Assembly (NCBI RefSeq): GCF_018736065.1
Contig: NZ_CP076128.1
Location: forward strand, 2,932,001 to 2,996,000
Origin: Flammeovirga kamogawensis
GTDB lineage: Bacteria > Bacteroidota > Bacteroidia > Cytophagales > Flammeovirgaceae
DNA: 64,000 nucleotides
Reading direction: 5' to 3'
The stretch's first letter is position 1, and every line of letters starts with the position of its first letter. Shown here one piece after another: positions 1 through 64,000 of this stretch. Under the pieces are notes generated by a model, which was given only the letters and a program-made list of their open reading frames with translations, ran no database searches and was not told the origin of the DNA. A program made the position numbers and the translations under genes.

Positions 1-641
1 TCTATTGTTCTATATTTCTTAGTTGTATCAATAACTATTCTTTCAAAATCATACGTTATTTTATCGTATCTATTTTGAAATACATTCACAGTAGAATCTA
101 AGGATAATTCTTTTTTTGCTGTGTGCAATAATACCATTATATACGATTTAATAATATCAATATTCTGATTACTAATAATATCATATTCACTATAAATTTT
201 CTCAAATAGATCACCAAATAGCTTTATCTGCTGAATATCTAAAGTGTAGCCTGATGATGAGAAAAAATTAAAATAAGGAAAGTTCTTATAAATATTATAG
301 ATGTCATTAAAACCAGATAAAAAGGATTGATTAAATAAAATTAAGTAACCGCATGAATCTTCTTCTAATTCCTCAATATCAATTGTAATTATATTCCCTG
401 GTGCAGCAAAAAATAAATGACTATTTTGAGTATCTATTATTTGTTCATTAATTGAAAATGTTGCTTTGTAACCCGTTGCTAAAGTAATTTCAAAATAATC
501 GTGCTTATAACAAAGCCCTGTACTAGTTACTTCATGATCTTCAAACTTTACAAAATAAAAGTCCTTATAAACCATTAATGGAATACCTCCAATGGCTTTA
601 ATGTAATTATTAATATCAGTATAATATTTTACTTCTTTCAT
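1..641 (-). CDS. AraC-type transcriptional regulator, N-terminal part (cut by window edge)
   Basis: The reading frame opens at the ATG at 641 and runs without a stop off the left edge, so only about 213 residues are visible. It begins MKEVKYYTDINNY and continues with the beta-rich pattern of an AraC sensing domain (HDYFEITLATGYKATFSIN, FFAAPGNIITI, then FNQSFL), followed by a helical linker. The AraC DNA-binding helices would lie outside the window, so the family call rests on the cupin-like half only. It lies 145 bases downstream of a RidA-family gene on the same strand; AraC regulators of this class often sit next to small metabolic genes, so it may control that neighbour. Confidence 0.75.
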   Translation of the reverse strand, partial: MKEVKYYTDINNYIKAIGGIPLMVYKDFYFVKFEDHEVTSTGLCYKHDYFEITLATGYKATFSINEQIIDTQNSHLFFAAPGNIITIDIEELEEDSCGYLILFNQSFLSGFNDIYNIYKNFPYFNFFSSSGYTLDIQQIKLFGDLFEKIYSEYDIISNQNIDIIKSYIMVLLHTAKKELSLDSTVNVFQNRYDKITYDFERIVIDTTKKYRTI

Positions 642-786
642 ATTATAAATATTTATAGCTTAACACTAAAACTACTCTTCTATATACATTAAAAGTATTT
701 CATTTATACACTTTATTTATTAAATACAACTCTCTTATTACAGAAGTAAAAATTACTCCCATAATAAAAGAGTTGATGAGAATAAG

Positions 787-1194
787 TTATTTTGCAAGGA
801 TAAGTTCAAATTCTACCAACATATCAGGGTGAATTAAACTATCCACATGCTTCCAAATACCTGCTGTCGGTTTCATGTCCATATCTGATATATAATCTTC
901 CCAAACTTTCAATGTTTCAAATGCTTGTTCTTGAGAAACCTCTTTTGTTACAGCCCAATCAATATGAATTATATTATTTTTATTGAAACCAGCTTGTGTA
1001 AATACTTCTTCCATATAAATTAGTATTTGCTTTGCTTGTCCTGCTGGATCGTTAGGGTACTTCTGAACATGTTTTGAAGTATGGTCACATATGCCTGTAA
1101 CTCTAAAAAATTCTTTTACTTCTTGTAGATGCATACCATGATTAAACCATGGCATTTCATTTAAGTTTTCTGTGTTAAATACTGTCTTTTTCAT
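787..1194 (-). CDS. RidA/YjgF-family protein
   Basis: A 135-residue single-domain protein of the usual RidA length. The pattern VTGICDHTSKHVQKYPNDPAGQ, then QILIYMEEVFTQAGFNKNNIIHIDW and the closing VEFELILA is typical of the family, in which a trimer hydrolyses reactive enamine/imine intermediates or binds small ligands. The usual substrate-binding Arg in the canonical ...RCR/E motif near the C terminus is not obvious (SLIHPDMLVEFELI), so it may be a divergent, non-deaminase member. It is encoded upstream of the AraC regulator on the same strand. Cytoplasmic; function beyond family level is inference. Confidence 0.7.
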   Translation of the reverse strand: MKKTVFNTENLNEMPWFNHGMHLQEVKEFFRVTGICDHTSKHVQKYPNDPAGQAKQILIYMEEVFTQAGFNKNNIIHIDWAVTKEVSQEQAFETLKVWEDYISDMDMKPTAGIWKHVDSLIHPDMLVEFELILAK

Positions 1195-1277
1195 AATAAT
1201 TTAGGATTAACTAACAATTATAACTATACGCTAATAATTGCTATTTATAAAAGGTTGAGAATATATGATTAAGGAAA

Positions 1278-1805
1278 TTATCCTTTTAGATTTCTAAATG
1301 AAGTAATGATTTCTGCGGTGCCAATAAAAAACAAAGTCAGGCTTATAGCTGTTGTGGCTGTAAGAACACCAATTGGAGGAAATAGTATGGCTATTACTCC
1401 AAAAATGATATTGAATAAACCACCAAAAATTAATAAGAATCGTAGTTTTTGGTTATTTGATAAAGCCAGAATAACTTGTTCTAAACCCTTGTATATAGCA
1501 TAGAAACCAATATATAATAGCAATATGTCCATTCCATAGGCTGTATCAAACAACAACATTCCTCCGAGAATAATTGTAAGAATTCCTATAAAAATATTCC
1601 AAGTAGCTTTATCCTTATTATTATCCTTAAATGATACATAACCATAATATGATTGATTGATACCTCTAAAAATAATTAAGCAGCTATTAAGTAGTGCCAT
1701 ACTAGCAAAACTTATCAGTGGGTTTATAAAAATATATAACCCTAAGAAAATAAACAGCAAACCGACAAGTAAGCCTATAAACCAATATTTTGAAAGAAAT
1801 TTCAT
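1278..1805 (-). CDS. HdeD/DUF308-family integral membrane protein
   Basis: A 175-residue protein made almost entirely of membrane segments, about six in three helical pairs: residues 10-30, 33-52, 68-88, 90-110, 122-142 and 146-168. The repeated pattern of a glycine-rich hydrophobic pair (IFIGILTIILGGMLLF, GFYAIYKGLEQVI, GLFNIIFGVIAILFPP) matches HdeD/DUF308 proteins, linked in E. coli to acid resistance. No catalytic residues are expected. It is followed on the same strand by the RidA gene after 83 bases. The physiological role here is not shown by the sequence. Confidence 0.75.
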   Translation of the reverse strand: MKFLSKYWFIGLLVGLLFIFLGLYIFINPLISFASMALLNSCLIIFRGINQSYYGYVSFKDNNKDKATWNIFIGILTIILGGMLLFDTAYGMDILLLYIGFYAIYKGLEQVILALSNNQKLRFLLIFGGLFNIIFGVIAILFPPIGVLTATTAISLTLFFIGTAEIITSFRNLKG

Positions 1806-1874
1806 GATTTATTTTTGATGATTAAGCATTACCTTAATCTCCTAAAACTACACTAACTATTACTTTGAATAAGA

Positions 1875-2666
1875 TTAGTTTAAGGTACCTTTTAGACAAA
1901 AAATAATTTTATGTCCTGAAAATTGATCCTCAAAATCATATAAAAAGTTGTAACCTATATCAAATTTCACTTGTTTAAAGATCAATTTATTTAGTCCAAA
2001 ATTTAGTTCGGTTGAATTACCATCTACTATTAATTTTCGATCTTCAAGATTACTAGTATTGTTAATTTGTAGAATTGGAGGTTTCAAAGCAATATAAAAT
2101 TGTGTTTTATGGATGTTCCTTTTCCACCTAAAAGTAGGTTTCCATTCTACTGTACCAATATTAAAAACTTCGTTGTCCAGATAATAAACATAGCATTCAT
2201 TCAAAATGCTAAAACCATTTTTTAAATCCAATAGATGATAAAGAGTTATATTTCCTACAGAATTATTTGAGTGAATATCAAAATTTAGTTCATTTTGAAT
2301 ACGAATTTGATTCGCTTTTCTTCGGTATAGAGTATAATCAATCTTCCATTTAAATCTTTCTCTATTTTCACTCTTATCAAAGATACTTAGATCATGACCA
2401 ATATAAGTGGCTAGATTTTGTTGTGAAAAACCTATTCTGTTCCTATATCGTTCCAGTACTTTTACCTTACTAAATCCAAATTCATATTTTGATTGATAGA
2501 ATATTTTAAATTTGGATTGGGCATAAATATTTGTAACAAATAAACTATAGAAAATGATAATTAATGGATAAATAAATTTGGCATTAGGTTTAATTCTTAT
2601 TACTGATTTAATATTGTCAAATTTTAATACAGGTTGGAAATTGCGTTGAGAATTATTCTGATTCAA
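1875..2666 (-). CDS. Putative outer-membrane beta-barrel protein of unknown function
   Basis: 263 residues. A hydrophobic export segment ending in an AQS cleavage-like site lies unusually far in (about residues 30-50), preceded by about 28 polar residues (starting MNQNNSQRNFQP); no closer in-frame ATG is present, so the start is uncertain. After it come alternating polar/hydrophobic strands with many Tyr, Lys and Asn, ending in a hydrophobic strand (HKIIFCLKG), the pattern of a small Bacteroidota barrel related in style to DUF2490 proteins. I do not recognise the exact family. It stands alone, with 275 gene-free bases upstream. Confidence 0.5.
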   Translation of the reverse strand: MNQNNSQRNFQPVLKFDNIKSVIRIKPNAKFIYPLIIIFYSLFVTNIYAQSKFKIFYQSKYEFGFSKVKVLERYRNRIGFSQQNLATYIGHDLSIFDKSENRERFKWKIDYTLYRRKANQIRIQNELNFDIHSNNSVGNITLYHLLDLKNGFSILNECYVYYLDNEVFNIGTVEWKPTFRWKRNIHKTQFYIALKPPILQINNTSNLEDRKLIVDGNSTELNFGLNKLIFKQVKFDIGYNFLYDFEDQFSGHKIIFCLKGTLN

Positions 2667-2941
2667 TACATAATGAAGTTAATTTTACTAATGAAAAATA
2701 CTTGGGTCACTAAATCTAAACTGTCATCTAATTGATAACAGCTTTTTTAATAGGTTTAATGATTGTGTTTTGGATGTTTTTTTATTACACCACAAAAGTA
2801 GACGTTTAAAACAAGCTCTCTAAGGCTGAAAATATGTTAAAATGGTAATTTTGTAGGTTTGTTTATTGTAACATATAATTCTACTCCACAATTTGATTTT
2901 CTTCATTAAATTATAAAGTTGATTTACCTACAAATATTAAT

Positions 2942-5284
2942 TTAATAAATATACCTTATATCCTTACCTTCTTCCTTTTCTCTTTTTCCTACTTTTTTAT
3001 CATAAGCGTCATAAGATATAAAATCATATTCAATAGGATCATTTGATTCTTGGATTACTGATTTTAAATAATATAAACTGTCATTATTTTGCTCATAAGT
3101 AACCTCATGTTTGAGGAAAGAAACTAGTTCATTAAATTCTACTCCTTTATACCATCCTTTGTCATTATACTTCTCTAAATGCTCTATAACGGTAGACTTA
3201 ATTTTTAAAATTGCATAGTCTTCAGCATTTATATAAATAACTCCTTTATAACTCTTTACATCTAAATGAATTGTATTTTTATAATTCAAATTTATTGCTT
3301 CAAATTTAATAACAAAGACTTCTTTATCATCAATAATTTCAATGTCTGTAAATTCAAAATTATAATGTTTAAGGTTAGATAAGTTCAAATAATTATTATG
3401 CCTTGCGTTTATAGGATCATGATTAAACCTATACATTCGCTTTTGCTTTTTATAGTTTGTATTGGGCTTTAATTCTTTTATTCCTTTGCTATCTACTTCA
3501 GAAATTACTGCTGATTTTGTTTTTATAAAACCTATGTACCTTAAAGGAAATAGAATAACAAATTTGTACCCATTTTTATCATATTCTTCTACACTTTCTT
3601 CCTTATAGTATCTTTTTTTATCTTTTCGGCTAGTAAAATATCCTTTGTATACACCATTTCTTGTATAAGCCTCTTGAGTATAATTTTTAGGAATATTCTT
3701 TATCACTTTCTTCATGATACTCTTTGCAGTTAGAGGTTCACTAGAAATTGTCAACGTAGTCATTTCTTCTACCTTAGGGGTTAAATAGATCTCTAAATCA
3801 TTTTTTGAAGTGGCAATTGTAATAGGTTCATAACCAATAGAAGAAAAAGTGATAGAATCTTCTTTATAAGGTACTCCTATTGTAAAGGCTCCTTTTTTGT
3901 TAGAAGATGATCCTCTTTTAGATTTTGTAGTAATAATATTTGCGTAAGGGATTACGTTTTTTGTTTTCTGATCATAAATTATTCCCGATTGTTTCTCAAA
4001 AGAAGCTTTATCTTTTAAATAATAGGTTGGGAGTACCGACGCTTCATTTTCTAACTGAAATGAAAAACTAGTTGTTTTATCTATTCCTTTATAACTCTCT
4101 TTCTCTATTACAATACCTTCTTCCCCAACGTCATATAAGCTGAAATGATCTTTAGTCAGACTATCTAAAAAGAAAAAACCATCTACAACTTTTGTCCAAT
4201 CTCCTTTAAAAGCAACAGTATCAACTTCTAAAGAAATACTTTTAGCGTCTTCTTTTGATACTTTACGAAAACCATATTTATGCCCTTGTGCTAAAAAATC
4301 TTCTTCTATTGTTTGCTGTTTTACTGTTCCATTTATAGTTCCAGTATAGGCTAAAATAAAGACTTCTTTTCCAAGTGCTCTTTTAATATAGCTTCCCATT
4401 GGCTTAAATGATTTAAACTGTTGTTCGTCTAATACATCTATTTGGTTTGAAAAGTGAGCAGTTGCACCCCATCCAATAATTTTTTTAGAAGGATATTTTT
4501 TTGCTAAATATAAAAAGGTATTCCCCATTCCTTCATCTCTTAAATTATTATCTGATGCTTTAAAAGTCGCTTCATCTTTTTCATATAATTTATTGATATA
4601 ATGGTTATATAACTCTCTATCTAAATGATTTAATGTAAGTAATAAATCATCTTTAATTGGCGTTTTAGCATTTCTTAATTCCTGTATAACACTCTCATTA
4701 ATACTTTTAAATTGCTCATACTTTTCTGTTTTATCATCTGCTTCATAATTAAGTACAGGAGTTATAATAGCCATCCATTGTTCAAACGCTTCTTCAGTAG
4801 AAAAATAGGGTTTGAAATCTCTTTCAAAAAACTCTTCAGCATATTGACCACTAAACTGTTGGTCAAAACCAATTACTTGAAGAGTACTTATATTCTCTGT
4901 TACATAATCTAAAAAAGGATGAAATTCTTTTGATTGATTCCATATATTAAATATGCTTTTAAGGTATGCAAGCTTTGCATTTTCCCCTTTTCTAATTTCC
5001 TCATTTGCTTTTTCTAGATCATAAAAGCCACTCTCAAATGCAATCAAATCGAACCCCATTTCTTCATGCAAAAACTTTACTGTTTCAATTTTTGCTGTAA
5101 ATACATTACCATGAAAATGATCTGGTTCTCCCAAAAGGACATACTTAGTATCTCCTAATAGTTCTTTTAATGGTTGAAGATTTTCTTTAGATAGTGAATC
5201 AAAAGTATAGAGTGATTGGGTAGTTTGTGCATAAGAATAGATACATAGCATTAAGACTGCTACCAATAGCGTTAGCTTTTTCAT
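2942..5284 (-). CDS. Exported erythromycin-esterase-like protein fused to a carboxypeptidase-regulatory-like domain
   Basis: 780 residues with a signal peptide (MKKLTLLVAVLMLCIYSYAQ). Residues about 25-330 resemble the erythromycin esterase (EreA/EreC) fold: GEPDHFHGN, then IAFESGFYDLEKANEEIRKG and later GWGATAHFSNQ supply the His/Glu residues of that family. Residues about 432-510 are a CarboxypepD_reg-like domain (SGIIYDQKTKNVIPYANI, FSSIGYEPI). The remaining 270 residues are a beta-rich domain often found after such regions in Bacteroidota envelope proteins. The signal peptide places it in the envelope, so a role in antibiotic hydrolysis should not be assumed; the natural substrate is unknown. 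Confidence 0.7.
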   Translation of the reverse strand: MKKLTLLVAVLMLCIYSYAQTTQSLYTFDSLSKENLQPLKELLGDTKYVLLGEPDHFHGNVFTAKIETVKFLHEEMGFDLIAFESGFYDLEKANEEIRKGENAKLAYLKSIFNIWNQSKEFHPFLDYVTENISTLQVIGFDQQFSGQYAEEFFERDFKPYFSTEEAFEQWMAIITPVLNYEADDKTEKYEQFKSINESVIQELRNAKTPIKDDLLLTLNHLDRELYNHYINKLYEKDEATFKASDNNLRDEGMGNTFLYLAKKYPSKKIIGWGATAHFSNQIDVLDEQQFKSFKPMGSYIKRALGKEVFILAYTGTINGTVKQQTIEEDFLAQGHKYGFRKVSKEDAKSISLEVDTVAFKGDWTKVVDGFFFLDSLTKDHFSLYDVGEEGIVIEKESYKGIDKTTSFSFQLENEASVLPTYYLKDKASFEKQSGIIYDQKTKNVIPYANIITTKSKRGSSSNKKGAFTIGVPYKEDSITFSSIGYEPITIATSKNDLEIYLTPKVEEMTTLTISSEPLTAKSIMKKVIKNIPKNYTQEAYTRNGVYKGYFTSRKDKKRYYKEESVEEYDKNGYKFVILFPLRYIGFIKTKSAVISEVDSKGIKELKPNTNYKKQKRMYRFNHDPINARHNNYLNLSNLKHYNFEFTDIEIIDDKEVFVIKFEAINLNYKNTIHLDVKSYKGVIYINAEDYAILKIKSTVIEHLEKYNDKGWYKGVEFNELVSFLKHEVTYEQNNDSLYYLKSVIQESNDPIEYDFISYDAYDKKVGKREKEEGKDIRYIY

Positions 5285-5329
5285 TTAAATAGTTTTAGCT
5301 TTTTTGAAAATAGTTAGAAAATGAATTTA

Positions 5330-5367
5330 CAAAAAAATAGTCACCTTAATTAAAAAGTGACTATTTA
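5330..5367 (-). terminator. Intrinsic terminator of the DoxX gene
   Basis: A hairpin with 9-bp arms (AATAGTCAC at 5336-5344 and GTGACTATT at 5357-5365) is followed on the minus strand by a run of T residues. It closes the DoxX transcript before the esterase-fusion gene. Confidence 0.75.
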
Positions 5368-5431
5368 AATTTTGAATGACAATTGAGTGTTCAATTAAGA
5401 ACTTCAATGTATATGTATATTGCAGAATTCT

Positions 5432-5839
5432 TTATTTGAATAATGGTGTAAATTTAGCTCTATAAACATAGGCTAAATAAATTACCATTGCAGTAAAACC
5501 AATAGCTCCACCAATACCAGCGGGATCTAAAGTAGCATGAAATAATACAGCATTAAAACCGATAGCTCCAAGTACAATTAATGTTGCAGGTACTGCTTTT
5601 TTAAGTGCTAATAAAACACCTCCAACTACCTCTAAAATACCTACTATTGGTAAAATTCCCATTAACATAAGTGATCCAAATACCTGTGCAACCTGATCGT
5701 TTGCTGGAGGCATTGGTAAAAACTGAAGGAATTTATTTGCTCCAAAAACGATCATCATTAAAGCGAGTAAATACCTTACTCCCATTGTTACTTTACTTTC
5801 TGATACTATTTCTGCGTTTACTACTGCTTGATTTTCCAT
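5432..5839 (-). CDS. DoxX-family membrane protein
   Basis: 135 residues with four membrane helices. The stretch VRYLLALMMIVFGANKFLQF, then LPIVGILEVVGGVLLALKK, and a C-terminal YLAYVYRAKF are characteristic of the DoxX family, small inner-membrane proteins of unclear redox or stress role. It is transcribed alone: a promoter with a good -33/-7 pair overlaps a 16-bp palindrome (see 5870-5938) and a terminator follows at 5330-5367. DoxX genes are often under MarR-, TetR- or HxlR-type repressors; no regulator gene lies beside this one, so it would have to act in trans. Confidence 0.8.
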   Translation of the reverse strand: MENQAVVNAEIVSESKVTMGVRYLLALMMIVFGANKFLQFLPMPPANDQVAQVFGSLMLMGILPIVGILEVVGGVLLALKKAVPATLIVLGAIGFNAVLFHATLDPAGIGGAIGFTAMVIYLAYVYRAKFTPLFK

Positions 5840-5869
5840 ATTATTAAATGTAATATTTGTCTTTACTTT

Positions 5870-5938
5870 ATTTGTTTAAACAAATGTATTAGTCTTAATC
5901 ATATTTTCCAAATTAAAGACAAAATTTGTTTAAACAAA
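5870..5938 (-). promoter_or_regulatory. doxX promoter with twin palindromic operators
   Basis: Two copies of the perfect palindrome TTTGTTTAAACAAA lie at 5871-5884 (extended to 16 bp, 5870-5885) and 5925-5938, centres 54 bp apart, close to five helical turns. On the minus strand TACATTTG (5888-5881) fits the Bacteroidota -7 box TAnnTTTG and TTTG (5912-5909) fits the -33 box, with a 20-base spacer. The proximal palindrome therefore covers the -7 box and start site, as expected for a repressor site. The binding protein is unknown. Confidence 0.75.
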
Positions 5939-6113
5939 AATATAGAAAATAAAAATAAGTAACTAACAATCAATTATATATGTATTTTTTGTTTTTTTTT
6001 AAAAAAAGAAGATAGGGGTAAATTATTTCTTAAGGGTCTTAATAGAGAATACCGATAAATGCATCTGTATTCAAAATAAATCTTTAAAAGAACACTTAAA
6101 TTATCTATCATTT

Positions 6114-7181
6114 ATGAAAAATCTAATCGCTTACCTAATCATTTCTTTTTTGAGTACTCAATTTATCTTTGCTCAAGACAGTCTTCAAAACAAAGCATAT
6201 CAAGTTTCTTTTTTATACCCCGTAGGCACTAACGGAACTTCTACAACTTATAGTAATGATTATTCATTTAATGTACTATGGGGAATAAATAGTGGTGTTC
6301 ACTATTTTGAACTTGGTGGCATTGCCAATATTAATAAAGGAGATGTAAAAGGTGGACAGATTGCTGGAATAACCAATATCACTAAAGGTACATCAAAAGG
6401 TTTTGTTTGTGCAGGTATTAATAATTTTGCATCAAAAAATATGGATGGATTGCATATTGCTGGTATAAGCAACTTTACGAATGAAAGTGGTAATGGAGGT
6501 CAAATTTCTGGTATCTCAAACATTGCCAATAAAGATATGAACGGTGTTCAAATCAGTTTAATAAATACTGTTAGAGGTGAAATGACAGGAGCTCAAATTG
6601 GGTTAATTAATACGGCCGACTCGTTAAAAGGTACGCAGATTGGTTTAATTAATGTTGTCACAAATGGTACTGAAGGTACTCCTATTGGACTAATAAACAT
6701 TGTAAAAGGTGGCTATTATGCTGTTGAAGTTGCTGCTGATGCTACAATTTGGGGTAATATTAATTTTAAAATGGGTACTAAAAAGTTCTATACAATTTTT
6801 AAAGGAGGCTACACACAACACAATTCAAAAGATGTTTATAGTTATGGACTTGGATTTGGTTCTATGATGGAATTTGGAAAACTTGTTAATCTATCTCTTG
6901 ATTTATCATCAAATTATTTAGCCTACGACGGAGATTATGAGCAGGATTTAAACCTATTAAATAAAGCTGACCTAAATGTACATTTCAAACTAACTAAAAA
7001 AATAAGTGTTTTTGCAGGTCCTTCTTTAAATGTTTATATCTCAGACTTAAAGGTTGATGGAAATGAAACAGCAGGAACGTTAGATATTCCTGACAATACA
7101 TTTTATGATCATACAAATGCAAAAGGAACAAGAACTTCAATTTGGCTAGGGGCAAATGCTGGTTTAAATTTTAGTTTCTAG
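6114..7181 (+). CDS. LA_2272-type surface-repeat protein, exported
   Basis: 355 residues with a signal peptide ending at AQD (residue about 21). Residues about 70-200 consist of roughly eight repeats of about 18-20 residues of the form GxQI(A/S)GIxNIxxxxx(N/K)G, the pattern of LA_2272/LA_2273 surface-repeat proteins, which should form a beta solenoid. The C-terminal 150 residues are alternating strands ending in GANAGLNFSF, suggesting an outer-membrane barrel or barrel-like anchor. Function is unknown. It is transcribed convergently with a small membrane protein gene and shares a bidirectional terminator with it. Confidence 0.7.
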   Translation: MKNLIAYLIISFLSTQFIFAQDSLQNKAYQVSFLYPVGTNGTSTTYSNDYSFNVLWGINSGVHYFELGGIANINKGDVKGGQIAGITNITKGTSKGFVCAGINNFASKNMDGLHIAGISNFTNESGNGGQISGISNIANKDMNGVQISLINTVRGEMTGAQIGLINTADSLKGTQIGLINVVTNGTEGTPIGLINIVKGGYYAVEVAADATIWGNINFKMGTKKFYTIFKGGYTQHNSKDVYSYGLGFGSMMEFGKLVNLSLDLSSNYLAYDGDYEQDLNLLNKADLNVHFKLTKKISVFAGPSLNVYISDLKVDGNETAGTLDIPDNTFYDHTNAKGTRTSIWLGANAGLNFSF

Positions 7182-7191
7182 AAAATGTAAA

Positions 7192-7223
7192 AAAAAGGCT
7201 GAAAACTAAATTTCAGCCTTTTT
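7192..7223. terminator. Bidirectional intrinsic terminator
   Basis: Perfect 13-bp inverted repeat (AAAAAGGCTGAAA at 7192-7204, TTTCAGCCTTTTT at 7211-7223) between the convergent genes ending at 7181 and 7227; it gives a U-tract in both directions. Confidence 0.9.
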
Positions 7224-7226
7224 GAT

Positions 7227-7496
7227 TTACTCTATTGAGTCTACTAAAAATGCGATACCGTTCTGAATTAAAACTGGTTTGTTATCCACAGTATACAACT
7301 CTGCATAACCACAATCTTTGTTCTTCAAAACGAGTTTGTTTCGAATGATTTTTTCAACTGAAAAAATCTTTTTTGAACCACTGTATTCTAATACTAGTGG
7401 ATCATTTTTAGTTGGTAGAGTAAAATTTGAATTTTTTATGACCGTCACAACAATCATAATACATAGTACAATTATAAGTAATCCTTCGTAAGTCAT
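7227..7496 (-). CDS. Small membrane-anchored protein of unknown function
   Basis: 89 residues. One N-terminal membrane helix (GLLIIVLCIMIVVTVI) is followed by a soluble beta-rich segment with LEYSGSKKIFSVEKII and LVLKNKDCGYAELYTV. I do not recognise a family. It is convergent with the surface-repeat gene, and its upstream region (7497-7711) is shared divergently with the BLUF gene. The gene call is supported by a clean start, typical composition and the terminator immediately downstream. Confidence 0.55.
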   Translation of the reverse strand: MTYEGLLIIVLCIMIVVTVIKNSNFTLPTKNDPLVLEYSGSKKIFSVEKIIRNKLVLKNKDCGYAELYTVDNKPVLIQNGIAFLVDSIE

Positions 7497-7711
7497 AGTG
7501 GTAATTTTTTATCCCAACTCTTGAAACAAGAAGAAGAGATTTATACACAGTGTTTTAATTTGCTATTAGTGTAAATATAACAACTAAATCCATCACATTC
7601 AAAAGATTAAAAAGATTCTTCGAATAATTACATTATTAAATATATCTATACTTTTAGAAACAATAACTATTAATAAGAGTTAGTTTACTTTAACCAATTG
7701 TAAGTATAACT

Positions 7712-8152
7712 ATGTTTTGTCTATGCTATGTGAGTACACGTAACGAAGTACTCGATGATAATATTTTAAGGGATATTTTAATTCACAGTAGAGCAAAAAA
7801 TATCAATTTAAAATTAACAGGATTACTTGTATTAATAGAAAATAAATTTATTCAAATTCTTGAAGGAGAAGAATCTGACGTTATGGATTTATACTCTAAA
7901 ATTGAAATGGATCACAGACATAAGGCTGTTCAAAAATTATATTCTGGATATATTCAAGAACGTAATTTTAAAACTTGGGCAATGGCTTTTCAAGAAGTCT
8001 ATTGGGACGATTTAAGAGATGCTGGTTTAATAAAAAATCACGAAATAGGTCTGCCTCTAGCAGATTATTTAAAAGGAAAAGAGCATTACATTATTGAATT
8101 TCTGAAAACATATAATGGTATTTCTGAACTTCAATTAAACCTACCTAAATAA
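7712..8152 (+). CDS. BLUF-domain blue-light photoreceptor
   Basis: 146 residues, essentially a stand-alone BLUF domain that binds FAD and senses blue light through a Tyr/Gln hydrogen-bond switch. All signature residues are in register with AppA: Tyr6, Asn30, Gln48 (in KFIQILEG), Trp89 and Met91 (in FKTWAMAF). The remaining ~45 residues form the C-terminal cap helices seen in short BLUF proteins such as PixD-type, with no attached output domain (no EAL, GGDEF or cyclase), so signalling must go through a partner protein. No obvious partner is adjacent; the divergent neighbour is a small membrane protein and the next gene is a convergent methyltransferase. Confidence 0.92.
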   Translation: MFCLCYVSTRNEVLDDNILRDILIHSRAKNINLKLTGLLVLIENKFIQILEGEESDVMDLYSKIEMDHRHKAVQKLYSGYIQERNFKTWAMAFQEVYWDDLRDAGLIKNHEIGLPLADYLKGKEHYIIEFLKTYNGISELQLNLPK

Positions 8153-8155
8153 AAA

Positions 8156-8183
8156 AAGGTTCAATGCCTAAACATCGAACCTT
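8156..8183. terminator. Intrinsic terminator after the BLUF gene
   Basis: 11-bp arms with one mismatch (8156-8166 and 8173-8183, AAGGTTC paired with GAACCTT) lie directly between convergent genes; a poly-A run precedes the hairpin, so it would act best on the minus-strand methyltransferase transcript. Confidence 0.7.
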
Positions 8184-8194
8184 CCTCTATAATT

Positions 8195-8848
8195 TTATCT
8201 TTTCCTTAAACAACAGAATGAGAAATTCTGAACTGTATTAAAAGGTGTTTTGTGATCAATTATTTGAGTATTGATCAACTCGAAATCCTTTTCAAATACT
8301 TTTGCTAATTCGGTAACAGAATATTGCTTAATAGGAATACCGCTACATTTTGTTGGTCCATTTTCAGAAAACGTCCCTATAACTATTATTCCATCTGTTT
8401 TTATAAGTTCCTTTACAGTTTTTACATAATTTTCGATCTCTGTTTCATCAGTTAAAAAATGAAAGGCAGCACGATCATGCCAAAGATCAAATTTCTTTTG
8501 CGATTTAAAGTTTGATGCATCTGCCTCTATCCAATTAATTTTTGCAGCTTTTTCTGCCCCTAATCTTTTCTGAGCTCTTAAAAGAGCTTGCTTAGAAATA
8601 TCTAAAACAGATAAGTCTGTATAGGATAAGTCAAGTAAGTGATCAATTAAAAAACTGTCTCCTCCTCCAACATCAATTATTGCATTATCTTTTGTTAGTG
8701 TAGCTCTATCAATAAAATCTAAAGAAGTTATCGGGATACGTTGATACCAACTAACATTTTCTAATGCTTTAGTAGTATAAATATTTTCCCAGTGGGCTTT
8801 CTTATCAAAGTCCGACATCTTTGTGTAGTTTAGTTTAATTTTATTCAA
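8195..8848 (-). CDS. Class I SAM-dependent methyltransferase
   Basis: 217 residues. Motif I is IIDVGGGDSFLIDHL (about residue 60), the acidic end of beta-2 is LSVLDIS, motif II is WIEADASNF, and the post-motif region reads KFDLWHDRAAFHFLTDE, as in the methyltransferase domain-25/31 families often annotated as thiopurine or UbiE-like methyltransferases. Such proteins are close in sequence to thiol methyltransferases; the substrate cannot be told. The listed start gives ten extra residues; the internal ATG at Met11 (MSDFDKKAHWENIY) is an equally good start. Monocistronic, cytoplasmic. Confidence 0.8.
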   Translation of the reverse strand: MNKIKLNYTKMSDFDKKAHWENIYTTKALENVSWYQRIPITSLDFIDRATLTKDNAIIDVGGGDSFLIDHLLDLSYTDLSVLDISKQALLRAQKRLGAEKAAKINWIEADASNFKSQKKFDLWHDRAAFHFLTDETEIENYVKTVKELIKTDGIIVIGTFSENGPTKCSGIPIKQYSVTELAKVFEKDFELINTQIIDHKTPFNTVQNFSFCCLRKR

Positions 8849-9023
8849 GCCATAAATTTAGAGATAATCCTCTCTATATTTCATAGTATTATCTATTTTA
8901 AAATTAATATTCCAATATAAATCATCATTAATAAAATTATTTCTTTTTTAGTTTGCCTACTAGATTAAAAAAATGAGTATTATTATTAATACCACACTAC
9001 ACAATTAACCATTATAAAACTGC

Positions 9024-10790
9024 TTGATGAAGCCTACTAGAGTTTTTGATTTTATATATCAACAAAAAGAACTATATAATTCTTTGGATATCTGCTTTGC
9101 AAAAAAAGTAGATGGAGAATGGAAATCCTATTCCACAGATGATGTAATTAATATTGTAAATAAACTTAGTAAAGGATTACTTAATTACGGACTCACAAAA
9201 GGAGATGCAATAGCTATTATTTCAGAAAATAGACCTGAATGGAATTTTATTGATATTGCCTGTGCACAAATTGGTATTGTTGTAGTGCCTATTTACCCTA
9301 CTATAACTCCCACAGATTACGCATATATTTTTAATCATGCAGAAATTAAAATTGCTTTTATTGAGTCGGAAGCGATCTTAAAGAAAATAACTCCTATTCT
9401 AGAAGATCTACCATTATTAAAAAAGATTTATACTTTTAATGAAATAAAAAATTACACACATTGGAAAGCTGTTTTAACTATTCAAGGAAATACAACTAAT
9501 GAGAACCTTGAAAAAATTCAGTCGACCATATCTGAGAACGATTTATTTACTATTGTCTATACTTCAGGAACAACAGGACAACCTAAAGGTGTAATGCTCT
9601 CGCATAAGAATGTTACATCGGATGCTATTGCAGCTTCTGAAGTTTTACCAGTAGAAAAAGGAAATGCTAGAGCATTAAGCTTCTTACCGTTATCTCATGT
9701 GTATGAACGTACTTGTTTATATAGCTATCAAAACTGGGGTATTTCTATTTATTATGCTGATAATATTGCAAAAGTAGCCGAAGCACTTAAAGAAGTAAAA
9801 CCACATGTATTCTGTACTGTACCAAGATTATTAGAAAAAGTATATGATAGTATTGTGGCAAAAGGTCGAGATTTAAAAGGTTTCCAAAAAGCATTGTTCT
9901 TTTGGGCACTAAATTTTGCATTAGCGTATAACCCTAGAGAGGAACAAAGTGTAGTCAAAAAAATTCAGCATAAAATTGCCGATATATTCATTTTTTCTAA
10001 ATGGAGAGCTGCACTTGGTGGTCACGTTATGAATATAAATGTTGGAGCTGCTGCATTACAACCTAGATTATCGCGTTCGTTTTGGGCCGCTGGTATTCGT
10101 GCTTGCGAAGGCTACGGAATGTCTGAAGCTTCTCCTGTAGTATCTGTAAACCATGCAAATTCAGAAAACATGATGATAGGTACTGTTGGCCCTTTACTAA
10201 AAGGTATTAAGGCCAAAATAAATGAAGATGGTGAGATTTTAATCAAAGGGCCTAATGTTATGATGGGCTATTACAAACAACCAGATCTTACAAAAGAAAC
10301 TATTGTTGATGGCTGGCTACACACTGGTGATATAGGTGAATTAATTGATAATAAATTCTTAAAAATAACAGATCGTAAAAAAGAATTATTTAAGAACTCT
10401 GGTGGAAAATATATTTCTCCTCAGTTTTTAGAAAATAAACTCAAAGAATCCTTTTTTATTGAACAAGTAGCTGTTTTAGGCAATCATCAGAAAATTGTTG
10501 CCGCACTTATCGTTCCTAGTTTCGATACCCTTAAAAATTGGTGTGCTCTGCATAATATAGAGAATACTGATAATGCCATTATGATTAAAAACCCTGAAGT
10601 ACTTAAAAAATTTAAAAAAGAGATTAATACCATTAATAAGAGTTTTGCAAGTTGGGAATCTGTAAAAAAATTCACGCTACTTCCACAAGAATGGACCGTA
10701 GAAACAGGTGAAGTAACCCCTACATTAAAGCCTAAAAGAAAGGTTATTAATAGTATTTACGAAGAACAAATTTCGACAATGTTCAAATAG
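9024..10790 (+). CDS. Long-chain fatty acid-CoA ligase (AMP-forming)
   Basis: 588 residues, normal for FadD15-like acyl-CoA synthetases that activate fatty acids with ATP and CoA. The P-loop-like motif YTSGTTGQPKG begins at residue 179; LSHVYERT, the adenylate motif EGYGMSEASPVVS and the hinge region GWLHTGDIGE...LKITDRKKELFKNSGGKYISP are intact. There is no signal peptide; it is expected at the inner face of the membrane. Directly downstream are the remains of a second, paralogous copy (10792-11338), so this is the surviving member of a former tandem pair. Confidence 0.93.
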   Translation: MMKPTRVFDFIYQQKELYNSLDICFAKKVDGEWKSYSTDDVINIVNKLSKGLLNYGLTKGDAIAIISENRPEWNFIDIACAQIGIVVVPIYPTITPTDYAYIFNHAEIKIAFIESEAILKKITPILEDLPLLKKIYTFNEIKNYTHWKAVLTIQGNTTNENLEKIQSTISENDLFTIVYTSGTTGQPKGVMLSHKNVTSDAIAASEVLPVEKGNARALSFLPLSHVYERTCLYSYQNWGISIYYADNIAKVAEALKEVKPHVFCTVPRLLEKVYDSIVAKGRDLKGFQKALFFWALNFALAYNPREEQSVVKKIQHKIADIFIFSKWRAALGGHVMNINVGAAALQPRLSRSFWAAGIRACEGYGMSEASPVVSVNHANSENMMIGTVGPLLKGIKAKINEDGEILIKGPNVMMGYYKQPDLTKETIVDGWLHTGDIGELIDNKFLKITDRKKELFKNSGGKYISPQFLENKLKESFFIEQVAVLGNHQKIVAALIVPSFDTLKNWCALHNIENTDNAIMIKNPEVLKKFKKEINTINKSFASWESVKKFTLLPQEWTVETGEVTPTLKPKRKVINSIYEEQISTMFK

Positions 10791-10791
10791 A

Positions 10792-11338
10792 AATTTAATT
10801 ACTCTCAATGATTTACTAGCAATAGTATACACTTCCGTAACAACATAAAAATCAAAAGATGGATGGTTACATACTGGCGACATCGAGACCTTTATTGAGG
10901 GGAAGTTTTTTAAAATTACCGATCGAAAAAAGAAATGTTCAAAACAGCTGGAGGAAAATATATTGCACCTCAACTAATAGAAAATAAAATTAAGGAGGCG
11001 TTTTATATTGAGCAAGTGGCAGTAGTAGGTAACAATCAAAAGTTTGCCTCCGCATTAATAGCTCTTAGTTTCAATACATTAAAAGAATGGTGTAATATCC
11101 ATAAAATATCGGTTGATAACCCAACTGATATGATTAAAAGCAAAGACGTAATAAAAAGATACAGTCAGAAATAGACGAAGTAAATACTCATTTTGCTCAA
11201 TGGGAAACTATAAAGAAGTTTACTCTTTTAGATAAAGAATGGACTGTAGAAAACGGAGAAGTAACCCCAACATTAAAACCTAAAAGAAAGGTAATTAATA
11301 AAAATTTCAGTAGTCATATTAATCAAATGTATTTATAA
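10792..11338 (+). pseudogene. Decayed second acyl-CoA synthetase copy (deletion plus frameshifts)
   Basis: Translation in the three forward frames recovers pieces of the upstream gene in the correct order. 10795-10846 reads ITLNDLLAIVYTSVTT, the ATP motif with Gly changed to Val, ending in a stop. The next piece, from about 10858, reads DGWLHTGDIE...FKITDRKKK, so roughly 230 residues between are deleted. A frame change at about 10935 leads into MFKTAGGKYIAPQLIENKIKE up to about 11160, and a further change leads to WTVENGEVTPTLKPKRKV and a stop at 11338. The identity to the intact gene is well below that of a recent duplication, so it was an old paralog that is now broken. Confidence 0.88.
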
Positions 11339-11427
11339 TAGTTCTATTAATTTTACTACAAGATTGTTGAATGGTCTAAGGTTAAAATTGTACTTTAGTA
11401 GTTCATTAAAAAAGACGGTATATAATT

Positions 11428-11958
11428 ATGAAAAAACTACATAACATTCTTCTTCTTTTAGGTTGCCTTTCTTTTCTATCTTGTCAAAAAGAAATTTCTA
11501 AAGATGAATTGGTTTTAAGAACAGAAGAGCGAAATCATAATTACATTTCTGCTTCTGAGACTCCTACTTTAAATTTTAAAGAGAAATATTACGTATCTGC
11601 TTATTCAGATTTATATTATCAACAAGGAAATACTAAATTCCGTTGTACCGTTGTACTTAGTCTAAGAAATGTGAGTGAAACAGAAACACTCTACGTTACT
11701 GATGTAAAATATTACGATAGTAAAGGGAAACTACTAAGAGATTATGTAAAAGAAAATTTGATTTTAAAACCTTTAGAATCTGCAGAGTATCTAGTAGAAC
11801 AACAAGAAAGAGAAGGAGGAGTAGGTGCCAATTTTATTGTTGAATATGGTGCTGAAAATACACCAAAAAATAAAGCTTTAATTGAGGCTATTAATATTGG
11901 TAATTTTGGACGATATGGCTTTTCTTTTAAATCTGATGCTATTTTATTAAAGGAATAA
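11428..11958 (+). CDS. DUF3124-family lipoprotein
   Basis: 176 residues. The N terminus is a lipoprotein signal with Cys19 in FLSCQKE. Residues about 50-165 match DUF3124: YYVSAYSDLYYQQGNTKF, CTVVLSLRNVSETETLYV, then GGVGANFIVEYGA. The function of the family is unknown. A paralog sits at 24083-24640, next to a cation/proton antiporter. Transcribed alone, with a bidirectional terminator downstream; 89 bases separate it from the decayed ligase copy. Confidence 0.8.
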   Translation: MKKLHNILLLLGCLSFLSCQKEISKDELVLRTEERNHNYISASETPTLNFKEKYYVSAYSDLYYQQGNTKFRCTVVLSLRNVSETETLYVTDVKYYDSKGKLLRDYVKENLILKPLESAEYLVEQQEREGGVGANFIVEYGAENTPKNKALIEAINIGNFGRYGFSFKSDAILLKE

Positions 11959-11981
11959 AGTACTGATTTACAGAAAAAATA

Positions 11982-12012
11982 AATAAGCATTAGGTAACAC
12001 CTGATGCTTATT
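11982..12012. terminator. Bidirectional intrinsic terminator
   Basis: Arms AATAAGCAT (11982-11990) and ATGCTTATT (12004-12012) with an inner AGGT/ACCT pair. It separates the DUF3124 gene from the converging minus-strand operon that starts at 16471. Confidence 0.8.
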
Positions 12013-12078
12013 CTATTATTAAAAATAACAATAATTCGCTTTTTATTCTAATTACTAAAAACTAGAAATACATCATTA

Positions 12079-12600
12079 TCACTTTAATGTTGAAATTTTC
12101 ACTGACCATAACTTTTGCATAAATGCTGTATTGGTCAACATCAGTCTTTGGTTGTTTTCTGTAATGATAGTTGTAAAGAATAACCCTATATCTGTTATTG
12201 CTCCTTCGATACCATCACCTTCGTAGATATGAATTTGATCACCAATCTTTAATGGGCTTGTTAAGAATATAATTACTCCTGCTGTAATGTTAGATAGGTG
12301 CGACCATTGAGCAAAAAATGCAACGCCTATAATTGTAAAGATAGAGGTCAAATAAATACCTAAATCTTCCGAATTCACCTCCCAAACCCCTAAAATCAGT
12401 AATATTGATATTACAATTATTGCTACATTAATAACTTTAGAGATAACTACTTTTCTTCTTGTTTGAAAAGTAGTCGTCATTACTGTTTTATTTAATATTC
12501 GTCGAAACGAGAATTTTAAGGTTAGGGCAACACCTATTATCAAGATTGTTGAAAAGATATTACCTATATTAATAGTGATATTTTGAAAAACATCTGTCAT
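12079..12600 (-). CDS. Small MscS-type mechanosensitive channel protein
   Basis: 173 residues: three membrane segments and then the MscS pore and beta domain (SIFTIIGVAFFAQWSHLSNITAGVIIFLTSPLKIGDQIHI, GDGIEGAITDIGLFFTTI, ending in NTAFMQKLWSVK). It is shorter than E. coli MscS and lacks most of the C-terminal cage, a size common for Bacteroidota MscS proteins. It is the last gene of the operon running from 16471 and follows the porin gene after 10 bases. A role in osmotic release, or in efflux of a compound handled by the operon, is inference. Confidence 0.8.
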   Translation of the reverse strand: MTDVFQNITINIGNIFSTILIIGVALTLKFSFRRILNKTVMTTTFQTRRKVVISKVINVAIIVISILLILGVWEVNSEDLGIYLTSIFTIIGVAFFAQWSHLSNITAGVIIFLTSPLKIGDQIHIYEGDGIEGAITDIGLFFTTIITENNQRLMLTNTAFMQKLWSVKISTLK

Positions 12601-12610
12601 TATCTCATTA

Positions 12611-13750
12611 TTAGAAGGTGAAAATCATACCCATTGTATACGTTTTTATAGGGAGTAAACTTTTCTCTGTACTAAAAACTGAATAGGTTCTTATTCCGGC
12701 ATAAATATCAAAATTTAAAGGGTTAATTTTTTGTTGAGCATATACTCCTATACTTTCAATTTTCTCGTTTTCATTACCAATTGAAAACCCTTCAGAATAA
12801 TCTAAAACGAAAGATGTTGAACCATATTTCCACCAATTTCTCTCTATTCCTAACCTAATAATATATCCGTTAGAATTATTAATGTCATCAATTTTGCCTG
12901 CCGTTGAGAATAAAGATGAGATACTCAACCCTGTAGCATGATGTTTTCCTGATAATCCCAAAACCGTTCTACCCGAAAAAGTAGGTGAAGGCTGATGTTC
13001 ATAAGATATATAAGATCTAAAATCCCATTGTTCGTAGTTCTTGAAATAATTGATGGCTGCATCCCATTGAGCAGATGTACTTATACTTGCTTGTACTTCT
13101 AAACCATCAAAAAAAACGGGACTTCTATAACGTACTCTATCTGTAATTAACATTCTATCTGGAGTATAAAAATAATCTCTAATTTGAGTATCACTCAGTT
13201 CTCCTGATTCTCGATCTCTAAAATATAACCCTTGAGAGGCTAGTCCTAAAATCAAGATATTACCATTTGCTATACCACTTAAATCACTATGGAGAAACAT
13301 TGTAGAAGAAGTTAAACCTAATCCTACGTCTATATACCCAAACTTTTCATGTCCAAAGGTCAATTCACTTGCCAACATTCTAATCACCGAACCAGGGTTT
13401 GACTGCTCTTGTGTAATATGAGATGGCCTTCTACTCTGCATAGCCACTTCTATATTAGCTCCTAAATAAAAAGGCAATGATTTTTCACTTTGGACAACTA
13501 GTTTTAACCGTGAAGGTGCTTGGTCTGAGTCCATCACATAAGGTCCTTCCAATGTACCGCCGCCATCATCCACCATCATTATTGACTTATGAACTCTACC
13601 TGAGAAATTATAGGTAAACTTTGGCTTTGGAATACTATCATTGATTGTGTTAGTATCTTTTTCTTCTAGTATTTCTGAGGCATATGATTTTAGATTTCCA
13701 AAAATAAAAGTGGATAGAATAGCAAGGAGAACATGAGTGATTTGTTTCAT
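12611..13750 (-). CDS. Outer-membrane porin-like barrel protein
   Basis: 379 residues with a signal peptide ending around SYAS (residue 25). The mature part opens with YNFSGRVHKSIMMVDDGGG, then a loop and SRLKLVVQSEKS...LGANIEVAMQS, and alternates amphipathic strands up to a final TYTMGMIFTF, with a C-terminal Phe as expected for BAM-dependent barrels. The layout resembles DcaP-like/phosphate-type trimeric porins that take up small anions and dicarboxylates. Within the 16471-12079 operon it lies between the alkylsulfatase-like gene and the MscS gene, so it is a plausible entry route for that pathway's substrate. Confidence 0.75.
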   Translation of the reverse strand: MKQITHVLLAILSTFIFGNLKSYASEILEEKDTNTINDSIPKPKFTYNFSGRVHKSIMMVDDGGGTLEGPYVMDSDQAPSRLKLVVQSEKSLPFYLGANIEVAMQSRRPSHITQEQSNPGSVIRMLASELTFGHEKFGYIDVGLGLTSSTMFLHSDLSGIANGNILILGLASQGLYFRDRESGELSDTQIRDYFYTPDRMLITDRVRYRSPVFFDGLEVQASISTSAQWDAAINYFKNYEQWDFRSYISYEHQPSPTFSGRTVLGLSGKHHATGLSISSLFSTAGKIDDINNSNGYIIRLGIERNWWKYGSTSFVLDYSEGFSIGNENEKIESIGVYAQQKINPLNFDIYAGIRTYSVFSTEKSLLPIKTYTMGMIFTF

Positions 13751-13769
13751 TTTATTTTTAGTTGGCTTA

Positions 13770-13799
13770 AAGTAGTAGAGTATTGCTACCCTACTACTT
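13770..13799 (-). other. Intercistronic hairpin without a U-tract
   Basis: Arms AAGTAGTAGaGTA (13770-13782) and TACcCTACTACTT (13787-13799) with a 4-base loop lie between the alkylsulfatase-like and porin genes of one operon, 20 bases before the porin start codon. No T-run follows on the minus strand, so it is more likely an mRNA-processing or stability element than a terminator. Confidence 0.55.
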
Positions 13800-13823
13800 A
13801 GTATTACTTATCAATTAAGAAGG

Positions 13824-15638
13824 TTATTTACTGATCACCTTATTGTATTTTAAAATTGGAGCCTTAGCATCAAACCAATCAAATTGTTCTAATAACCACT
13901 GTGCCTCTGATTTATTAGTATTCACAGATACCTTTTTATTAAATAATAATTTTTCTGCATCAATTTTCCCTGAATAATAATTAGCAAATAATGCTCTTGG
14001 CACCTTAATCACTACATCTTTTTCTTTATAGTATGTAGTTGGATTTTCAATATATTCAGCCACTCCATTTCTGATATGTAATCCAAATTGAGGGCTATTT
14101 TCCACATCAGTAAATTCAAAAACAATTACTTCATTAGTATTCACACTCTTTTCAGGATTAATTCTTACCCTCATTAAATTCACATAAGTTCCTGGTGCTG
14201 ATTCTATCACCTCATCTACTTCCGGCAACATCATATGAGGGATAATCACCTTATTTTCTAATGCTCTTGCTTGTCCTAAATACCAAGATCTAGAAATAGA
14301 AGACTCTGTTGTTTGTCCCATTTTTCTTAAAGCATCTGCTTTTTGCTGACGAACTTTTTGATCATTAGGGTATACTTTATATAAGTAATCTGATAACTGA
14401 GTAGCCCATGTATATTCTTTATTTTCCATGGCAGTAATGATGTTTTCCATCATTTTGGTTTTCCCTCCAAAACCTTCAATCATTTTTTGAGCTTCTACAC
14501 TTGGCTCAACTGTATTGATTTTAGTCGCATTACCATCGTACCATCCTAACGCATTATTGTAAATATTTTGAGGATAATGACTCATTTCGCCATACGTTAA
14601 CTGGTTGGTAGGCCACTCTGCAAGATGCTTCGGTAACTGAATGCTATGACGCATTTCTTCTGGAGTGGCTCCTAATAATGTTTGTCTTAGTGTTTGATCA
14701 TATAAGAACGCTAAACCATCATGGTAATTTGTTACTGCTTCGACCACTTTATCTTTTCCTGAAATGGCAAATGTATGTGTACTAATCAAGTATTCAGGAT
14801 TCAAATCTCTAATCTTTCTAAGTCCTTCCATCCAAGGAAGTGGATCTCTATACATAGACCCTCTTAAAGTATATTGATTTGAGTAAAATGGCCAATATAA
14901 ATTGTTTAAGATGACATCTTTTTCAGGGAAATACACCATTAAACAATCATCAGTATCACTACCGTAATTTGTGAAAAATTGCATTTTTACACCGTCAATA
15001 GTTAATTCTTCACCATCTTCAACAGGTTTAGTTACCTGCATAAACCCTTTTTCATTTTTCCCTATTGGAGACGAAAATAATGGAGCATCATCCCCTTCAT
15101 TTGGTGTATAAATATCAAATTGTTCATATGCTCTTGCCGTTAACACTGGAGCCAATTCTGGAATAGATGAACCAAGACCTTTACTTTCTTTTATGTTTTT
15201 ATTAAGGTTTGAATGTCCAATAATATTATAGGTCTGTTGATTTTCTAATAAAGAAGTTGTTCCCCATACATAATGTGCGTGACTATAAATAACTGTCTTA
15301 ACAGGTTTATCACTTACATTTTTTATTTCATCTAAAAACTTTTTACCATCGATTATATCATTTCCTGTATCGTAAACTATCAAAGAATTTTCTCCTTCAA
15401 TAACGCCACAATTAACGTGTGCAAAACCTTCAATACTCCAAATTCCGTCTGCTAATTGTACAACATTGGGTTGATGAGGCATTGTTTTTACAATAGAAAT
15501 AGGAGCTTCTTGATTTACAATTCCTCCATTTGGAAGAACAGTTGTTTCTACTTGACTTCCCATATATTTATCTTCTTGAGCTTGTAGCGTACCACACATA
15601 ACTAAAGAAGTGACTGCTATTGATAATATCTTTTTCAT
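13824..15638 (-). CDS. Alkylsulfatase-like metallo-beta-lactamase-fold protein with an altered metal site
   Basis: 604 residues with a signal peptide (ending LQAQED), so exported. The order of motifs is that of SdsA1/YjcS linear alkylsulfatases: MBL domain, TLRGSMYRDPLPWMEG, the dimerisation domain (YGEMSHYPQNIYNNALGWYDGNATKI) and an SCP2-like C-terminal domain from about residue 480. The zinc motif HxHxDH is, however, HAHYVW at residues 120-125; the expected Glu in APAEMLFYFP is replaced (TDDCLMVYFP), and the AExxTHxLHN stretch reads NNLYWPFYSN. Only the two motif histidines and the late STH histidine remain. Either the protein is not a zinc sulfatase or it uses another cofactor. Second gene of the 16471 operon. 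Confidence 0.8.
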   Translation of the reverse strand: MKKILSIAVTSLVMCGTLQAQEDKYMGSQVETTVLPNGGIVNQEAPISIVKTMPHQPNVVQLADGIWSIEGFAHVNCGVIEGENSLIVYDTGNDIIDGKKFLDEIKNVSDKPVKTVIYSHAHYVWGTTSLLENQQTYNIIGHSNLNKNIKESKGLGSSIPELAPVLTARAYEQFDIYTPNEGDDAPLFSSPIGKNEKGFMQVTKPVEDGEELTIDGVKMQFFTNYGSDTDDCLMVYFPEKDVILNNLYWPFYSNQYTLRGSMYRDPLPWMEGLRKIRDLNPEYLISTHTFAISGKDKVVEAVTNYHDGLAFLYDQTLRQTLLGATPEEMRHSIQLPKHLAEWPTNQLTYGEMSHYPQNIYNNALGWYDGNATKINTVEPSVEAQKMIEGFGGKTKMMENIITAMENKEYTWATQLSDYLYKVYPNDQKVRQQKADALRKMGQTTESSISRSWYLGQARALENKVIIPHMMLPEVDEVIESAPGTYVNLMRVRINPEKSVNTNEVIVFEFTDVENSPQFGLHIRNGVAEYIENPTTYYKEKDVVIKVPRALFANYYSGKIDAEKLLFNKKVSVNTNKSEAQWLLEQFDWFDAKAPILKYNKVISK

Positions 15639-15664
15639 TGTAATTATTAATTAGAAGTGATTGA

Positions 15665-16471
15665 TTATTTAGAGAAAACGAAGTTGGCCATTAGCCTAAA
15701 TTCTTGTGTTGGTGCCAAATCTGGTCTGACCACATATTTGTAATATTGAGCACCGATAGCAACAGGTAAATTTCCCATGAATATTACTTTACTGAGTCCT
15801 CCTCCAACAGGTACAGTCCATTGTTGACCTTGTGCATGATCCCAGTTTGCCATAATTGTAGGGAATGTATTGATGATCCATCCATTCCCTAAACTGTAGG
15901 CAATAAGTGGCTGGAATACCATTTGGTTAACTCCTGCTCTTGAGTTGTCTCCAGCAAATGACCATGTTTGTCTGATTACACTATCAAAAGTCCATTTTCC
16001 AGTTTGATAAACAAGTACTGCAGATAAACCGCCACTCCATTGTCCTGATCCAAAGGCATCACTTGTAGCTGTTGGTAGATTAATGGAAGGTCCTACACCC
16101 CAAGCTACTTTTTTGACTGTTTTAGGAGAGAACAAAAGAGAGTAGTTGATATCTGTTAACCCCCATTGTCCATCAATTTTTCCTATCTCAGCACCTCCAT
16201 CCATTCCTGGGGTATAATTGACACCAATAACAGCTCTGTGGATTAGGTTAAAGTTATCATAACTCGTTGCATGAATTGGTTGGAATGATAAACCATAACT
16301 CACCGAATTATCTGCATTGTAACCGATGTTATTTTGGATAGGTAGTGCTGATAATTTTGATAATGGATTCTGCAATTTCTGTGCTATCTCGTCAGCTCTA
16401 CTCTGACTATAAGCCAGTGAACTTGCTGAGAGTAGCAATAGTAGAGTGAGGTATTTTAATGTTCCTTTCAT
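15665..16471 (-). CDS. Outer-membrane transporter-like barrel protein (type often mislabelled neuromedin U)
   Basis: 268 residues with signal peptide (SSLAYSQSR). The mature N terminus ADEIAQKLQNPLSKLSALPIQ and the later strands (AWGVGPSINLPTATSD, QTWSFAGD, FQPLIAYSLGNGW, WTVPVGGGLSK) are typical of a bacterial barrel family widely mislabelled as neuromedin U and related to meta-pathway/phenol-type porins. It is the first gene of a four-gene operon with the alkylsulfatase-like protein (26-base gap), porin and MscS, and carries the shared composite operator 65 bases upstream. Confidence 0.72.
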   Translation of the reverse strand: MKGTLKYLTLLLLLSASSLAYSQSRADEIAQKLQNPLSKLSALPIQNNIGYNADNSVSYGLSFQPIHATSYDNFNLIHRAVIGVNYTPGMDGGAEIGKIDGQWGLTDINYSLLFSPKTVKKVAWGVGPSINLPTATSDAFGSGQWSGGLSAVLVYQTGKWTFDSVIRQTWSFAGDNSRAGVNQMVFQPLIAYSLGNGWIINTFPTIMANWDHAQGQQWTVPVGGGLSKVIFMGNLPVAIGAQYYKYVVRPDLAPTQEFRLMANFVFSK

Positions 16472-16507
16472 GATTGAATGATTATGTTCTTTGATTAGAT
16501 TACCTTA

Positions 16508-16577
16508 CAAATGTCTCACTCTATCAGCTCTTATGTTAGTTAAACACTGTATGTAACGGTAACATGAGAAATGTTAC
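16508..16577 (-). promoter_or_regulatory. Promoter and composite operator, site A, of the porin/alkylsulfatase-like operon
   Basis: TTAGTTA (16536-16542), four bases, then CTGTATGTAACGGT (16547-16560). The weak -7 box on the minus strand is GACATTTG (16515-16508), 28 bases from the first T of TTAGTTA. The same element and spacing recur at 20084-20140 and 21110-21168. A further inverted repeat GTAACAT/ATGTTAC lies at 16559-16577. The expected -33 TTTG is absent and is replaced by the operator, which suggests activation. Confidence 0.7.
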
Positions 16578-16639
16578 ATGGAGGTTGGTTTTGGTTTTAA
16601 TTGATCACCTATAGTTCTACAAATTTTCTGAGATTTGCT

Positions 16640-16880
16640 TTCAAGCTTCCTTCTTCTTCATTTTTCCATTGATGAAAAAACGAAGCAAAAAAATCTAGGC
16701 TGTGAATGCAAAAGCTAAATTCCATTACTCTCGCCTAAATGATTTTAAACTCGATCAAAACTACTTCGTTTTGAGATGCTCAAACATGAAAATCATTTTT
16801 AACGGCTCATTCAATGAAATTTTTAACGCTTTTCCCTTCAAGGCCGAGGGTAGTACTACTTACTTTTAGATCAAAAGTTT
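16640..16880. repeat. Gene-free structured element, probable multicopy Bacteroidota intergenic repeat
   Basis: No plausible coding frame. It contains nested inverted repeats: AAATGATTTT (16737-16746) with AAAATCATTT (16789-16798), and inside it CAAAAC (16756-16761) with GTTTTG (16768-16773). A second hairpin spans 16656-16685 (CTTC/GAAG arms around TTTTTC/GAAAAA). ATTTTTAACG occurs twice (about 16796 and 16819). The composition, with GGCCGAGGG, differs from the surrounding AT-rich spacer. From memory, similar blocks occur many times in Bacteroidota genomes; I cannot confirm copy number here. Confidence 0.5.
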
Positions 16881-16908
16881 CAAATTGAAATGTTTTTATC
16901 TTCCATCT

Positions 16909-16951
16909 ACAAAAAAGAAAAACCACCTCATTTACGAAAAATGAAAGGTGG
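16909..16951 (-). terminator. Intrinsic terminator of the tannase/MarC operon
   Basis: Arms CCACCT...CATTT and AAATG...AGGTGG (16923-16951) are followed on the minus strand by a T-rich run. It ends the transcript that starts near 20077. Confidence 0.75.
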
Positions 16952-17015
16952 CCCTCATTGGTTTAGTTTAAAAACTAAGTTAGTTGACTATGAAAAATTT
17001 ACTGGTTTCTGTTAT

Positions 17016-17510
17016 TTATTCTAATACATCATCATCTATTCTATCAATTAATTCTTCTATTTCTTGAATTGTAGACTTTCTTTTTTTCCTTGCCTTCTCA
17101 ATTACAACTTCAGTATTACTTCCATTGGCAATTTGAATATTATAATAATCTATCAAGGTTTTTAAAGCATCAAGTCTAGAGGCAATTTTCATTTGTTCTA
17201 CTTGTTCGGCAAGTGCTTTTTCAGATTTCTGTTGTGCCTTGGCAGATTTTATCAATTGTTTTCTATTTGCAGCCACCTCCTTTCTCTGAATTTCTAAATC
17301 TTGTTTTGTGAGAAAGATCGTATACATTAACCCAGCAAAGGCTAAACCTGAAAACAATGAATTAATCGCTCCAAATAAATCACCAAAAGCACCTCTCTTA
17401 TCCCAAGTGTCTAACCCGAAGTAGATGAATAACGCTGAAGTCATCCAAATGATCACGACAATCAATATCATGAACTTCAACGTTACTGTTTTATTTATCA
17501 CTTTCTTCAT
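17016..17510 (-). CDS. Two-helix membrane protein with cytoplasmic coiled coil, unknown function
   Basis: 164 residues. Two membrane helices (about 10-32 and 40-66) flank the motif DTWDKRGAFGDLFGAINSLFSGLAFAG, which I have seen as a conserved start in a family of small bacterial membrane proteins, some annotated as phage-exclusion-like. Residues 68-125 form a heptad-rich coiled coil (QDLEIQRKEVAANRKQL), then a charged tail ending in DRIDDDVLE. Last gene of the tannase/MarC operon, 25 bases after MarC. Function unknown; a role as envelope sensor or scaffold is only a guess. Confidence 0.6.
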   Translation of the reverse strand: MKKVINKTVTLKFMILIVVIIWMTSALFIYFGLDTWDKRGAFGDLFGAINSLFSGLAFAGLMYTIFLTKQDLEIQRKEVAANRKQLIKSAKAQQKSEKALAEQVEQMKIASRLDALKTLIDYYNIQIANGSNTEVVIEKARKKRKSTIQEIEELIDRIDDDVLE

Positions 17511-17534
17511 GATTTTAATTAATGATGACCTTTA

Positions 17535-18209
17535 CTAAGACATCAATAGTTGAATTTTATCAATAATTGGTTCTAAGAATAATTCACTCTTCATATACCC
17601 ACCAATACCATCAAGGACGAACTGAAAGGCAATACAAATTAATAGGAATCCCATTATTCTAGTTAAAGCATCTAAGCCTGTAACACCAAGTACTTTTGAT
17701 ATTAATGGAGCACCTCTTAGTGCCATAAAAGCAACTAATACTACGAGTAAAACACCCATTGAAATACCGACATACCCGGGTAAGTTATCTGAACCTGCCG
17801 CCATACTTATCACAACAGATATTGATCCAGGACCAGCCATCGAAGGCATTGCTAATGGGGTAAAAGCAATATCACTTTTCTTCTTAGACTCTTCTCTCAT
17901 TTCCTCAGAAACTTCATCTGTTTCTTTGGGGTTCAACATCCCAAAACCTACTTTTAGAATAATTAAGCCACCTGCTACTCGAATGGCCGGAATTGATATT
18001 CCAAAAAATTCTATAATGATTGCTCCTGACCATAAAAAAGTAAGGAGAATCCCTGCCATAAATAAACAGGCCATTAATGCTTGCTGATTTGACCACTCTC
18101 TGGAGTGTCCCTTTGTTAATGATAAGAACAAAGGAACACTACTAAAGGGGTTTGAAATGGGTAGTAATGCAAGGAATGTAATAAATGCAACTTCTATAAT
18201 ACCTATCAT
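17535..18209 (-). CDS. MarC-family integral membrane protein
   Basis: 224 residues with six membrane helices. Family landmarks: FLALLPISNPFSSVPLFLSLT at the N terminus, GLIILKVGFGMLNP, then FTPLAMPSMAGPGSISVVI and ALTRIMGFLLICIAFQFVLDG. MarC proteins are inner-membrane proteins of unknown transport function, once wrongly linked to multiple antibiotic resistance. It lies six bases after the tannase-family gene in the same operon. A second MarC gene, at 35442-36080, differs clearly in sequence. Confidence 0.9.
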   Translation of the reverse strand: MIGIIEVAFITFLALLPISNPFSSVPLFLSLTKGHSREWSNQQALMACLFMAGILLTFLWSGAIIIEFFGISIPAIRVAGGLIILKVGFGMLNPKETDEVSEEMREESKKKSDIAFTPLAMPSMAGPGSISVVISMAAGSDNLPGYVGISMGVLLVVLVAFMALRGAPLISKVLGVTGLDALTRIMGFLLICIAFQFVLDGIGGYMKSELFLEPIIDKIQLLMS

Positions 18210-18215
18210 AATTGT

Positions 18216-19790
18216 CTAGTTTCCACAGTTAAAAGATTTTACATCACGAGTATCACCTACTCCATCGTATTCAGCAGCTGTAGGATAAGGACAAAGTAAT
18301 CTCGAACCTGCAGGCTTCATTTCTTCATCAATAAAATACACAATGATTTGTTCAGGGTCTTTTTCATTTGCCACCCAATTATCTATTTCATCTACCCAGT
18401 TTACATACCATGGGCCATCTCCACCAGCACAGTGCAATACACCCGGCATCATGAACAATTTCACGTCATCTTCTGCTGTTTCATCAAAGTCAATCACATC
18501 TTCATAATAACCAATGGTACCTAATGAAGTAATCGCAGGATCAGACCATCCAGAGTACATCAATAACTTTCCTCCGTTGGCTCTAAATTTTGATAAATCT
18601 GGACTTGAAGCATTCAACGTTTGACCAATAAATAAAGCATCATCTCTGAAAGTATCATAATCAAAATCTGTATAATCCCATGTTGAATCTTGGTAGATAA
18701 AGAACTTCATTAAATGTGTACCAAAACCATATTGATAGTTTGGAGGCGTAGGGAATTTTTCTTCCGACGAATTATCAATTCCTTGATGAAATGTATTTCC
18801 ATCATCTACATGATTCAATCCACCCGTAATCCATTTTGCCCATCCATCTTTATGTGTCTCTCCTCCAAAAGGAAAACCATAAAATATATCTCCATTTTTA
18901 TCTTGTGGTCCTTCGTAAACAGCTTTTAAGGCATCAATTTGTTCTTGTGATAAACAATCTTCTTTATTATCACCTTCACATAACAATGTTTCTATATCAA
19001 AATGACAAGCTCTTGGATCATTTAAAATTCCATCTTTGATACCATCCAACTCATCACACATTTCTAAATAAGCGTCTTCTACTAATTTTAAATCAGATAT
19101 ACTTACCAAAGGCTCATCTAAATTATTAGGATCTGGAAACATTTTACTCACATTATGTGTCATCCCCATGGCTAAACCTGAAGTCCATTCATAGGCTGGT
19201 GCTCCAGCCACTATACCATCAAAATCATCTGGGTATCTTTGTGCTTCCATCATCGCTTGGCCACCGCCCCTAGAACAACCCACAAAATAACTATGTTCAA
19301 TTTTATTGTTGTAAAAAGCTTCAATAATAGCCTTAGAAACAACTGTTGTTCTATGTACTGCCATGTGTCCAAAGTTGACAATAGCTTCCATATCTCCTTC
19401 TGCCCATCGGCCATCTATTGGGTTAGCACCTTCATGACCGGTATCTGTACCTACCGTAGCATAGCCTTTTTCTAAAACATTATAACTTAACGCCAGATTG
19501 ATGACCGACCCTACAAAGCCTGCACCTCCACCGAAAACAAATTTTCCATTCCAATTATCAGGAAGTAATAATTCAAACTTAGTATTCTTCCCAATAATCC
19601 CAGCTACTTTATAATGAGGAGCCATAGCATCTTCCTTTGATATAGAAGTAATATTTACATCTGCTATTTCAGGAATATTATCAGGGTTTCCTCCTTTATT
19701 CTGTTTAATAGTATATGTAAAACCAACGAGAGTAGATAATGACAAGGTTAATATAAGCACCTTTAGAAGGTTTAATTTTTCTTTGTTCAT
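18216..19790 (-). CDS. Tannase/feruloyl esterase family protein, exported
   Basis: 524 residues with a signal-like helix (LKVLILTLSLSTLVGFTYTI). The tannase-family CS-D-HC arrangement is complete: Cys172-Ser173 in GCSRGGGQAMMEA, Asp417 in YSGWSDPAIT and His453-Cys454 in PGVLHCAGGDG, giving a Ser-Asp-His triad with the cysteines bridging it. A lid domain rich in Asp/Glu with probable calcium sites (DELDGIKDGILNDPR) lies between. Members hydrolyse ester bonds of gallates, ferulates or similar aromatics, and some cleave MHET-like esters. The gene overlaps the upstream small gene by 4 bases (ATGA), indicating translational coupling. Confidence 0.88.
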   Translation of the reverse strand: MNKEKLNLLKVLILTLSLSTLVGFTYTIKQNKGGNPDNIPEIADVNITSISKEDAMAPHYKVAGIIGKNTKFELLLPDNWNGKFVFGGGAGFVGSVINLALSYNVLEKGYATVGTDTGHEGANPIDGRWAEGDMEAIVNFGHMAVHRTTVVSKAIIEAFYNNKIEHSYFVGCSRGGGQAMMEAQRYPDDFDGIVAGAPAYEWTSGLAMGMTHNVSKMFPDPNNLDEPLVSISDLKLVEDAYLEMCDELDGIKDGILNDPRACHFDIETLLCEGDNKEDCLSQEQIDALKAVYEGPQDKNGDIFYGFPFGGETHKDGWAKWITGGLNHVDDGNTFHQGIDNSSEEKFPTPPNYQYGFGTHLMKFFIYQDSTWDYTDFDYDTFRDDALFIGQTLNASSPDLSKFRANGGKLLMYSGWSDPAITSLGTIGYYEDVIDFDETAEDDVKLFMMPGVLHCAGGDGPWYVNWVDEIDNWVANEKDPEQIIVYFIDEEMKPAGSRLLCPYPTAAEYDGVGDTRDVKSFNCGN

Positions 19791-20062
19791 TTTGATAGAT
19801 TTTTATGAATTTTAATACTGTATTTTCTAATGAAATAGTCCAACTCTTCATGAAGTTCTTGGAGAGTATCTTTATACTCTTCGATCAAATCGCCTTTGGT
19901 CTCCTTATTCAACACTTTAATTTGATGTTTACATAAGTAATAGTCTCGTGCAAGATCTATTATGGTATCGATAGAGTCAAAGAGATGTTCTATTGTATTA
20001 GTATGCTCCGGGAAATCTCTTTTCAGCTCATTTTTCCAAAGACTTTCGATAACTTCTTTCAT
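19787..20062 (-). CDS. Small helical protein of unknown function, first gene of the tannase operon
   Basis: 91 residues from the ATG at 20062 (MKEVIESLWKNELKRDF). An upstream in-frame ATG at 20086 is unlikely because it overlaps the -7 box of the inferred promoter (20084-20091). The protein is soluble, Glu/Lys/Asp rich and predicted all-helical (HTNTIEHLFDSIDTIIDLARDYY, KDTLQELHEELDYFIRKY). I do not recognise a family. Its stop overlaps the start of the tannase-family gene (ATGA), so the two are coupled. Possibly a small regulatory or adaptor subunit; no function can be stated. Confidence 0.55.
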   Translation of the reverse strand: MKEVIESLWKNELKRDFPEHTNTIEHLFDSIDTIIDLARDYYLCKHQIKVLNKETKGDLIEEYKDTLQELHEELDYFIRKYSIKIHKNLSK

Positions 20063-20083
20063 AGTTTTCCGTTTTATCTTGTG

Positions 20084-20140
20084 CAAATTTGAGCAGGAAA
20101 ACCTTCCTATGTTAGTTATATACCGTATGTTACGGTTAAG
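20084..20140 (-). promoter_or_regulatory. Promoter and composite operator, site B, of the tannase/MarC operon
   Basis: TTAGTTA (20112-20118), four bases, CCGTATGTTACGGT (20123-20136), with a 6-bp inverted repeat ACCGTA/TACGGT around TGT. The minus-strand -7-like box CAAATTTG (20091-20084) is 28 bases from TTAGTTA, exactly as in site A. Compared with site C the symmetric positions change together (CCG/CGG versus CTG/CAG), which supports recognition by a dimer. Confidence 0.7.
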
Positions 20141-20354
20141 TCTATCTTTATATTCTATTTCACAAAAACATCATTGTTTACGATGTTATATACCTCCTAA
20201 AAAACATATACTTAAACACGTTAGGCTTATTTTAATCACATAAAATTCATGAAGTGAAATCATAACAATTAGATCCTTCTGTAATTGGTTGTGGGGTGAA
20301 AGATGCTTTGAATGTGATGAGATATTTGAAGATGTAAGAGGGAGAAGTAGTTCG

Positions 20355-21041
20355 TTATTCAAGGGTTACTTTTTTACGCCCAAACAAAGGTCCGACTTTC
20401 AAAGGATGTATCACATGATTTATTTTGACACGTATCAAGTTAGTTTCATTTATATGCTGTCTTTCGTTTCTTTTATAACCTCTTTCATTGATATACTCTA
20501 ACGTGACAAAAATATTCTTATAGGCTCTCCTCGTTATTCCTATATACGTTCGATTACTCACTATTCTAAAGTCATTTTCATTTAAAGCAACAAAGGGTTC
20601 TATTCCAAAAGTCAAATAGCCAAAAGAGGAAGAATACTTAATAGAAGGATTATACCTCAACCTTATTTTTGTCTGTGCATTATCTCCAAAAAATTGTTCT
20701 TCAAAACGAACTCTTTGAGAAAGGGTAAAAGCATTAAACCGTGTTTTAATTACAAAATCTTGATAAGGGCGTATTTCTTGACGAACCTGTGTTCCATCAA
20801 CTAGCATTACCCCTGCTCTTACATACATATTTTCAGTAATATCATATCTTAATCCACTTCTAATCTGTCCTCTATTCCCTTCTGAGAAATACTCCCGGTA
20901 TCCTATGTCTGAGTCAATACTAAACTTATAAGACAGCTTATATTGATTAAAATAATGTAACCATAGAATATCTTGAGTGAAAGAATTATGAGGTATTATT
21001 CCCAATACCAACAGGAATAAAATCTTCCTATATCTTATCAT
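20355..21041 (-). CDS. DUF2490-family outer-membrane protein
   Basis: 228 residues with signal peptide (NSFTQDILW). The pattern LWLHYFNQYKLSYKFSIDSDIGYR, RSGLRYDITENMYVRAGVM, FTLSQRVRFEEQFF, and RLRYNPSIKY is characteristic of DUF2490, a Bacteroidota barrel family of unknown function. It is divergent from the regulator at 21203, with composite site C between them. The C terminus (GRKKVTLE) lacks the usual terminal aromatic residue, a small oddity for a barrel. Confidence 0.78.
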   Translation of the reverse strand: MIRYRKILFLLVLGIIPHNSFTQDILWLHYFNQYKLSYKFSIDSDIGYREYFSEGNRGQIRSGLRYDITENMYVRAGVMLVDGTQVRQEIRPYQDFVIKTRFNAFTLSQRVRFEEQFFGDNAQTKIRLRYNPSIKYSSSFGYLTFGIEPFVALNENDFRIVSNRTYIGITRRAYKNIFVTLEYINERGYKRNERQHINETNLIRVKINHVIHPLKVGPLFGRKKVTLE

Positions 21042-21109
21042 AATTTTTGATTTTTAAATCCCTAATTATAAAAACTTGTTATAAGATTTCACGTTATATT
21101 CATTAGCAC

Positions 21110-21168
21110 GAAATATTAAAAAAAATATTGAACTATATTAGTTATTAACTGTATGTTACAGTTAATAG
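21110..21168. promoter_or_regulatory. Composite operator, site C, between DUF2490 gene and its divergent regulator
   Basis: TTAGTTA (21138-21144), four bases, CTGTATGTTACAGT (21149-21162) with perfect 7-bp arms AACTGTA/TACAGTT around TGT. The minus-strand -7-like box AATATTTC (21117-21110) sits 28 bases from TTAGTTA as at sites A and B. The right edge is 35 bases before the regulator start codon, so binding here could also give autoregulation. Confidence 0.68.
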
Positions 21169-21202
21169 TAAACGTCTATCAAAGTCATAAAATCTTCTAG
21201 AA

Positions 21203-22795
21203 ATGATCGATACTCAATTGCAGGAACAACTTCAAAAAATCACATTAAGTGATGAGTTTATCAACAAACCAAAAATGAGAAGACTCTTAGAATATATTGT
21301 GACTGAATATATTGAAGGAAGAGCGGATCAGTTGAAAGGATATAATATTGGAATAGATGTTTTTGAGCAAGGAGATAGTTTCGATCCTGATCAAAATGCT
21401 TTAGTGCGTATTAATGTTGGTCGATTAAGGCGGTTATTGAAATTATATTACTTAGAAGATGGAAAAAATGATCCTCTAAAAATTGATATCCCAAAAGGGA
21501 AATATATACCTCTAGTTACGCCAATTGAAAATAGCATTGATGAAAATAAAAATACATCAAACACACTAAAACCAACAATACAATATACTCCCGTAGAAGA
21601 AAAGGCTTGTGTCACTATTCTACCTTTCAAAAACCTATCTAGTAATAAAGATTTAGAATACTTTTGCTTTGGATTTTCTCAAGATTTATCCATTCAGTTA
21701 TCAAAATACGATGATATAAAAATTATAGGTTCAACACTTAGTTTTGATAATATCAATTATGACAATACGTTTATTGAAGAATTAAAAGCTCAGAACATTC
21801 GTTTTGTTATTCAAGGTGATATGAAAATAATGGGAGCACAAGCGAAGTTATCCATTCATATGACCGACCTTAGTGACAATTCACATACTTGGGGAGAGCA
21901 TTATAAATTCAATCTTCAAGAAGATGACCTTTTTGATATTCAAGAAAATATTACAGCCCAAATTGCCACTCACGTAGGGTCGGAAACAGGGCATATCAAT
22001 GAAAAAAGATACAAAGAATTATTAGTCAGTAAACCTACCACTTATAAAGAGGATCAAGCTTTGCTCATGTGGTATTTTTATCTCTCTCGCTTTACAGAAG
22101 ATTCCCATCATCAGTTTTTATCAACACTAAAAGAATCTTTAAAAGAAGACCCTGATTCTGCTATTTTAAATGCATTACTGGGGAATTTACATGGTGCTGT
22201 CTACATTAATGCAATGGGTACTGAACATGACAAAGAAGAATGTGAAAGGTTAATCGAAAAAGCATATACCTTAAATCCTAAAAGTCAGATTGTACAGGTA
22301 ATGATTGCTTACAAGACATTTATTTTCGATGAAAAAGACCGCTTCTTTCATATTGTCAACAATAGTATAAAAACAGCAGCAAACACTCCCCTTCGTTTAG
22401 GTATTTTTGCTAATTTCTTGTGTTTGTATGGAGAGTGGGATAAAGGAATAGAATTGTTAGACAGGATTTACTTAAACAATATTGATTTCCCTGTCTGGCT
22501 TCATGGTGTGAAATGTTTATCTCATTATAGAAAACTTGATTATGAAAAGGCGTTAGTTGAGGCCAATAGTTACCATGTTCCTTTAGTAATTTGGGGACCT
22601 CTTCTAAGGGCTGCTTGTTACGCTCAGCTTGGTCGGACAGAAGAAGCACAAAAGCATCTCCAAGAACTCTTAAAACTGAGACCTGATTTTGTGCAGAATA
22701 GTAATCTATTAATACGACGATTTATAAAAGAAGAATCACTTGCAAAGCATTTAGTAGAAGGCTTAGAAAAAGCAGGTTTTACCATAGAAGTTTAG
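21203..22795 (+). CDS. Transcriptional regulator with N-terminal DNA-binding-like domain, TolB-like domain and TPRs
   Basis: 530 residues, no signal peptide or membrane helix, so cytoplasmic despite the TolB-like part. Residues about 1-108 match the N-terminal domain of proteins often misnamed adenylate cyclase: KMRRLLEYIVTEYIEGRAD, KGYNIGIDVFEQGDSFDPDQN, VRINVGRLRRLLKLYY, IPKGKYIPLV; this is a winged-helix-like DNA-binding region. Residues about 130-255 are TolB-N/FlgO-like (ILPFKNLSSNKDLEYFCFGFSQDLSIQLS). Residues 275-520 form TPR-like helical pairs (LGRTEEAQKHLQELLKLRP). It is divergent from the DUF2490 gene and flanked by site C, making it the best candidate to bind sites A, B and C. Confidence 0.78.
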   Translation: MIDTQLQEQLQKITLSDEFINKPKMRRLLEYIVTEYIEGRADQLKGYNIGIDVFEQGDSFDPDQNALVRINVGRLRRLLKLYYLEDGKNDPLKIDIPKGKYIPLVTPIENSIDENKNTSNTLKPTIQYTPVEEKACVTILPFKNLSSNKDLEYFCFGFSQDLSIQLSKYDDIKIIGSTLSFDNINYDNTFIEELKAQNIRFVIQGDMKIMGAQAKLSIHMTDLSDNSHTWGEHYKFNLQEDDLFDIQENITAQIATHVGSETGHINEKRYKELLVSKPTTYKEDQALLMWYFYLSRFTEDSHHQFLSTLKESLKEDPDSAILNALLGNLHGAVYINAMGTEHDKEECERLIEKAYTLNPKSQIVQVMIAYKTFIFDEKDRFFHIVNNSIKTAANTPLRLGIFANFLCLYGEWDKGIELLDRIYLNNIDFPVWLHGVKCLSHYRKLDYEKALVEANSYHVPLVIWGPLLRAACYAQLGRTEEAQKHLQELLKLRPDFVQNSNLLIRRFIKEESLAKHLVEGLEKAGFTIEV

Positions 22796-22801
22796 AATAA
22801 C

Positions 22802-22839
22802 AAAAAAGGTTGAAGAGCAGTTACTCTTCAACCTTTTTT
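22802..22839. terminator. Bidirectional intrinsic terminator
   Basis: Perfect 16-bp inverted repeat (arms at 22802-22817 and 22824-22839, core GGTTGAAGAG) with A/T runs, between the converging regulator and antiporter genes. Confidence 0.92.
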
Positions 22840-22880
22840 ATTCACCTTATTCTTATACGTACTAGTAGTCAAAGCGAAAT

Positions 22881-24071
22881 TTATTCATCTTCTAATAGAT
22901 GTACTTTCTTTGCTAAAAACTCCATACTAAATGGATGTACGATTAGCGATAGTAAAACAATGAAACTAGTGATATAAAATATCATATCAGCATTGTTTAC
23001 TTCCGATAAAATTGGGATTAAGGCAAATACAATGGGAGTAGCTCCTTTTAACCCACTCCACGATATAAATATCTTTTTATTTAAAGGTTCTTTTAACGGT
23101 AAGTAAGAAAGAAAAATTCCTAAAGGACGTGCAATAAAGAATAAAAACAATGCTGGTAATATGGCTATTGGTAATACCTCCCATAAACTTCTTGGGAACA
23201 TTTGTAGTCCTAATATTAAGAACATAATTGATTGTGCCAACCAAGAAAAACTATTAAAGAAATGTAGTGAATTGTCTTTATTCTGGTAGTCTAAAGTATT
23301 TAATAATACACCAAAAATATACGCTCCAATTAAAGCATTTCCTCCTAAGTATTCATTTACTTTTAAGAAGACAATAAGCGAACTAAAAAGTAAAATTGGG
23401 ATTAGTCCTTCTTCTTGAAAATGAAACTTTTTAAATAAAAACTTAACGATATGGAATAAAGTAAATGCTAAACCTCCACCTATAAAAATTTGTTGTACAA
23501 AAAACTGAATATACTCCACGTAGTTTATAGGTGAATCTGGATTTTGTAAGATACTCACAAAAATTAATGTGAGGATCATTGCCATAGGGTCATTTGTTGC
23601 AGATTCAAATTCTAATACCTTATCAGAAGCAAATTTCAATTTCATTTTCTTGGCTTCTAATACACCAAAAACTGCTGCGGCATCTGTAGAAGATACAATC
23701 GACCCTAACAAAAGCCCTTCTAATAATGATAGTGGCGTTACATAAGATACAAAAACACCTAACGTTAAAGAGGTGACTATAACCCCAATGTTAGAAACTA
23801 ATATTCCTTCTTTTATTACCTTTTTTATATCTAAAACTTTGGTATGTAACCCTCCAACGAAGATGATGAGTACCAATGCAGTTTGACTTATAAATTCAGA
23901 TAATTCAGGATTATCATATACTTCAAAAGATGACTCCCCATTGCCTAAGAATAAACCTACACCTATAAAAATAAAGGCAGCAGGTATTCCTAAATCTTTA
24001 GTTGGGTTATACAGTAAAATACCGATTATAATTAAGACGGCAATTAACAATGTCATCTCATTTCCTAACAT
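22881..24071 (-). CDS. CPA1-family cation/proton antiporter, short form
   Basis: 396 residues with about 12 membrane helices. GGLHTKVLDIKKVIKEG, STDAAAVFGVLEAKKMKL and EFESATNDPMAMILT carry the ND ion-binding motif of K+/Na+:H+ antiporters of the CvrA/NhaP2 type. Those proteins usually continue with TrkA-C-like cytoplasmic domains to about 500-580 residues; here the protein ends right after the last helix (KKVHLLEDE), so the regulatory domain is missing. It follows the DUF3124 lipoprotein gene by 11 bases, and a 25-residue membrane peptide gene lies ahead of both, forming a likely three-gene operon. Confidence 0.88.
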   Translation of the reverse strand: MLGNEMTLLIAVLIIIGILLYNPTKDLGIPAAFIFIGVGLFLGNGESSFEVYDNPELSEFISQTALVLIIFVGGLHTKVLDIKKVIKEGILVSNIGVIVTSLTLGVFVSYVTPLSLLEGLLLGSIVSSTDAAAVFGVLEAKKMKLKFASDKVLEFESATNDPMAMILTLIFVSILQNPDSPINYVEYIQFFVQQIFIGGGLAFTLFHIVKFLFKKFHFQEEGLIPILLFSSLIVFLKVNEYLGGNALIGAYIFGVLLNTLDYQNKDNSLHFFNSFSWLAQSIMFLILGLQMFPRSLWEVLPIAILPALFLFFIARPLGIFLSYLPLKEPLNKKIFISWSGLKGATPIVFALIPILSEVNNADMIFYITSFIVLLSLIVHPFSMEFLAKKVHLLEDE

Positions 24072-24082
24072 TATAGCTTAAT

Positions 24083-24640
24083 TTATTGTGATTGTAATAC
24101 TTGAGAGTTTGAATTAAAAGTAAATCCATTATTACCATGATGACCAATTGTTATCGCTTCAATAATAGGTAAATCTTTCAATTCGTTTTTTGCACCGTAA
24201 GAAACAATAAAATTTGCTCCCGAACCACCTTTTTGATCTTTAAAATCAATAATAAATTCTCTTGTTTCTAATGGTCTAAGCTTATTTTTCTTCTCAATAA
24301 GCGATTCTATTTTAATACCATATGAATTGTAATAATCCACTTCGTTTAAATATATACTTTCCGTCATACTAGTATTGCGAATACTCATTACGACTGTGCA
24401 ATAAATGTAAGTCGACTTAGATTTATAATATATGTTAGAGTAAGCAGGGACATAACGTTTTTCATTAAACATCAGCTCTGGAACATACTCATCATCTAAT
24501 TCTAAGTAATTAAGCGATTTTTCAAGTTCTTCATTACCTATATTGATAATTTTATTACATGAAAAAACACATGCTCCAATCAGTAAAACACCCCATATTA
24601 TGTATATCATATTCTTTTTATTTTGTTTGTTTCTCATCAT
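24083..24640 (-). CDS. DUF3124-family lipoprotein (second copy)
   Basis: 185 residues. A signal helix is followed by candidate lipobox cysteines at 24 and 28 (IGACVFSC). The DUF3124 core is clear: KRYVPAYSNIYYKSKSTY, CTVVMSIRNTSMTESIYL, GGSGANFIVSYGAKN. It aligns along its whole length with the protein at 11428-11958 but is well diverged. Placement between a tiny membrane peptide gene and a cation/proton antiporter gene (11-base gap) suggests a periplasmic partner of the antiporter; that is inference. Confidence 0.8.
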   Translation of the reverse strand: MMRNKQNKKNMIYIIWGVLLIGACVFSCNKIINIGNEELEKSLNYLELDDEYVPELMFNEKRYVPAYSNIYYKSKSTYIYCTVVMSIRNTSMTESIYLNEVDYYNSYGIKIESLIEKKNKLRPLETREFIIDFKDQKGGSGANFIVSYGAKNELKDLPIIEAITIGHHGNNGFTFNSNSQVLQSQ

Positions 24641-24641
24641 A

Positions 24642-24719
24642 CTAATCTTTCTGTAGAATTAAATTGATGAAAAATATAATCAATGATATTGCTGCGGTAA
24701 TAAGGATAATTCTAGACAT
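24642..24719 (-). CDS. 25-residue single-pass membrane peptide
   Basis: ATG at 24719, stop ending at 24642: MSRIILITAAISLIIFF continued by NLILQKD, one predicted membrane helix with a basic start and short charged tail. Its stop codon is one base from the DUF3124 start, as in translationally coupled genes, and a plausible promoter region lies upstream (24720-24854). Small hydrophobic peptides of this kind accompany several ion transporters (for example KdpF), so a role as a small antiporter or lipoprotein partner is possible. It is below usual gene-calling limits and could also be a chance frame. Confidence 0.5.
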   Translation of the reverse strand: MSRIILITAAISLIIFFINLILQKD

Positions 24720-24854
24720 AATCTTCTTTATTTTTATTGTTATTAATTTATATAACAAATGTCTAGTTTTATGCCTGTAATACTGTAGTCGTTACCCTAA
24801 TATTGAATAAATTGGTATTATACATATACTATAGGTGAAACACGTATATGGGTT

Positions 24855-25508
24855 TTATAAATCGTCGAAAAGACTGCGTTCGATTGCGTAAAGTACTAAT
24901 CCGGCTACATTTTTACAGCCAGTTTTTTCTAATAAATTGCGTTTGTGTGCTTCTACAGTTCTTAAAGTTATAAAAAGGTCTTCTGCTATTTCTGCGTTTG
25001 TTTTTTCTTTACAGATAAGATGTAATACTTCTATTTCTCTTTCTGTTAATGCAATATCTTTTACCGTTCTTTTTTTTGATTTTGGCTTAGTTCCAAGCCC
25101 TTGCATAATAATTTGAGTTACATCATTAGAATAAAAAGCCTCTCCTTGATTAACCATTTTAATGGCCTTAATTAATTCTTCTTGTGTACAATCTTTGAGT
25201 AGGTAACCTTTTGCCCCAGCACTTAGCATTCGCTTAATATTCTGCGACTCATTCATCATCGTCAATGCTAAAACTTTACTATTTGGGTACTCTTGCATTA
25301 TTTTTTGTGTAAGAACAATCCCATCCATTTCAGGCATCATAATATCTGTTACTACAACATCAACTTGTATATCTTTAAGTAGTTCTAATGCTTCTATACC
25401 ATTTTTTGCTTCAGCAGTAACAACAATGTCATCATCTTCTAAAAAAGATTTCAAACCAAACCTGATCATGCTATGATCGTCAACGAGTAGTATTTTAATT
25501 TCGCTCAT
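24855..25508 (-). CDS. NarL/FixJ-type response regulator
   Basis: 217 residues: receiver domain with Asp10-Asp11, phospho-acceptor Asp55 (VVVTDIMMPEMDG), Thr/Lys switch residues (LALTMMN, GYLLKD), then a LuxR helix-turn-helix (LTEREIEVLHLICKEKTNAEIAEDLFITLRTVEAHK). Two bases separate it from its kinase gene, so the pair is co-transcribed. The next downstream unit is the membrane peptide/DUF3124/antiporter operon, which is a reasonable target. Confidence 0.93.
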   Translation of the reverse strand: MSEIKILLVDDHSMIRFGLKSFLEDDDIVVTAEAKNGIEALELLKDIQVDVVVTDIMMPEMDGIVLTQKIMQEYPNSKVLALTMMNESQNIKRMLSAGAKGYLLKDCTQEELIKAIKMVNQGEAFYSNDVTQIIMQGLGTKPKSKKRTVKDIALTEREIEVLHLICKEKTNAEIAEDLFITLRTVEAHKRNLLEKTGCKNVAGLVLYAIERSLFDDL

Positions 25509-25510
25509 GT

Positions 25511-27703
25511 TTATTTCAATGGAAGTTCTACTAATATTTGAGTTCCTTTATTTAGATGACTATTAATTTCAAAATAGGCTCCAATAGATTCTGCTCTAGT
25601 ACGCATACTATTAATACCAAACGTTTTTTCTTTTTGATCTATAACAAATCCATCACCATTATCATCTATCGTTAATAAGACCACATCAGAATGCTTTAAT
25701 AATTGAATGTTACATTTTGATGCATTCGCATATTTAATCACATTGTTTACTGCTTCTTGTGTTATTCTATAGAGGGTCATCTCTACAGATAGTTTTAATT
25801 TATTTTCAAGAATGTTCTGATCAAAATTAAATACCGTAGCAGATGAAGGTTGAATAGCTGATACTAAAGATTCTATTGCTGCTACAATTCCATTATCACT
25901 AACAACTTTAGGCATTAAGTTGTGTGCTAATGTACGGCTCTCTTCAATTGCTTTTTTAAGGTATTGATACCCCATATGAAACCTTTCGTATATTTTTTGC
26001 TCTTCAAAATCTACAGACGACCTTACTTTCTCAAAACTCATTAAAGAAGTAGACATCGTTTGTTGTAACCCATCATGAATCTCCCGTGCAATTCTACTTC
26101 TTTCTTTATCTTCTGTTTCTAAAATGGCATCAACTATTTTCTCTTCCTGTTTCATACGTTCGGTAATATCAGACATTGTACCTACAATTCTAAGAGGTAC
26201 ATTCTGTGCTGAAAATGCTACAGCTTTTCCTTTTGTATGAATCCATTTATATTGTCCATCTTTTGTTTTTATTCTATAAATACTATCATGAAGACCACTC
26301 CTCTTTATCTCTTTAATACGATTAATTAACGCCTTTTCTTGATCTCCGTCAATTATTAAATCTTTCCAAAAAACCATTTGATCTAACTCTGCACTTTTAG
26401 ACGTAAAACCTAGTATGCTATAACACCTTTCACTAAAATTTATCACGTCAGAATCGTGATAAATCTCCCATATCCCTTCGTTAGAAACATCTAAAGCAAA
26501 TTGTAGTTGTTGTTCTTTATCAATTAATGCTATTTCTGTTTTTTCTTTTGCGGCTATTTCTTTCTTTAAGCTTTTATTACTTTCACTTAGGTTTTCTAGA
26601 TAAGATTTCCTTTCATGAAAATTACTAATAAGCGATGCTACTGCTTCTACCAACTCCTGTTCTTCTTTTAAAAATGGACTCTCTTTTCTATTAAGTGATA
26701 GATCGTTATAAAAGACTTCTATTGTACCTATACTTGTTGCTCCATTATAAATTTTCGCTTCTTGTTTCCATTCTGATTTAGTAAAATGAAGAGATGTAAA
26801 AACACTTTCTTTGTACGTTATTCTACAACATGTTTTTTCTGTGAATTGCCAACCATAAGGTATAATTAACGTTGCCGATTCTAGTATATGTTTTATATCT
26901 TTTGATGTGCTTTCTGTTAATTGAGAAATTTTATAAAGACATGCCTGTTCTTTGTTCCTAGATTGTAATTGGTTGGAAAGTTGTTCTTTTTGAATCAATC
27001 TTTTTACAATCATGTAATACGTAATGATAGATAAGAGAACGGAAATAGCTATAGTTACAAATATTGTAATCAATAGATGTTCTACTTGTTCTCTATTTTT
27101 TTCTACTGTTGCTTGTGTACGCGATTCTATTAAACTTTCAAATCTAACAATAGGCTCCATTACTTCTTTTTTAGTGAACAAATACTCTTTGTCGTATAAA
27201 ATTTGAAGTGCTTTATCCATGTCTGGAGTGCCTTTTATTGTGTATTGATTTGCACTATCCAAGAATATACCTTTTGCGGCATTAAATGCTTGTGTCTCTT
27301 TCTTAATCAGTTGATTTGATTTGCCTAGTGCTTCTTTTAATAAAGTAAACTCTTGTTCAGAGAACCCCATTTGGTACATACTATCAAGAATAGAAGTACT
27401 CCAACCTTGTTCTTCTAGAATGAGTTTCCCTTCTCTTAAGGCTACTAAATCCCAGTATTTTTTTTCCCAAATAGTATCTTTTGTAATTATGAAATTCTTA
27501 CAATAGTCTGTTAAAAAATCATCACTCTGCCTCAAAGCATCACCTAAACGATAAGAATTGTATCTATTTACTTGGCTATCAAATAATCTTTCTTGATTAA
27601 CAAACAGGAGAGCAAGTGAGGTTAGTATACCTAATATTAGTAATATATTCAGTAAAAAAAGCCAAAAGAAAGGTCGTTTTTTATCTTCTAAAAGGTTATT
27701 CAT
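25511..27703 (-). CDS. Membrane sensor histidine kinase (HisKA_3 type) with PAS domain
   Basis: 730 residues. Helix 1 at about 14-35, a periplasmic helical sensor of about 170 residues (CHASE3-like in size), helix 2 at about 207-233, a GAF-like region (about 250-370), coiled coil, a PAS/PAC domain (about 400-515; DVSNEGIWEIYHDSDVINFS), then HisKA_3 with His543 in REIHDGLQQTM and an HATPase domain (EAVNNVIKYANASKC, DNGDGF). Partner of the adjacent NarL-type regulator. The 5' end overlaps the preceding 93-residue gene by 8 bases. Signal unknown. Confidence 0.92.
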   Translation of the reverse strand: MNNLLEDKKRPFFWLFLLNILLILGILTSLALLFVNQERLFDSQVNRYNSYRLGDALRQSDDFLTDYCKNFIITKDTIWEKKYWDLVALREGKLILEEQGWSTSILDSMYQMGFSEQEFTLLKEALGKSNQLIKKETQAFNAAKGIFLDSANQYTIKGTPDMDKALQILYDKEYLFTKKEVMEPIVRFESLIESRTQATVEKNREQVEHLLITIFVTIAISVLLSIITYYMIVKRLIQKEQLSNQLQSRNKEQACLYKISQLTESTSKDIKHILESATLIIPYGWQFTEKTCCRITYKESVFTSLHFTKSEWKQEAKIYNGATSIGTIEVFYNDLSLNRKESPFLKEEQELVEAVASLISNFHERKSYLENLSESNKSLKKEIAAKEKTEIALIDKEQQLQFALDVSNEGIWEIYHDSDVINFSERCYSILGFTSKSAELDQMVFWKDLIIDGDQEKALINRIKEIKRSGLHDSIYRIKTKDGQYKWIHTKGKAVAFSAQNVPLRIVGTMSDITERMKQEEKIVDAILETEDKERSRIAREIHDGLQQTMSTSLMSFEKVRSSVDFEEQKIYERFHMGYQYLKKAIEESRTLAHNLMPKVVSDNGIVAAIESLVSAIQPSSATVFNFDQNILENKLKLSVEMTLYRITQEAVNNVIKYANASKCNIQLLKHSDVVLLTIDDNGDGFVIDQKEKTFGINSMRTRAESIGAYFEINSHLNKGTQILVELPLK

Positions 27704-27977
27704 TGCAACATATTTTCTCGTTGATATTTTTCAGTAATGCCTTTGCATAAGGACATTGAGCATGTAATATCAACTGCTTTTCGATCGAAAAATTTTTCAC
27801 CTTTAAGAGAAAGTGAAATCCAAAATTCTCAATCAGATGTAACTCTTGCGGAATAAAAGTATGAAAAAGGATTAAATGATGGTCTTCTTCAATATAATCA
27901 ATATATGCAACATACCTTTGATACCTAAACTCTAATCGTTTTTTTTTTGAATTCTTTTTAATGAATATTTCCTCCAT
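27696..27977 (-). CDS. Degenerate COG2388-type GNAT-like small protein
   Basis: 93 residues. The framework of the tiny YjdJ/COG2388 acetyltransferase-like family is visible: RLEFRYQRYVAYIDYIEED, ILFHTFIPQEL, then a final strand and LHAQCPYAKALLK in place of the usual CPFVxxYxxxH. The acetyl-CoA-binding loop (R/QxxGxG) expected after the Pro-Gln-Glu-Leu is missing: it reads HLIENFGFHF. It is therefore probably not an active acetyltransferase. It overlaps the kinase start by 8 bases, suggesting coupling to the two-component system. Confidence 0.55.
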   Translation of the reverse strand: MEEIFIKKNSKKKRLEFRYQRYVAYIDYIEEDHHLILFHTFIPQELHLIENFGFHFLLKVKNFSIEKQLILHAQCPYAKALLKNINEKICCNE

Positions 27978-28074
27978 ATTAATAGGCTCAATTATGACTA
28001 TCTTAAACCCAAAATTAGAGACATTACATTATTATTTTCATCGTATTTTCACTAAAATAGTTCATCTAGGTTTT

Positions 28075-29670
28075 TCACGTATAAACTATTGTTTCTCCTT
28101 CATTAAATTCTTCTAAAACATGCGTGGCAAAACCTTTTCCAGCTTCTCTATATACATTATATACGGCATCAACACCATTTTCTTTTAATTGAGAAATTTG
28201 ATCTGAATATTCAACAATTGCTGCTGTTCTTCCTTTAAAATTCATTTCCTTTAATTGTTGAGCTGCTAAATCATTAGAATGATGGTGTGGCATGGCAAAT
28301 AGGATAATTTCAAACTGATTTATGTTTTTAATTCTATGCCAAAAATCCCAATCTACAGCATCACCTTGTAATACAACTCTTCCATCTTCTATGTGATTTA
28401 AAACTGTACCTTCTTTTGTATCGATCCCTAATACTCTTTCTTTAAACTCCTTACTTATTTCATCATAAATACCTGTTCCGATACGACCCATTCCTAAGAT
28501 CAAAACTTTTGCTTCTCCTATATCAAGCATCTGATCCATCTTATTCAAACTACTATTTTCACTCTTTATTTTAGTTAAGAACTTATATACTTCATTACTC
28601 CAATTATTAATAGGTGAAGCAATTATAAAAGATAAAGAAACAGCTATAGCAATACTTACTAACAGTTCTCCTGGAATCCACCCTAGTTTATAACCCAAAC
28701 CTCCAACTATTAACCCAAATTCACTATAATTCATTAGTGTTAAAGCACTGAAAACTGAAGTTCTTACTCTAAAATTAAAGAGGTCGAAAAAACGGAAGTA
28801 CAACCATGCTTTAAATGGCAACAATGCAATTAATACAAATGCAAAAACAAAGGCTGAAGTACTCAATGAAGTTGATAAACCTATATCTAAAAAGAAACAA
28901 ACTAAAAGTAATTCTTTAATGTTGAAAAGTGATTTTGAAAGTTCTGAGGCTTTAGGATGACCTGATAGCAAAACACCTATAATTAATGCTCCCAAGTCTG
29001 GTTTTAACCCTGCCATATCAAACAATCCTGCTCCCATTACAAAAGCCATAAAAATACCGAAAATAGTAAGCATCTCTCCATGCTTTACTGTATCCATAAT
29101 TTTATAAAAAAGTGGTCTAAGTAATGGTAGTGCAAAAAGTAAAATAGCCCATACTTCTGGTACTTTTCCGGTGGAAATAGTCATAAAAACTACAGCAAAA
29201 ATATCCTGCATTACGAGTACTCCTATGGATAAAGCACCATATATTGCATTCATGACACCTTTTTCTTCCAACGTTTTAATTGCAAATACGGTACTCGAAA
29301 AAGAAAGTGCAAAAGCCACAAGAAGCAGCTGTATAAAATCTAAAGATGCTAATAATCCAGCTCCCATTATTTGTAAACCCCATAAGGCTAAGAAAAAATA
29401 AAGAGATGATGCTAAATTATGCAATAATGCACTCAACCAAATATGCTTTCCTATCAGCATTTTGATATCCAACTTTAATCCAATGGTAAATAAAAGAAGT
29501 GTTACTCCTGCATTAGCAAGCCACTCAATAATTTCATTACTTTCGATTCCAGAAGAATGAAGAATGAACCCCGCTATCAGAAATCCTACAAGGGGTGGAA
29601 ATTTAGATTTAAAGGCAAGAAATCCTGTTATAAAAGTAGTAAGTATAATCAGTATGATCTGTTCGTTCAT
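28075..29670 (-). CDS. CPA2 (Kef-type) cation/proton antiporter with TrkA-N domain
   Basis: 531 residues. About 12 membrane helices (residues 1-360; GVTLLLFTIGLKLDIK, FSSTVFAIKTLEEKGVMNAIYG) followed by a nucleotide-binding TrkA/RCK-N domain (VLILGMGRIGTGIYDEI, VLQGDAVDWDFW), as in YbaL/KefB-type K+ efflux systems. The C-terminal part is short, with no TrkA-C domain. Monocistronic, in the same neighbourhood as the CPA1 antiporter and the two-component system. Confidence 0.9.
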   Translation of the reverse strand: MNEQIILIILTTFITGFLAFKSKFPPLVGFLIAGFILHSSGIESNEIIEWLANAGVTLLLFTIGLKLDIKMLIGKHIWLSALLHNLASSLYFFLALWGLQIMGAGLLASLDFIQLLLVAFALSFSSTVFAIKTLEEKGVMNAIYGALSIGVLVMQDIFAVVFMTISTGKVPEVWAILLFALPLLRPLFYKIMDTVKHGEMLTIFGIFMAFVMGAGLFDMAGLKPDLGALIIGVLLSGHPKASELSKSLFNIKELLLVCFFLDIGLSTSLSTSAFVFAFVLIALLPFKAWLYFRFFDLFNFRVRTSVFSALTLMNYSEFGLIVGGLGYKLGWIPGELLVSIAIAVSLSFIIASPINNWSNEVYKFLTKIKSENSSLNKMDQMLDIGEAKVLILGMGRIGTGIYDEISKEFKERVLGIDTKEGTVLNHIEDGRVVLQGDAVDWDFWHRIKNINQFEIILFAMPHHHSNDLAAQQLKEMNFKGRTAAIVEYSDQISQLKENGVDAVYNVYREAGKGFATHVLEEFNEGETIVYT

Positions 29671-29760
29671 ATAGTTTGTAGTTTCTTAATTTTAGAATGT
29701 GATTAATTGAGTCTACGTATAAATTCAATTTAAAACTGTTTAATTGTAGTTAATTATTCA

Positions 29761-30000
29761 CTAATTTAAATAACTATGTACACTCCACAAAACACCTAAT
29801 AAACTAGTGGATAAACCCAATATTTTCAATTTCCTATTACCTTTTTTTTCTTCAATCAGTAATTGACCTACGATAATAGATAAAAATAATAACCCTACAA
29901 TTGTAATGGTAGGTCTAATAAAAAACGTAACATCATGCTCTTCTAATTGTTGACCATATAATCTATCTATTCCTATTAATTCAAAAAAATACCCTAGCAT
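29761..30000 (-). CDS. Small two-helix membrane protein, start uncertain
   Basis: 79 residues with two hydrophobic helices (about 30-48, ITIVGLLFLSIIVGQLLI, and 60-77) around a basic loop (EEKKGNRKLK). No family recognised. Its only ATG (29998-30000) lies inside the loop of the hairpin that terminates thrB, so either the gene depends on read-through or initiates elsewhere. The amino-acid pattern still looks like a genuine membrane protein. Confidence 0.45.
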   Translation of the reverse strand: MLGYFFELIGIDRLYGQQLEEHDVTFFIRPTITIVGLLFLSIIVGQLLIEEKKGNRKLKILGLSTSLLGVLWSVHSYLN

Positions 30001-30020
30001 TGAAAATCAACACTAGGGTA
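29982..30020 (-). terminator. Intrinsic terminator of thrB overlapping the next start codon
   Basis: Arms CTAGGGTA (30013-30020) and TACCCTAG (29990-29997), followed on the minus strand by a seven-T run. The ATG of the downstream 79-residue ORF is in the hairpin loop. Confidence 0.75.
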
Positions 30021-30044
30021 CTTTATATTAAGATCAGACTTCGA

Positions 30045-30977
30045 CTAATAAATAATCTTCGGTCCTACTTTATTCACTTTAGAAACAAACATATCGCTTT
30101 CAATCCCAATAGATTTGAAGGCTTCTACTTTTGCTTTAGCAATTCTTTCTGCTTTGTCCATTCCTCTACATAAAGAGAATACAGATGGGCCAGAACCAGA
30201 AATTGCAGTTCCCATAGAACCTGCATAGATTGCTGCTCTTTTTACCTCGTCAAAACCAGGAATTAACATAGAACGAATTGGCTCTACAATTACATCTTGT
30301 AAAGAGCGTCCTATTAAATCGTAATTCTCTTGCTCTAAACCAGCAATTAAACCACCAACATTACCCCATTGGCGTACGGCATCTACCAAAGGAATCTCAC
30401 CTCTTAAGATATTACGAGCATCTTTTGTAGATACTTCTATATGAGGGTGTACTACTGCACAACATAATTCATTTGGTACATTTAAGCGTACAACATCCAA
30501 TGGATCGTAGCTTCTTACCAAAACAAAACCGCCATATAATGCCGGAGCAACGTTATCTGCATGCGCAGCACCACAAGCTACACGTTCACCTTCCATTGCA
30601 AAAGGTAAAAGTTCTTCTGTAGTTAATGGATTGTCGAACAATGCGTTAACAGCAAAGGCACCTGCAACAGTACTTGCTGAAGATGAACCTAAACCACTAC
30701 CGAAAGGCATTTTCTTATGTAAAACAACCTCGATTCCTGCTTTCTCTGCACCTATTCTTTCTAAGAACTGATACACAGAAACAGTAGCCGTATTGTCTCT
30801 TGGATCTCTAGACAATCGTCCCTCATCCCCTGTAATGTCTTTGATTACAATACCTGGTTTGTCGACTAATTTCATTTCGATCTCGTCACCAGGACTATCC
30901 ACAGCAAAACCAAGGATATCAAAGCCACAAGCTACGTTAGCCACTGTAGCAGGGGCAAAAGCTTTTACTTCTTTCAT
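30045..30977 (-). CDS. thrB: Homoserine kinase
   Basis: 310 residues from Met9 of the longest frame. It phosphorylates homoserine with ATP in threonine synthesis. GHMP kinase motifs are clear: FAPATVANVACGFDILGFAV, the ATP loop PFGSGLGSSSASTVAG and the C-terminal GTAISGSGPSVFSL. The longer start at 31001 is rejected because its extra residues are encoded inside the terminator hairpin at 30993-31018. It follows thrA on the same strand. A threonine synthase gene, commonly third, is not present; a small membrane ORF and an antiporter follow instead. Confidence 0.95.
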   Translation of the reverse strand: MKEVKAFAPATVANVACGFDILGFAVDSPGDEIEMKLVDKPGIVIKDITGDEGRLSRDPRDNTATVSVYQFLERIGAEKAGIEVVLHKKMPFGSGLGSSSASTVAGAFAVNALFDNPLTTEELLPFAMEGERVACGAAHADNVAPALYGGFVLVRSYDPLDVVRLNVPNELCCAVVHPHIEVSTKDARNILRGEIPLVDAVRQWGNVGGLIAGLEQENYDLIGRSLQDVIVEPIRSMLIPGFDEVKRAAIYAGSMGTAISGSGPSVFSLCRGMDKAERIAKAKVEAFKSIGIESDMFVSKVNKVGPKIIY

Positions 30978-30983
30978 CTTATT

Positions 30984-31018
30984 ATAAAAAAATAGAGACA
31001 AGGCAAACCTTGTCTCTA
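30984..31018 (-). terminator. Intrinsic terminator between thrA and thrB
   Basis: Perfect 11-bp stem (TAGAGACAAGG 30993-31003, CCTTGTCTCTA 31008-31018), 4-base loop, and a seven-T run on the minus strand ending 7 bases before the thrB ATG at 30977. No room remains for a separate thrB promoter, so thrB expression would need read-through. Confidence 0.88.
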
Positions 31019-31045
31019 CCCTATTAATTGTATGTAATTAATTTC

Positions 31046-33508
31046 TTAGTTTGTTAAGAAATTACCAATTGTAATAATCTCAGCAAATACACCTGCAGCT
31101 GTTACTTCTGCACCTGCACCCGGACCTCTAATTACTAGAGGTTCGTTAAAGTAACGACGTGATGTAAATACAACCATATTGTCTGACCCAACCAAACCAT
31201 AGAATGGATGCGTACTGTCAACCGCTTGTAAACTTACTGTTGCCTTACCTTCTTCATCAAGTGTTGCCACAATACGAAGTGCTTTACCTTCTGCTTCTGC
31301 TTCTGCTCTTTGCTTTTCGAAAAGGTCATTTGCTTTTTCTAATTCAACAAAGAAATCATCTACAGATGCCGCATCAAGACATGCTTGAGGCAAGATTGGT
31401 TCTACAACTACATCAGATGGTTCCATATGATAACCAGCTTCTCTAGCTAGAATTAAGATTTTTCGAGCAACATCAACTCCACCTAAATCATCACGTGGGT
31501 CTGGTTCAGTATACCCCATCTCTTTTGCTTGTTTTACTAGCTCAGAGAATTTCATACCTGCAGCAAACGTATTGAATAAGTAAGATAATGTACCAGATAA
31601 GATACCTTCAATCTTAATAATTTTATCACCAGATCTTCTTAAATCTTGAAGAGGTCCAATAACAGGAAGACCTGCACCAACGTTTGTCTCATACAAGAAT
31701 TTAACTCCTCTACGTTTTGCAGCTGCTTGGCATTTTAGATAATACTCTAAAGTACCTGAGTTGGCAATTTTGTTTGGAGTTGTGATAGAAATTGAGTTTA
31801 ACAAGATGTTCTCGTACAATTTAACTGCGCTGTCTCCAGGCGTACAGTCTACAAATACAGAGTTTGGCAAGTTCATCTCTATCATTTTCTCAACAAATAA
31901 CTCCGCATTAGATGCTTCGCCATCTGCTAGGATTTCTTCTTTTGATAAAGAGATATCTAAACCTGTCTCATTAAAAATCATTTTCTTTGAGTTGGCAGCA
32001 CCTACAACATTTAGACGTAAATTACGCTCAGTTAATAAATATTCTGCCTGATCTTTCATTTGATTAAGTAACGTATTACCAATCAAACCAAGACCTAACA
32101 TAAACACGTTCAACTCTGCCATATCAGACAAGAAGAAGATTTCGTGTAATGCATTTAATGATTTATATAAGTGCTTTTGTTCAATTACTACAGAAACGTT
32201 TAATTCTGAAGATCCTTGAGCAATTGCTGATATACTTACACCGTTTTTACCAAGTGCACTAAATAATTTAGCGGCAACACCTGGACGTTCTTTCATGTTC
32301 TCACCAATAATAGCTAGAATAGAAAGGTTACCTTCTACTTCTACAGGGTTTACTTTACCCGATGCCATTTCGTTAAAGAACTCCTCTTCAATAATCTTTT
32401 TACCAGTTACAGCATCAGAAGGTGCTACAGCAAATGTGATAGAATGTTCTGAAGATGCCTGTGTAATCAAAATCATAGATACACCGCCTCTTGCTAATGC
32501 ACCAAATAATCTAGACGATACACCAGGAACACCAATTAAACCACTACCTGATAAAGTGATTAATGAAATTTCTTTAATTGATGAAATACCTTTTACTGGC
32601 CAATCTTCTTGTCCTGACTTGGCAGTTACCAAAGTACCAGGGAAAGATGGATTAAAAGTATTTCTAATTCTTAAAGCAATGTTTTTCTTAATTGCAGGCT
32701 GCAATGTTGGAGGGTAAATCACCTTGGCACCAAAGTGAGACATCTCCATTGCTTCCTCATAAGACAATTGTTGTAAAGAGAATGCAGTAGGAACCACTCT
32801 AGGGTCCGTTGTCATTACACCATCAACATCTGTCCATATTTCAATTTCTTTTGCGTTTAAAGCCGCTCCAAAAATTGCTGCAGAATAATCTGATCCACCA
32901 CGACCTAAAGTAGTTGTTTCACCACTTTCAGAAGACGCAACAAAACCAGTAATAATCTGCATTTTATCGTGATCTGCAAAATGCTTAGTTATTGCAGAAT
33001 TAGTTGTAACAAAATCTACTTTAGCACCACCAAATACGCTATTAGTACGTACAACTGTACGAGCATCTAACTGCTCTGCAGGTACACCTTCTTGCGATAA
33101 ATATTCAGCAATAATAAATGATGACAAGCGCTCACCGAAGCTTTGAAGAATATCAAGAGAACGTAAAGACAATTCTCTTAAAAGGAAAATACCTCTTAAA
33201 ATATCCTCTAAATCGTTAAGTAAAAGCTTTACAAAAGCAATGGTTTTACTTTGTCTACGCACTTCAATTAACTCACGAATTGCGGTTAAATGCGTTGCTT
33301 CAATATCTTTTAACAATGATTTGTAGGTCTCGTCGCCTGACGCTGCTCTATTTCCTACTTCTATGAGCTTGTTCGTGATGCCACTCATCGCCGATACAAC
33401 AACAGCAACTCTTTGTCCGCTTTGTTGATAATCGGAAAGGATACTGGCTACCTGTTGGATATTTTTCGCACTTCCAACTGATGTTCCTCCAAACTTGAGT
33501 ACTTTCAT
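31046..33508 (-). CDS. thrA: Bifunctional aspartokinase/homoserine dehydrogenase
   Basis: 820 residues from Met15 (MKVLKFGGTSVGSAKN); the longer frame adds 14 residues (MRIVYTNGLANTKR) not found in the family. The N-terminal aspartokinase (about 1-280; KFGGTSVG, GRGGSDYSAAIF, TDVDGVMTTDPR), two ACT domains (about 305-450; SSIKEISLITLSGSG, VEGNLSILAIIGENM) and the C-terminal homoserine dehydrogenase (about 455-820; NVFMLGLGLIGN, GILSGTLSYLFNTF, PDPRDDLGGVDVARK) are all intact. It channels aspartate toward threonine and methionine; the ACT domains imply feedback inhibition. A strong terminator separates it from thrB. Confidence 0.96.
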   Translation of the reverse strand: MKVLKFGGTSVGSAKNIQQVASILSDYQQSGQRVAVVVSAMSGITNKLIEVGNRAASGDETYKSLLKDIEATHLTAIRELIEVRRQSKTIAFVKLLLNDLEDILRGIFLLRELSLRSLDILQSFGERLSSFIIAEYLSQEGVPAEQLDARTVVRTNSVFGGAKVDFVTTNSAITKHFADHDKMQIITGFVASSESGETTTLGRGGSDYSAAIFGAALNAKEIEIWTDVDGVMTTDPRVVPTAFSLQQLSYEEAMEMSHFGAKVIYPPTLQPAIKKNIALRIRNTFNPSFPGTLVTAKSGQEDWPVKGISSIKEISLITLSGSGLIGVPGVSSRLFGALARGGVSMILITQASSEHSITFAVAPSDAVTGKKIIEEEFFNEMASGKVNPVEVEGNLSILAIIGENMKERPGVAAKLFSALGKNGVSISAIAQGSSELNVSVVIEQKHLYKSLNALHEIFFLSDMAELNVFMLGLGLIGNTLLNQMKDQAEYLLTERNLRLNVVGAANSKKMIFNETGLDISLSKEEILADGEASNAELFVEKMIEMNLPNSVFVDCTPGDSAVKLYENILLNSISITTPNKIANSGTLEYYLKCQAAAKRRGVKFLYETNVGAGLPVIGPLQDLRRSGDKIIKIEGILSGTLSYLFNTFAAGMKFSELVKQAKEMGYTEPDPRDDLGGVDVARKILILAREAGYHMEPSDVVVEPILPQACLDAASVDDFFVELEKANDLFEKQRAEAEAEGKALRIVATLDEEGKATVSLQAVDSTHPFYGLVGSDNMVVFTSRRYFNEPLVIRGPGAGAEVTAAGVFAEIITIGNFLTN

Positions 33509-33730
33509 CCTTTTCGTGTTTGCTAGTCCATTTGTATAAACAATTCGCAAAATAATGCGAGTTAGATTATAAAAGTAATATTAAAATACATGAATAGCCA
33601 ACAATTTCATAAAAACTACATTTTTTAAGGAGTATAACTTCTTTTCTTAAGATTTGCTTTCTAAAATTTCAATAGTCATACTTGTAATACAATAACAATA
33701 AACACATACTACAACCGCATAAAAACACGC

Positions 33731-35095
33731 ATGAAAACGATTATCATTTTAGGTGCAGGCCGTTCTGCGTCTTCTCTCATACACTATCTTTGCCAACACG
33801 CTAAAGCGAACAATTGGCAGATAAAAGTAGGCGATTTCCAGCAAGAATTGGCCGAAGAAAAGATCAAGGGGTTTGAAGATATTGCTTCAAGTTTTCAGTT
33901 TGACATCAACAATCCAACACACAGACAAGAATATATTGGGCAGGCTGATATTGTTGTTTCTTTATTACCTGCTAGGTTCCATATTGAAGCGGCTAGAGAG
34001 GCTGTAAAGCAAGGTGTTCCTTTAACTACGGCATCTTACATTACAGACGAAATGCAAGAACTTGATCAGGAAGCAAAGGACAAAGGAATTATTCTTTTGA
34101 ATGAAATGGGACTTGATCCGGGAATTGATCATATGTCTGCGATGAAAATGATTGAGGAGGTTAAAGAAAAAGGCTATAGCATAGAAGGTTTTGAATCTTT
34201 TACGGGTGGTTTAGTTGCTCCAGAATCAGATAACAACCCTTGGAATTATAAATTTACATGGAACCCGCGTAACGTGGTGTTAGCAGGACAAGGTGGTACA
34301 GTTCGTTTTCTTCATAATGGGAAATATAAATACATCCCCTATCATAAATTATTTAGAAGAACAGAACGTATCGAAATAGAAGAATATGGCAAGTTTGAAG
34401 GGTATGCCAATAGAGACTCGCTGAATTATGTTCAAAAATACGGACTAGAAGGTGTACCTACAGTTTATAGAGGTACTCTAAGAAGACCCGGTTTTTGTCG
34501 TGCTTGGAACTGTTTTGTTACTCTTGGTGCAACAGACGACAGTTTTATTATGGAAGATACACAAGACATGACGTACCGAGAATTTATTAATTCTTTCTTG
34601 CGTTATAACCCTCAAGATTCTGTAGAATTAAAGTTGATGCAATACCTTAAATTGTCTCAGGATGATTTAGAAATGGATAAACTCATTTGGTTAGATATTT
34701 TTAGTGATAAAAAAGTAGGATTGCCAAGTGCTACTCCTGCTCAAATACTCCAAAAAATTCTAGAAGAAAAATGGTCACTTGATAAAAACGATAAAGACAT
34801 GATCGTAATGTACCATAAGCTCTTCTACAAAAAAGGTGATGAAAATATCTTGCGCACTTCTCATATGGTTGTAAAAGGAAAAGACCAAACCTATACAGCC
34901 ATGTCTGATACAGTTGGGATTCCGTTAGCTATTGCCACAAAATTAATTTTACAAGGTAAGATAACGAGAACGGGTACTTGTATTCCTGTACATAAAAATA
35001 TTTACGAACCTGTACTAAAAGAACTAGAACAAATGGGTATAAACTTTACAGAAGAAGAATCTGTAATGGCTCCAGGAGAGGTTTCTAGTTTGTAA
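33731..35095 (+). CDS. Saccharopine dehydrogenase family protein
   Basis: 454 residues. An NAD(P)-binding start (MKTIIILGAGRSASSLIHYL), the mid motif LNEMGLDPGIDHMSAMKMI, and FTGGLVAPESDNNPWNYKFTW match saccharopine reductase/dehydrogenase (glutamate-forming) enzymes of lysine metabolism. No aminoadipate-semialdehyde or spermidine partner is near, so lysine catabolism versus a related dehydrogenase cannot be decided. Divergent from thrA across 222 bases and followed by a strong terminator. Confidence 0.88.
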   Translation: MKTIIILGAGRSASSLIHYLCQHAKANNWQIKVGDFQQELAEEKIKGFEDIASSFQFDINNPTHRQEYIGQADIVVSLLPARFHIEAAREAVKQGVPLTTASYITDEMQELDQEAKDKGIILLNEMGLDPGIDHMSAMKMIEEVKEKGYSIEGFESFTGGLVAPESDNNPWNYKFTWNPRNVVLAGQGGTVRFLHNGKYKYIPYHKLFRRTERIEIEEYGKFEGYANRDSLNYVQKYGLEGVPTVYRGTLRRPGFCRAWNCFVTLGATDDSFIMEDTQDMTYREFINSFLRYNPQDSVELKLMQYLKLSQDDLEMDKLIWLDIFSDKKVGLPSATPAQILQKILEEKWSLDKNDKDMIVMYHKLFYKKGDENILRTSHMVVKGKDQTYTAMSDTVGIPLAIATKLILQGKITRTGTCIPVHKNIYEPVLKELEQMGINFTEEESVMAPGEVSSL

Positions 35096-35116
35096 AAAAT
35101 TAAAGCTTTTTTTGTT

Positions 35117-35146
35117 AGGTGAAGCTTTTCAGCTTCACCTTTTTTA
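35117..35146 (+). terminator. Intrinsic terminator
   Basis: 10-bp perfect stem AGGTGAAGCT (35117-35126) / AGCTTCACCT (35131-35140) plus a T run after the saccharopine dehydrogenase family gene. The rest of 35147-35441, upstream of the MarC gene, holds no other feature I can support. Confidence 0.9.
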
Positions 35147-35441
35147 TTCTTGAATTTTTCTTTTCAGCCTCATAAATTATTACGTTATCTACTAAGTTTA
35201 GTCAATTTTCATACTAGCTTTTAATTTTTCAGGAGCACTAATCTTTCAACAGAAAATTATCTTTTTGCCCCTTTAGTTATTATTCTGTTTTTGTTATCAA
35301 TAAATTCTAAAAAAGCTACTCCATAAAAAACCTCACAATTATTCTAAGTTCTTTAAAGAATCGTGCTGATTTTAGTAGTTTCTTCATTTCTTCTTCCTTT
35401 ATTTGCAGCATTAAAAAACACATACTAAAATACATACATAA

Positions 35442-36080
35442 ATGAACGAAGTTTTAACGTATGCCCTCTTGGCATTTACTTCCTTCTTTACGCTTATAAA
35501 CCCTGTTGGTATTATGCCTGTCTTTATGACAATGACTAACCAATTGGAGAATAAAGAGCGTAAAAGAACGGCACTTCGAGCAACTTTAATTGCTTATTGT
35601 TTCTTGTTATTTTTTGCAATATCAGGTCAATCTTTATTTAAGTTCTTTGGTATCTCTATAGACAGTCTACGTGTTGTTGGAGGTATGATTTTCTTTTTAG
35701 TAGGTTTCGATATGCTTCAAGCAAGACTTGGGAGTGTAAAAGTAACTAAAGACGAAATTCATGAATATGCCAGAGATGTAGCTATTACTCCTCTTGCTAT
35801 TCCTATTATTTGTGGTCCTGGTTCTATTGCCAATGCCATAATTTTAATGGATAACGCAGGTGATGACCCGATGAAAATTGGAGGCTTAGTATTAGCAATA
35901 ACAGGAGTACTTACCATTACTTGCTTAAGTTTATTATCTGCAGGACCTATTATGAAAGTAATTGGCGATACTGGAAATAAACTAATGCTTCGTTTAATGG
36001 GATTAATAGTTATGGTAATGGCCGTAGAGTTTTTCTTTGCAGGTATTGGCCCATTAATTAAGCGTTTTATTGATGTTTAA
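35442..36080 (+). CDS. MarC-family integral membrane protein (second copy)
   Basis: 212 residues, six helices. FFTLINPVGIMPVFMTMTNQ, VVGGMIFFLVGFDMLQARLG, ITPLAIPIICGPGSIANAI and LMLRLMGLIVMVMAVEFFFAG are family landmarks. It is diverged from the MarC at 17535 and, unlike it, is monocistronic with its own terminator. Transport substrate unknown for the family. Confidence 0.9.
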   Translation: MNEVLTYALLAFTSFFTLINPVGIMPVFMTMTNQLENKERKRTALRATLIAYCFLLFFAISGQSLFKFFGISIDSLRVVGGMIFFLVGFDMLQARLGSVKVTKDEIHEYARDVAITPLAIPIICGPGSIANAIILMDNAGDDPMKIGGLVLAITGVLTITCLSLLSAGPIMKVIGDTGNKLMLRLMGLIVMVMAVEFFFAGIGPLIKRFIDV

Positions 36081-36102
36081 ATCAACTACTAATTGATATA
36101 TT

Positions 36103-36136
36103 AAGAGGCAAAGTATTCGTATTTTGCCTCTTTTTT
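36103..36136 (+). terminator. Intrinsic terminator of the second MarC gene
   Basis: AAGAGGCAAA (36103-36112) pairs with TTTGCCTCTT (36123-36132), followed by T residues. Confidence 0.88.
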
Positions 36137-36320
36137 CATTATCAAAATTTAATTACAATTCACTACTTTTTCTCTTCTATCAATTGTTATAAAGTAGAAA
36201 AATACTTTTTTGGATAATTCACTACTTCTGGTATTATTTAAAATTTGAATTGTATTATCTTCACAGCTGTATCGTGACATATATTATAACGACTCTCAAA
36301 TCAAAAATCTAACAACAAAC

Positions 36321-37877
36321 ATGAAAAATACTTTTCTCTTATTATTAATACTCTTTTTTTCTTTACCTATCTATTCACAAGACTTCCAATTTAATATTGA
36401 TGAGCTCACTTTTAATTCTGAAAGAGAGAAAACTGTATTTATCGATTATAAAAAAGATTCTACTAACTTCTTGAACCTATTAGTTGAAATTGGCAATACA
36501 GGTAATAGCATTTCAGAACAAGCAACTGATAAATTAAATCAGTTATTTGCTACGTTAGAAAAATTAAAGGTTAGAGATAAAAAGCCTAAAAAGCAGGTTC
36601 AGATTATTTATAAGGAAGTGCACAACCAACTCTTTGCTAAATATATTGAGAACATCTCATTCTATAAAATTTTTGAAAATGGGGAATACAATTGTGCTAC
36701 TGCTACAAGTATTTATGCATTGGTACTTGATCATTTTTCTATTCCTTATGCAATTAAAAAAACTCCTAACCATGTTTATTTACAAGCATACCCTAATGCT
36801 GAAAATATTACTATGGAGTCTACTTCTCCAAATAATGGCTTCCGTTTTTATTCTGATAAAACAAAAGAAAATCTTGTAAATACGCTGTTAGAAAATAAAC
36901 TAGTATCTAAAAGTGAAGTAAATACAAAAGGTGTAAATGCTGTTTTTGATGAGTATTTCTTTAAAGATGAAAATATCACCTATAGAAATTTAATTAGTAT
37001 TCTTTATTCTAATGAAGGGTTTAAAGAAATGGGAAATGAAGATTTCAAAATGGCTTTATCTGCGCTTCAAAAAGGATACTCTATTTACCCAAACAAACTT
37101 TATGAAGAAGTTATAGTAAATCTAAATCTTCAAATTTTAAGTGAGCAAGAAGAATACTCTCTAGAATATGCCAAACAAATTGTTTATTTAAGTAGATATA
37201 TAGGCTATAATAATGGGTTAAAATCAGAAAATTTCTCATCAGAATTTAATTCTTTCCAAAATGAGTACATGATTAAAAAGCAGGATACGACTACTTACAA
37301 ACAAATTTACGCAGTATTTCAGCAAATAGAAGATAGCATTATCCTTGATAAAATTAACTTTGATCATTATTCTGTTCTTGCATACCACTATTACGAAAAT
37401 AAATTATTTGAAGAATCATTAGCTACTTGTGAAAAGGCATTAACGTTACAGCCTCAAAATTCTGAGATGTACAAAGTAGCTCTAAGTTCATGTGTTGAAA
37501 TTATACTTTCACAATACACAAATAATTTAACCGAACGTATTGCTTTTATTGAACAACAGAGAGTACAATATCCATTTCTAGAGGATGAATTAAAATTGGA
37601 ATTGTTAACCCTTGATGCACAATTAAATTTAAGCTTTGAATATATTCTTAAAAAGGACTTAACCTCTGCTAAAAAATATATTGCAGATTTTGAAAAAGTA
37701 TTCGATCCTAAAATTCATTACGGAATACCGAAACAAAATGTAGTAGCATTGTATGATCATTTAGGAATGCTTTATTTTAAAAGAAGACAAACTACCAATG
37801 CAAAAAAAGCATTTTTAAAAGGACTTTCGTATTACCCTAACACCTATTCTCTAGAACAAAAAATAGGTTTCTTATAA
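36321..37877 (+). CDS. Exported transglutaminase-like cysteine domain protein with TPRs
   Basis: 518 residues with signal peptide (SLPIYSQD). Residues about 90-200 carry a transglutaminase-like Cys-His-acid arrangement: Cys125 (GEYNCATATSIYALVLDHF), His151 (TPNHVYLQA) and Glu166 (MESTSP). C-terminal residues 230-515 are TPR-like helices (FEESLATCEKALTLQPQNSEMYK, TTNAKKAFLKGLSYYPNT). Such periplasmic proteins are usually peptidases or inactive scaffolds; no substrate can be named. Monocistronic. Confidence 0.65.
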   Translation: MKNTFLLLLILFFSLPIYSQDFQFNIDELTFNSEREKTVFIDYKKDSTNFLNLLVEIGNTGNSISEQATDKLNQLFATLEKLKVRDKKPKKQVQIIYKEVHNQLFAKYIENISFYKIFENGEYNCATATSIYALVLDHFSIPYAIKKTPNHVYLQAYPNAENITMESTSPNNGFRFYSDKTKENLVNTLLENKLVSKSEVNTKGVNAVFDEYFFKDENITYRNLISILYSNEGFKEMGNEDFKMALSALQKGYSIYPNKLYEEVIVNLNLQILSEQEEYSLEYAKQIVYLSRYIGYNNGLKSENFSSEFNSFQNEYMIKKQDTTTYKQIYAVFQQIEDSIILDKINFDHYSVLAYHYYENKLFEESLATCEKALTLQPQNSEMYKVALSSCVEIILSQYTNNLTERIAFIEQQRVQYPFLEDELKLELLTLDAQLNLSFEYILKKDLTSAKKYIADFEKVFDPKIHYGIPKQNVVALYDHLGMLYFKRRQTTNAKKAFLKGLSYYPNTYSLEQKIGFL

Positions 37878-37881
37878 AAAG

Positions 37882-37919
37882 AAAAAGCCATTTCAAATTG
37901 AATTTTGAAATGGCTTTTT
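37882..37919. terminator. Bidirectional intrinsic terminator
   Basis: Perfect 16-bp arms (37882-37897 and 37904-37919, core AAGCCATTTCAAA) between convergent genes. Confidence 0.92.
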
Positions 37920-37925
37920 TAAAGA

Positions 37926-38717
37926 CTAATAATTCGTTACATGGAAATTATAATCTATTTTATCTAATCGTTTTCTCCCGCTATAAGTAACATATTCTAC
38001 ATAAAAAGTAAACTTCTTCATAGCGTAGTTCCCTTTTGGAATTGGTATTTCTAATACACCTCTTCCTTTAATCATAGGTAAGAAATATAAATTATCATCA
38101 TCTGTACTACTTGTTCTTACTGGCTTTTTATCATCTTGAGCAATAAAAAACTTTACCCCTTTTCGTTTTTGAGATAACGTGAGTTCTAATACATATTTAT
38201 CATATAAAGCTGTATCATCATTTTCTTTAATTAATATTTTAGGATATACTTTTAATAGTTTCCCTGACTTAGAATATTCTTTTAATCCAAAGGTTTCTTT
38301 GCCTTTATAATACGGAACATCAGATTTTAGTGTGCCGTCTTTATAGTAATAATTTCTGCGCTGCACCACATTATTGTCATAAAAAGCTTTCCTGTATATC
38401 GTTCCATCTTTGTAATATTCTTTTGCCATACCATGCTTAAAATCATTTACATAATCAATGGCTTGTCGAACATTCCCATTTTCATAATAAACCTTTGCTA
38501 AACCATTCTTTTTACCTCTTTGATAGTTTATTTCTGTACGTTTTACTTTAGTTCCAGAATGATAAGTAACGATTAAACCTTCTTTTGATTTTGGTTTTGT
38601 TTTTTTTGCTACTTCTGCTCTCTGAGGCATTTCAGAGTTATTATTTTCAGAGTTTTCGATGGTATCACAAGATAAAGTGATAATCAATGGCAAGAATAAG
38701 AATAAGAGTCGTTTCAT
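37926..38717 (-). CDS. MORN-repeat lipoprotein (YwqK-like)
   Basis: 263 residues. Lipoprotein signal with Cys17 (ITLSCDTIE). Residues about 60-155 carry about five MORN-variant repeats of the YwqK type (GLAKVYYENGNVRQAIDY, GMAKEYYKDGTIYRKAFY, RNYYYKDGTLKSDVPYY). The C-terminal 100 residues are a beta-rich domain of unknown kind. YwqK proteins are sometimes called antitoxins by homology, but the lipoprotein signal makes an envelope role far more likely here. Confidence 0.75.
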   Translation of the reverse strand: MKRLLFLFLPLIITLSCDTIENSENNNSEMPQRAEVAKKTKPKSKEGLIVTYHSGTKVKRTEINYQRGKKNGLAKVYYENGNVRQAIDYVNDFKHGMAKEYYKDGTIYRKAFYDNNVVQRRNYYYKDGTLKSDVPYYKGKETFGLKEYSKSGKLLKVYPKILIKENDDTALYDKYVLELTLSQKRKGVKFFIAQDDKKPVRTSSTDDDNLYFLPMIKGRGVLEIPIPKGNYAMKKFTFYVEYVTYSGRKRLDKIDYNFHVTNY

Positions 38718-38887
38718 GTTAGATTTTATAAATTGAAGTCACTGCTAAGATAATCAACATAGACTAAAGTATACTACTTTATTGAACTAATAATAATGAA
38801 TTATAATTCTTGAAAATCTATTAGATTTATAAAGCAAAGTAAGCCTAAACTTCATCAAAATAAACAGCAAAATAATTTCTGATAATT

Positions 38888-39364
38888 ATGACAACAAATA
38901 ACATTACTTCTAAAAAGTATCCTTTTGATAACACTATAAGAGATTTCTTTCTAAAAAAACAGCTATCTAATTTCAATCAATTTACAATAGATAAAGAAAG
39001 TACTGAATACAATGGCTGTTCATTTTTTATAAATGAGAAGAAAATAATTTATAGAGATAGTAAAATTACGCCTAAGAAAATTGGTCAGTTTGTTACTTTT
39101 TGGAAGCGCGATAACCAAGGTATAACAACACCTTTTCATGAAGATGATAACATTGATTTTTATGTAATCAATGTACAATTCGAAAATCAGTTGGGGCAGT
39201 TTATATTCCCTAAAGATATTTTGATTAAAAAGGGAATTATTTCTACAAATCAGAAAGAAGGTAAACGTGGTTTTAGAGTATATCCAATCTGGGATAAAAC
39301 TATGAGTAAACAAGCACTATCCACTCAAAAATGGCAAGTCAGTTTCTTTTATCAACATAAATAA
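38888..39364 (+). CDS. MepB-family protein
   Basis: 158 residues matching the full MepB length and pattern: ESTEYNGCSFFINEKKIIYRDSKI, TPKKIGQFVTFWKRDNQG, GQFIFPKDILIKKGI, GKRGFRVYPIWDK and TQKWQVSFFY. MepB is named from a Staphylococcus aureus efflux operon (mepRAB) but its biochemical role is not known. No MepA-type pump or MepR repressor is adjacent here. Cytoplasmic, probably transcribed alone, 83 bases before the amidinotransferase gene. Confidence 0.85.
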   Translation: MTTNNITSKKYPFDNTIRDFFLKKQLSNFNQFTIDKESTEYNGCSFFINEKKIIYRDSKITPKKIGQFVTFWKRDNQGITTPFHEDDNIDFYVINVQFENQLGQFIFPKDILIKKGIISTNQKEGKRGFRVYPIWDKTMSKQALSTQKWQVSFFYQHK

Positions 39365-39447
39365 TATTTTTTTTTAATTTTTATAGGGGTTTTAAAATGG
39401 TTTTACCCTACTAAGAGTGAAAGCAATAAAATTTAAAAGAAACCATT

Positions 39448-40497
39448 ATGAAAAATAAAGAAATAATTAAATCAGGAATCTTAATAGTAGCTACTACTTT
39501 TCTTGCTCTATTAACTGCTTTTAATTTAAATACTAGTGATAGAAAAGAAATTCAAAATAACCATGAGTGGGATGAACTTAAAGAAGTTGTAGTTGGTAGA
39601 TGGGTACCTAATACTTTTGTTGTTCCTAAGGTAGATTTAAATCTGAAAGAATTTTTCTCTTACATTCCTGACGAATCTTGGGATTACATGAAAAAAATAG
39701 AGAATAATACTTTATCAAATGTTTTTCCTAAAGACGATCAAGAATATTTTGACGAACAAGAAAACCTTGTAAAAACATTAAGAGAACTAGGTGTAATTGT
39801 GCACCGACCAGATGAAATTGAAGTTGGTGTTATCGGAACAGCTCAATGTTACTCTCGTGATCCTATTATTACAGTTGGTAACAAATTTATTATTACCAAT
39901 TTATATAACGAAAATCGCCGTCAGGAGACACCTAGTTATAGAAGAATTGCCCTAAATATGGCTAAAAATTACAATGGTGAAGTGGTAAGTATGCCTGCTT
40001 TAAAAGCTGGTTACCACAAAGACAATGTCTATTTAGAAGGTGGTGATGTATTTGTTGCTGGAAACGATATTTATGTTGGTATTTCTGGTAATGCTTCTAA
40101 CATGAAGGGTGTTGAGTGGTTACAAAAAGAATTGGGTAATGAATATACTGTTCATCCTATTCCGTTAAAGCCTAATGTTTTGCACTTAGATTGTACATTA
40201 ATGCTTATAAATAAAGAGCAAGGTATTATCTGTAAAGAAGATTTTATTGATTTTGATGCTGCTCCTGAAAGTCTAAAAAATAGAGAATGGGTAGAAGTTA
40301 AACCAGAGGAAGCTCAAATAATGGCTACTAATGGTGTAGTAATTAATAGTAAATCGATTATTATGTCGGATGCTTTCCCTAAAGTGGCAAACAGAGTAAG
40401 AGAAATGGGAATTGATGTAAAAGAGATTCCCTTTAGAAAAGCAAATTACTTTGGTGGTGGTTTAAGATGTAGCTACCAACCTATATTTAGAAATTAA
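39448..40497 (+). CDS. Exported or membrane-anchored amidinotransferase-family protein
   Basis: 349 residues. An N-terminal hydrophobic helix (about 8-29) precedes a pentein-fold amidinotransferase domain: WDELKEVVVGRWVPNTFVVP, GTAQCYSRDPIITVGN, NVYLEGGDVFVAGNDIYVG, PNVLHLDCTLMLINKEQG and the terminal GGGLRCSYQPI with candidate nucleophile Cys341. This is the arrangement of glycine or inosamine amidinotransferases, which move the amidino group of arginine. Cytosolic enzymes of this type lack a signal helix, so export is unusual. The substrate is unknown; an arginine deiminase-like hydrolase is an alternative. Confidence 0.78.
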   Translation: MKNKEIIKSGILIVATTFLALLTAFNLNTSDRKEIQNNHEWDELKEVVVGRWVPNTFVVPKVDLNLKEFFSYIPDESWDYMKKIENNTLSNVFPKDDQEYFDEQENLVKTLRELGVIVHRPDEIEVGVIGTAQCYSRDPIITVGNKFIITNLYNENRRQETPSYRRIALNMAKNYNGEVVSMPALKAGYHKDNVYLEGGDVFVAGNDIYVGISGNASNMKGVEWLQKELGNEYTVHPIPLKPNVLHLDCTLMLINKEQGIICKEDFIDFDAAPESLKNREWVEVKPEEAQIMATNGVVINSKSIIMSDAFPKVANRVREMGIDVKEIPFRKANYFGGGLRCSYQPIFRN

Positions 40498-40561
40498 TCA
40501 TCACATTCATTTTCATGATAAATAATAGATATAGTTTTTAATAAATATAGATGTTTTCATT

Positions 40562-40592
40562 AAGACCGTTGGTTAATTCCTTCGGTCTTTTT
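40562..40592 (+). terminator. Intrinsic terminator of the amidinotransferase gene
   Basis: AAGACCG (40562-40568) pairs with CGGTCTT (40583-40589), an inner GG/CC pair extends it, and T residues follow. Confidence 0.82.
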
Positions 40593-41050
40593 GTATGGAA
40601 TAGGTAAACGCAAATGTACTTTCAGTTATCTATAGTATAAGTTAATTCTGATGAAATACATATACAGCTTTATGTAGCTCCTATAAATCTAGAATAAGGT
40701 GTTTATAGTAACTACCTCTATGTGAAAATCAACTTATACACTATTAGTTGTACTTGAATATTGAGCGTAATATAAACAGATAAATACTAAGTCGATATCC
40801 AATACAATATGCTAACAAAAGGAACTGATAAAGTAGTGTCAATAATAAGAGGACTAGTATTAGATATCATAATGTAGGTATGTTTTCTCTAACAATTAGT
40901 TTATAATCAATACCTGTTATTATGGGTACAGCAATAGTTAAATATAAAATCTAATATACAACTACATTACGACTACAATAGAAATGAAAGTAAAATGATG
41001 CTTAGATTAATCTTCGTATATAAATTATCTAAACATAAAAAAGAGAGCAT
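40593..41050. other. Gene-free stretch with no recognisable feature
   Basis: About 460 bases without a credible reading frame, tRNA-like fold or clear repeat. Stops are frequent in all frames and the composition is evenly AT-rich. It could hold the remnants of an old gene or a small RNA, but I see nothing that identifies one. Confidence 0.4.
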
Positions 41051-41093
41051 AAAAAAAACACTACTTCAAAATCTATAAAAGATTGAAGTAGTG
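41051..41093 (-). terminator. Intrinsic terminator of the barrel gene at 41126
   Basis: CACTACTTCA (41059-41068) pairs with TGAAGTAGTG (41084-41093); an eight-T run follows on the minus strand. Confidence 0.85.
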
Positions 41094-41125
41094 CTTAAAA
41101 GTCTTTAAATGATTACAGCTAAATA

Positions 41126-41911
41126 TTAAAATTTATACGCTATGCCAAGTACAATTTTATTACATCTTGTAGCAGGATTTGATTGTAAATCATAAATTAG
41201 TTTACCACTCAAAAAGATATGTTTTCCTACTGGGTAATTACCATCAATACCTACGCCTGCCGTTGTAGACATTCCATTCATTAAAGATCTGCCACTAATA
41301 TATTCCGGAGAAGCATTCGTATTATAATAACCAAAAGCACCAATAGAAGCTCCATTTTTAAAATGTCTGGATACATTGCCTTCAAAAACAACTGCATCTC
41401 CTAATTGTCTTTCTGCTTCTTTTCTTGCCACTCTATGTTCATAAATTATTCCTCCATTTAAAGACCATTTTCCATCTGCTAAATACTGTGTTGCTTTTAG
41501 GTTAGCAAAATGGGCATCCAAAGGTAATTTTTGTCCATAAAGGTAAGAATAACTTGCTTGTAGTTTTGTTGTTCCTAAATCCCAAGACAATTGTAAGGGG
41601 ACAAAAAATGTTACAGGAAAAAATCCATTTTGATAGTTTCCATCCATAATTCTTGGCTGAGAGATCATAACAGAATACTTAGCGCCTAAAATATCTACGC
41701 CTGTATTCCATAATACAGATACTGCCATAAAATTCATATGCTTAGAATGTAAAGAAGCGACACCAACAAATACACCATCTCCAGAATAAGTTGCTGCATT
41801 TGCGTTTGTCGCTCCTCCTAATGATGGAACAGATAAAGTACCTAGCATTTGTCCATAACTTAATGCAGATAACATAAATACCATCGTACAAGTCAATATT
41901 ATATTTTTCAT
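41126..41911 (-). CDS. Outer-membrane transporter-like barrel protein (SphA/phenol-pathway type)
   Basis: 261 residues with signal peptide (SALSYGQML). N-terminal LSVPSLGGATNANAATYSGDG and following strands (ILGAKYSVMISQP, FVPLQLSWDLGTTKLQASYSYLYG, GIIYEHRVARKEAERQLGD), ending GIAYKF, match barrels of the meta-pathway phenol transporter class. The operon continues downstream only to a terminator; the upstream DUF1349 gene on the same strand is 72 bases away and could be co-transcribed. Substrate unknown. Confidence 0.68.
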   Translation of the reverse strand: MKNIILTCTMVFMLSALSYGQMLGTLSVPSLGGATNANAATYSGDGVFVGVASLHSKHMNFMAVSVLWNTGVDILGAKYSVMISQPRIMDGNYQNGFFPVTFFVPLQLSWDLGTTKLQASYSYLYGQKLPLDAHFANLKATQYLADGKWSLNGGIIYEHRVARKEAERQLGDAVVFEGNVSRHFKNGASIGAFGYYNTNASPEYISGRSLMNGMSTTAGVGIDGNYPVGKHIFLSGKLIYDLQSNPATRCNKIVLGIAYKF

Positions 41912-41983
41912 TGTTCTATATATATAAAGGTTTCATATATAGAAGTGTATAAAAAATATAAAATCCCTATTTCGGTCTGTACT

Positions 41984-42634
41984 TTACTCTTTGTTATTTT
42001 CTAACCACTCTAATCTTCTTTCGTCAGGAAGGTGTGTTATTTTAAAATCATCAAAAGTAGCATCGAAACCACTACCATCAGGACTTGCTGCCATCATTCC
42101 TACCATTACAGGTTTATGATCTGGTAAATAAGCAAGGTTACTCATCTGATAATTCTTACCATCTAAAGAATAAAGTATTTCTACAGCATCACGCTTTCTT
42201 ATTGCTTTTATCCAAATTGATTTTGGCTTTTCTTTTAACGCTACAACACTCCAACTAGAATGCTCGTTTGTAACCACTGCACTAAAGTTATATACACCAT
42301 CTACGTATTCAATACCTGTTTTAATCCAATGCTTTTCGTCTATTCTAAGCATTAATCCCATTTGGTCGAAACGTGTTTTATAAGCTCCAGTAATTTTAAC
42401 AGATACCTCGAACTCTCCACCTCTATTTGTATAATAAAAAGGACCATCGTCTACGGTAAATCCATAATGAGTTTTTCTCCAATAATCAGTTTGTGGAGTA
42501 ACAAACATCTTAAGCGTATTTCCTTTTATCTCCCATTTATCTGGTGCATTAAACCATTGCATAGAAGATAAATCTTGAGCATTTGTTATTACAGATATAC
42601 TCAAAAGGGATAATAGAATAATTAGATTTTTCAT
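41984..42634 (-). CDS. Exported DUF1349 (concanavalin-like) protein
   Basis: 216 residues with signal peptide (SVITNAQDL). DUF1349 pattern: MQWFNAPDKWEIKGNTLKMF, QTDYWRKTHYGFTVDDGPF, FDQMGLMLRIDEKHWIKTG, SSWSVVAL, then MVGMMAASPDGSGFDATFDDF. The fold is a jelly-roll like that of glycan-binding or beta-glycanase accessory domains; a carbohydrate-related role is likely but not proven. Transcribed on the same strand as the following barrel gene. Confidence 0.85.
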   Translation of the reverse strand: MKNLIILLSLLSISVITNAQDLSSMQWFNAPDKWEIKGNTLKMFVTPQTDYWRKTHYGFTVDDGPFYYTNRGGEFEVSVKITGAYKTRFDQMGLMLRIDEKHWIKTGIEYVDGVYNFSAVVTNEHSSWSVVALKEKPKSIWIKAIRKRDAVEILYSLDGKNYQMSNLAYLPDHKPVMVGMMAASPDGSGFDATFDDFKITHLPDERRLEWLENNKE

Positions 42635-42874
42635 TTCTTAAGTTTAAATAAAACACAGTATTGAAAATTAAGAAATGAGTTACTACTCTTCAAAATCTTC
42701 TTGTTAAGGTTATTAATCCTATACTAATAATACAGTTTTACTTATTTACTAAGGAACAAAACTTCTATCTATGCCTGATTTATAATTAAACCTAGTACTT
42801 TTTTATTTAATCAACAGTAAAATTTATACCTTCAATAAATAAACTATTATACTTATCTCATTAAATAAATAACT

Positions 42875-43333
42875 ATGCTTACTTCCACTTTTAATGTTTT
42901 TAGAACCAACAGAGAAATCTATCAGAAGTTTCTTGAAGGGTATTCTCTCCAACAATTGAACACAATTCCAGAAGGCTTTAATAATAATCTTTTATGGAAT
43001 ATTGCCCATGTAATTGTTGTACAGCAAAGTCTTGTTTACAAACTCACAGGAACGCCAACTTATATTTCTGATGCGCTGATTCAAAAATATACAATAGGCA
43101 CAAAACCAGATGGTAAGGCTACTCAAGAAGAAGTAGACGAACTCAAAAAGTTGATAATATCTTTAGGAGTAAAGATGGAAGAAGATTACGAAACAGGAAA
43201 ATTTAAGCAACTAAAAGAGTATACAACCAAAACAGGTTTCACGCTTAAAACTGTAGAAGATGCTATAACATTTAATACTTACCATGAAGGTATCCATCTA
43301 GGAATACTATTAATGTTGAAGAAATTTGTATAA
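42875..43333 (+). CDS. DinB-family protein
   Basis: 152 residues forming a four-helix bundle of DinB/YfiT type. The three metal-ligand histidines fit LWNIAHVIVVQQ (near 45) and the C-terminal TYHEGIHLGILL (near 133 and 137). Bacteroidota DinB proteins are thought to act as metal-dependent thiol transferases or hydrolases; substrate unknown. Monocistronic with a strong terminator. Confidence 0.85.
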   Translation: MLTSTFNVFRTNREIYQKFLEGYSLQQLNTIPEGFNNNLLWNIAHVIVVQQSLVYKLTGTPTYISDALIQKYTIGTKPDGKATQEEVDELKKLIISLGVKMEEDYETGKFKQLKEYTTKTGFTLKTVEDAITFNTYHEGIHLGILLMLKKFV

Positions 43334-43374
43334 CAATAAGCCTTGTAGATACTCATTTCTACAAGGCTTATTGT
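43333..43374. terminator. Bidirectional intrinsic terminator
   Basis: Perfect 17-bp arms (43333-43349 and 43358-43374, core AAGCCTTGTAGA) between the convergent DinB and barrel genes; the left arm begins at the DinB stop codon. Confidence 0.93.
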
Positions 43375-43379
43375 TTTTA

Positions 43380-43916
43380 TTAAAAAGGAAGAACATACCC
43401 AAGATCAATACTAAAACTAGTTTCTTTCTGAGTGATATTATATTCATAAGAAGCACTCACATTAAAAACTTTACCCCCTAAATTAAACTGGTAAGAAGAT
43501 ATAATCCCTGTACTCCAATCTCCATTTACCCATTGATACTCTTTCTGAGGATTATCATTTTCCATTACACCTTTACCTATTCCTGTACCTATAGACCACT
43601 TTTTTGTAATAGCATAAGATACTGTTACTGCTACTGAAAATGTAGCATTTTCTTCAATAATTTCTTTCTTCTCTATCTCATTATCCCACATAAGAACAGT
43701 ACCTATAGAAAACGGACTATCTTTAATTCGTCTCCCATAATCTAGACTAAACCCATAGAAATATGCATTCCTATCTAGCTGCTCACCATAACTACTCGCA
43801 AAGCCAATTGTATTTTTTTTATTCTGAAAAGATGATGGAATACTAGTTAATTGTGCCGATGATACTGTTGGAAGTAGAAAAATGAAACATAAAAATACTC
43901 TAAATAGTAAATTCAT
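43380..43916 (-). CDS. Small outer-membrane barrel protein, unknown function
   Basis: 178 residues with signal peptide (TVSSAQLT). Strand pattern NTIGFASSYGEQLDRNAYFYG, DSPFSIGTVLMWDNE, FSVAVTVSYAITKKWSIGTG, GYVLPF at the C terminus (terminal Phe). I cannot assign a family. It follows another barrel gene by 11 bases on the same strand, so the two form an operon. Confidence 0.6.
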   Translation of the reverse strand: MNLLFRVFLCFIFLLPTVSSAQLTSIPSSFQNKKNTIGFASSYGEQLDRNAYFYGFSLDYGRRIKDSPFSIGTVLMWDNEIEKKEIIEENATFSVAVTVSYAITKKWSIGTGIGKGVMENDNPQKEYQWVNGDWSTGIISSYQFNLGGKVFNVSASYEYNITQKETSFSIDLGYVLPF

Positions 43917-43927
43917 AGCTTTAACTA

Positions 43928-44704
43928 TTATAAGAATATTCTTACCATCAATCTATATGATTCTAACTGAGAGTTTACAAGCTGCCTTGAAAAACATCCC
44001 ACTTGTAACTTATTCTCAATAAGCATATAATTAAATTCTATCTCACCCCCATAGTCAAATTGACCCATGTTAGCGAAATTATTTTGAATATACATTGGAG
44101 TAATAATCAAATAAACCTTGTCAGATAAATTGATTGTATTCATTACCTGTAATGTTGCTCCATGCTGTGTAACGCTTTGTTGTTGCCCCTCTACCCACCT
44201 TTCTCCAAACTGATAACGATAAGAAACTACTGGCCAAATTGAATATTTTTCACTCACCATAAATCCCGCAATTATTCCTGGAGATATACTCCATAATCCA
44301 GAACTAATTCCATCTTTTGGATTACCCATTGGAGCAAAAACATCTAATGCTAATCCTAACCCTCCAAATGTTTTATCATAATCTACATAAGGAACATAAA
44401 AAGAGCGTATTCTTAAATCTCCTAACCCTGCCTTTTGTGTTTTATGATTATACAGCATAGGTATTTCTATTGTTGTCTGAAAATCTTTTAAAGCATAGCT
44501 TACATTAAATCTATACCCCGTTAACTGCGTACCATCTTTAAGGTCCGTCATTTCAAAATTGTTATTTAAGCGGGTATATATATTGGTAGGTTTTGACGGG
44601 TCAATATGCTCATTTTCCTGTGCTACAGCGGTTAGTGTGACAGCAATGAACATTAAAAACACAATGATCTTTTCTTTCTTCACTTTCATAGTAGTAAGAT
44701 TCAT
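43928..44704 (-). CDS. Outer-membrane barrel protein, unknown function
   Basis: 258 residues. The signal helix (IIVFLMFIAVTLTAVAQE) is preceded by MNLTTMKVKKEK; the internal ATG at Met6 is an equally good start. Later strands (GYRFNVSYALKDFQTTIEIP, GGLGLALDVFAPMGNPKDG, YSIWPVVSYRYQFGERW, YRLMVRIFL) indicate a transporter-like barrel. First gene of a two-gene operon with 43380-43916. Upstream 44705-44916 holds its promoter region, in which I see no repeated motif. Confidence 0.6.
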   Translation of the reverse strand: MNLTTMKVKKEKIIVFLMFIAVTLTAVAQENEHIDPSKPTNIYTRLNNNFEMTDLKDGTQLTGYRFNVSYALKDFQTTIEIPMLYNHKTQKAGLGDLRIRSFYVPYVDYDKTFGGLGLALDVFAPMGNPKDGISSGLWSISPGIIAGFMVSEKYSIWPVVSYRYQFGERWVEGQQQSVTQHGATLQVMNTINLSDKVYLIITPMYIQNNFANMGQFDYGGEIEFNYMLIENKLQVGCFSRQLVNSQLESYRLMVRIFL

Positions 44705-44916
44705 AAATTCAGATATTTGATTGAAACAAACTCTTTACTTCACTCAAAAATGTAGAGAGAGTCTTCTTAACTAGAAAAGTGTAAAAGAGAGTAAAAACCC
44801 CTATTTATAAATTACTTTATCACTAGTTATATCTGATTTTGAATGCTATTACTATAAAAATTATTGGTTTGTTTGGGTCATTTTTATCTCATTTTAATTA
44901 ATAGACAATAAAATTT

Positions 44917-44956
44917 AATCCACTAGATCATCATAAAATTAATGATCTAATGGATT
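44917..44956 (-). terminator. Probable terminator of the dienelactone hydrolase gene
   Basis: 15-base arms with two mismatched positions (44917-44931 and 44942-44956, core TAGATCAT/ATGATCTA) downstream of the gene; the following T-run is interrupted, so strength is moderate. Confidence 0.6.
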
Positions 44957-44963
44957 CTTCTAT

Positions 44964-45836
44964 TTAAAACTTCTTCTTTAAATATTTCAGTGCCTCAGTA
45001 TTTGCATTTTTAGCATCTTTCTCATTATATCTATCAGAAGATGGATTTGCAAAAGCATGGTCTGCAGCATACATTTTTACAGTTACTGTCTTCTTCGCTT
45101 CTTGCATATGATTTTCAAAATTGGCTACAACTTCTGGGTTAATCCATTTATCTTTCTCTCCAAAAATCCCTAAAACATCGCAGTTTAACTGAGACAATCT
45201 ATCAACATCTTTTACAGGCATACCGTAATACATTACACAACCAACAGCTTGATCTTTAAGTTGAAGTGCTGCTTGTAAAGACCATCCTCCACCAAAACAC
45301 CATCCAATAGTAGCAATCTTTGCATCTTTACCTACAAAAGCTAATGCCCCTTGAATTATTGAGGCTGCTCTTTGTGGATCACATGCTTTCATTAAAGCCC
45401 CAGCTTGTTCTCTTGTTGTTCCTACCTTTCCATCATAAAGATCTAATGCAATTACATTTACATCACCTAACTCCTTAGATAGACGATCAGATTCATTTCT
45501 CACGTAATCATTCAATCCCCACCACTCATGAAAAACAAATAAATATTTAGATGATTTTTTAGCTGAAGGAACATAATACGCTTCTCCTTTATCTCCATTA
45601 GCCACATCAAAAGAAATTCTTTTTCCTTTAAAGGATTCAGTACTTAATTCTCTGTCCATACTGTGCATTTTTTTAAAATCTTCTTGATTTGTAAATGCAG
45701 CAAAGCTTCGTATTGCATCTATATCTGCATGACATAAAACAGCTTCTTTGGGTTTTTGAGGTTCGTGCATTGCAAGAAATACCGACAATGAACTAAATGA
45801 TACTAAAAGGGCTAGATAAGTAAGTAATGATCTCAT
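44964..45836 (-). CDS. Dienelactone hydrolase family protein, exported
   Basis: 290 residues with signal peptide (about 1-25). Alpha/beta hydrolase of the DLH type: VFHEWWGLNDYVRNESDRLS, IALDLYDG, the nucleophile Cys in IGWCFGGGWSLQAAL, GIFGEKDKWINPEV (Asp) and AADHAFANPSSDRY (His). The Cys nucleophile is typical of dienelactone hydrolase, but export to the periplasm is not typical for aromatic degradation, so the natural ester is unknown. Confidence 0.88.
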   Translation of the reverse strand: MRSLLTYLALLVSFSSLSVFLAMHEPQKPKEAVLCHADIDAIRSFAAFTNQEDFKKMHSMDRELSTESFKGKRISFDVANGDKGEAYYVPSAKKSSKYLFVFHEWWGLNDYVRNESDRLSKELGDVNVIALDLYDGKVGTTREQAGALMKACDPQRAASIIQGALAFVGKDAKIATIGWCFGGGWSLQAALQLKDQAVGCVMYYGMPVKDVDRLSQLNCDVLGIFGEKDKWINPEVVANFENHMQEAKKTVTVKMYAADHAFANPSSDRYNEKDAKNANTEALKYLKKKF

Positions 45837-45954
45837 AATAAATAAATTGATGAAAGTTTGAAATAATAGATAACTACCAATCTAAAGAATTGTTCTCTCT
45901 AAATAAAAAGTTAGTAGCTTTAGTGTTTAAATTATTTACAATAATATTAATCAG

Positions 45955-46743
45955 ATGCTTTCATATACAGATAATACATCCTCTAATCCTGTTTTAGTAC
46001 TTATTCATGGGTTTTGTGAAACAAAAAATATCTGGAAAGATTTTCAAAAAGCTATTACTCCTTTTTTTAGAGTTATCTGTATAGACCTTCCGGGTTGTGG
46101 CGAAAGTAATGTATTAAATAAAGATCAGCCTTTACTGTCTGATTTTGCTGATGAAATTTATACTACTCTCCTTCAACTAAATATAAATAAATGTACAATG
46201 GTTGGTCACTCATTAGGAGGGTACGTCACATTAGCCTACGCCAATAAATACCCCCAAACATTAAATGGTATTGGTCTTTTTCATTCCACTGCCTTTGCAG
46301 ATGATGATGCAAAGAAAGATGTTCGAGTTAGAGCCGCAGAATTTGTAAGAGAAAATGGAATGAAAGCATTTGTTGCTCCCATGATAGCAAACCTTTTTGC
46401 TTTAAAACATAGAGAGCAATTTAGAACAGAAATTAATGCTATAATCGAAGAAGCTACACATGAAAGTAAAGAAGAAACTGCAAAGATTTCTTTGGCAATG
46501 GGGCTTAGAGAAGATCATTCTCCATTATTTTCATCATTATCTGTACCTGTGTTGTTTATTATTGGAAAAGAAGATGGAGCTGTGCCTCTTTCCAAAAGTA
46601 TAGAACAAGCACATTTACCTAAAGATGCTCATGTCTATTATATGGCAGATGTTGGGCATATGGGAATGTTTGAAGTGCAAACAAAAACTCAGCAAATAAT
46701 TCTCAACTTCTTAACTTATACAAATAACCAAACTACTGCATAA
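45955..46743 (+). CDS. Alpha/beta-fold hydrolase
   Basis: 262 residues, no signal peptide. VLVLIHGFCETKNIWKDF (oxyanion loop), IDLPGCGES, nucleophile elbow GHSLGGYVTLAYA, Asp in FIIGKEDGAVP and His in VGHMGMFE give a complete triad. Family members include lipases, esterases and lyase-like enzymes; substrate cannot be deduced. Monocistronic. Confidence 0.88.
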   Translation: MLSYTDNTSSNPVLVLIHGFCETKNIWKDFQKAITPFFRVICIDLPGCGESNVLNKDQPLLSDFADEIYTTLLQLNINKCTMVGHSLGGYVTLAYANKYPQTLNGIGLFHSTAFADDDAKKDVRVRAAEFVRENGMKAFVAPMIANLFALKHREQFRTEINAIIEEATHESKEETAKISLAMGLREDHSPLFSSLSVPVLFIIGKEDGAVPLSKSIEQAHLPKDAHVYYMADVGHMGMFEVQTKTQQIILNFLTYTNNQTTA

Positions 46744-46768
46744 ATAAGTATAGATTGAAAATATTCTG

Positions 46769-46807
46769 AAAGTGGGATTTCTTTGTTTAGAAATCTCACT
46801 TTTTTTG
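46769..46807 (+). terminator. Intrinsic terminator
   Basis: AAAGTGGGATTTCT (46769-46782) pairs with AGAAATCTCACTTT (46789-46802) with one G-T wobble; T run follows. Confidence 0.9.
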
Positions 46808-46908
46808 TTCGGGAATTTTTGCACATTCTTCGGGGAAGAACGCATATCACTACATCAGCTAAATACTACACCTTTGTATTGTTCATTAATCATTAAAACA
46901 AAAAGAAA

Positions 46909-47232
46909 ATGAAAGCAATACAAAATATAGAAGAGTACAATCAGTTAATTGCAAACAGTAACAACACTCCTGTTTTACTAGATTTCTATGCAGATTGGTG
47001 TGGACCTTGTCAGACTTTACTTCCTACTGTAGAAAAATTATCAAAGGAATACGAAGGGAAAGTAACTATTCAAAAGGTAAACATCGAAGCTGTTCCAGAA
47101 TTAGCAACGCTTCATAAAGTCAGAAGTATTCCTAACCTAGTGTTCATCAAAAATGAAAAGGTAGTTAACACACATATTGGTTTGGCGTCAGAAGCTGATT
47201 TAAGAACTAATCTTGATACACTTTCTAACTAA
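46909..47232 (+). CDS. Thioredoxin
   Basis: 107 residues with the thioredoxin fold and active site DWCGPC at about 29-34, cis-Pro loop RSIPNLVFIK. No signal, so a cytosolic disulfide reductase. It is 38 bases upstream of an AhpD-like gene, with which it probably forms a redox operon that ends at a terminator before an AraC regulator gene. Confidence 0.93.
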   Translation: MKAIQNIEEYNQLIANSNNTPVLLDFYADWCGPCQTLLPTVEKLSKEYEGKVTIQKVNIEAVPELATLHKVRSIPNLVFIKNEKVVNTHIGLASEADLRTNLDTLSN

Positions 47233-47270
47233 TTTAATTTTTATTCATTCATCTTTCAAAAACAATTATT

Positions 47271-47822
47271 ATGGCACAATTTACAATTCCAACAAGAGCA
47301 GAAGTTTCAGAAAGCAACCAAGCTATCTTTGATAACCTTAAAAAGAACATCGGTTTTGTTCCTAATCTATATGCATACTATGCAAAAAGTGATACTGCTT
47401 TACAAGATTATTTAGGTTTTCAAGGTAGAAAAACAAGTCTTTCTAATAAAGAAAAAGAAGTTGTTAACCTTGTTGTTAGCGAATTCAACGGTTGTCAGTA
47501 TTGCTTATCAGCACATACACAATTAGCTAAAATGAATGGTTTTACCGAGGAACAAATTCTTGAAATTAGAAGCGGTAAAGCAACATTTGATTTTAAATTA
47601 GATGCATTAGCTCAATTTACTTTAGCATCTGTAGCAGAGAAAGGAAAATTAACGGAAGAACAAAAAAATAATTTCTTTGGAGCAGGATACACTGAAGAAA
47701 ATCTTATTGATACAACTATAGCTATTGGCGACAAAGTGATTAGTAACTATATCCATAACCTTACTAATTTTTCTATTGATTTCCCATTAGCTCAACCTTT
47801 AGAGGTAACAGAAAATGTATAA
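47271..47822 (+). CDS. AhpD-like carboxymuconolactone decarboxylase family protein
   Basis: 183 residues. The catalytic CxxC with downstream His is present: VVSEFNGCQYCLSAHTQLAKMNGF, as in AhpD-type alkylhydroperoxidases and other peroxidase-related enzymes. The neighbouring thioredoxin gene fits as the electron donor. Likely oxidative or electrophile stress defence in the cytoplasm. Confidence 0.9.
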   Translation: MAQFTIPTRAEVSESNQAIFDNLKKNIGFVPNLYAYYAKSDTALQDYLGFQGRKTSLSNKEKEVVNLVVSEFNGCQYCLSAHTQLAKMNGFTEEQILEIRSGKATFDFKLDALAQFTLASVAEKGKLTEEQKNNFFGAGYTEENLIDTTIAIGDKVISNYIHNLTNFSIDFPLAQPLEVTENV

Positions 47823-47853
47823 ATATTAATATATTTATTGTAAGTAACACAGA

Positions 47854-47888
47854 GCAGATTTACCTTTAAAAGTAGATCTGCTTTTTTA
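47854..47888 (+). terminator. Intrinsic terminator between ahpD-like and araC-like genes
   Basis: AGCAGAT-tTAC (47854-47864) pairs with GTAg-ATCTGCT (47873-47883), then six T. It ends 12 bases before the AraC start codon at 47901. Confidence 0.82.
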
Positions 47889-47900
47889 ATTAATTATGTT

Positions 47901-48734
47901 ATGAAATTCACGAAAGAAACGGGAGAGTATTTAGAAATTCTTGAGATTACCTCAACTAATATATCTTCTGAAATAGAAAGTAATGCCAATAAATTAACGG
48001 TATTATGGTTTGATTCTGATGAGAATATTTTAGCTGTAGATGGTGTAGAGGCTACCTATTCTACAGATGATATTATCTTCTTAACTGAATTTCATAAAGT
48101 AGAAATTAAAGCTATTAAACATGCTAAATTATTAAGGTTTAATAGACCATTTTATTGTATTTCTGAACATGATGGAGAAGTTGGCTGTAAAGGTTTGCTC
48201 TTTTTTGGTTCTGCTAACCTCCCTTTTATTCATATTAGCGCTGAAGATAAAAAGAAATTAGGACCTCTTTGGGATGTTTTTTTAAATGAGTTACAATCTG
48301 AAGATGAGCACCAATTAGAAATGTTACAGATGCTTCTTAAAAGGCTTTTGATTTTATGCACTAGGATATATAAAAGCCAAACTGATATAATTAATGCTGA
48401 TAGTGATAAATTAGACTTGGTGAGAAATTTCAACTATTTAGTAGAAACACATTTTAAAACAAAACATACAGTGGCTGAGTATGCAGACCTTTTAAATAAA
48501 TCACCAAAAACACTATCTAACGTCTTTAAACTCTTTGGGCATAAAAAACCATTACAGTTTATACAAGATCGTATAGTTTTAGAAGCCAAAAGGCAGGTAA
48601 TTTATACAGATAAGTCTATATCCGAAATTGGGTATGAATTAGGTTTTGATGATGTACAAACTTTCAGTAGGTATTTTAAGAAAATAGAAGGAGTATCACC
48701 AACAGATTATAAGCAAACAAAAAAGGTCAGTTGA
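47901..48734 (+). CDS. AraC-family transcriptional regulator
   Basis: 277 residues: an N-terminal cupin-like sensing region (about 20-150), then two helix-turn-helix units (about 175-275; KHTVAEYADLLNKSPKTLSNVFK and SISEIGYELGFDDVQTFSRYFKKIEGVSPTDYK). It lies directly downstream of the thioredoxin/AhpD pair, which it may regulate. Its start is 12 bases after a terminator, leaving no space for a promoter. The stop codon lies inside its own terminator stem. Confidence 0.9.
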   Translation: MKFTKETGEYLEILEITSTNISSEIESNANKLTVLWFDSDENILAVDGVEATYSTDDIIFLTEFHKVEIKAIKHAKLLRFNRPFYCISEHDGEVGCKGLLFFGSANLPFIHISAEDKKKLGPLWDVFLNELQSEDEHQLEMLQMLLKRLLILCTRIYKSQTDIINADSDKLDLVRNFNYLVETHFKTKHTVAEYADLLNKSPKTLSNVFKLFGHKKPLQFIQDRIVLEAKRQVIYTDKSISEIGYELGFDDVQTFSRYFKKIEGVSPTDYKQTKKVS

Positions 48735-48757
48735 TTTAAAATCAACTGACCTTTTTA
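48721..48757. terminator. Bidirectional intrinsic terminator overlapping the araC-like stop codon
   Basis: Arms AAAAGGTCAGTTGATTT (48721-48737) and its complement (48739-48755); the hairpin serves both converging genes. Confidence 0.9.
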
Positions 48758-48776
48758 TATATCTTGTCTCGAGCAA

Positions 48777-49511
48777 TTATTTAGCAGCTAGAATAGCAGC
48801 ATATTTCTTTGCGTCGTTCGCTTCTTGAACTTTTGGATACTTCGCTAATAAATCATTGTAAGTATCTAATGCTTTTGCATTATCTCCAGCAGCTTCATAA
48901 GTAAATGCCAACTTCATCATGTAAGATGGAGTGAATTCTTTATTTTGCTTGTAAGCAATTGCTTCTTTGTAAGATGAAATCGCTTCAGGATATTTTTCTA
49001 ATTCAACGTTAGCATCACCTACTAAAGCATAAGCTCTAGCTTGTACTAATTCGTCTTTTGCAGAAAATGCATCTAAATGAGTAATTGCTTTTGCATACTC
49101 ACCCATTTTCATATAAGATACACCTGCATAATATGTAGCAAGGTTTGCTGCTTTAGTTCCGCTATACTCATCTGCAATTTCTAAGAAACCACCAGTTAAG
49201 TTACCATCACCATTTAAGGCTTTTCCTAAAGAATCTTTTTCAAAATAAAATACTGCTGGTGCTAATTCTGCTTGAGCTTCTGTATTTTGCTTTTCTAGAT
49301 TTACTCCGTATAAGAAATATCCAGCTACTGCTGCAACAACAACACCTACAGCTATAAGGATAGCATTTTTGTTTTTATCAAAAAAGTCTTGAGATTCTTC
49401 TAATCTATCTTGAAGTACTTCTGCACTTTCAAATACCTCAAACTCGCTATGCTCCTCGCTAGTGTTACCTTTCTTTGCTGTATCGTGTTTCTTATCTTTC
49501 ATGGTCTCCAT
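48777..49511 (-). CDS. YfgM-like membrane-anchored TPR protein
   Basis: 244 residues. A charged cytoplasmic N terminus (ESAEVLQDRLEESQDFFDKNK), one membrane helix (about 47-68, AILIAVGVVVAAVAGYFLYG), then TPR units (YYAGVSYMKMGEYAKAITHL, LVGDANVELEKYPEAISSY, FTYEAAGDNAKALDTYNDLLAKYP). This matches YfgM/ancillary SecYEG chaperone-type topology. It is transcribed toward the araC-like gene and separately from pdhA, with a terminator in between. Confidence 0.8.
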   Translation of the reverse strand: METMKDKKHDTAKKGNTSEEHSEFEVFESAEVLQDRLEESQDFFDKNKNAILIAVGVVVAAVAGYFLYGVNLEKQNTEAQAELAPAVFYFEKDSLGKALNGDGNLTGGFLEIADEYSGTKAANLATYYAGVSYMKMGEYAKAITHLDAFSAKDELVQARAYALVGDANVELEKYPEAISSYKEAIAYKQNKEFTPSYMMKLAFTYEAAGDNAKALDTYNDLLAKYPKVQEANDAKKYAAILAAK

Positions 49512-49650
49512 GTATATTTATAAATAGGTCTTTACCTAATAAAAAATCTTTATAATTCAGTCGGCAAATTTAAAAAATATTCCACAATTATAATATTTTT
49601 AAGGAGTCTTTGTACTGAAAAACGATTAATTATATACTTTTTAATAAAAA

Positions 49651-49675
49651 AAGGCTATCCAAAACGGATAGCCTT
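49651..49675 (-). terminator. Intrinsic terminator of pdhA
   Basis: AAGGCTATCC (49651-49660) pairs with GGATAGCCTT (49666-49675); a T-rich run follows on the minus strand. Confidence 0.88.
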
Positions 49676-49703
49676 CTCTATATATATTAAATATTTAGTA
49701 GAA

Positions 49704-50720
49704 TTAAGAATTCACAAAAGGATAATCAGGTTCTACATAAACATCTGTGTATGCTTCAGACTTATCTGGATAAGGAGATTCTTCTGCAAATTTAACTGCA
49801 TCTAAAACTCTTTGTTTTAATGACTTGTCAAATTCTTTTAATTCCTCTTCCGTAGCATATCCTTTACTTAAAAGTGTTTGTTTCACTTTCTCGATAGGGT
49901 CTTGTGCCTTGTATTCTGCTACTTCCTCTTTTGTACGGTATTTAGCAGGGTCAGACATAGAGTGACCTTTGTAACGATATGTTCTAAATTCTAAGAAGTA
50001 AGGACCTTTACCAGCACGTATATGAGCTGCAGCCTCTTCCATTGCAATATGTACTTCTTCTACATCCATTCCGTCTACTGGACGAGAAGGAATATCATAA
50101 GCTGCACCTAATTCATATAAGTGAGTTACATTAGAAGTACGAGCTACTGAAGTACCCATTGCATAACCATTATTTTCTACAATAAAGATTACTGGTAACT
50201 TCCAAGCCATTGCCATGTTAAATGCTTCGTGCATTGCACCCTGACGGATTGCACCATCACCAAACATTGTTACACAAAGATTTTTAGTTCCTTTGTATTT
50301 TTCTCCAAAAGCGATACCAGCTCCCATAGGAATCTGAGCACCAACGATACCATGTCCACCTGCAAAGTTGACTGTTTTATCGAAAATGTGCATAGAACCA
50401 CCTTTACCTTTAGTAGTACCAGTTGCTTTTCCGTACATTTCTGCCATAACTGCACCTGGATCTGTACCTAACATGATTGGGTGAGCATGATCACGATATG
50501 CTGTGATATAATGATCGTCTTTTGTTAATGCAGAAACCTGACCAGCAGCACAAGCTTCCTGACCAATATATAAGTGACAGAAACCTCTAATTTTTTGCTG
50601 ACCATATAATTGTGCAGTCTTCTCTTCGAAGCGTCTGACTAATAGCATGTTCTCATACCATTCCCAGTATTGCTCTTTCGAGAAAGCGCGTTCTTCTTTC
50701 AGTACTTTTTCTTGAGACAT
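49704..50720 (-). CDS. pdhA: Pyruvate dehydrogenase E1 component, alpha subunit
   Basis: 338 residues, typical E1-alpha length. The thiamine diphosphate motif runs from GDGAIRQGAMHEAFN to FIVENNGYAMGTS; RGFCHLYIGQEACAAG, GKGGSMHIFDKTVNFAGGHGIVGAQ and the phosphorylation-loop region YRYKGHSMSDPAKYR are conserved. It supplies acetyl-CoA from pyruvate together with an E1-beta and an E2 that are not adjacent. Alone between two terminators. Confidence 0.96.
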   Translation of the reverse strand: MSQEKVLKEERAFSKEQYWEWYENMLLVRRFEEKTAQLYGQQKIRGFCHLYIGQEACAAGQVSALTKDDHYITAYRDHAHPIMLGTDPGAVMAEMYGKATGTTKGKGGSMHIFDKTVNFAGGHGIVGAQIPMGAGIAFGEKYKGTKNLCVTMFGDGAIRQGAMHEAFNMAMAWKLPVIFIVENNGYAMGTSVARTSNVTHLYELGAAYDIPSRPVDGMDVEEVHIAMEEAAAHIRAGKGPYFLEFRTYRYKGHSMSDPAKYRTKEEVAEYKAQDPIEKVKQTLLSKGYATEEELKEFDKSLKQRVLDAVKFAEESPYPDKSEAYTDVYVEPDYPFVNS

Positions 50721-50927
50721 CTCTTAAGGTTGTTGAGTGTTAGCGTCTCTTACATTTAAATGACGAAGACGCTAAAAGATATTTTTAATTTTTCGTTTTC
50801 GCCCAAATATCTAATTTATAGAGTAAAAAAACAATCATTATTTAATTCAATCTTACTTATTATGCTCCATTTAATAGATTTACAATGATATTACCCACCA
50901 AAATTATTTAAGTACAGGTTTTTAAAG

Positions 50928-51542
50928 TCAAATTTCTGTCAAAGATTTTTTCCATAATAACTTTTCACAAGTACAACCTGTACCCATATGGTATAATGCG
51001 ATATCAGTAAATTCTATCTTTTCCCCCAACTGTTTAGCACATACTTTTGCGTCACCTTGCCCAATTGTTATATGAGGATTAAAATTGTTTTTGGCGTATG
51101 TAGAAAAGAAAGAGTTTAAATAGGTGATACCTGAATATGGCATTGCATCATTTACGAAATAAAAATCTGAATTATCTTTTTCGGAGGCCCCATCAAAATG
51201 ATATTTTTCTATCAATTTTATTAAAGAATAATGTAAGCCTTTTAATGGATTAGTCAATTCGAAACTCCAGCCTATTGTACTTTTATTATGCTGATAAACG
51301 CTCTCAATTTTTAATAATTCTAGTTCGAATAATGACATTGCTTCTAAGTAATCTTTTATCCTTGATAATACGAATGGATAATCATCTACTGCAACACGAC
51401 ACATAGCTATTGAAAGGTGAGGTACAGTTGTAGTTTCATTTAATTTCAACGTACTGTCTACTAATGTTTGATTTAAATTAACAATCTCTTTTTGCACTTT
51501 TAAAGAAGGCAATAAAACTAAATCTAAGGCTATATATTTCAT
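50928..51542 (-). CDS. 2H phosphoesterase-superfamily-like protein
   Basis: 204 residues from Met14 of the longest frame (MKYIALDLVLLPS). Two HxT/S motifs of the 2H superfamily are visible, PHLSIAM (about residue 47) and PHITIG (about 158), as in 2'-5' RNA ligase-like and cyclic phosphodiesterase proteins. The rest is too diverged to name a substrate. The upstream start is rejected because it would be inside the terminator hairpin 51559-51586. It follows the GlmU-like gene. Confidence 0.7.
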   Translation of the reverse strand: MKYIALDLVLLPSLKVQKEIVNLNQTLVDSTLKLNETTTVPHLSIAMCRVAVDDYPFVLSRIKDYLEAMSLFELELLKIESVYQHNKSTIGWSFELTNPLKGLHYSLIKLIEKYHFDGASEKDNSDFYFVNDAMPYSGITYLNSFFSTYAKNNFNPHITIGQGDAKVCAKQLGEKIEFTDIALYHMGTGCTCEKLLWKKSLTEI

Positions 51543-51553
51543 GGTATAAGTAT

Positions 51554-51586
51554 AAAAAAAGAGTTGATAACTAGTTACCAACTCTT
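51554..51586 (-). terminator. Intrinsic terminator between GlmU-like and 2H genes
   Basis: AAGAGTTGaTAA (51559-51570) pairs with TTAcCAACTCTT (51575-51586), followed on the minus strand by a seven-T run ending 12 bases before the 2H gene start at 51542. Confidence 0.82.
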
Positions 51587-51592
51587 CAATAT

Positions 51593-52780
51593 TTATTCTC
51601 TATCGAACTTACTAAGCTCGAATACTTTTTGTAAAATCTGACGATCATGTACTGTGAAATCTGCTTTTCTTCGTGCAAAAACACGTTCAGCAATTTCAAC
51701 CATTTTATCTAGTTGGGCTACATCTTTAGAATCAATAGCACCCCAAGCAAAAGATGGAATATGCTTTGGAGGGAAACCTCCTCCAAAAATATGAGCACTT
51801 ACACCAACTACTGTACCAGTATTAAACATTGTATTAATACCCGCTTTACAATAATCGGCCATCATCATTCCGCAAAATTGTTGTTGTGTACTTACATATT
51901 CACTTTTTTCATAACTCCAGATTCTTACTGGTCCGTAATTGTTTTTTAAGTTTGATGTATTAGTATCTGCACCTAAGTTACACCACTCTCCAACTACAGA
52001 GTTTCCTAAAAATCCATCATGAGCTTTATTAGAATAGCCAAATATTACAGAATTATTGATTTCTCCTCCTACTTTACAATGAGGTCCGAAAGAACAATCT
52101 TCTCTAATTTTTGCACCCATGTTAATTCGAGTTCCCTCTCCTATTGCACAAGTACCTTGGATAATTACACCTTCTTCGATTACAGCATTTTTACCTATAT
52201 AAATCGGCCCTTTTTGGGCATTAAGAATGGCTGCTCGTACTTCTACTCCCTCTTCTACAAAAATATTTGCTCTACCATAAACAACCGTATGAGGATCTTC
52301 AATATGATGACTAATTCGTCCTTTAGTTACTTCTTCAAAATCAAGAATAATTTGTTCTCTGTTATGTGTAAAAATATCCCAAGGATGCTGAATTAAACTA
52401 ACCTCTTCTAAAGGAACTTCAATTTTTTCAAATTCTTCTGGGTCATCAGTCATCTTAGAATAATTAGTACTCGTATGTAAAACCAATACTTCTTTTCCAC
52501 AAACTAATCCTTGTCCTTCCTTTAACTCTTCAATTCTTTTTAAAATAGAAGGGTTTGGACAGAGTGAACCATTAATATAATATTGCTCACTACCATGTTT
52601 TACAGGAAATTTTCCTTGTAGATAATCTTCTGTTAAAAAAGAAACTTCACACTTTAATGCACGTTCCCATTTTTCATAAATTTTAAATATTCCTACACGT
52701 ATATCTGCAACAGGACGTATAAATGTAAATGGTAATAGTTGTACCCTAAGAGTAGGATTGTCAAATAATATAATGTTCAT
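51593..52780 (-). CDS. GlmU-like nucleotidyltransferase/acyltransferase family protein
   Basis: 395 residues, matching the Bacteroidota putative sugar nucleotidyltransferase GlmU family. The N-terminal nucleotidyltransferase-like part starts MNIILFDNPTLRVQLLPFTF. A left-handed beta-helix from about residue 160 has hexapeptide repeats (IYIGKNAVIEEGVIIQGTCAI, GTRINMGAKIREDC), then SVIFGYSNKAHDGFLGNSVVG. A role in activated amino-sugar synthesis for cell wall or polysaccharide is likely. Confidence 0.85.
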   Translation of the reverse strand: MNIILFDNPTLRVQLLPFTFIRPVADIRVGIFKIYEKWERALKCEVSFLTEDYLQGKFPVKHGSEQYYINGSLCPNPSILKRIEELKEGQGLVCGKEVLVLHTSTNYSKMTDDPEEFEKIEVPLEEVSLIQHPWDIFTHNREQIILDFEEVTKGRISHHIEDPHTVVYGRANIFVEEGVEVRAAILNAQKGPIYIGKNAVIEEGVIIQGTCAIGEGTRINMGAKIREDCSFGPHCKVGGEINNSVIFGYSNKAHDGFLGNSVVGEWCNLGADTNTSNLKNNYGPVRIWSYEKSEYVSTQQQFCGMMMADYCKAGINTMFNTGTVVGVSAHIFGGGFPPKHIPSFAWGAIDSKDVAQLDKMVEIAERVFARRKADFTVHDRQILQKVFELSKFDRE

Positions 52781-53464
52781 GATATGATGATAATCTAACG
52801 GACAAACACTATTTGTATAGTGCGATTATGGGGCAAAGATGCATCGTTGAAAGCTATAGACAAAATTCAACTAGAGATAATAAGTTATTTATACTATTTA
52901 TTTTGAGTTAGATAGCCTACTGTATTATGTCGTATTGGTGGAAATATCAGACATTCCCAATGCATCATTATTACGTTCTACTGTTAAAATCATTTTTTTT
53001 TAAATGATTGATATTTTTTGGTAACACAATGCATGAGTGTTCAAATATCACTGTATATCAACACGTTATAATATTTTTTTTAAATGAAAACAAGAAAAGC
53101 TGTATAGAATTAAGAATTTGCTTTTCTACACTTAATAATTGTAAGTTTGACTTAAGCTATAATTGAAAAAGTCAAAAAATAACTATGATGTAAAATAATA
53201 CTATTACTTCTTTCTAACCAATTGAATAGTAAAATCACACTTCCTTTTAAAAATCTTCTTTCTTAACAAGTCTCCTCTATCTAAGGTCGGAGCTTGCCAT
53301 TCTATCATTAAGCAATATTTATATGTTGCATTATTATCGTTAGTTGTAAATAACAACTTATTAAACATTACTTAAAGTAACGTAAAATTGGAGTACTCCC
53401 AATACTATTTTACAGTTTAGGACCAGCTATCCTAAAAACTTATATATCTACTAATTAATTTGAA
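52781..53464. promoter_or_regulatory. Long upstream region of the beta-glucan enzyme locus
   Basis: 684 bases without a gene. Near the downstream end there are small palindromes: AGTTGT/ACAACT at 53342-53358, TTACTT-A-AAGTAA at 53368-53380 and GGAGTACTCC at 53390-53399. These lie in the likely 5' region of the 53465 transcript and may be regulator sites or mRNA hairpins. A TonB/SusCD system, common with such enzymes, is not present on either side. The rest shows nothing I can support. Confidence 0.35.
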
Positions 53465-56400
53465 ATGAAAAAACAAAAACTAATTTTTTGTCTTAGTCTA
53501 CTACTAAGCACACTTCTCTCTATGCATGTTTTTGGGCAGAACCATGTTGAAATCCGTAATGAAAACCAAAATGCCCGACTCTATGTTAATAATCAAAGGT
53601 ATATTATTAGAGGTGTTTGTTACCTCCCTATTCCAAAAGGAGGTACATCACCTACATGGGAAAATATCGATACTGATATTGCTTTAATGCAACAAGCAGG
53701 TATTAATACAATCCGTACTTATGCTCCTATTCTAGAGAATAATGTAATTGATAAACTTGCAGCAGGCGGTATTCGAATTATAATGGGCTTTGGTTACTCT
53801 GACCCAAGTCACCCGTATAAAATTGTAGATGGAACTTATATCGAGTATGTAAACCAATACAAAGATCACCCTGCTATATTGATGTGGGAATTTGGTAACG
53901 AATACAATTACCATACTTACCCAAGTGCCGAAGGTGGTTGGTTTGATGGAGGTCCAATGGAATGGTTTAATGCACTTCAAAATGCAGCAGCCAGTGTAAA
54001 AGCAATCGATCCTCATCATCCTATTTCTACTGCACATGGTGAAAAGCCAACTAAATATGGTGATATGTGGGGAGATCCTATAGAAGTAGCTCCTGATGTA
54101 GATGTTTGGGGAATGAATGTTTACAGATGGACTGGTTCGAGTGGTGCAATTTGGGATTTTTGGTATTCTTTTAATGCACAAGGTAGAGTAAAAGGTGCTT
54201 ACTTATCAGAAGCAGGAGCAGATAGCTATGATGTGAGAATTATGGAAGAAAACCAAGGTATGCATGCTGCTGATATGAAAGAGATACTTTCTCAAGTACT
54301 TACAGCTGTTAACCCAGAAGATGGTAAAAAAATTATTGATTGTGGATTAGGAATTACTCTTTTCCAATTTACAGATGGATGGAACAAAACAGGCAACCCT
54401 GCCACTCATGATGTTGGAAATGTAGATTTACCAGGTTCATTCCCTCAAGATAATTTTAATAATGAGGAGTGGTTTGGTATTACTACGATTGAACGCCAAC
54501 CAAAACAGGCTTTTTATGAAGTTGCAGACATTTACAACAACTTAAAAGCTCAATTTCCTGACCCTCCAATGGGTGTTGTTGGTAACACAGTTAATGTAAC
54601 AGGTATTACAGTAAACACATCAAATGTTACTTTATATGTTGGAGATCAGCTAACTATTTTTACAGAGATACTTCCAGAAAATGCATCTAATAAAACAGTA
54701 TCATGGTCAGCAAGTTCAATAGCTGCAGGCGTGGATAATGGAACAATAACTGCAAATCAAACAGGAAGTTCTATTATCACTGCAACTACTGTAGATGGTA
54801 ATTTTTCTGCCACTTGTAATGTAACCGTGATCAACAGAGTTCAGCCAACTTGTGATATTGATAATCAGATTGAAGCTGAAAGTTATGTAACAATGAATGG
54901 CATTCAATTAGAAGCTACCACTGATATTGGGGGTGGACAAAATGTTGGTTGGATTGATGCTGGAGATTGGTTACAATATGATATTGCATTACCTGCCTGT
55001 ACTTATGAAGTTACTTTTAGAGTTGCTAGTCTCGATGGTGGCGGCATTTTAGAACTTAAAAATGAAAACTCTTTACTTTCTAGTTCTCAAGTTACACAGA
55101 CATCTGGGTGGCAAAATTGGGTTGATATAACAGAAGAAGTAACTATTTCTGAAGCAATCACATCTTTATCAATTCATGCTCCTAGTGGTGGATACAATAT
55201 CAATTGGGTCAAGATAAAAAGTAAAGAAGACAATACTGATATTGCTCCAAATAGTATAGCATTATCTACTTCATCAATTGCTTTAACCATAGGAGAGCAA
55301 CAAACAATAACTGCAAATATCCTTCCTTCAAATGCAACAGATAAAAGTATTGTATGGTCATCTTCTAACCCTGCCATTGCAGCTGTAGATCAAAATGGTT
55401 TTATTACTGCAATAAGTGGAGGATCAGCTATAATTACAGGAACAACAAGTAATCAATTGAATGCTACCTGTACAGTTACTGTTCAAAATCCTATCATAAA
55501 TGTTTCTACTATCAACCTAAATACAATAACAGAAACACTAATAGAAGGAAATAGCACAATACTTACAGCAACAGTTTTACCAGAAAATGCTACAGACAAA
55601 TCAGTTACTTGGAGTAGTTCAAATACTGCAATAGCATCAGTCAATCAAAATGGTCTTGTTACGGCTATTTCAGAAGGATCTGCTATCATTTCTGTAATTT
55701 CGAATAATGGAAATATATCGGCTTCAGCAACAATAAATGTAGAAGCAGACAATTCTATAAGTTGTAATTTTTCTACTTTAATAGAGGCAGAAACATATAC
55801 AGCTAGTTTAGATGTTCAAGTAGAAAATACAACCGATACAAATGGAGGACAAAATGTTGGTTGGATTGATGCTGGAGATTGGCTTGTTTGGAATGTAAAC
55901 ATTCCTGCATGTACTTATAAAATTACCTATAGAATTGCGAGTGCTGTAAATGGAGGCACTATTCAGATAGAAGAAGCTGGAGGAGTAAATGTATTTGGTC
56001 AAGTTACTTTTAATGGAACTGGCGGATGGCAATCTTGGATAGATGTTGAGCAAGAAATTACTATTGAAAATGATATTTCTGAATTGGCTATTTATACTCC
56101 TACAGGTGGTTTTAATATCAATTGGATTAAAATTGAATCTCTAAATCCAACTATCCCAGCAACATCAATAACACTAAATAACTGTCCAGCTGATGTAGCT
56201 TTAAACACTTCACATCAACTTACAGCAACAGTTCTTCCTAGTAATACAACAGATAAAGCAATTATTTGGAGTTCTTCGGATGAAAATATTGTAACTGTAG
56301 ATCAAACAGGTATTGTAAATGTTATCGGTTATGGTGAAGCAATAATTACAGCTGTTAGTTCTAATCAATTATCTGCTAGCTGTACCGTTATTTTAGAAAA

Positions 56401-58369
56401 TAATATTGTTCCTGTTTCTTCAATCAGTCTTTTTGATCTACAAGAAAAAAATGAGATCACAATTGAAGAAGATGCCTCGTTTACGCTCTCACCAAGAATA
56501 TTACCACAAGATGCAACCAATAAAAATATCAATTGGTCATCTTCTAATACTGCTATTGTTACTGTAACTCAAGATGGTACGATAATGGGTATTTCTGAAG
56601 GTAATGCAACAATAACAGTTATTACAGAAGATGGTAATTTGAGTACATCTGCCCCAATTATTGTTACTGCTAAACCAATTGGAAATGGAGAACTTACATT
56701 GCTATGGGAAGACCAATTTAACGGCAATTCTTTAGACCCTAATAATTGGGTTATGGAAAATTCTAATGGCTGTGATATTGGCAATTGTAGTTTTGGTAAT
56801 CAAGAGCTACAAGCCTACACCAATAGAAATGAAAATGTAAGTGTTGAAAACGGTAAACTTGTACTTACTGCGCGTAAAGAAACACTTATGGACCGTGATT
56901 TTACATCTGGCAAAGTAATGTCTAGAGAAAAAGTAAACATTAATTACGGCGTAGTTGAAGCCAGTATTAAACTGCCAGATATGAATAACGGTTTATGGCC
57001 TGCTTTCTGGATGCTACATACACGAAACAATTGGCCATATACCGGAGAAATTGATATTCTTGAAGCTGGAGCAAAAGCTTTAGAAAGAGATGTAAACGAA
57101 GAAGTAAAATCAAATATTTTCTGGAGAGCTGAAGCTGCTGGTGTAGATGCAAATTTACAATGGGGTAATGAAGATGCCTTTTCTTATTACACAGGTGAGC
57201 AATCTGGTAAACAAGCTCACGAAGCATTTTTTGTTTACCGCTTATATTGGACACCAGACTACATACGTACAACAATCTTACAAACTGATTCAGATGGAGA
57301 ACCTATCCCATCTACAGAATATGAGATGTTACGCATTGATAATGATCCAAATAATCCTACTTTCCAAAATGAATTTTTCTCTGACGACAGTTTTTATGTA
57401 ATCATGAATTTAGCTGTTGGAGGCTGGTTCCCTTTCAACCCTGATAATGGAGAAAATAATGCTGCAAATGTTACCGCTCTACCAACTCCCGGTTCGGAAA
57501 GAGAGATGTTAATAGATTATGTAAGAGTATATTCAATTGATGGTATTGGTGCTATAAGTAGTGGTCCAGGCTATGCAAATCCTATTCCTCCGACAAAATT
57601 TGGTATCTATCAAGATGGAACAGAAACTGCTAAATCTTTAGAATATGGTATAGATGCAGAACTTTGGGTTTGGTCTGGAAGCGATGTTCTTCTTAATGCA
57701 GAAGCTAGTGTTTATGGCGATTCTGCATTAAATTTTACAATGCCTGCAAATACATGGTCTGGATTAGGTTTTAATAGCTCGGATGTACTAAACCTAAGTA
57801 ATTACAATGGTGGTACATTAAGATTTAAGGCAAAAACAAATTCTCAAGAACCTTTTAGAATTCATACATGGACACGTACTGGTGGACGAGAAGTGCAGTT
57901 TGGAAGAGGTGAAAATGCTTATGGACTTGTTCGAGATGGACAATGGCACGATGTCGAAATTCCTTTAAATGATGTTGTTGATAACTTATCAGAAGTAATT
58001 AGGCCATTTATAATTGGTGAAATTCCTGGTAATACACCAAGTTCAGATTTAGAAATTGTATTGGATGAAATTCATTATGCAACGTCTGGATCAAATGCTA
58101 GATTAAATGAAAGTGCTCTTGCCCTAGAACAAGAGATTACAATAAATGCCTATCCTAACCCTGCCACTAACATTATTACTTTAAATGGAGAACTTCAAAA
58201 TTTCTCTCAACTTACCGTATTTAATATTGATGGTAAAATACAATTCAGTCAAAATATTGACAACGAGTTAAAGGCTGATATTTTGATCAGTAATCTAAAA
58301 ACGGGAATCTATTTCATTCAGCTAAACGGCGCTGAACATTCTAAATCAATAAAATTTATAAAAAAATAA
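53465..58369 (+). CDS. Secreted bifunctional glycanase: clan-A hydrolase, BIG_2 and CBM6 modules, GH16, T9SS tail
   Basis: 1634 residues with signal peptide (SMHVFGQN). Order: TIM-barrel glycosidase (about 30-380) with acid/base Glu146 after Asn145 (MWEFGNEYNYH) and probable nucleophile Glu249 (LSEAG), a clan GH-A layout; BIG_2 (about 386-455); CBM6 (about 462-585, GWIDAGDWLQYD); two BIG_2; CBM6 (about 765-895, GWIDAGDWLVWN); two BIG_2; GH16 (about 1077-1358) with catalytic GEIDILE (Glu1195, Asp1197, Glu1200); a galactose-binding-like module; and a type A Por tail (about 1558-1634, NAYPNPATNIITL). GH16 of this subtype hydrolyses laminarin or mixed beta-1,3-glucans; the clan-A domain probably removes products from the same chain. 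Co-directional with 58437. Confidence 0.9.
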   Translation: MKKQKLIFCLSLLLSTLLSMHVFGQNHVEIRNENQNARLYVNNQRYIIRGVCYLPIPKGGTSPTWENIDTDIALMQQAGINTIRTYAPILENNVIDKLAAGGIRIIMGFGYSDPSHPYKIVDGTYIEYVNQYKDHPAILMWEFGNEYNYHTYPSAEGGWFDGGPMEWFNALQNAAASVKAIDPHHPISTAHGEKPTKYGDMWGDPIEVAPDVDVWGMNVYRWTGSSGAIWDFWYSFNAQGRVKGAYLSEAGADSYDVRIMEENQGMHAADMKEILSQVLTAVNPEDGKKIIDCGLGITLFQFTDGWNKTGNPATHDVGNVDLPGSFPQDNFNNEEWFGITTIERQPKQAFYEVADIYNNLKAQFPDPPMGVVGNTVNVTGITVNTSNVTLYVGDQLTIFTEILPENASNKTVSWSASSIAAGVDNGTITANQTGSSIITATTVDGNFSATCNVTVINRVQPTCDIDNQIEAESYVTMNGIQLEATTDIGGGQNVGWIDAGDWLQYDIALPACTYEVTFRVASLDGGGILELKNENSLLSSSQVTQTSGWQNWVDITEEVTISEAITSLSIHAPSGGYNINWVKIKSKEDNTDIAPNSIALSTSSIALTIGEQQTITANILPSNATDKSIVWSSSNPAIAAVDQNGFITAISGGSAIITGTTSNQLNATCTVTVQNPIINVSTINLNTITETLIEGNSTILTATVLPENATDKSVTWSSSNTAIASVNQNGLVTAISEGSAIISVISNNGNISASATINVEADNSISCNFSTLIEAETYTASLDVQVENTTDTNGGQNVGWIDAGDWLVWNVNIPACTYKITYRIASAVNGGTIQIEEAGGVNVFGQVTFNGTGGWQSWIDVEQEITIENDISELAIYTPTGGFNINWIKIESLNPTIPATSITLNNCPADVALNTSHQLTATVLPSNTTDKAIIWSSSDENIVTVDQTGIVNVIGYGEAIITAVSSNQLSASCTVILENNIVPVSSISLFDLQEKNEITIEEDASFTLSPRILPQDATNKNINWSSSNTAIVTVTQDGTIMGISEGNATITVITEDGNLSTSAPIIVTAKPIGNGELTLLWEDQFNGNSLDPNNWVMENSNGCDIGNCSFGNQELQAYTNRNENVSVENGKLVLTARKETLMDRDFTSGKVMSREKVNINYGVVEASIKLPDMNNGLWPAFWMLHTRNNWPYTGEIDILEAGAKALERDVNEEVKSNIFWRAEAAGVDANLQWGNEDAFSYYTGEQSGKQAHEAFFVYRLYWTPDYIRTTILQTDSDGEPIPSTEYEMLRIDNDPNNPTFQNEFFSDDSFYVIMNLAVGGWFPFNPDNGENNAANVTALPTPGSEREMLIDYVRVYSIDGIGAISSGPGYANPIPPTKFGIYQDGTETAKSLEYGIDAELWVWSGSDVLLNAEASVYGDSALNFTMPANTWSGLGFNSSDVLNLSNYNGGTLRFKAKTNSQEPFRIHTWTRTGGREVQFGRGENAYGLVRDGQWHDVEIPLNDVVDNLSEVIRPFIIGEIPGNTPSSDLEIVLDEIHYATSGSNARLNESALALEQEITINAYPNPATNIITLNGELQNFSQLTVFNIDGKIQFSQNIDNELKADILISNLKTGIYFIQLNGAEHSKSIKFIKK

Positions 58370-58384
58370 GTGCTAACTATTATT

Positions 58385-58411
58385 TGAGGTGAGGTTATTA
58401 ACCTTGCCTCA
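58385..58411 (+). other. Intercistronic hairpin between the two glycanase genes
   Basis: TGAGG-tg-AGGTT (58385-58396) pairs with AACCT-tg-CCTCA (58400-58411) around a 3-base loop, 26 bases before the next start codon. The T-run after it is poor, so partial attenuation or mRNA stabilisation is more likely than full termination. Confidence 0.5.
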
Positions 58412-58436
58412 TTTATTATCTAATCGATATACCTAA

Positions 58437-61400
58437 ATGAAACACACTACAAAACTAAAAAATCAACTATTCATTGTGTTATTGTTTTTGTTCTCTAATG
58501 TAAATGCACAAAGCTTTACTTTTGGTACAATTCCAGATACACAAAACCTATCAGAATACGATAGTGACGCATGGAAATTAATGGGTCTTACAGGTTGGTA
58601 CGTCGAACAGCGACAAAATCTCAATATTTCTTTTGTTGCCTCGCTTGGTGATATGACACAATGGGGTGATTATGGACAATGGCAAAGAGTGCGTAATGCA
58701 TACGATCTATTTACAGAAAGTGGAATGCCGTATGCACCTTGCCAAGGAAATCACGATCCTCAATTAGATAGGTTTAATCAGTATTTTCCAGAAAGTGAAT
58801 TTATTGGAACACCTACTTATGGAGGTAATTTTAACGGAATGGAAAATGCCTATTACTTGTTTTCTGAAGCAGGAATGGACTTTATTGTTGTTACCTTACA
58901 AACACACGATAATTACATTGGAGACTACGACCTTCCCTCAATTAATTGGGCAAATGATATCTTAAATCAATATGCTGATAGAAGAGCAATATTTATTACC
59001 CATGATTTCTTCGAGGAAAGAGGTTTAATCAATGATGTAATTAAGCAACATGACAACCTATTTTTAGCTATTTGTGGTCATTCTTGTTCAAGAGAAGAAT
59101 ATTGGACAGAAACATCACCTTCAGGAAATACTGTTAACTGTATAATGACAGATTACCAATGTGATAATGATAAAGGAACAACACTTCGTTATTACACCTT
59201 CGTTCCAGAAGAAAATAGAATTGATGCATTTACTTACAATACTTTAAGCGGAAACTATGAAACGGATGCTAATTCACAATTCAGCATTAATTATCAAATG
59301 GAAAGTGTTCCGTGTGAACTTCCACACCAAGCTTATAATGGTAATGTAGTAACACTTCCAGGTACTTTCGAAGCTGAGAATTATAACGAAGGTTGCCCAA
59401 CTATTCCATTTTACGATACAGATATATCTAACCAAGGTAGTGAATACAGAACAGATGCAGTAGATATTGAAGTTTGTACAGACGGAGGTTTTAATGTTGG
59501 ATGGACAGAAGCTGGAGAGTGGTTAAACTATCAGGTAAATGTAGCAACTTCAGGTACATATAATTTTGATTTTAAAGTTGCTTCTTTTCAAGGTGGCGGT
59601 AGTTTTCACTTAGAAGTTGATGACATTGCTATTACAGAAACAATTAATGTTGCATCAACTGATGGATGGCAAAGCTGGTCTATTATTTCTTCTAATGATG
59701 TACTTCTAAACAATGGTATTCAAAATATTAAATTAGTAATCGATCAAGGAGGTTTTAATATTGATAATATTACTGCAACAAGCGTAATAACTGAAATCCC
59801 TCCTAGTATAACTCTTATAAATAGTACTCCTACATCACCTAAATCAACTGATGACATTACTATTTCTGCTACAATTACAGACAATAGTAATGTAGTAAAT
59901 GCAGAGATTTTATGGAATAATCAAGTGATTGTTATGACACATAATGCTGATATTTATAGTGGTATTATTCCAGCTCAAGTAGATGGAACTATCATCAATT
60001 ATCAAATAAAAGCTATAGATAACGATGGTCTTGTAACTATTTCGAATCAGCAATCTATTACTGTAAATGATCCTGATATCAATGAACCTCAATTAATATG
60101 GTCTGATGAATTTAATTATACAGGTCTACCAGATCCATCAAAATGGGGATATGATGTAGGAAATGGCGGATACGGTAATAATGAATTACAGAACTATACG
60201 GAGAACCGTTTAGAAAACGCCCGTGTAGAAAATGGGCATCTAATTATTGAGGCAAGAAGAGATTGGTATCAAAACATAGAATATTCTTCTGCTAGATTAG
60301 TAACTAAAAATAAAGGTGATTGGTTATACGGACGTGTTGACGTATCTGCTAAACTACCAGGTGGAAAAGGAACTTGGGCTGCCATTTGGATGCTTCCTAC
60401 AGATTGGGAATATGGCGGATGGCCAGATAGTGGTGAAATAGATATTATGGAAAATGTAGGTTATGATCCGAACACAGTACATGGTACCGTTCATACAGAA
60501 GCTTATAACCATAGAATCGGTACACAGTTAAGTAATACTATTGATAAATCTACTTATCAATCAGAATTTCATTCTTATTCTGTAGAATGGACAGAAGATA
60601 AAATGGATTTCTTTATTGACGGAGAAAAATATTTTACACACTTAAAACATGGTGGTTCTGCTGAATGGCCATTTGATAAACGTTTCCATTTAATCTTAAA
60701 TCTTGCAGTTGGTGGAGACTGGGGTGGTGCTTTAGGTGTCGATTCTAATATTTGGCCACAAAGAATGGAAGTAGATTATGTTAGAGTTTATGACAAAGGT
60801 CCTTCTCAAGAAGTCGTTACTACTACGCTTCCTGGAAGATTAGAAGCGGAAAATTATTCTGATGCAGAAGGTGTTCAGAAAGAAACTTGTAGTGAAGGCG
60901 GACAAAATGTTGGATATATTTCTAGTGGCGATTGGTTAAAATACAATGTAGATGTAACTACAACAGGTAGTTACTTAGTCGAATATAGAGTGGCAAGTAA
61001 TGATGGCGGAGGACAGTTAAACTTAGAGCAAAATAGTGGTTCAACAATTCTTGGTTCATTAAGTGTTCCTTATACTGCCGGATGGCAAACTTGGACTACT
61101 ATTTCTGATACTGTTCAGTTAACTGCTGGAGAGCAAAATATAGCCATTGGTATTCCTTCTGGAGGGTTTAATATTAATTGGATTCAGTTTACTTCTATAG
61201 ACAACACACCAGATAACATTACACCTATTAGAATAGAAGCCGAAAATTATTCAATTATGGATGGTCTTCAGACTGAGGCTTGTAGCGAAGGTGGTGAAAA
61301 TATTGGCTATACAGACCAGAATGATTGGGCTGTTTATGATGTCGAAATACCTGCAGGAAATTATGAAGTTAGCTATAGATTTGCTTCAATGAATGGCGGT

Positions 61401-61862
61401 GGAGAAATCCAACTTGAAAAAGCTGGTGGTGGCGGAACATTTGCGAACACTAGTATTAGCAGTACAGGTGGATGGCAAAATTGGTCTACTGTTTCTGATC
61501 AAATTTCTATTACTGAACCTATCAGTAAAATTGCAATAAACATTAGGCAAGGTGGTTTCAATCTAAATTGGATTGAACTAGTACCTCAATCAAGTAATGC
61601 TAGAAATAATACAAGTTCTTCTACTCTACAACTAGAAGAAACATTACGCATTTATCCTATCCCTGCCACAAATAAATTGACTATTTCTAATTTTAAAAAT
61701 CAAATAGTTGACCTAAGTGCATATAGTTTAGATGGTAAAAAACATCCTTTAAATAACACTAATAATAGTGTCGATCTATCACAACTTAAAAAAGGAATTT
61801 ATATCCTTCATATCATAGATAACAAAGGAAAGTTGTATTCTAAAAAATTTATTAAAGAGTAA
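58437..61862 (+). CDS. Secreted metallophosphoesterase-GH16 fusion with CBM6 modules and T9SS tail
   Basis: 1141 residues with signal peptide (NVNAQSF). Order: calcineurin-like metallophosphoesterase (about 24-285) with IPDTQNLSEYD, ASLGDMTQWGDY, CQGNHDPQ, FITHDFF and CGHSCSREEY, i.e. a full metal-ligand set; CBM6 (about 301-448); Ig-like domain (about 450-545); GH16 (about 549-790) with GEIDIMENVG (Glu667, Asp669, Glu672); two CBM6 (about 797-922 and 930-1053); and a Por tail (about 1065-1141). The GH16 part is the laminarinase type. Joining a phosphoesterase to a glycanase implies a substrate that carries phosphate or a shared surface-degradation complex. Confidence 0.9.
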   Translation: MKHTTKLKNQLFIVLLFLFSNVNAQSFTFGTIPDTQNLSEYDSDAWKLMGLTGWYVEQRQNLNISFVASLGDMTQWGDYGQWQRVRNAYDLFTESGMPYAPCQGNHDPQLDRFNQYFPESEFIGTPTYGGNFNGMENAYYLFSEAGMDFIVVTLQTHDNYIGDYDLPSINWANDILNQYADRRAIFITHDFFEERGLINDVIKQHDNLFLAICGHSCSREEYWTETSPSGNTVNCIMTDYQCDNDKGTTLRYYTFVPEENRIDAFTYNTLSGNYETDANSQFSINYQMESVPCELPHQAYNGNVVTLPGTFEAENYNEGCPTIPFYDTDISNQGSEYRTDAVDIEVCTDGGFNVGWTEAGEWLNYQVNVATSGTYNFDFKVASFQGGGSFHLEVDDIAITETINVASTDGWQSWSIISSNDVLLNNGIQNIKLVIDQGGFNIDNITATSVITEIPPSITLINSTPTSPKSTDDITISATITDNSNVVNAEILWNNQVIVMTHNADIYSGIIPAQVDGTIINYQIKAIDNDGLVTISNQQSITVNDPDINEPQLIWSDEFNYTGLPDPSKWGYDVGNGGYGNNELQNYTENRLENARVENGHLIIEARRDWYQNIEYSSARLVTKNKGDWLYGRVDVSAKLPGGKGTWAAIWMLPTDWEYGGWPDSGEIDIMENVGYDPNTVHGTVHTEAYNHRIGTQLSNTIDKSTYQSEFHSYSVEWTEDKMDFFIDGEKYFTHLKHGGSAEWPFDKRFHLILNLAVGGDWGGALGVDSNIWPQRMEVDYVRVYDKGPSQEVVTTTLPGRLEAENYSDAEGVQKETCSEGGQNVGYISSGDWLKYNVDVTTTGSYLVEYRVASNDGGGQLNLEQNSGSTILGSLSVPYTAGWQTWTTISDTVQLTAGEQNIAIGIPSGGFNINWIQFTSIDNTPDNITPIRIEAENYSIMDGLQTEACSEGGENIGYTDQNDWAVYDVEIPAGNYEVSYRFASMNGGGEIQLEKAGGGGTFANTSISSTGGWQNWSTVSDQISITEPISKIAINIRQGGFNLNWIELVPQSSNARNNTSSSTLQLEETLRIYPIPATNKLTISNFKNQIVDLSAYSLDGKKHPLNNTNNSVDLSQLKKGIYILHIIDNKGKLYSKKFIKE

Positions 61863-61886
61863 ATTTTAAATTTCTTCTTTTTAGTA

Positions 61887-61930
61887 AAAGCATTCTTAGG
61901 AAAGGTATTTTTCTTAAGAGTGCTTTTTTA
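61887..61930 (+). terminator. Intrinsic terminator of the glycanase operon
   Basis: AAAAGCA (61887-61893) pairs with TGCTTTT (61922-61928), with inner CTTA/TAAG and GAAA/TTTC pairs, then T residues. Confidence 0.8.
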
Positions 61931-61993
61931 TTTAGAACTCTTAATTCATATTAATATATTAATAGATAGAACCCTAAATCAAAATTGAATTCT

Positions 61994-62980
61994 ATGCTAA
62001 GTTTTTTATCAAAAATGACCAACTTCGAAAATCACAAAAATGATATAGCTACCTTTTTTAGTGGTAAGTTCATATCAGATGATTTTATAGAAGTTGATAA
62101 TGAGATTGCTAAAGGTTTTATTTTTTTTTATAAGCTTTCTGATTATAAACATTTTTTAGTTTTCAATTTAGAAATAAAACAACCTATTGATTACGAGCTT
62201 GATTATAGTAAAGCCCAACATTTTAGTAGATTAGCTGCTTTTTTTAATAATGAGATTTATGTCAAAAGTCTTAAAGAAAATACCGAGCAATTAATTAGTT
62301 ATGATGGTTTTTATACTAGCGATAAAAATGTTCGTATTAAAGGGAAATTAAAAAAGGGAGAATATCTACAACACATTAGTTTTTTTTATACAGAAGAGTT
62401 ATTTGATATTATTTTAAATGAACAAGTAAGAAAATACTATCAAACACAAAATCACTTTTTAATATATCTTGATAACAGATCAGAACTCAATAATTTTAAA
62501 AAAACATTACTCACAATTTTTTCTTATCCTCCAGAAATAATAGGGCAAGTTCTTAAAGTAAAGTTACAAGAATTGAAATTTATTTTCTTGGCTAGGTTAT
62601 TCAATTTAGATATTGAAAAACTTGATATTAAAAATTCATCCATCACAAATTATCAATTAAAAATCCTCTTTGAAATAAGAACAACGATTTTGGAAGATTT
62701 AAGAGAAAAACCAAATGTGGGAGATTTCATTGCTAAATATGGGATTCATAAAACACTCCTTCAAAGCTTATTTCAAGAAACTTTTGGATATACAATCTAT
62801 AACTTCTTTACAATTCAAAGAATGGAAAAAACAAAAGAAGAACTTATAGACAAAAAAATGAGTACTACAGAAATTGCTTATGAATATGGGTTTAGTGATG
62901 TACAACATTTTTCTAAGCAGTTTAAAAAATTCTTTGGAGAGACTCCTAGTAAATTCTACACCAAATTTAATGTAAACTAA
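61994..62980 (+). CDS. AraC-family transcriptional regulator
   Basis: 328 residues from the ATG at 61994 (MLSFLSKMTNFENH); an in-frame TTG at 61985 would add three residues and is less likely. N-terminal 230 residues are an unassigned sensing region; the C terminus has the AraC double helix-turn-helix (VGDFIAKYGIHKTLLQSLFQE, MSTTEIAYEYGFSDVQHFSKQFKKFFGETPSKFY). It is the first gene after the glycanases and is the local candidate to control them. Confidence 0.9.
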   Translation: MLSFLSKMTNFENHKNDIATFFSGKFISDDFIEVDNEIAKGFIFFYKLSDYKHFLVFNLEIKQPIDYELDYSKAQHFSRLAAFFNNEIYVKSLKENTEQLISYDGFYTSDKNVRIKGKLKKGEYLQHISFFYTEELFDIILNEQVRKYYQTQNHFLIYLDNRSELNNFKKTLLTIFSYPPEIIGQVLKVKLQELKFIFLARLFNLDIEKLDIKNSSITNYQLKILFEIRTTILEDLREKPNVGDFIAKYGIHKTLLQSLFQETFGYTIYNFFTIQRMEKTKEELIDKKMSTTEIAYEYGFSDVQHFSKQFKKFFGETPSKFYTKFNVN

Positions 62981-62981
62981 A

Positions 62982-63007
62982 AGAAGCGATCATTGCTGAT
63001 CGCTTCT
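62982..63007. terminator. Bidirectional intrinsic terminator
   Basis: AGAAGCGATCA (62982-62992) pairs perfectly with TGATCGCTTCT (62997-63007) between the converging AraC and decarboxylase genes. T-runs are weak on both sides. Confidence 0.72.
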
Positions 63008-63030
63008 AGTTATATTATTTAATTAAAGGC

Positions 63031-64000
63031 TTAGTGTTGTAATGCTTCGCTAAACTTAACGTTGAAAGATGCACTATCCCAAGGATCTAATTTTACTCTA
63101 ACTACATTTACTCCTTTTTTACCTCTTAATTCAGTGAAAATACCATCTAGATCATTTTCTGTTTGTGCTACATAACTTGATGTAGTCACTCCATCAATAT
63201 CACCAAATGTTTCTGCCAATTGCTCATATTTCCATGGTAAAAAGTCATTATAAGAACGTTCTTTACCTGGGTGTATCTGGCGTTCTGCACCATAACCAGA
63301 ATTATCAAGAATTATTAAAGTCATGTCTAATTCATGCTCTATTACAGTAGATAACTCTTGTGCAGACATTAAAAATGCTCCATCACCAGTAATACTTATA
63401 ACTTGTCCTTTATCAGAAGTTACTTCACTGTGTGCAAAACTAGCTCCAACACTCATTCCAAAACCTGCTCCTAAAGAACCCCAATTTCCACATCCATGAA
63501 TCTTAATATCTTTCTTAAATTCTGTCTGTGATGAGTTAATGTACCCACCAGTATCACCTACTAAAACATCACCCGAATCCATGAAGTTTGCAAACTGAAC
63601 ATACATTCTATCAATTGTTAAAGCATTATCTGTAGGAGTGAATTTATCACGTCTTTCAAATGAAAACTTTTTCGCTGACTTATCAATTTCTAATTGTTTA
63701 GGAGATAGAGAAGTAACTTTTTCAGCTAAAATAGGAAGAATATCTTTTAAATAAACATCAAAATAATATTCTCCATTTATTATAACCATATCATTTAAAA
63801 TATGAATAGAATCTTGATTAACACCAATACCATCTGTAAAAACACCAGTGTCAAATTCTGTATGCTGCACACCAAACGTAATATTTAGGTCTGCTCCATC
63901 AATCATTTTTATAGTATAATCTTCTGATACTTTACCTTGATAAAAACCAACAGCATTTGGATGATCTTCGAAATGAGAAATCTTTCCTGTAAATACTGTC
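63031..64000 (-). CDS. Thiamine diphosphate-dependent decarboxylase (pyruvate/indolepyruvate type), C-terminal part
   Basis: The frame continues past the ATG at 63906 to the window end (GKISHFEDHPNAVGFYQG upstream), so the real start is beyond 64000 and about 323 residues are seen. HGCGNWGSLGAGFGMSVGASF, ITGDGAFLMSAQELSTVIEHE, DNSGYGAERQIHPGKE and YNDFLPWKYEQLAETFG are the thiamine-binding core of pyruvate, indolepyruvate or phenylpyruvate decarboxylases. Which 2-oxo acid is used cannot be told from this half. Confidence 0.88.
   Translation of the reverse strand, partial: TVFTGKISHFEDHPNAVGFYQGKVSEDYTIKMIDGADLNITFGVQHTEFDTGVFTDGIGVNQDSIHILNDMVIINGEYYFDVYLKDILPILAEKVTSLSPKQLEIDKSAKKFSFERRDKFTPTDNALTIDRMYVQFANFMDSGDVLVGDTGGYINSSQTEFKKDIKIHGCGNWGSLGAGFGMSVGASFAHSEVTSDKGQVISITGDGAFLMSAQELSTVIEHELDMTLIILDNSGYGAERQIHPGKERSYNDFLPWKYEQLAETFGDIDGVTTSSYVAQTENDLDGIFTELRGKKGVNVVRVKLDPWDSASFNVKFSEALQH

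Follow-up and report, generated by a model that had tools for sequence, protein, structure and literature searches.

A composite operator shared by three neighbouring operons in Flammeovirga kamogawensis and REG, its probable regulator

Three neighbouring operons of Flammeovirga kamogawensis, all within the 64-kb stretch of DNA that was analysed (the window), share a composite operator that occurs in exact form nowhere else in the genome and that is conserved along with the gene for an adjacent protein, here called REG. The preliminary description had proposed a local regulon under this protein, a proposal that sequence comparison supports well, through the co-occurrence of operator and REG, the absence of the site at the promoter of a RimK-type operon in a relative lacking REG, and the presence of similar half-sites beside genes encoding the same domain. 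Taken as a whole, the explanation that REG binds the operators and activates the three operons appears likely.

Scanning the 6.97 Mb genome, we found three exact copies of the operator rather than hundreds, each upstream of one of the minus-strand genes (starts at 16471, 20062 and 21041) for which the motif had been reported, and the gene order at the third, between the DUF2490 gene and the divergent REG gene, was confirmed. With up to three mismatches allowed, 0.03 matches are expected in shuffled sequence; the genome-wide scan returned the three window sites together with a single three-mismatch match on contig C2, and a reversed-pattern control over the whole genome returned none. When a profile derived from sites in the relatives, with those of the genome itself left out, was run over the window, the three operators reached 36-46 bits and all other positions 9.1 bits or less. 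Alignment of the sites bore out the motif as first described, but its promoter-proximal box proved longer than given, reading TAACTAAYATA; the palindrome is as well conserved as this box. The covariation of symmetric bases claimed earlier turned out to be weak: over 15 sites the symmetric pair is C/G in nine, T/A in two (one orthologous pair) and non-complementary in four; site A itself carries T/G, which is not complementary.

Table 1. Operators, -7-like octamers and genes of the proposed regulon (positions in the window).
Feature	Position	Strand	Remarks
Small MscS-type channel protein	12079..12600	-	PF00924, E 2.5e-10
Porin-like protein	12611..13750	-	label from the preliminary description; no Pfam match
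Alkylsulfatase-like metallo-beta-lactamase-fold protein	13824..15638	-	PF14863, E 3.7e-34; PF14864, E 6.4e-11
Barrel-like protein	15665..16471	-	first behind operator A; label from the preliminary description; no Pfam match
-7-like octamer GACATTTG	16508..16515	-	16 nt downstream of operator A
Operator A, TTACCGTTACATACAGTGTTTAACTAACATA	16532..16562	-	upstream of the 16471 operon; 44.0 bits; exact pattern match 16536-16560
Small protein, 164 aa	17016..17510	-	probable end of the operator-B operon; nothing above Pfam cut-off
MarC family membrane protein	17535..18209	-	PF01914, E 3.9e-55
Tannase/feruloyl esterase family protein	18216..19790	-	PF07519, E 3.5e-101
Small protein, 91 aa	19787..20062	-	first behind operator B; no confident Pfam match
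-7-like octamer CAAATTTG	20084..20091	-	downstream of operator B
Operator B, TAACCGTAACATACGGTATATAACTAACATA	20108..20138	-	upstream of the 20062 operon; 46.4 bits; exact pattern match 20112-20136
DUF2490 gene	20355..21041	-	PF10677, E 4.3e-25; control by operator C predicted
Poor -7-like octamer AATATTTC	21110..21117	-	operator C; 4 of 6 conserved positions
Operator C, TAACTGTAACATACAGTTAATAACTAATATA	21134..21164	-	between the DUF2490 gene and REG; 36.1 bits; exact pattern match 21138-21162
REG, 530 aa	21203..22795	+	modelled winged-helix-like domain (1-107), disordered linker (111-132), TolB-like alpha/beta part (~134-238), TPR helices (243-523)

At all three sites a -7-like octamer begins 16 nt past the extended box, in agreement with the 28-base spacing reported earlier if one counts from the 25-bp core through to the octamer's last base. 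The -7 consensus of the Bacteroidetes housekeeping sigma factor is given in PMC6847099 as TANNTTTG, and the operator-linked element is of this type, lying at one fixed offset and being poor at site C. The distance is fixed in the 15 aligned sites: the mean octamer score is 5.13 of 6 at offset 16, compared with at most 3.13 at the other offsets from 8 to 29, and in 12 sites no other offset does as well as 16, which ties for best in the remaining three.

This promoter geometry makes activation likely. In the mechanism we propose, each operator would consist of two inverted half-sites (ACCGTwACATACGGT) and the TAACTAAYATA box, the latter taking the place of the -33 element 16 nt upstream of a housekeeping-type -7 box. 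REG, as a transcription activator, would recognise the half-site ACCGTwA through its N-terminal winged-helix-like domain and, once bound, position RNA polymerase as class II activators do, thereby switching on the three neighbouring operons and probably also a RimK-type operon on another contig, with the TolB-like/TPR part probably serving in sensing or partner binding. We infer REG binding, activation, geometry and signal alike.

Since the operators overlap the -33 region contacted by RNA polymerase, REG might instead be a repressor that holds the operons silent in the absence of a signal and that, at site C, could also shut down its own divergent promoter. Identical site-to-box spacing in all 15 aligned sites is needed more by an activator than by a repressor, and the poor -7 box at site C likewise speaks against repression; neither point is decisive, and we regard repression as rather unlikely. 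The constant spacing and the position near -33 could also mean that TAACTAAYATA and the -7 box together form a promoter for an alternative sigma factor, the palindrome being incidental. This we consider very improbable, given that the -7 box is a housekeeping one, a palindrome no less conserved than the TAACTAAYATA box, and the finding that TAACTAAYATA with TTTG at the operator spacing is exact in the genome solely at sites A and B, with 11 matches at up to one mismatch as against 11 in the reversed control. On these counts TAACTAAYATA was also rejected as a general promoter element.

The link between operator and REG was assessed in nine Flammeovirga genomes, five with REG (orthologues at 95, 80, 79 and 40%) and four without an orthologue. 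Operators with at most one mismatch number 13 in all, every one within ~8 kb of a REG orthologue, and none was found in the four genomes that lack one. In genome G007 the regulon has three sites, yet none lies directly upstream of REG; autoregulation is therefore not general. The same data bear on whether the sites could be read by another regulator encoded elsewhere, with REG merely one of its targets. Such an arrangement would fit the position of site C upstream of REG, whose own binding to the sites is a prediction, but it is at odds with the confinement of the sites, at up to one mismatch, to the vicinity of REG in the five REG genomes, with the situation in G007, and with the operator-like half-site pairs that lie beside genes having just the N-terminal domain in common with REG (see below); we judge it improbable.

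A degenerate operator on another contig lies upstream of the RimK-type operon. This operon is preceded by an operator in genomes G000, G002 (the C2 copy) and G004, whereas in G003, which lacks REG, it has none although the flanking stretch is still recognisable; no operator was found at the second RimK copy in G002.

The TolB/TPR make-up ascribed to the 21203 protein was borne out, TolB-like and TPR regions following the N-terminal domain. The model of this domain is of high confidence (pLDDT 94.4; helices and a C-terminal hairpin) and suggests a winged-helix-like fold; the domain matches no Pfam family, a PDB sequence search gave nothing credible (best E 0.12), and Foldseek found no PDB match to the model below E 2 (best 2.1). 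Regulators of the CadC/ToxR/HilA type have an N-terminal winged-helix domain and bind close to the promoter. REG may resemble them in pairing a putative domain of this kind with C-terminal TPR-type helices, and the CadC periplasmic domain is among its Foldseek matches. It differs in its TolB-like middle part, in having no clear membrane segment (the top 19-residue hydropathy window is 1.15), REG being probably soluble, and in a putative DNA-binding domain that falls below the cut-off of Pfam Trans_reg_C (PF00486), which was not detected in REG at E 0.1 or in the domain alone at E 1. Weak similarity to Trans_reg_C appears in three of the 10 members of the relatives' set A1 (best E 0.0025) and in one of the 34 of set A3 (E 0.11). 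Together with a weak Foldseek match of the model to 3q9v (E 5.6, TM 0.40/0.45) and the half-sites that form direct repeats with a spacing of 11-13 bp at some relatives, this recalls the OmpR/PhoB domain, to which REG itself has no match.

The N-terminal domain is shared with proteins of Rhizobiales, Acidobacteriota and others, one of which (L107) also has TPR matches; the non-Flammeovirga rows of set A3 are 36-46% identical over the domain. No description of the domain or the regulon was found in the open-access PMC papers searched, nor a described function or operator for the related Rhizobiales and Acidobacteriota proteins. ACCGTTA, one base off the ACCGTAA of many REG operators, occurs in pairs upstream of 14 of 46 domain-bearing Bacteroidota genes and of none of 62 control genes from the same loci, the controls being mechanical ORFs unmatched for intergenic DNA; of 1220 shuffles, 6 pass. 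This rule was widened once the result of a narrower one was known, and orthologues are among the loci that pass. Of the 32 genes that fail, one is the diverged G002 REG (L083); others are soluble paralogues within the genus (L024-L028, also listed as L074 and L084-L087), and upstream of these paralogues no convincing operator was found. Under the narrower rule, which asked for direct repeats at a distance of 11 or 12, nine loci were scored that belong to further families of the phylum: two (L237, L241) beat all 300 shuffles, four (L238, L240, L239, L235) were marginal, with 7 to 16 of 300 shuffles equally good, and three (L236, L242, L243) were no better than chance. Five of the nine pass the wider rule, four of them from a single taxonomic family.

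Across 18 genomes of the family of Flammeovirga, ACCGTTA-N5-ACCGTTA has 11 exact matches as against seven in the reversed control, a count unimpressive by itself; seven lie within ~110 bp of a domain gene, and the other four are two orthologous pairs, one inside a gene and one upstream of another. In G049, which has 24 domain matches, the pairs are mostly missing among the 12 stretches inspected, and 13 aligned Sinorhizobium/Ensifer upstream regions, inspected by eye, have a conserved block and no ACCGTTA-like repeat. On balance, we lean towards the REG N-terminal domain representing an unnamed DNA-binding family spread over several phyla that, in Bacteroidota, reads an ACCGTTA-like half-site in varied arrangements. 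If so, a single half-site could serve to predict which genes an uncharacterised class of regulators controls, and some of these regulators would likely sense glycans. Many members of ~400 aa that probably contain a membrane segment would then read direct repeats spaced 11-13 bp, and TolB/TPR members such as REG inverted pairs with a promoter box. Several of the ~400-aa members adjoin glycosidase, fucosidase or sulfatase genes.

As to the genes controlled, the 'two barrels plus a porin' named earlier held in Pfam for the DUF2490 protein, but not for the barrel-like and porin-like products. MarC and MscS-type genes recur in relatives, in which DUF1254/DUF1214 genes partly replace those for the alkylsulfatase and tannase; the role suggested before, the handling of an ester or sulfated compound, is a weakly founded guess.

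The regulon appears to be a compact switch, in which a regulator whose family has been little described probably turns on the adjoining membrane and hydrolase genes through a distinctive operator in front of them. A regulator domain with neither a Pfam model nor a close PDB relative is now tied to a concrete DNA sequence, so that its targets become predictable. Beyond this envelope and hydrolase regulon, the prediction would extend, in other Bacteroidota, to genes that neighbour fucosidases and sulfatases, loci at which regulators of REG's kind are little known.

In a pattern search of the window, exact copies of the composite motif TTAGTTA-N4-CYGTATGTWACRGT were found at all three promoters for which it had been proposed (sites A, B and C), each standing before a minus-strand gene, where 0.03 matches would be expected with up to three mismatches. 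At the same tolerance, the genome-wide scan recommended in the preliminary description returned, across 6.97 Mb, these three sites and a single extra match with three mismatches on contig C2, rather than hundreds, and the reversed-pattern control gave none. A profile trained on 12 sites from four relatives, with the window's own sites excluded, scored the three at 46.4 (B), 44.0 (A) and 36.1 (C) bits, against 9.1 for the runner-up position in the window; the test is not fully independent, as two of the 12 training sites, both taken from the closely related genome G006, match sites B and C base for base.

Operator sites and associated genes (window coordinates unless a contig or locus is named)
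Feature	Position	Details
REG, candidate regulator	21203-22795	plus strand; 530 aa
Site A	16536	before minus-strand gene 16471
Site B	20112	before minus-strand gene 20062
Site C	21138	before minus-strand gene 21041
Weaker site, window's genome (G000)	C2:899849	3 mismatches
Weaker site, G002	C2:222545	
Weaker site, G004	258144	
Zinc-protease-like/RimK pair, G000	L004:79-1404	contig C2
Zinc-protease-like/RimK pair, further loci	L060, L067, L183	
SecA-like gene, G002	L042:1477-4593	1039 aa
Second DUF2490 and barrel pair, G006	L035:5190-6653	47% and 51% to the window's
Tandem alkylsulfatase-like genes, G004	L040, 27994-31643 of joined stretch	58% and 78% to the window's

Aligned in gene orientation, 15 sites yielded the consensus (T/A)ACCGTwACATACGGT-N3-TAACTAAYATA. 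The symmetric covariation described earlier is weak: the variable outer pair is complementary in 11/15 sites and non-complementary in the other four, making the palindrome imperfect. The constant spacing to a -7-like box was borne out, with a TANNTTTG-like octamer beginning 16 nt past the site (mean match 5.13 of 6 over the 15 sites, versus at most 3.13 at all other offsets from 8 to 29). The proximal box with TTTG at the same spacing occurs exactly in the genome only at sites A and B; since its 11 genomic matches with up to one mismatch equal the 11 in the control, the proximal box was ruled out as a common promoter element.

Among nine Flammeovirga genomes, REG orthologues were identified in G006 (95% identity), G007 (80%), G004 (79%) and, in diverged form, G002 (40%); G003 and G008 had no REG match, and in G001 and G005 a different protein matched, through its N-terminal domain alone. 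When the pattern was relaxed to accept R at one additional base, with three mismatches tolerated at most, the nine genomes contained 29 matches versus 16 for the reversed control. All 13 matches with at most one mismatch fell in the five REG genomes, with REG within about 8 kb. Four had two mismatches: two near REG (G002 and G004, the latter also preceding the RimK operon), one before the G002 RimK operon, and one in REG-less G003 that looks like chance. Because the genomes are related, the presence of sites in 5/5 REG genomes versus 0/4 others is only suggestive of a link, and placement beside REG carries more weight. The tannase gene is present in 4/9 genomes, the four with close REG.

With operon limits inferred from gene order throughout, sites in G006, G007 and G004 precede two gene groups: the barrel-hydrolase-porin-MscS genes and the small protein-tannase genes, the latter followed by MarC in G007 and G004. 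A site also precedes DUF2490 in G004 and G006. In G007, a lipoprotein gene and an antiporter-like gene stand behind one site, and the alkylsulfatase is replaced by two DUF1254/DUF1214 genes. In the diverged G002, one site heads DUF1254/DUF1214 genes, then MarC on the same strand, a weaker one (28.7 bits) stands before an MscS-type gene, and another separates REG from a small protein and the SecA-like gene. MarC and MscS-type genes thus recur behind sites across relatives. The SecA-like gene follows the small protein behind this REG-type site, which lies beside the diverged REG. In G004, one operator stands ahead of both tandem alkylsulfatase-like genes; in G006, the second, diverged DUF2490 and barrel pair lies downstream of the regulon with no site in front.

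The three weaker sites, of which that in the window's genome is the most degraded, all precede a zinc-protease-like and RimK gene pair. The operator is absent from the pair's promoter in REG-less G003, which has the gene (71% over the query) and a recognisable flanking CCGTATTA stretch, and from that of the second G002 copy. The pair is probably a regulon member outside the window.

REG carries TPR matches in Pfam; for its first ~110 residues no Pfam family matched, and a PDB sequence search gave no credible match. AlphaFold modelled the N-terminal part confidently (pLDDT 94.4; helices 2-14, 23-37, 46-52 and 67-84; hairpin 92-107). Foldseek returned no match under E 2 for this domain, its weak matches including ScpB and the DNA-binding domain of a response regulator (3q9v), and we infer that the domain may be a divergent winged helix. 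The full-length model (pLDDT 86.4, pTM 0.68) runs from the N-terminal domain through a disordered linker and a TolB-like part to TPR helices, and its Foldseek matches included TPR proteins and the CadC periplasmic domain, with TolB lower in the list. Among Bacteroidota proteins that share the N-terminal domain, 12/14 checked for hydropathy (L238 and L239 being the exceptions) peak near residues 117-140, which would probably be a membrane segment.

The N-terminal domain is patchily distributed, in 13/194 sampled genomes of the order and 15/395 of the phylum. Among named genomes (80 kept of 103 relatives found) it is frequent among Rhizobiales, with further members in Acidobacteriota, Desulfobacterales and Gammaproteobacteria. 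Rhizobiales members (L104-L106, L169 and other loci) have 310-440 aa, often beside a divergent neighbour that resembles pdxJ; Sinorhizobium/Ensifer members share a conserved block upstream. Several members adjoin glycosidase, fucosidase or sulfatase genes. Those at L207, L209, L210 and L211 (G001, G004, G009, G012) are ~390-400 aa, have a probable membrane segment and are divergent to large hydrolase genes, identified by Pfam at L207 as GH2 and fucosidase. A fragmented genome from the order, G049, contains 24 domain matches; over the 12 stretches covered (L195-L206), sulfatase-like genes are found near several copies, Pfam confirming one of these genes (L195), and the copies mostly lack ACCGTTA pairs.

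In several REG operators the outer half reads ACCGTTA, and in the remaining ones ACCGTAA. ACCGTTA recurs as a conserved ACCGTTA-N5-ACCGTTA block in the divergent spacer of one of the hydrolase-adjacent members, at L207, L209 and L021 (Flammeovirga) and L211 (another genus), and likewise in L210 (a third genus). Exact copies number 11 in 18 family genomes, 7/11 beside a domain gene, with 7 for the reversed control. When a pair was defined as two half-sites whose starts are 8-20 bp apart and which together carry no more than one mismatch, in any orientation, within 300 bp upstream, 14/46 distinct domain genes had one (the 14 include orthologues), versus 0/62 other genes of the same loci (mechanical ORFs) and 6/1220 mononucleotide shuffles. 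The 46 exclude the close REG orthologues L070-L073 and include the G002 orthologue L083, which has no such pair. Under an earlier, narrower rule, nine newly drawn loci were scored: two surpassed every one of 300 shuffles, and four were marginal. We give slightly better than even chances that REG's domain represents an unnamed DNA-binding family whose Bacteroidota members read an ACCGTTA-like half-site in varied arrangements, an estimate lowered because the rule was broadened after a first look at those nine loci.

Most likely, REG binds the operators through its N-terminal domain and activates the predicted target operons, with the proximal box sitting in what would be the -33 position. It would work much like CadC/HilA-type regulators, but its putative DNA-binding domain does not pass Pfam's membership test, and for this reason we regard REG as a variant rather than a member of that type. 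As to its role, we can offer a guess, and a doubtful one: the regulon may serve an envelope or solute stress response and also the cleavage of an amphiphilic ester or sulfate.
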